Part shown: in pieces, positions 1-5,052 of the stretch | Layout: every line of letters starts with the position of its first letter | How positions within the stretch are numbered: the stretch's first letter is position 1 | NCBI GenBank assembly: GCA_046759145.1 | Contig: JBHIBR010000162.1 | Coordinates: forward strand, 1 to 5,052 | Direction of reading: 5' to 3' | DNA length: 5,052 nucleotides | Origin: JBHIBR01 sp046759145 [NCBI: Nitrospinota bacterium] | Lineage (GTDB): Bacteria; UBA8248 | Notes under the pieces: model-generated | Database searches by the model: none | What the model was told of the DNA's origin: nothing | What the model saw: only the letters and a program-made list of their open reading frames with translations | Translations under genes and position numbers: made by a program

Positions 1-612
1 AACAGCCTCTCGGGCGCAGCCGCCGCGGCCACCCTCGCCGTAGCGGCAGCCTTCCCGATTGCCTACCTGCGCGTCCGCGAGCCGCGCCCACTACACAATT
101 TCTTCCTACGCGCGAGCTACGCCGGCTACGTGCTGCCCGGGCCCATCGTCGCCCTGGGGGTGATCTTCTTCATGCTCCACCTTTTCCCGCCCTTCTACGG
201 CACGGTGGCGGCTCTCGTCCTGGCCTATGTGGTGCGCTTCCTGCCCCAGTGCCTCCAGGCGGAGGAGGCCTCGCTGGAGCAGGTGAGCCCCTCCATCGAG
301 GAGGCCGGCCGCTCCTGCGGGGCTCCGTTCGGGCGGGTGTTGCGGAAGGTCACGCTGCCGCTCATCGCGCCCGGGCTGCTGACCGGATGGGTATTGGTGT
401 TCGTCCACGCCATGCGCGAGCTGCCCGCAACTCTGCTGCTGCGGCCAGTCGGGTTCGACACGCTCGCGGTGCGGATCTGGATCGAGACCAGCGAGGAGTT
501 CTACTCCATGGCTTCGCCGGGGGCGTTGATGCTCATCCTGGTCACGCTGCCCCTCCTCGCCCTGGTGTTGTCCCGAGGCGCTGGTTCGCTTGGAGTCCGG
601 AGGCCTGCGTGA
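1..612 (+). CDS. ABC transporter permease, FbpB-like, 5'-truncated by window edge
   Basis: This is the C-terminal 203 residues of an inner-membrane permease of a binding-protein-dependent importer. The reading frame is open from base 1, so the start lies outside the window. Hydrophobic stretches are visible at about residues 5-22, 44-61, 63-79, 120-138 and 174-195 of the fragment. The cytoplasmic EAA loop that docks on the ATPase starts at residues 100-103 (EEAG) and ends in the LPLIAPG segment at about 117-123. The following ELPATLLLRP and GFDTLAVRIW stretches are characteristic of the second half of FbpB/SfuB ferric-ion permeases and their relatives for thiamine, phosphonates and polyamines. 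The ATPase gene starts inside its stop codon, so the two are translationally coupled. Membership of the Fe3+/polyamine-type permease group is secure. The transported substrate is not, because the binding protein is not in the window. Confidence 0.9.
   Translation, partial: NSLSGAAAAATLAVAAAFPIAYLRVREPRPLHNFFLRASYAGYVLPGPIVALGVIFFMLHLFPPFYGTVAALVLAYVVRFLPQCLQAEEASLEQVSPSIEEAGRSCGAPFGRVLRKVTLPLIAPGLLTGWVLVFVHAMRELPATLLLRPVGFDTLAVRIWIETSEEFYSMASPGALMLILVTLPLLALVLSRGAGSLGVRRPA
599..603 (+). promoter_or_regulatory. Ribosome binding site deciding the ATPase start
   Basis: GGAGG lies five bases before the GTG at 609. It selects this GTG over the open frame further upstream, which is antisense or out-of-frame sequence of the permease gene. 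The GTG overlaps the permease stop as GTGA (609-612), typical of coupled translation. Confidence 0.75.
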
Positions 613-1691
613 GCCCGGTACTGGAACTGCGAGAAGTGAGCAAACATTTCCAAAGGGGCCATCCGGTGGTGTGCGGCCTCTCCTTCTCGATCCCGCCCGG
701 GGAGATCGTCTGCTTTCTGGGACCCAGCGGCGCGGGGAAAACGACCACCCTTCGCCTCATCGCTGGCTTCGAGGTACCCGAGGAGGGAACCATCCAGGTC
801 GGCGCTCGGAGGGTGGCCGGGCCCGGCACCTTCATCCCCCCCGAGGGGCGGGGCGTGGGGATGGTCTTCCAGGACTACGCCCTTTTCCCCCACCTCTCGG
901 TTGCCGAGAACGTCGCTTTTGGGCTCTGGCGTCTCGACCCGGCGGAGCGGTCCCGGTGCGTCGAGGAGATGCTGGAGATTGTGGGGCTCACCCCCTATGC
1001 CAACCGCTACCCCCATGAGCTCTCCGGCGGCCAGCAGCAGCGCGTGGCGCTGGCCCGAGCCCTGGCGCCTCGCCCCTCCCTCGTTCTGCTGGATGAACCC
1101 TTCAGCAACCTGGATGCGCACCTCCGCGCCCAGATGCTCCAGGAGGCGAACTCCATCCTTCGGTCGCAGCAAATTACGGCTATCCTGGTCATCCACGACC
1201 AGGAAGATGCTCTGATGGTGGCCGACCGAGTGGGAATCCTCCACGAGGGCAGGCTGGAGCAGCTCGCCCCGCCCGAGGAGGTCTACCGAAGGCCAGCCAG
1301 CCGGTTTGTGGCCGGCTTCTTGGGGAAGGCGGACTTCTTGCCGGGCCGGGTCATGCACGAGGGCGTGGCCACCGAGATCGGCCTCTTCCCCAACGCCGAC
1401 GGCCTTCGCCTCGGGGCTCGGGTGGAGGTGATGGTGCGGCCCGACGAGGTCGAGCTCATCCCCGACAACCGGAGCAGCGCCCTTGTGGTGTCGCGGCATT
1501 TCCGGGGGTCGGGGGACCTCCTCTGCGTTCAGCTCCCCTCCGGGGCGCGGGTGCACAGCCTTCAGCCCCCGAGCCTGAAGATGGAGCCCGGACACCGCGT
1601 CCAGGTCGTGCCTGTGCCGACGCGCCCGGTCGTCTTCCCAGCCGCTGGGGAAGGACCTCTCGGAACTCCTCACCCTCACTCATCCCGGTAG
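609..1691 (+). CDS. ABC transporter ATP-binding protein, FbpC/PotA-like, with TOBE-type C-terminus
   Basis: This 360-residue ATPase powers the importer whose permease precedes it. All nucleotide-binding motifs are intact: Walker [10 protein letters not shown] at 38-46 (K44), Q-loop Gln88 in [10 protein letters not shown], signature LSGGQQQR at 138-145, Walker B LVLLDEP at 158-164 (catalytic E163), D-loop SNLD at 166-169 and switch H196. After the [10 protein letters not shown] linker (222-231), residues of about 240-340 form a regulatory/TOBE-like domain with the family-typical MVRPDEVEL at 275-283. About 360 residues is normal for the CysA/PotA/FbpC/UgpC group. The start is GTG at 609, based on the GGAGG site and the four-base overlap with the permease stop. 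The last 16 bases overlap the convergent enolase gene. The final residues (about 345-360) are a low-complexity Pro/Gly/His tail. FbpC-like (iron) is the best guess from the permease, but thiamine, polyamine or phosphonate import is possible. Confidence 0.93.
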
Positions 1692-2764
1692 GGGCGCACC
1701 CCCTCCTCGTCGAAATCGAGCCCCAGGCCCGGCCTGTCGGGGATGCGGGTGACGCCCCGTTCGGGGAGGGGGGGCTCTTTGAACAGCTTCCCGGCCAGGC
1801 CCGCCGGCTCCAGGTGGTACTCCACCCTCCAGCCGTTTGCCACCCCCGCTGCGAGGTGCATGTTGAGGTGGGGCCAGCCGTGGGTGGCGATGGGGAGGTT
1901 GTAGGCCTGGGCCAGGTGGGCCACCTTGAGCCCCTCGGTGTATCCCCCGACGAAGACCACGTCGGGCTGGGCGATGTCCACCGCCCCGCTCGCGATGAGG
2001 TCCCGGTGCCGCCAGCGCATCCCCTCCTGCTGGCCGGCGGCGATGGGGATGGAGGTGGAGGCCCGCAGGGCCACCAGGTCCTTGATGTCGTTGCCGTGGA
2101 CGGGCTCCTCGAACCACTTCACCCCGTAGGGCTCGCACAGCCGGGCGAGCTCGCGCGCCTGCAGGAAGTGGAAGAGGTGGTTGGCGTCCATCATGATCTC
2201 CACCCCCTCCCCCACCGCCTCCCGCACCGCCCGCACCCGGGCGGCGTCCTCGGGGACGTTCTGGGAGTCGTCCACGCACACCTTCATCTTGAGCTTGTCC
2301 CAGCCCGCGCGGACGAGCTCCGCCGCCAGCTCGGCGAGGGTCTCCCGGTCGTACTCGAGCATCCCGAAGGTGCAGTAGGTGGTGACCTCGGCGGAGTACC
2401 CGCCCAGGAGCCGGTACACGGGCTGGCCCAGGGTCTTCCCCTTGAGGTCCCACAGCGCGATGTCGGCGGCGCTCAGGGCGGCCGTCCACACCCCGGTCAT
2501 GCGCCTCTGGTTGTACTTCCAGAAAAGCTCCTCCCAGATGCGCTCGGTGGCGAGGGGGTCCCTCCCGACGAGGTAGGGGCCGATCTCCCGCCGGATGTTC
2601 TCCCGGCAAGCGAAGCGGTCCACCCTGTGGGTGCATCCCACCCCCGTGAGCCCCTCCTCGGTGCGGATGCGGCACACCACGGCGTCCGACATGACGGGTT
2701 CGGCGAAGCGGGGGAGCTCCACGGGGACGAGGTAGGAATCCGCCTCCACACTGGCGATCTTCAC
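1676..2764 (-). CDS. Mandelate racemase/muconate lactonizing enzyme-type enolase-superfamily protein
   Basis: This 362-residue cytosolic enzyme belongs to the mandelate racemase subgroup, which abstracts the alpha-proton of a carboxylate to dehydrate or epimerise sugar acids. An N-terminal capping domain (about 1-125) precedes the TIM barrel. Catalytic positions fall at the spacing known from mandelate racemase: the KxK lysines K159/K161, metal ligands D193 (DAN) and E219 (FEEP), the Asp-His dyad D268 (QPD) and H295 (ATHGW), and E315 matching the electrophilic Glu. The third metal ligand position, normally Glu, is Gln245 (GQQEG, codon 2032-2030), with a Glu two residues later (E247). The GTG start at 2764 is set by AGGAGG nine bases upstream, which overlaps the stop codon of the permease gene. 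The frame is open well upstream, but that part is the permease gene read out of frame. The PH.NMHLAAG region after H295 recalls galactarate/talarate dehydratases, but the substrate cannot be assigned. The 3' end overlaps the ATPase gene tail to tail. Confidence 0.93.
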   Translation of the reverse strand: MKIASVEADSYLVPVELPRFAEPVMSDAVVCRIRTEEGLTGVGCTHRVDRFACRENIRREIGPYLVGRDPLATERIWEELFWKYNQRRMTGVWTAALSAADIALWDLKGKTLGQPVYRLLGGYSAEVTTYCTFGMLEYDRETLAELAAELVRAGWDKLKMKVCVDDSQNVPEDAARVRAVREAVGEGVEIMMDANHLFHFLQARELARLCEPYGVKWFEEPVHGNDIKDLVALRASTSIPIAAGQQEGMRWRHRDLIASGAVDIAQPDVVFVGGYTEGLKVAHLAQAYNLPIATHGWPHLNMHLAAGVANGWRVEYHLEPAGLAGKLFKEPPLPERGVTRIPDRPGLGLDFDEEGVRPYRDE

Positions 2765-2773
2765 AGAGAGACT

Positions 2774-2779
2774 CCTCCT
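2774..2779 (-). promoter_or_regulatory. Strong ribosome binding site of the enolase gene overlapping the upstream stop
   Basis: On the minus strand the sequence reads TGAGGAGGAG followed by seven bases and GTG. The A of the permease TGA stop is the first base of AGGAGG, so a ribosome terminating on the permease sits on the enolase initiation site. This fixes the GTG at 2764 as start and implies co-translation of the two genes. Confidence 0.8.
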
Positions 2780-3603
2780 CAGAGAGCCCGCAAGCCCTTC
2801 CACAGCAACAGCAGGGCCATGAGCGCGACGAGGGCGGCCAGGATGCGGGCGATGGTCACACCCCCCAGGCTGTGGGAGAGGCGGGCGCCCAGCGGAGCCC
2901 CCACCATGACGCCCGCCGCGAGCAGCACGGCCACCAGGCCCAGGGAGCGCAGGTGGCCGGCAGAGAGGTGCACCAGGACGGCGGTCGAGATCATGAGCAT
3001 CTGGACGAAGATGGCGGTGGCCGTCCCCACGTGGACCGGAAAGCCGAAGAAGCGGATGAAGAGGGGCGTGATGATGGGCCCCCCTCCGATCCCGAAGAAG
3101 GCGGGGAAGAATCCCACCCCCGCCATCACGGCCGCCCCCATCCTCTCCCGCACGGCGTATGTATACACCCTTCCCCGCGCGTCCCGCAGCCGCCGCATCC
3201 CCCGGGGTGCGGAAGCCCCTGCGGCAACCACAGGTTCTTTGAGCTTCGGGGGCCGGAAGGCGAGGGCCGCCATCCCGAGCAGGAGCAGACCGAAAGCCAG
3301 GTCGAAGAAGCCCCTTCCCACCTGGCTGTTGACCACCACGCCCAGCACCGCACCCGGCAATGCCGCGCAGCCGAACAGCAGCCCGCTCCTCAGGTCGACC
3401 CGCCGCAGGCGCGCGTAAGCCCCCGTGCTGACAATCAAGTTGATGCACACCACCGTCAGGGAGGTCGCCGTCACCAGGGAAGCCGCCTCCCGGGGCATGA
3501 GGAAGAGGAGCACAGGCGTGAGGATGAAGCCCCCCCCCGCTCCTACCAGCGCGCCGATCACTCCCACCGCGAGGCCGAGCAAGAGGAACCCGAGCACCCA
3601 CAT
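2779..3603 (-). CDS. TauE/SafE family (DUF81) anion permease
   Basis: This 274-residue integral membrane protein is of the TauE/SafE type, a family linked to export of sulfite, sulfoacetate and other small organic anions. It shows the family's internal duplication: GAGGGFILTP at 21-30 and GIGGGPIITP at 171-180, exactly 150 residues apart, each opening one half of the transporter. Hydrophobic segments lie at about 3-24, 37-61, 73-91, 99-116, 157-170, 183-205, 209-229 and 250-268, consistent with eight helices. The halves are joined by a basic hydrophilic loop (about 117-155). I chose the ATG at 3603 because the protein then begins directly with the first helix. A longer frame to an ATG at 3711 would add a polar Arg/Gly-rich stretch and would start upstream of the predicted transcription start. 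It is first in an operon with the enolase, suggesting it moves that enzyme's substrate or a by-product. The direction and identity of the anion are unknown. Confidence 0.88.
   Translation of the reverse strand: MWVLGFLLLGLAVGVIGALVGAGGGFILTPVLLFLMPREAASLVTATSLTVVCINLIVSTGAYARLRRVDLRSGLLFGCAALPGAVLGVVVNSQVGRGFFDLAFGLLLLGMAALAFRPPKLKEPVVAAGASAPRGMRRLRDARGRVYTYAVRERMGAAVMAGVGFFPAFFGIGGGPIITPLFIRFFGFPVHVGTATAIFVQMLMISTAVLVHLSAGHLRSLGLVAVLLAAGVMVGAPLGARLSHSLGGVTIARILAALVALMALLLLWKGLRAL
3530..3538. repeat. Nine-base C/G homopolymer inside the permease gene
   Basis: Nine C on the plus strand, nine G on the coding strand, encoding the glycines of the GAGGG motif near the permease N-terminus (residues 22-25). 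The reading frame is intact here. A one-base length change would frameshift the protein after about 25 residues. Confidence 0.85.
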
Positions 3604-3639
3604 TCCCCTGGCCCTCTCCCTCCGTTCCGGAACTGCTCC

Positions 3640-3660
3640 GGCGGGACCGAGCGTCCCACC
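3640..3660 (-). promoter_or_regulatory. Hairpin in the 5' leader of the permease-enolase transcript
   Basis: Read on the minus strand, GGTGGGAC (3660-3653) pairs with GTCCCGCC (3647-3640) over eight positions, with one G-U pair and a five-base loop. It lies about 36 bases before the permease ATG. No T-run follows it, so it is not an intrinsic terminator. A role in leader stability or translation control is possible but not shown. In so GC-rich a sequence a chance hairpin cannot be excluded. Confidence 0.4.
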
Positions 3661-3713
3661 GCCCTTGCCGTCCGCCGGCCGGAAGCCTGCCCAGCCCACC
3701 AGCCGTCGCATCC

Positions 3714-3742
3714 CTTGTAGGGGGCCACCTTCCCGGCGTCAA
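3714..3742 (-). promoter_or_regulatory. Predicted sigma-70-type promoter for the permease-enolase operon
   Basis: On the minus strand, TTGACG (3742-3737) is followed by a 17-base spacer and TACAAG (3719-3714). That is five of six matches to the -35 consensus and four of six to the -10, with ideal spacing. Transcription would begin near 3707, leaving a leader of about 100 bases to the ATG at 3603. Confidence 0.5.
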
Positions 3743-3756
3743 CCGGCGCGCGCGCC

Positions 3757-3786
3757 TTGATCGGCCTCGGAGGCCGATGCTAGAGT
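3757..3786 (+). promoter_or_regulatory. Possible promoter for the small gene and amidohydrolase
   Basis: TTGATC (3757-3762), an 18-base spacer and TAGAGT (3781-3786), each with four of six consensus matches. The local AT-rich stretch (ATTTAAAT at 3788-3795) just downstream would ease melting. Transcription would start near 3793, about 36 bases before the small gene. It is weaker than the divergent promoter, which may mean it needs an activator. The inverted repeat at 3760-3778 fills its spacer. Confidence 0.35.
3760..3778. promoter_or_regulatory. Perfect 9-bp inverted repeat, candidate operator of the divergent region
   Basis: ATCGGCCTC, one central G, then GAGGCCGAT: every base of both nine-base arms pairs. 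It sits between the two divergent promoters, within the -35/-10 spacer of the rightward one and 18 bases upstream of the -35 of the leftward one. A dimeric regulator bound here could control both directions. No regulator gene is in the window. It is not followed by a T-run on either strand, which argues against a terminator. Confidence 0.5.
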
Positions 3787-3828
3787 GATTTAAATGGTGA
3801 GGCTTCTGACTCGTCGGGGGAGGAAGCT

Positions 3829-3984
3829 TTGCGGTCCGACAACATCCCGCTCCTGCCCACTCTCCGCGTGGGGAGCTACGCAAACCCGAGCAGATTGAAC
3901 CACACCGCCCGCTGGCTCGCCTTCGGTAAGATGTGCGCCCTGGTGGAAGGGGCCCGTCGCGTGCGCCAGGAGCTCGCCGGCTAG
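3829..3984 (+). CDS. Hypothetical 51-residue small protein
   Basis: I do not recognise this family. The frame begins with TTG at 3829, preceded by a strong purine-rich ribosome site (GGAGG at 3819-3823, five-base spacing), and ends at TAG 3984. Coding support comes from composition: about 45 of 51 codons end in G or C, while second positions are only about half G/C. The in-frame codons just upstream of the TTG end mostly in A or T, so the signal begins at the start codon. The protein has a Pro-rich N-terminal part (IPLLPTLRVG, 5-14), a polar YANPSRLNH stretch (17-25) and a C-terminal amphipathic, basic segment (about 27-50: ARWLAFGKM, EGARRVRQEL) likely to be helical. One cysteine (C36) and no membrane segment or signal peptide are seen. 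It ends 17 bases before the amidohydrolase, whose own ribosome site is weak, so it may be first in a two-gene operon. A translated leader with no functional product is the main alternative. Confidence 0.6.
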   Translation: MRSDNIPLLPTLRVGSYANPSRLNHTARWLAFGKMCALVEGARRVRQELAG

Positions 3985-4001
3985 GGGGCGGCCGAAAACC
4001 C

Positions 4002-4982
4002 ATGATGCGCGTGGACGTCCAGACCCACGTCCTGCCCCTGCCCTATCTGGAGGCGCTGGAAGGACGCAAGGGTTTCCCCTCCGCCTTCCGGGAGGGGGGG
4101 AAGTGGCGGGTGCGCGCCGGCCCCCACATGACCCTCCCCGTGTCGGAAGGGCTCCTGGACCCGGAGGAGAAGCTCCGGGCGATGGACGCGGCCGGGGTGG
4201 ATGTGTCCCTGCTGAGCCTCAACATCCCCGGGCCCGAGGGTGTGGAGGGGGAGGAGGGCGAGCGCCTGGCGCGGCTCGCCAACGAGGCCCTCGCCGAGGT
4301 CTGCTCCCGCCACCCGGACCGCTTCTGGGGCCTCGCGAGCCTCGCCTGCCAGCAGCCAGACCGCTCGCTCCGGGAGCTCGACCGCTGCGTGCGGAACCTC
4401 GACTTTCGGGGCCTTCAGCTCTTCAGCAACATCGCCGGCCACCCCCTCGACCACCCCTCCTTCGAGCGCTTCTACAAGCGGCTGTGCGAGCTGGACATCC
4501 CTCTCGTGCTGCATCCCGCCTACCCGGTGATGGCGGACGCCATGGCGGATCACCAGCTCATCCCCACCGTGGGCTTCATGTTCGACACCACCCTGGCCGC
4601 CCTTCGCCTCATCCAGAGTGGGGTGCTGGAGCGCTACCCCTCGCTCCGGGTGGTGCTCCCCCACGGGGGCAGCACCCTTCCCTACCTCCTGGGCCGCATC
4701 GACTACCTCTCGGAGCGCCACCCCGGCGCGCGGGCCCACATCGGCGAGGCGCCGAGCGCCTACTTCGCCCGTTTCTACGTGGATTCGGTCACCTCCTCCC
4801 GGGCGGCGCTCGAGTACTGCCTGCAACAGGTGGGGCCCGGGCGCCTGCTCTTCGCCAGCGACCACCCCTGGGTGCCCCTCAGCCTGGCGGTGGAGCTGGT
4901 CGAGGGGCTGCCTCTTGGGGAGGGCGAGCGGAGGGCCGTCTTCGGCGAGACGGCGGCGAAGCTCTTCCGAGGGATGCGGTAG
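4002..4982 (+). CDS. ACMSD-like metal-dependent amidohydrolase/decarboxylase (amidohydrolase 2 family)
   Basis: This 326-residue cytosolic TIM-barrel enzyme resembles aminocarboxymuconate-semialdehyde decarboxylase and related hydrolases/decarboxylases. Visible metal-site elements are an N-terminal VDVQTHVLP (4-12) in place of the usual HxH, so Q7 and H9; H171 in LVLHPAYP; H221 in VVLPHGGSTLPYLLGR (217-232), the family's proton-shuttling His; and D287 in LLFASDHPW. The segment FMFDTTLAALRLI at about 192-204 and GVLERYP at 207-213 are also typical. Length is normal for the family. I chose ATG 4002 because the conserved first strand follows directly; a second ATG at 4005 is equally possible, and upstream in-frame codons are atypical. 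The nearest Shine-Dalgarno-like run (AGGGGG, 3983-3988) is 13 bases away, so translation may depend on the small gene upstream. The Gln at the first ligand position may alter the metal or the reaction. Substrate unknown. Confidence 0.92.
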   Translation: MMRVDVQTHVLPLPYLEALEGRKGFPSAFREGGKWRVRAGPHMTLPVSEGLLDPEEKLRAMDAAGVDVSLLSLNIPGPEGVEGEEGERLARLANEALAEVCSRHPDRFWGLASLACQQPDRSLRELDRCVRNLDFRGLQLFSNIAGHPLDHPSFERFYKRLCELDIPLVLHPAYPVMADAMADHQLIPTVGFMFDTTLAALRLIQSGVLERYPSLRVVLPHGGSTLPYLLGRIDYLSERHPGARAHIGEAPSAYFARFYVDSVTSSRAALEYCLQQVGPGRLLFASDHPWVPLSLAVELVEGLPLGEGERRAVFGETAAKLFRGMR

Positions 4983-5052
4983 GGGGGGAGGCCTAAGTGT
5001 GAAATCTAAATAGGTTGTTCATCCGGGCTGAGCTCTGGTAACTGGTGGGTGC
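4983..5052. other. Short intergenic tail, no gene recognised
   Basis: After the amidohydrolase stop there is a G-run and then an AT-richer stretch (about 4995-5020), unlike the surrounding coding DNA. No hairpin followed by a T-run, no convincing promoter and no RNA gene could be supported before the window ends. Confidence 0.6.

What the first reader, a model, noticed from the sequence alone, without database searches (positions are those of the whole stretch)
2024..2032. Enolase-superfamily enzyme with Gln in place of the third metal-binding Glu
Spacing of K161, D193, E219, D268, H295 and E315 matches mandelate racemase (K166, D195, E221, D270, H297, E317), with a constant offset of two from D193 onward. 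The position equivalent to Glu247 is Gln245 (codon CAG at 2032-2030), one base change from GAG. A Glu two residues on (E247) might substitute. Seen: the substitution. Known: the third ligand is nearly always Glu in this superfamily. Inferred: altered metal binding or a subfamily with a distinct reaction.
Basis: partly seen in the sequence, partly recalled or inferred. Interest (0 to 1): 0.6.

Follow-up and report, generated by a model that had tools for sequence, protein, structure and literature searches.

The report
Enolase-family enzymes with altered metal site
A bacterial enzyme of a well-studied family carries a glutamine where its relatives use a glutamate to hold the catalytic metal, and this change marks a whole uncharacterised branch, most of whose sampled members have also lost the usual proton-moving residues.

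Summary
In detail: the minus-strand gene 2764-1676 (GTG start, 362 aa) is a mandelate-racemase-subgroup enolase-superfamily protein with K161, D193, E219, D268, H295 and E315 in place and Gln (CAG, 2032-2030) at the third metal-ligand position. It is not a read error or lone mutation: Gln stands in 32 of 39 sampled sequences of one clade and 0 of 84 others (82 Glu, 2 His). The clade also fixes Asn301 and His317 (39 of 39; 3 and 5 of 84 outside). It has two parts. The window's branch (7 sequences) keeps the canonical bases. The other 32 have lost K161, D268 and H295 together, and there the ligand column has drifted further (Ser, Pro, Ala, once Glu). A distant protein (PDB 3MSY/3NO1/4H83) has Gln in the same column and falls outside the clade; 3NO1 is titled a magnesium complex, so Gln here has a precedent. 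Glu247 as substitute ligand is weakly supported: 37 of 82 Glu245 proteins have it too. Most likely an active Mg-dependent acid dehydratase or epimerase whose metal site is one charge less negative. Substrate unknown; the branching order inside the clade is not settled.

The parts
1676..2764 (-). Mandelate-racemase-subgroup enolase-superfamily gene (GTG start, 362 aa, stop included)
   Evidence: AlphaFold2 model mean pLDDT 91.1; structure matches Z 47.0 to 5xd9 and 44.4 to mandelate racemase 1mns
2030..2032 (-). codon CAG, Gln245, at the third metal-ligand position (Glu247 of mandelate racemase)
   Evidence: aligned to Glu of 5xd7, 5olc and to Gln of 3msy
   Evidence: from the frame; conservation
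2186..2188 (-). codon of Asp193, first metal ligand
   Evidence: frame; Asp in 39 of 39 clade rows
2108..2110 (-). codon of Glu219, second metal ligand
   Evidence: frame; Glu in 38 of 39 clade rows, Asp in L144
2282..2284 (-). codon of Lys161, S-face base of the K-x-K motif
   Evidence: frame; kept in 7 of 39 clade rows
1961..1963 (-). codon of Asp268, partner in the His-Asp dyad
   Evidence: frame; Asp in 7 of 39 clade rows, Asn in 32
1880..1882 (-). codon of His295, R-face base/acid
   Evidence: frame; 7 of 39 clade rows
1820..1822 (-). codon of Glu315 (Glu317 of mandelate racemase)
   Evidence: frame; 39 of 39 clade rows
1814..1816 (-). codon of His317, clade-marking residue
   Evidence: 39 of 39 clade rows, 5 of 84 outside
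2779..3711 (-). TauE/SafE-family transporter gene, directly upstream and co-oriented (14 bases between its stop and the GTG), probable operon partner
   Evidence: ORF; PF01925 136 bits
3933..4982 (+). Amidohydrolase_2 gene, divergent; neighbour, link unproven
   Evidence: ORF; PF04909 136.2 bits for 4002-4979

Best explanation
The gene encodes a mandelate-racemase-subgroup enzyme from an uncharacterised clade. Supported by counts and trees: on the ancestral branch of this clade the third metal-ligand Glu became Gln, and Asn301 and His317 became fixed; the window's branch kept Lys161, the Asp268-His295 dyad, Glu315 and the two other ligands (Asp193, Glu219). Inferred: it is an active Mg2+-dependent enzyme. 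Asp193, Glu219 and the amide oxygen of Gln245 hold the metal, which binds the substrate carboxylate; Lys161 or His295 removes the alpha proton; the enediolate is stabilised by the metal and Glu315; and His295 acts as acid to expel a beta-hydroxyl (dehydratase) or a base re-adds the proton (epimerase). The amide ligand makes the metal site one charge less negative than the D/E/E site, which would suit a substrate with an extra negative group such as a diacid. Inferred from neighbours in related loci: the substrate is an imported organic acid, processed together with a zinc alcohol dehydrogenase.
For: All canonical acid/base residues intact. Gln in 32 of 39 clade rows against 0 of 84 outside, two codons used. 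Clade support 100/100 (18 thinned rows) and 100/100 (30 thinned rows, trait columns removed). Parsimony on the 44-row tree: bases lost once, ligand column changed 5 times. Model pLDDT 91.1 with the enolase-superfamily fold. A precedent for the substitution in a metal-bound entry: the 3msy chain has Gln in this column with K, D, H and E kept, 3no1 has the same stretch and is titled 'in complex with magnesium'. Zn-ADH as neighbouring gene and TRAP parts nearby in 5 of 5 sister loci with enough flank (L109, L110, L111, L113, L119).
Against: No activity, metal content or substrate is known. I had no coordinates, so it is not shown that Gln245 touches a metal here or in 3no1. In the sister branch the same column is Ser, Pro or Ala in 6 of 39 clade rows (in the Pro, Ala and Glu rows the local alignment is uncertain), so the ligand may be dispensable in this lineage. 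One of three trees puts the window branch inside the base-less branch. The window itself has no ADH or TRAP gene in its 5 kb. Several diacid dehydratases keep Glu (recalled), so the charge argument is not a rule.
Confidence: 0.6

Rival explanations
1. The clade is losing enolase-type chemistry altogether: Glu to Gln was the first step, and the window protein is a weak or altered-metal enzyme on the way to the sister branch, which works without the two classical bases, perhaps through Lys159, Glu315 and His317.
For: The base-less branch lacks K161, D268 and H295 in 32 of 39 clade rows; ligand column Q, S, P, A or E; H317 and N301 in 39 of 39; K159 in 39 of 39. Its gene neighbours point to aromatic or multi-carboxylate acids: arylmalonate decarboxylase in L011, BenE in L086, FAD ring-hydroxylase-like plus SDR genes in 3 of 3 loci L112, L114, L115.
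Against: The window branch conserves all canonical bases in 7 of 7 sequences, which argues for selection on ordinary enolase-type chemistry there.
Confidence: 0.2
2. The window branch sits inside the base-less branch, so that Lys161, Asp268 and His295 were regained, or were lost several times in parallel.
For: 59-row tree without trait columns: window branch grouped with five base-less rows, 95/87.
Against: AU test does not reject one base-less clade (p 0.339). With denser sampling (44 rows) the base-less rows form one side of a branch, though only at 72/73. All 32 base-less rows carry the same one extra residue between columns 289 and 304 (17 residues against 16 in the 7 others).
Confidence: 0.12
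3. Glu247, two residues on, replaces Glu245 as ligand, so the site is still D/E/E.
For: E247 in 30 of 32 Gln rows.
Against: E247 also occurs with Glu245 in 37 of 82 outside rows and is absent from 2 of 32 Gln rows, so it is not tied to the substitution.
Confidence: 0.08

Closest known systems
Marine actinobacterium enolase-superfamily protein, PDB 3MSY / 3NO1 / 4H83 (function unknown to me)
   Same: Gln in the same column with Lys161, Asp193, Glu219, Asp268, His295 and Glu315 equivalents kept (3msy chain; same stretch in 3no1 and 4h83); 3NO1 titled a magnesium complex
   Different: 28-30% identity; falls outside the clade in the 59-row tree, so its Gln looks like a separate origin (long branch, placement unsure)
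Mandelate racemase (P. putida; 1MNS)
   Different: 24% identity; Gln instead of Glu247; Asn301 and His317
L-talarate/galactarate dehydratase family (NF047820)
   Same: Best NCBIfam match, 188 bits over residues 28-354
   Different: Far below the curated cut-off of 500 bits
Anhydrogalactonate cycloisomerases (5XD7-5XD9, 5OLC)
   Same: Top of the structure list (5xd9 Z 47.0, 5xd7 46.9; rows within 1 are tied) and of the profile search (5olc 246 bits)
   Different: 27-33% identity; Glu at the third ligand
Glucarate dehydratase (third ligand Asn; recalled)
   Same: A neutral amide as third ligand
   Different: Only 27.9 bits to its model TIGR03247 against a cut-off of 828.7
MR/MLE genes beside arylmalonate decarboxylase genes (PMC4996985; abstract, section 13 and passages seen)
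   Same: L011, a base-less relative, lies near a gene over the arylmalonate decarboxylase cut-off and TTT genes
   Different: The window has no such gene; whether the paper's MR/MLE proteins belong to this clade was not tested

Membership tests
Enolase superfamily | N-terminal capping domain plus C-terminal barrel (MR_MLE_N, MR_MLE_C) | tested here: met
   58.1 and 204.7 bits, both over cut-off; fold matches
Enolase superfamily | Metal-dependent abstraction of a proton alpha to a carboxylate | not testable with these tools
   needs an assay
Mandelate racemase subgroup | K-x-K base and His-Asp dyad | tested here: met
   K159/K161, D268, H295
Mandelate racemase subgroup | Asp, Glu, Glu metal ligands (definition recalled) | tested here: not met
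   D193, E219, Gln245; Glu in 82 of 84 sampled non-clade sequences
Mandelate racemase family proper | Close sequence kinship with mandelate racemase | tested here: not met
   24% identity to 1mns; no mandelate racemase model among the 17 NCBIfam matches
L-talarate/galactarate dehydratase NF047820 | Score over the curated cut-off (500 bits) | tested here: not met
   188.1 bits
3MSY/3NO1 family | One clade with the window protein | tested here: inconclusive
   the 18-row clade (100/99) excludes 3msy, but 3msy has a long branch and no AU test was run on it
Gln245 clade described here | Q245, N301, H317 and common ancestry | tested here: met
AMDase-linked MR/MLE genes | Arylmalonate decarboxylase gene nearby | tested here: not met
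   no such gene among the four window proteins scanned with Pfam; found near relative L011

The most novel reading that the evidence does not exclude
The clade records a stepwise rebuilding of the enolase-superfamily active site: first the third metal ligand became a neutral Gln with the bases still intact (the window branch is the surviving form of that stage), then both proton-transfer bases were lost at once and the ligand drifted to Ser, Pro or Ala, while Lys159, Asp193, Glu315, His317 and Asn301 stayed fixed. The sister branch would then run a chemistry not known in this superfamily, for example on aryl-malonate or other multi-carboxylate acids.
Probability: 0.3. Interest if true: 0.75.

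Novelty: new variant of a known kind. Interest (0 to 1): 0.5.

Why it matters
Curated annotation in the enolase superfamily checks conserved functional residues, the metal ligands and acid/base residues among them (PMC5467563, passages seen). A conserved clade in which the ligand changes first and the bases go later would let the order of active-site change be tested directly. It also warns that labels such as "mandelate racemase" or "galactonate dehydratase" may be wrong for these genes, for instance in Chloroflexota, where paralogue expansions carry such labels in SAR202 genomes (PMC6946804 and PMC10444878, passages seen; whether my Chloroflexota rows are SAR202 was not tested). And it offers a handle on the natural substrate of arylmalonate decarboxylases, called unidentified in PMC4996985 (passage seen).

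Tried and rejected
Read error or lone mutation: rejected by 32 of 39 clade rows with Gln and two codons.

Glu247 as substitute ligand: weakened, because it is common with Glu245 as well (37 of 82).

Regain of the bases inside the base-less branch: suggested by one tree, not upheld by the AU test nor by the denser tree. Support for the alternative is itself only 72/73.

First AlphaFold job (6 sequences) gave pLDDT under 50 for residues 245-311 and was not used. For the second, L005 and L007, three viral-contig loci and four (two of these nearly identical) were added, making 15 sequences and pLDDT 91.1. The model's coordinates are not among the files of the Python box, so the metal site was not measured.

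A solved clade member: the profile search listed 60 of 190 PDB matches, best 5olc at 246 bits. The lowest clade rows, L090 and L091, score only 243-244 bits and three outside rows reach 311-321, so score alone does not exclude membership. Single searches with L090, L141 and L087 found best matches of 94, 145 and 130 bits (60 matches listed in each), none close. Only 3msy was put in a tree.

AMDase link: AMDase-family genes ring over the cut-off in 16 of 18 genomes of the phylum, in 0 of 14 control genomes, and on other contigs than the clade genes. Of two plasmid AMDase loci read (L011, L130), only L011 has a mandelate-racemase-type gene.

Literature: listings (0 papers; 3; 5; 3; 10 of 17 listed; 31), and passages of PMC9795676, PMC4215206, PMC5467563 and PMC8142540, show no account of Gln as third ligand. 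One search was too broad to count (10 of 23,696 listed). Most subscription journals are not in the library.

NCBIfam gives no family for the TauE-like protein or the amidohydrolase. L116 5566-7473, L117 7094-8824 and an ORF beside the gene in L002 (1706-2803 minus) match no Pfam family; L002, 3.2 kb long, told nothing on context.

Rows dropped: counts leave out identical sequences, those under 250 aa (among them the partial L007, which has Gln and no bases) and those scoring worse than the E-value limit against the clade profile; near-identical rows are kept in the 39 and 84 and thinned and the trees. Clade rows were taken by profile score over 335 bits (36 rows) plus L087, L090, L091, placed by tree. 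The profile was built from 9 Gln rows and one of six search peptides held the Gln, so sampling leans to Gln; Ser, Pro, Ala and Glu members were still found.

Full report
What is there. The minus-strand gene from 2764 to 1676 starts with GTG and encodes 362 residues. Pfam finds both enolase-superfamily domains. A ColabFold model built on 15 sequences has mean pLDDT 91.1, and the top of its PDB list is made of enolase-superfamily proteins: Z 47.0 to 5xd9 and 44.4 to mandelate racemase 1mns.

Is the Gln real and more than chance? Relatives were gathered from genome contigs (7 loci), plasmid records (regions), four genomes behind those loci, genomes of two phyla (201 and 18) and two classes (393 and 29), and viral contigs. 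Among 123 distinct sequences of at least 250 residues, 39 belong to the window's clade and 84 do not. Position 245 is Gln in 32 of 39, with Ser 3, Pro 2, Ala 1 and Glu 1; outside it is Glu in 82 and His in 2 of 84. Thinned to under 90% identity this is Gln in 24 of 30 against 0 of 59. The Gln codon is CAG in 29 and CAA in 3. In the Pro, Ala and Glu rows the loop differs in length or sequence, so the letter given there is less sure. The clade is supported 100/100 in a 65-row tree (18 rows) and 100/100 in a 44-row tree from which the trait columns were removed (30 rows).

What else marks the clade. Asn301 and His317 are found in 39 of 39 and in only 3 and 5 of 84 outside; Glu315 in 39 of 39; Lys159 and Asp193 in 39 of 39, Glu219 in 38 of 39.

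Two parts. Seven sequences (window, L001, L002, L003, L004, L005, L064) keep Lys161, Asp268 and His295. The other 32 have Val, Thr, Leu, Ile, Gln or Asn at 161, Asn at 268 and Gly or Ala at 295, and all 32 have one residue more between columns 289 and 304 (17 against 16), as in NGGGWP against THGWP. Three trees disagree in detail. With trait columns in, the window branch is sister to the rest, whose own support is 81/91. With trait columns out and 59 rows, it groups with five base-less rows at 95/87, but an AU test does not reject one base-less clade (p 0.339). With more sampling, 44 rows and trait columns out, the base-less rows form one side of a branch at 72/73, the bases are lost once and column 245 changes 5 times. 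The simplest reading is Glu to Gln on the stem, then loss of the bases in one branch, then further drift of the ligand; the branching order is not settled.

Precedent. The 3msy chain has Gln in this column with K, D, H and E kept, and 3no1 and 4h83 have the same stretch. The title of 3no1 says "in complex with magnesium". 3msy falls outside the clade (long branch), so Gln seems to have arisen at least twice, and a Gln-bearing site can occur in an entry solved with Mg2+. I could not see whether that Gln touches the metal. No PDB chain was shown to lie in the clade: the best profile score is 246 bits (5olc, with Glu), against 343-638 bits for 36 clade rows, 329 for L087 and 243-244 for the divergent L090 and L091; searches with L090, L141 and L087 themselves found no close chain.

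Function. NCBIfam gives 17 family matches, all far below their curated cut-offs (best 188 of 500 bits). In five loci of the window branch with enough flank (L109, L110, L111, L113, L119), a zinc alcohol dehydrogenase is a neighbouring gene in 5 of 5 (with a gap of about 500 bases in L113) and TRAP transporter parts lie nearby in 5 of 5 (T-component found in 4, DctP in 4). The window differs: a TauE/SafE transporter gene lies directly upstream, an amidohydrolase_2 gene is divergent, and an ABC transporter is convergent. Base-less relatives sit by other genes: tripartite tricarboxylate transporter genes in L008, L009, L010, L011, L090, L091 (6 of 7 base-less plasmid loci with Gln; in the seventh, L086, of which five ORFs were scanned, the benzoate transporter BenE lies just upstream); a gene over the arylmalonate decarboxylase cut-off in L011; SDR and FAD ring-hydroxylase-like genes in 3 of 3 of L112, L114, L115. 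L087, the one with Glu, lies among sugar-acid genes. All this points to imported organic acids, aromatic or multi-carboxylate in part of the base-less branch. It does not name a substrate.

Mechanism. For the window protein I infer ordinary enolase-superfamily chemistry: Mg2+ on Asp193, Glu219 and the Gln245 amide, proton removal by Lys161 or His295, stabilisation by the metal and Glu315, and dehydration or epimerisation. The amide removes one negative charge at the metal, making it a stronger Lewis acid and more tolerant of an extra anionic group on the substrate. What is shown are the residues and their conservation; metal, chemistry and substrate are inferred. Glu247 as a stand-in is unlikely, since it accompanies Glu245 in 37 of 82 outside sequences.

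Novelty. The fold and the superfamily are known. The combination of Gln ligand, Asn301 and His317 in an uncharacterised clade, with a base-less sister branch, is a new variant of a known kind. The literature searches listed under Tried and rejected found no account of it in the held library.

Noticed in passing
   Followed up: no
   Followed up: partly
   Followed up: no
L112 4905-8109, L114 1738-5372, L115 3374-6953: Conserved gene trio in three related genomes: short-chain dehydrogenase, base-less Gln245 enzyme, FAD ring-hydroxylase-like monooxygenase.
   Followed up: partly
L011 1217-1933 minus and 4995-7282 plus: A gene over the arylmalonate decarboxylase cut-off (271.9 bits, cut-off 225), TTT transporter genes, an alpha-hydroxy acid oxidase and an aldehyde dehydrogenase around a base-less Gln245 enzyme in Ponticoccus alexandrii: a candidate pathway for the unknown natural substrate of AMDase.
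   Followed up: partly
L005 5001-6071: The first part, up to about window residue 97, does not align with the close relatives while the rest does (63% identity overall), as if the gene were chimeric or misassembled.
   Followed up: no
window 1676-1691: The enzyme gene and the convergent ABC ATPase frame (to 1691) overlap at their 3' ends by 16 bases.
   Followed up: no
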